DNA of 5,122 bases from Verrucomicrobiota bacterium (lineage in GTDB: Bacteria > Verrucomicrobiota > Verrucomicrobiia > Verrucomicrobiales > DEV007). The translations under genes were made by a program, and so were the position numbers. Below are positions 1 through 5,122 of the stretch, piece after piece. Within the stretch, counting starts at the first letter, position 1. Each line of letters begins with the position of its first letter. A model generated the notes under the pieces. That model made no database searches. It saw nothing but the letters and a program-made list of their open reading frames with translations, and was not told where the DNA came from. The DNA is taken from contig JAHDIL010000043.1 in assembly GCA_020630835.1 (NCBI GenBank), forward strand, positions 4,317 through 9,438. Direction: 5' to 3'.

Positions 1-863
1 AAAGACGGGTCCTTCTCGCTCAAATGATACGCCCACTCGTAAAAAGAGAGCGCGGTTTCATGCTCGTCGAGCTGCTCATAGGTGTCCGCGAGCTTCTTGG
101 TCACATCCAGATTTTGATTGTCTGCAGCGTATTCATCGGCGAGACGCTTTGCCTGCTCCTTGAGCATATCGGGCGTCATAGCAGCCCGGCTCTCCTGCTC
201 TAATTTTTTGGCATCATCCCCCGATTTCAGAATATCACGCAGCCCGCCCTCACTATCAAGATTCTGGGAAATAATAGATGCCCGCGCTGTCGCATCTTTG
301 AATTTCTTGCTCGCCGTCAGATCAGTCCGATTTAGCGTCAGAATCTTTTGGTAGGCCTCCGCGGCCTCGTTAAAGTTCCCCTGCTCCATCTGAAAATCGC
401 CCAAGGAGTGGAGAAATTTCGTTTCCTCGGGATGCCCCTCGACAAGAGTCGACAGGGCGAATGCCGCAGTAGAGGGCAATTCAGCAGCGACCGCAGCCTC
501 ATAGAGCAGCTCGTTCGCCTGCTCATTGTAGGGATCAGTAGCTAGCACATCCTTCTCCAAGGCATTCATCACGGCTACGGGATCTTTTTTGACATCCCCT
601 TTCATCCGCAGGACTTTCAAAGCCTCAGAACCAAGCTTAATACCCTTTTTCCCCTCATTTTCCTTAACCGATGCTAGGCGGAGGTTTTTCCGTCCTTCCA
701 AAAACTTCGGCTCTTTGGAAACTACCGCGCGCAACATGCTGGCCGCATACTCCCAGTTCCGCAGCTCGAAGGCACCCTCAGCTCGGAGAACGAGCTTTTT
801 GAGGTTCTCTGGGAGTTGATACTGTTTGACAGTATCTTTTGCAGTAGCGGGCTTAGCGGACAT
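1..863 (-). CDS. TPR-repeat protein, 3' end outside the window
   Basis: The frame is open from an ATG at 863-861 to the left edge, 287 codons without a stop, so the C-terminus is missing. The N-terminus is MSAKPATAKDTVKQYQLPEN, rich in Lys, Ala and Pro, with no signal peptide or membrane segment, so a cytosolic location is likely. Helix pairs with the TPR pattern of small and aromatic residues are visible at about residues 25-58 (around RNWEYAASMLRAVV), 150-183 (LGDFQMEQGNFNEAAEAYQKIL) and 254-287 (LADTYEQLDEHETALSFYEWAY). A more charged helical stretch, about 190-250, lies between the last two. TPRs are protein-protein interaction scaffolds; partner and process are unknown. The start was chosen because it is the first ATG and the protein-like composition begins there. 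There is no Shine-Dalgarno sequence, only a T-rich leader (TTTATTTTT). The frame stays open for some distance upstream, so an earlier non-ATG start cannot be fully excluded. The gene follows dnaX in the same direction. Confidence 0.85.
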   Translation of the reverse strand, partial: MSAKPATAKDTVKQYQLPENLKKLVLRAEGAFELRNWEYAASMLRAVVSKEPKFLEGRKNLRLASVKENEGKKGIKLGSEALKVLRMKGDVKKDPVAVMNALEKDVLATDPYNEQANELLYEAAVAAELPSTAAFALSTLVEGHPEETKFLHSLGDFQMEQGNFNEAAEAYQKILTLNRTDLTASKKFKDATARASIISQNLDSEGGLRDILKSGDDAKKLEQESRAAMTPDMLKEQAKRLADEYAADNQNLDVTKKLADTYEQLDEHETALSFYEWAYHLSEKDPS

Positions 864-941
864 AGGGCGGAAAAATAAATGAATGGTTAAATGGGCGTAG
901 ACAGCTGGAGCGAGCCTGTCACGCAAGAATTCGTTGCCGAA

Positions 942-970
942 ATAAAGCCAAATTCCAGCGAAGAGGTCAA
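942..970 (-). promoter_or_regulatory. Weak sigma70-type promoter candidate for the TPR gene
   Basis: On the minus strand TTGACC (970-965) matches the -35 consensus at five of six positions. It is followed after 17 bases by CTTTAT (947-942), which matches the -10 consensus at only three of six. The spacing is ideal and the site sits in the only sizeable gap before the TPR gene, which would give a leader of roughly 70 bases. The poor -10 keeps confidence low. Confidence 0.3.
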
Positions 971-979
971 GGATCTTGA
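967..979. repeat. Short inverted repeat over the candidate -35 box
   Basis: TCAAG and CTTGA form perfect 5-base arms around a 3-base centre (GAT). The repeat overlaps the first four bases of the candidate -35 box for the TPR gene. A second copy of part of the motif, GGAATCTTGA, lies at 994-1003. It could be a small operator, but arms this short occur by chance. Confidence 0.2.
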
Positions 980-1021
980 TACCTTATTTTACAGGAATCT
1001 TGAGGAACATATCGCAGGAAG

Positions 1022-2959
1022 CTATTCAGCCTTAATGATACGAGCCTCAAACTTCTCCAGAGCCGCCTTAATCAGTGGATCCTCGCGAAATTCCTCCTCC
1101 GAGATAGCAGGAATTTCCTCCTCTGCCGTTTCCGCAGGCACCGGTTCAGCGTTTGTTTCTAGCCGGTTCTCGGGACTTTCGGCTGCGGAATGAGTTTGCG
1201 GGTTGGCTAGCTCAGCCTCTGGCTCATCATCAGGAATGTCTGGGAGAGGCTTACTCTCAACCGCCTCACTGATTTGGATGCGAATACTCACAGGGGCGCC
1301 GACTAGAGCCGTTAGGTAGGTATCAAACCAATCACTGCTCTGCTCTAAAGGCGAACGATAAAACCCCTGCTCGGGATGAAGCGCAATCTCGAACTGATTC
1401 CCATCAAAAGAGACGAAACTGGCGGCCTCTGCATAGAGAGCCTTCATCGGGTTTTTAGAGGAGAACTCCGCGACGGTCTGTTGCCACAACGATTCACCGT
1501 CCGATGAATCGTTGGCCGAAGGAATTAGCTTTGGTGCGGGCTCACTTACTGACGGAGCATCGGTGTCACTACCACCGTCATCAGGGCTAAGCTTAGTCTG
1601 CTCACTACCTGGTTCTAAAGCACTAGCAAGAGAAATAGCCGGCTCGACCTCCTGGGAAACGGTAGCGGGCTGCTCCAGGCCAGGTTTCGACACGTCTGCA
1701 GTGTTGAAGTCGCTTGCCGCAACCGCCTCCCTCGAGTCGTTGCCCGCTACTTCAGGCGTTTTTTTTTCCGCGACACCCGCTGGTGAAACGGCTGCCGTTT
1801 CTGGTAGCTGGGCGGCAGATTGTTCTACCTGACCGAGGAGCGTAATGACATCATTGAGATCGGGCTCACCCAGAGCCTGAATGGCGCGGATGGCTGCTAT
1901 CTCTAGCTGCAGCTTCTTGTTGCTTGCCCACTTCATCCGGCCATCAGCCTCGGCGAGCTGATCAATCAGAGAAAGCAGACGGGCACTCGAAATCAACTGC
2001 GCATGTTCACGTGTCTTCTCTTGGATCTCAGGCGGGACCTCGGACTGAGTTGATTGCGGGTCGACTTGCAACACCAACACATGGCGAAAGTAAGTGATAA
2101 GGTCAGCGAGAAGTGTCCCCAAGTCCTTCCCTGCTGAGGCATAGCTGTGCAGCTTTTCAAGGGTGGCAGCATTGTCACGGCCCAAAATATGACCTGCCAG
2201 CTCGGCGATACTCTCGGCGGAGTTGAAACCGAAAATATCCAATACATCTGACTCGGCAATGTCATTCCCGCAAAAAGCCACCATCTGATCTAGCATCGAC
2301 TGGGCATCGCGCATGCCGCCATCTGCCCCCTTAGCAATGGCAAACGCCGCTGCGTCCGACAGAGTCACGCTCTCATTCTTAGCAATATACCCCAGATGCT
2401 CCGCAATGATGCCCGTGGGTATGCGACGCAGGTCAAAGCGCTGGCAGCGGCTGATGATCGTTGGTAAAATCTTCTGTGGATCGGTCGTGGCGAAGATAAA
2501 CTTCACATGCTCGGGAGGCTCTTCTAGCGTCTTCAGCAACGCGTTGAAGGCCGCTGTAGTCAACATGTGGACTTCATCAATGTAATAGATCTTAAACGAG
2601 CCGGATGCCGGAGCAAAATGGACAGTTTCGCGCAGCTCCCTGACCTGCTCTACCCCGTTGTTGGAGGCTCCATCGATCTCTAACACATCTAGGCTATTTC
2701 CCTCGGCTATTTCCACGCATAAGGGGTCATCCGGGTCGAAATCCACTTTCGGGCCACCTGGACAGTTGAGGGCTTTTGCCAAAATGCGCGCTGTCGATGT
2801 TTTACCCGTTCCCCGAGGCCCCACGAATAGGTAAGCATGCGCCAAACGATCCTTCTCAATGGCATTCCGCAACGTCTGGATAACGTGATCCTGACCCAAG
2901 ACATCATCAAAGGTCTTGGGTCGATACTTTCTGGCAAAAACTTGGTAGGACTCGCTCAC
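1022..2959 (-). CDS. dnaX: DNA polymerase III tau/gamma subunit (clamp loader ATPase)
   Basis: DnaX is the AAA+ motor of the clamp loader: it uses ATP to open the beta clamp and place it on primed DNA, and tau also links polymerase cores to the helicase. From GTG at 2959 the protein has 645 residues and begins with the family N-terminus (S)YQVFARKYRPKTFDDVLGQ. Visible motifs are Walker A GPRGTGKT (47-54), Walker B YYIDEVHM (125-132), sensor 1 FATTDPQK (156-163) and the SRC arginine-finger motif (170-172). The collar domain ends near residue 365. A Pro/Ala/acidic linker (about 370-487) follows, then a folded tau-type domain (about 488-565), a second acidic linker, and a terminal helix (627-641, DPLIKAALEKFEARI). 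Of the four zinc-module cysteines usual in DnaX, only C66 and C81 remain. An A9 run at codons 398-401 probably allows a short gamma form. The frame stays open upstream to an ATG at 3112, but those residues do not look like DnaX and overlap the preceding gene. No Shine-Dalgarno sequence precedes the GTG. Confidence 0.96.
   Translation of the reverse strand: MSESYQVFARKYRPKTFDDVLGQDHVIQTLRNAIEKDRLAHAYLFVGPRGTGKTSTARILAKALNCPGGPKVDFDPDDPLCVEIAEGNSLDVLEIDGASNNGVEQVRELRETVHFAPASGSFKIYYIDEVHMLTTAAFNALLKTLEEPPEHVKFIFATTDPQKILPTIISRCQRFDLRRIPTGIIAEHLGYIAKNESVTLSDAAAFAIAKGADGGMRDAQSMLDQMVAFCGNDIAESDVLDIFGFNSAESIAELAGHILGRDNAATLEKLHSYASAGKDLGTLLADLITYFRHVLVLQVDPQSTQSEVPPEIQEKTREHAQLISSARLLSLIDQLAEADGRMKWASNKKLQLEIAAIRAIQALGEPDLNDVITLLGQVEQSAAQLPETAAVSPAGVAEKKTPEVAGNDSREAVAASDFNTADVSKPGLEQPATVSQEVEPAISLASALEPGSEQTKLSPDDGGSDTDAPSVSEPAPKLIPSANDSSDGESLWQQTVAEFSSKNPMKALYAEAASFVSFDGNQFEIALHPEQGFYRSPLEQSSDWFDTYLTALVGAPVSIRIQISEAVESKPLPDIPDDEPEAELANPQTHSAAESPENRLETNAEPVPAETAEEEIPAISEEEFREDPLIKAALEKFEARIIKAE
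1742..1757 (-). other. Possible hairpin just downstream of the A9 run
   Basis: On the coding strand GCCTG (1757-1753) can pair with CGGGC (1746-1742), including one G-U pair, around a 6-base loop. The stem starts one base after the last A of the slippery run. Downstream stems stimulate ribosomal frameshifting in E. coli dnaX, but this one is short and sits closer than the usual 5-9 base spacer. It may be incidental, or a GCCT/AGGC pairing with sequence further downstream may compete. Confidence 0.35.
1759..1768 (-). other. dnaX: Candidate recoding site: A9 slippery run in dnaX
   Basis: The coding strand reads GAA AAA AAA ACG, nine As in a row (1767-1759), at codons 398-401, about 33 residues after the end of the collar domain. 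It contains the A AAA AAA heptamer in the phase needed for -1 ribosomal slippage, and the run is long enough for RNA polymerase slippage. A -1 shift, or one added A, gives K-N-A then TGA at 1754-1752, a 402-residue product. A +1 shift, or one lost A, gives K-R-L-K then TAG at 1749-1747, a 403-residue product. Both keep the ATPase and collar domains and lose the tau-specific part, which is the definition of gamma. Thermus thermophilus dnaX is known to use nine As and E. coli dnaX uses A AAA AAG. Function here is inferred. Confidence 0.75.
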
Positions 2960-2965
2960 GATTTC

Positions 2966-2992
2966 ATTGTAGTGAGCTTTTACAGAAACCAA
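2966..2992 (-). promoter_or_regulatory. Candidate dnaX promoter giving a leaderless mRNA
   Basis: On the minus strand TACAAT (2971-2966) matches the -10 consensus at five of six positions and ends exactly six bases before the GTG start at 2959. Transcription would therefore start at or next to the first base of the start codon. The -35 region is weak: TTGGTT (2992-2987) with a 15-base spacer, or TTTGGT with 16. The placement agrees with the absence of a Shine-Dalgarno sequence before the GTG. A conserved TANNNT box at this distance is the known signature of leaderless bacterial genes; its use here is inferred. Confidence 0.45.
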
Positions 2993-3029
2993 ACCGAAAA
3001 AACGGGAATTTCTGGCACCAGCGTATGGA

Positions 3030-5122
3030 CTACCGATGAAAGGTGTCTGAGCAAAGCAGATCAAGGACAAGGCTCCGCATACCATGCTGCGGATTGAGAT
3101 TCTTACTAACAATCTCTGCGACCTCCTGTTTCTCGATATGGTTTAGATTCCGGCCTGTCGCTGCAATCAGGAAATGCTCGCCAAAAGAGCGCCCTACCGC
3201 GTCAATATTTTTGAGCATCCAGGTTTTCAATTCGGCAGGATTAGCTGCAATCTCACCATCCGGCATCGTGACTTTTGTGTCGATCCTAGAGTTCTTATCG
3301 TCTTGCCGCATCTTAGGCCATTTTGTCCGCCATCGACCAACATGATCGAAGGTCTCCAGGGCGAAACCAAAAGGATCAATCTGAGCATGGCAACTCTGAC
3401 AGGATTTCGAGCTTGTGTGCATAGCAAGCTGTTCGCGTGGATTGAGGGACCCGTCCACATCAGGTGTTAGGTCAGGGATGTTATCAGGTGGCGAGGCCAA
3501 ATGTCGGCCCAAAATCTTCTCCACGACCCACGCACCGCGCACCACAGGTTGGGTATCAACACCGTTCGCCGTTACGAACATAGTTGAAATTTGTCCGAGG
3601 AGGCCGCCTTCAGGGGCGCCCTGAGCAAAAGAAAGGCGGCTAATTCGAGCTGCCTTTTTCTTTTCTCCAGTAAAATCGATCGTCGGGTAATTAGCTCGAA
3701 GCCACTGAGCATTTCCCATAGTGAAACCCGGATCAATCAACCGCTCAAGAGGTTCGTTTTGCTGAATCAGCTCGCAGATGAAAGCCACTGTTTCCTGGCG
3801 AGACGCTCGCTGATCAGCAGATGAAAACTTTGATTTCCGACTCGGCATTATATTCGCCATTTTCCACATCCCGAGCCAATCATCGACAAAGGTTTCCAAG
3901 AACGACTCGTGATTTGCACGGCGCACTTCGCTTGCACATAGGCTTCGGAACTGCTCCTGGTCGAGCATTTTTCCAGCAGCTGCTGCCTGATAGATTTCTC
4001 CCCTCGGATGAGTTTGGTGAAGTAAGTAAGACAGGCGAGACGCTAATTGCCAATCGTCCAATCCGTCATCATTCGTAAAACGGAAGAGAAAACGGGGAGA
4101 TTGTATAATCGCCCTAATCAATTCATTGATCCCCTCCTGATGACTGCCTCCTGCGGACCAACGCCCCTGAGCAATCGAGACGAAATGTTGCCGCTGCTCA
4201 GCCAAAACGGGCGAACGAAAGGCTCTTGGCAGCAGGGAAGCTAGCTTTTCATCCAGTTGTTTCACATTCTGATCGATATCGCCATGGTCTTGGCCGAAGA
4301 GCTCACGAGTGCGTTCGATCGCTCTCTGCTCACGTGGACTATGAAGGCGCACTAGCGGTCCCCTGACCTCAATGGTATGCAACTCAAGTGCGGGACCTGT
4401 CTCGAAGTATTCGTTCGCCAAGAGGTCCCCTAAATTAAACTTGCCTATATTGCTGCCGAAGATTTTCAGCGCTGCCTTGGTGTGGGAATCCTCTAGCTGA
4501 GCCCGTGAAGTATCCAAATCTGGATCTGCTAACGCCTCCTTCAGCTTGTCCCAACCAACGCGCCCCCTAAGTGCCGTCACTGATTTTCTCCCGCCCCTCT
4601 CGTCGAACAAAAGACTCTGCCATGCCGCCAAGTATCTCGGGTCCTCACGGAAACGATTTTCTGCATGCACTTGGAGTTCCCTCACGTTGTGAGTAAACGG
4701 CGAGTCTTTCCTCCTTGCTAGGACTGTCTCTCCTTCGAAAAGTTCTGCACGAAGGGTATGCAGCTGAGGCTGCTCTGATGAAATAGTAATATCAGCGAGG
4801 TGCCGAAATGTTTCCACTGAAACCCGGTCACTATAGAGTCGAGGCCTGGCTCTAAGCTCCATCGTCATAGTTTGGTCTGATCCAGTCTTTTTTCCAAGAA
4901 AGGTAGAAGCCTTGACCTTAATTTCAAAAATGCCCGACTGCTTCACTTCGAAATGTTTTGGCCATGAGCTAGCCCTCATGGTATCCAGTGAAGCGGAAGC
5001 AAAACGCAAGGCATCTCCCACCACGGTTGAAGCCGAAAATGAAATAACCATATCTTGAGGGGCAATCTCGTGGCTGCGAGTATCGAATACAGCCAAATCC
5101 TCAGTATAACGAAAATGAGACG
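3030..5122 (-). CDS. Multidomain haem c protein (DUF1595-DUF1592-DUF1588-DUF1585), 5' end outside the window
   Basis: The frame is open from the right edge to a TAG at 3032-3030, at least 697 codons, and no ATG start is visible, so the N-terminus is missing. Counting from the Leu codon at 5096, the visible part has a beta-rich segment (about 15-120, with the GIFEIKVKA strand), a region ending in a typical IEVRGPL (242-248), a DUF1595-like part (about 283-340, SPRFLFRF), a DUF1592-like part (about 345-472), a DUF1588-like part (about 492-592) and a C-terminal DUF1585-like part (about 612-686). DUF1588 carries the single haem c motif CQSCH (566-570) followed by the family-typical IDPFGFALETFDHVGRWR. 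These proteins are abundant in Planctomycetes and Verrucomicrobia. They are usually exported, often have a further cytochrome c and DUF1587 domain at the N-terminus, and are thought to act in redox chemistry or polymer degradation; their substrates are unknown. A DUF1552 gene often follows such genes, but here dnaX comes next after 70 bases. Confidence 0.92.
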   Translation of the reverse strand, partial: SHFRYTEDLAVFDTRSHEIAPQDMVISFSASTVVGDALRFASASLDTMRASSWPKHFEVKQSGIFEIKVKASTFLGKKTGSDQTMTMELRARPRLYSDRVSVETFRHLADITISSEQPQLHTLRAELFEGETVLARRKDSPFTHNVRELQVHAENRFREDPRYLAAWQSLLFDERGGRKSVTALRGRVGWDKLKEALADPDLDTSRAQLEDSHTKAALKIFGSNIGKFNLGDLLANEYFETGPALELHTIEVRGPLVRLHSPREQRAIERTRELFGQDHGDIDQNVKQLDEKLASLLPRAFRSPVLAEQRQHFVSIAQGRWSAGGSHQEGINELIRAIIQSPRFLFRFTNDDGLDDWQLASRLSYLLHQTHPRGEIYQAAAAGKMLDQEQFRSLCASEVRRANHESFLETFVDDWLGMWKMANIMPSRKSKFSSADQRASRQETVAFICELIQQNEPLERLIDPGFTMGNAQWLRANYPTIDFTGEKKKAARISRLSFAQGAPEGGLLGQISTMFVTANGVDTQPVVRGAWVVEKILGRHLASPPDNIPDLTPDVDGSLNPREQLAMHTSSKSCQSCHAQIDPFGFALETFDHVGRWRTKWPKMRQDDKNSRIDTKVTMPDGEIAANPAELKTWMLKNIDAVGRSFGEHFLIAATGRNLNHIEKQEVAEIVSKNLNPQHGMRSLVLDLLCSDTFHR
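3387..3401 (-). other. Haem c attachment motif CQSCH
   Basis: The codons TGT CAG AGT TGC CAT encode Cys-Gln-Ser-Cys-His, the classical CxxCH signature for covalent haem c attachment. The two Cys bind the haem vinyl groups and the His is an axial iron ligand. It sits in the DUF1588 module and is the only CxxCH in the visible protein. Haem c is attached outside the cytoplasm, so the protein is expected to be exported, although its signal peptide would lie outside the window. Confidence 0.85.

What the first reader, a model, noticed from the sequence alone, without database searches (positions are those of the whole stretch)
1742..1768. A9 slippery run in dnaX with stop codons in both shifted frames: a probable gamma-producing recoding site
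The sequence shows nine consecutive As on the coding strand in phase GAA AAA AAA ACG at codons 398-401, just after the collar domain. The -1 frame ends at TGA after two codons and the +1 frame at TAG after three, so slippage in either direction gives a 402-403 residue product that keeps the AAA+ and collar domains. Thermus thermophilus dnaX is known to make gamma by transcriptional slippage on nine As, and E. coli by -1 ribosomal frameshifting. A standard annotation shows only the full-length tau. That this PVC-type bacterium makes both forms is inferred; a weak hairpin directly downstream leaves open which mechanism acts.
Basis: partly seen in the sequence, partly recalled or inferred. Interest (0 to 1): 0.8.

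Follow-up and report, generated by a model that had tools for sequence, protein, structure and literature searches.

The report
Slippery A9 site in clamp-loader gene
In a verrucomicrobial bacterium, the gene for the DNA-polymerase clamp loader (dnaX) holds nine As in a row with a stop codon just beyond in both shifted reading frames, which likely lets RNA polymerase slip and would give a short protein (gamma) beside the long one (tau); in the related dnaX genes compared here, such long A runs with near stops recur far more often than protein sequence and codon usage predict.

Summary
The minus-strand dnaX (2959-1022, 645 codons) has nine As at 1767-1759 (GAA AAA AAA ACG). One extra A ends translation at codon 402, one fewer at 403, soon after the collar domain. 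Close relatives do not share it: 0 of 26 readable same-genus dnaX have a run over A6; the nearest (95% identical) is cut by its contig end before the site. Wider comparison supports recoding. After the collar, A>=9 runs exceed codon-shuffle expectation (7 vs 1.0 in 146 genes; 27 vs 8.1 in a second set of 69), while control genes and infB linkers have fewer than expected. The extra-A stop lies within 5 codons of the run at 11 of 11 and 24 of 27 sites, against 25 of 95 and 10 of 44 lysine pairs outside such runs. Nineteen dnaX show the reverse arrangement, tau reached by slippage. Best reading: Thermus-type transcriptional slippage making gamma. Selection and mechanism are inferred; no RNA or protein was seen. 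New member of a known kind.

The parts
1022..2959 (-). dnaX, DNA polymerase III subunit tau (645 codons, GTG start chosen by me), 0-frame product
   Evidence: NCBIfam TIGR02397 429 bits against cut-off 250 and PRK05563 465 against 400; Pfam; translation
2423..2896 (-). AAA+ ATPase domain (PF13177, residues 22-179), kept in gamma
1856..2257 (-). collar domain III (PF12169, residues 235-368), kept in gamma
1759..1767 (-). A9 slippery run, codons 398-401 (GAA AAA AAA ACG); predicted slippage site
   Evidence: comparative tests
1752..1754 (-). TGA that ends the -1 frame (one extra A): EKKNA*, 402 aa
1747..1749 (-). TAG that ends the +1 frame (one A fewer): EKKRLK*, 403 aa
1768..1820 (-). possible stem-loop in the nascent RNA abutting the run on its 5' side; role untested, weak evidence
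   Evidence: z -2.60, 1 of 200 shuffles; z -2.20 on 52 nt; the helix abuts the run only in the longest of three fold windows
1025..1758 (-). tau-only part: variable linker and C-terminal part, absent from the predicted gamma

Best explanation
The nine-A run soon after the collar of this dnaX is a likely transcriptional slippage site that would yield the short clamp-loader protein gamma beside the in-frame tau. Predicted working: RNA polymerase slips on the A9, giving mRNAs with 8, 10 or 11 As; those out of register run into TGA (2 codons on) or TAG (3 codons on) and give a 402-403 residue protein with the ATPase and collar domains but no tau C-terminus, while mRNAs with nine (or twelve) As give tau. 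Shown: the run, its phase, both stops, the domain content, and the statistical recurrence of such sites in related dnaX genes. Inferred: that polymerase rather than ribosome slips, that selection keeps the site in this species, and that gamma is used in the replisome.
For: (1) Anatomy: A9, both stops within 3 codons, all gamma domains upstream. (2) Codon-shuffle tests: A>=9 after codon 345, 7 observed vs 1.04 expected, 0 of 400 shuffles reach it, in 146 dnaX that were not found through their run; 3 vs 0.41 in the 78 genes alone; 5 vs 0.60 without the genus of G350. A7 and A8 runs show no excess (9 vs 8.7, 4 vs 3.5) and A_AAA_AAG none (6 vs 5.4). (3) Controls: 554 ORFs from 40 genomes have 2 A>=9 runs vs 6.3 expected; 50 infB linkers, richer in lysine pairs, have 0 vs 3.5. 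(4) Stops: one extra A meets a stop within 5 codons at 11 of 11 A>=9 sites (3.1 expected from random linker positions); one A fewer within 3 codons at 6 of 11 (1.4 expected); lysine pairs outside A>=8 runs 25 of 95, A8 runs 0 of 5. (5) Second set, predicted in note: 27 sites in 19 of 69 genes vs 8.1 sites expected; extra-A stop within 5 codons 24 of 27 (8.6 expected); one gene per family 6 of 34 vs 2.5. (6) 19 of 20 complete short dnaX carry A9/A10 beside their stop, and in all 19 one extra A opens a long further frame. (7) Thermus thermophilus dnaX makes gamma this way on nine As (PMC1088944 passages; PMC5009743 passages and section 21).
Against: No RNA reads, proteomics or reporter data. The run is absent from 26 of 26 readable same-genus dnaX and the closest relative cannot be read there, so in this genus it is a lone, possibly transient state. 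In 384 genomes of the class a pattern for A>=8 in the near linker hit dnaX in only 5, the window included. Three of the 11 first-set A>=9 sites (L114, L121, L251) lie near the gene's 3' end, where slippage would remove only a short tail. A5 and A6 runs are also modestly over-represented after the collar (131 vs 93; 44 vs 35), and in-phase A_AAA_AAA is too (14 vs 7.0), though each of the seven A>=9 runs holds one of these. The predicted stop within 5 codons was missed by 3 of 27 sites (6 codons). Some other genes of this genome carry internal A9/T9 runs with no such logic.
Confidence: 0.66

Rival explanations
1. Chance homopolymer in a variable linker: the A9 arose neutrally, perhaps slips a little as noise, and no gamma is selected for in this species.
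For: Absent in the 26 other readable dnaX of the genus; the genome holds 11 A/T runs >=9, some mid-gene; codon shuffles of this gene make such a run in 1.6% of trials, and the window was picked for its run.
Against: Excess of A>=9 in dnaX against a deficit in control genes; both shifted-frame stops within 3 codons, while lysine pairs outside A>=8 runs have the extra-A stop within 5 codons in 25 of 95.
Confidence: 0.2
2. Programmed -1 ribosomal frameshifting on A_AAA_AAA makes gamma, as in E. coli dnaX, and transcriptional slippage is minor.
For: An in-phase A_AAA_AAA lies in the run, and A_AAA_AAA is over-represented after the collar (14 vs 7.0; seven of the 14 follow from the A>=9 runs themselves); the extra-A/-1 direction has the tightest stops; the only tRNA-Lys found among 13 tRNA loci of this half genome, and among 17 of 25 of G016, has anticodon UUU.
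Against: No A_AAA_AAG, no AGGAG-like motif upstream by eye, no downstream structure beyond shuffles; no excess of A_AAA_AAG or of A7 runs, which would suffice for ribosomes; stops are also enriched in the +1 frame.
Confidence: 0.11
3. Assembly or sequencing artefact: the true run length differs.
For: One draft genome of 276 contigs, 52% complete; homopolymers are error-prone.
Against: With nine As the 645-codon frame is open and the C-terminal part aligns with relatives; eight or ten would break tau; the same length recurs in other assemblies.
Confidence: 0.03

Closest known systems
Thermus thermophilus dnaX transcriptional slippage site (A9)
   Same: Nine As on the sense strand, tau in the 0 frame, stops close by in both other frames, a shorter second product (PMC1088944 and PMC5009743 passages).
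   Different: Different phylum; the Thermus run is about seven-eighths through the gene, here about three-fifths; slippage is measured there, not here; here the site is not shared by the genus.
Two-ORF dnaX with poly-A, tau by frameshift (Antonov et al. 2013, PMC3711429 section 23 read)
   Same: Poly-A of 7-10 at the gamma/tau junction; 19 verrucomicrobial dnaX found here have this layout.
   Different: The window has the opposite polarity: tau is in frame and slippage would make gamma. Whether the nine A10 species of that paper include Verrucomicrobia could not be checked (its supplement was not open to me).
E. coli dnaX -1 ribosomal frameshift site (A_AAA_AAG with Shine-Dalgarno-like motif and second stimulator; Antonov passages; stem-loop in review passages)
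   Same: Same gene, same product logic: -1 shift and stop at once after the collar.
   Different: No A_AAA_AAG, no clear Shine-Dalgarno-like motif by eye, no downstream stem-loop above shuffles.

Membership tests
DnaX (DNA polymerase III gamma/tau) | Match above curated cut-off over ATPase, lid and collar | tested here: met
   (TIGR02397 429 vs 250 bits)
Thermus-type dnaX slippage site | Run of nine As on the sense strand, tau open in the 0 frame | tested here: met
Thermus-type dnaX slippage site | Nearby stops in both non-zero frames | tested here: met
   2 and 3 codons after the run
Thermus-type dnaX slippage site | mRNA population with more or fewer As than the DNA | not testable with these tools
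   no RNA reads available
Thermus-type dnaX slippage site | Two proteins, tau and gamma, in comparable amounts | not testable with these tools
   no protein data available
Thermus-type dnaX slippage site | Conservation of the site in close relatives (supporting, not defining) | tested here: not met
   0 of 26 readable same-genus dnaX
E. coli-type dnaX ribosomal frameshift site | Heptamer A_AAA_AAG in phase | tested here: not met
   run is followed by ACG; only A_AAA_AAA in phase
E. coli-type dnaX ribosomal frameshift site | Downstream stem-loop | tested here: not met
   z -0.02, -0.26, -1.07
E. coli-type dnaX ribosomal frameshift site | Upstream Shine-Dalgarno-like motif | tested here: inconclusive
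   by eye only: upstream bases TTTCACCAGCGGGTGTCGCGG hold no AGGAG; the ribosome's own anti-Shine-Dalgarno was not looked up
Two-ORF dnaX (tau by frameshift) | 0-frame stop right after the poly-A | tested here: not met
   0 frame stays open to codon 645 in the window; met in 19 related loci

The most novel reading that the evidence does not exclude
Across the Verrucomicrobiota, dnaX is a recurrently rebuilt transcriptional-slippage switch. A9/A10 sites after the collar arise or vanish many times (at least 9 changes for 11 carriers on one tree). They run in either polarity: gamma by slippage when tau is in frame, tau by slippage when gamma is in frame. Some lineages (7 of 7 sampled members of one family) carry two such sites in tandem. 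The window's A9 is a fresh, species-level gain of this switch.
Probability: 0.6. Interest if true: 0.74.

Novelty: new member of a known kind. Interest (0 to 1): 0.6.

Why it matters
Why bacteria make gamma at all, and whether its recoding is kept by selection, has been argued from a few species. Here one phylum offers many changes and reversals of the same short signal in one essential gene, with related species that lack it as natural controls. If slippage is confirmed, a plain reading of these genes mis-states DnaX: gamma is missed where tau is in frame, and tau is missed where gamma is in frame. It also gives a simple genomic sign of slippage-prone RNA polymerases: an excess of A>=9, not A7-A8, with stops set at once behind it.

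Tried and rejected
Rfam scan of the window: four weak hits below their gathering scores, none connected with dnaX. Downstream hairpin as stimulator: rejected, not above shuffles. Ribosomal frameshifting as main mechanism: not favoured, see rivals. Inheritance of the window's site within the genus: not seen in readable members. The missing end of the closest relative's dnaX, and of dnaX in four other same-genus genomes without a full gene: no match elsewhere. Protein search: the nearest full-length relatives are about 55-58% identical; only the best 120 of 7,999 hits were listed, none shorter than 570 residues, so no deposited short form was seen there. tRNA-Lys repertoire: only UUU seen in incomplete genomes, inconclusive. 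Homology of the slipped tails of the short dnaX to in-frame tau tails: no significant profile match (best E 0.22), so that they are tau rests on length, position and the shared motif within family f17. Upstream hairpin: kept only as a weak lead. One search ran but its pattern was wrong and printed nothing; one search repeats it. Literature: dnaX with Verrucomicrobia and frameshift gave two papers, one of which counts Verrucomicrobia genomes (passages) and one of which I saw only in the listing; dnaX with Opitutus/frameshift and with Akkermansia/slippage gave none; subscription papers are mostly missing from that library. Penno et al. 2015 on stem-loop-aided slippage is recalled, not read.

Full report
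What is there. The window is part of contig C41 of a draft genome of 1.8 Mb in 276 contigs, 52% complete. The nearest named contig (96% over the matched segment) is titled Verrucomicrobia, most others Verrucomicrobiales. The minus strand carries, 5' to 3', an open frame with PSCyt3/PSD domains (5120-3030), dnaX (2959-1022) and a TPR protein (863 to the edge). The dnaX frame is 645 codons from a GTG; Pfam finds the ATPase, lid and collar domains up to residue 368. Nine As lie at 1767-1759, beginning at the second base of codon 398. One A more ends at TGA after EKKNA (402 residues); one A fewer ends at TAG after EKKRLK (403).

Is it more than chance in this gene? Lysine is AAA 7 times and AAG 22 times here, glutamate GAA 19 and GAG 42; the only lysine pair after the collar is the one in the run. 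Shuffling synonymous codons gives A>=9 in 801 of 50,000 trials. That is unusual, but the window was picked for its run. The genome has 11 A/T runs of nine or more, some inside other genes.

Close relatives. Of 32 other same-genus genomes, 28 gave a dnaX locus (in the rest it was missing or in pieces). One of the 28 is cut at its contig end and one is partly masked; none of the 26 others has an A run over six. The cut one is the nearest relative (95% identical over 402 residues); its contig stops about 50 bases before the site, and no other contig of it matches.

Wider relatives. In 384 genomes of the class, a pattern for A>=8 lying 111-232 nt behind the collar motif WAxNK hit dnaX in five: the window, G344, G295, G350 (A9 each) and G191 (A8); three other hits were not read as dnaX, and the reversed pattern hit nothing. 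The motif is present in 76 of 82 dnaX, so the pattern misses some genes. I then collected 154 distinct dnaX of the window's order and class (scripts). Outside this genus A9 runs turned up in L109, L198/G344, L181/G295, L212/G350, L252/G431, L250/G437, L248/G443, L251/G448 (A10) and the pair L114/L121. Seven of these ten (L109, L198, L181, L212, L252, L250, L248) lie at codons 386-412 counted from the RKYRP motif, like the window's at 389; L251, L114 and L121 lie near the 3' end. G350 and G431, of one genus, share GAA AAA AAA ACG GAT GAR ATA GCR GGC inside otherwise different linkers. On a tree of 151 dnaX cores the 11 carriers need 10 changes, 9 forced by well-supported branches (FastTree): recurrent, not simply inherited; gain and loss cannot be told apart.

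Codon-shuffle test. Keeping each protein and its codon usage, 146 genes (the window and the four species found by the pattern left out; three short or masked genes also left out) have 7 A>=9 runs after codon 345 against 1.04 expected, 0 of 400 shuffles as high; A>=8 11 against 4.7; A>=8 in the core 0 against 0.1. C and G runs after the collar are depleted and T runs are not in excess. By exact length: A5 131 vs 93, A6 44 vs 35, A7 9 vs 8.7, A8 4 vs 3.5, A>=9 7 vs 1.0; A_AAA_AAG 6 vs 5.4, A_AAA_AAA 14 vs 7.0, of which the seven A>=9 runs hold one each (the last by arithmetic). The A5-A6 excess is unexplained. Because the relatives of G350 were fetched after its run was seen, I repeated the test without that genus (5 vs 0.60 in 137 genes) and alone (3 vs 0.41 in 78 genes; two of the three, L114 and L121, are near kin).

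Controls. 554 open frames of 150 or more codons from forty 20-kb stretches (40 genomes; first 20 codons left out) have 2 A>=9 runs against 6.3 expected and 11 A>=8 against 19.9. Fifty infB genes, whose linkers hold 247 lysine pairs (dnaX after the collar: 114 in 154 genes), have 0 A>=9 in the linker against 3.5 and 3 A>=8 against 9.0. So the sampled genes avoid long A runs, and dnaX does the opposite.

Stops. After one extra A, a stop comes within 5 codons of the run at 11 of 11 A>=9 sites (3.1 expected from random positions in the same linkers; none of 20,000 draws); after one A fewer, within 3 codons at 6 of 11 (1.4 expected, p 0.001). These 11 include the window and two close pairs (L114/L121, L212/L252). 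For lysine pairs outside A>=8 runs it is 25 of 95 for the extra A; for A6 runs 18 of 45, A7 1 of 10, A8 0 of 5.

Second set. Before reading it I wrote down the prediction. From a phylum-wide search (288 genomes, 279 with a match; only the best-scoring places were printed) I fetched 60 places with longer frames and 20 with short ones, roughly in score order but not exhaustively (for example G584, G518 and G480 were passed over without a rule), and used the loci that the search itself returned. Ninety new dnaX were found, 69 long and 21 short; in three fetched stretches my motif missed the gene. In the 69 long ones A>=9 sites number 27 in 19 genes, against 8.1 sites expected; with one gene per family, 6 of 34 genes against 2.5. 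The extra-A stop is within 5 codons at 24 of 27 and within 6 at 27 of 27 (8.6 expected within 5); the other frame stops within 7 at 24 of 27 (7.8 expected); lysine pairs outside runs 10 of 44. In six families every sampled member has a site (19 of 19 genes); in the 28 other families of the set none of 50 does. Family f86 (7 of 7) carries two runs, at codons 370-371 and 392-397, the first with CTA AAA AAA AAC TTT AAA TCC GGC in six of seven.

The reverse layout. Among the short genes 20 are complete (19 of them fetched because their frames looked short, one, L456, met by the way). Of these 20, 19 have A9 or A10 with the 0-frame stop 1-3 codons later; one extra A opens 108-210 further codons and one fewer A stops within 1-6 codons. 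L400 has no run and simply ends. The 19 are f17 (13), f84 (3), f13 (2) and f44 (1); in f17 the slipped frames end in a shared motif. This is the two-ORF layout described by Antonov et al. (section 23 read). A profile of the slipped tails did not match in-frame tau tails significantly. On a tree of 240 rows the in-frame-tau sites need 15 changes and the reverse layout 2 (long branches make details unsure).

How it most likely works. The excess at nine or more As but not at seven or eight, the lack of excess of A_AAA_AAG, stops enriched in both shifted frames, and no downstream structure together fit slippage by RNA polymerase as in Thermus better than by the ribosome (inference; Antonov et al. 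take shifts in both directions as a sign of transcriptional realignment, passage). A stem-loop abuts the run upstream in the window (z -2.6). Helices of 4 or more pairs end within 3 nt of the run at 6 of 11 sites against 2.3 expected (p 0.013) with 52-nt windows, 5 of 11 with 40 nt (p 0.054) and 30 nt (p 0.025); in the window itself only with 52 nt (post hoc). It may help slippage but is weak evidence.

Verdict. The site is most likely a Thermus-type gamma site (0.66). The chance reading (0.2) stays alive because this genus otherwise lacks it and no transcript was seen. As a kind it is known; its recurrence and reversals across this phylum were not found in the papers I could search (listings; three papers read in part).

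Noticed in passing
L383-L393, L395-L399, L401, L402, L456: 19 verrucomicrobial dnaX have gamma in the 0 frame ending 1-3 codons after A9/A10, with a long further frame reached only by a shift; a plain reading of the gene would miss tau.
   Followed up: yes
L426, L434, L437, L438, L441, L442, L443: Family f86 dnaX carry two long A runs (codons 370-371 and 392-397), each with stops in the shifted frames: a possible double slippage site.
   Followed up: partly
L251 codon 543 (G448, same family as the window): A10 in frame in a 65% GC dnaX near its 3' end, with stops at once in both shifted frames; it would remove only about 50 residues.
   Followed up: no
L114 codon 514, L121 codon 529: A9 close to the 3' end of dnaX in two closely related species; slippage would change only the last 20-odd residues.
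   Followed up: no
L144 (G000:C3:10088), L173, L174: Other genes of this genome with internal nine-A or nine-T runs: a histidine-kinase-like frame, an ATPase-like frame and a sugar-transferase-like frame (labels by eye).
   Followed up: partly
first set of dnaX, after codon 345: A5 and A6 runs are also over-represented against codon shuffles (131 vs 93, 44 vs 35), while A7 and A8 are not; unexplained.
   Followed up: no
window 3030-5120, minus strand: Large protein with PSCyt3 and PSD domains (DUF1588/1592/1595/1585) directly upstream of dnaX.
   Followed up: no
L123, last codons: A C17 run at the cut end of the contig in dnaX; may be an assembly artefact.
   Followed up: no
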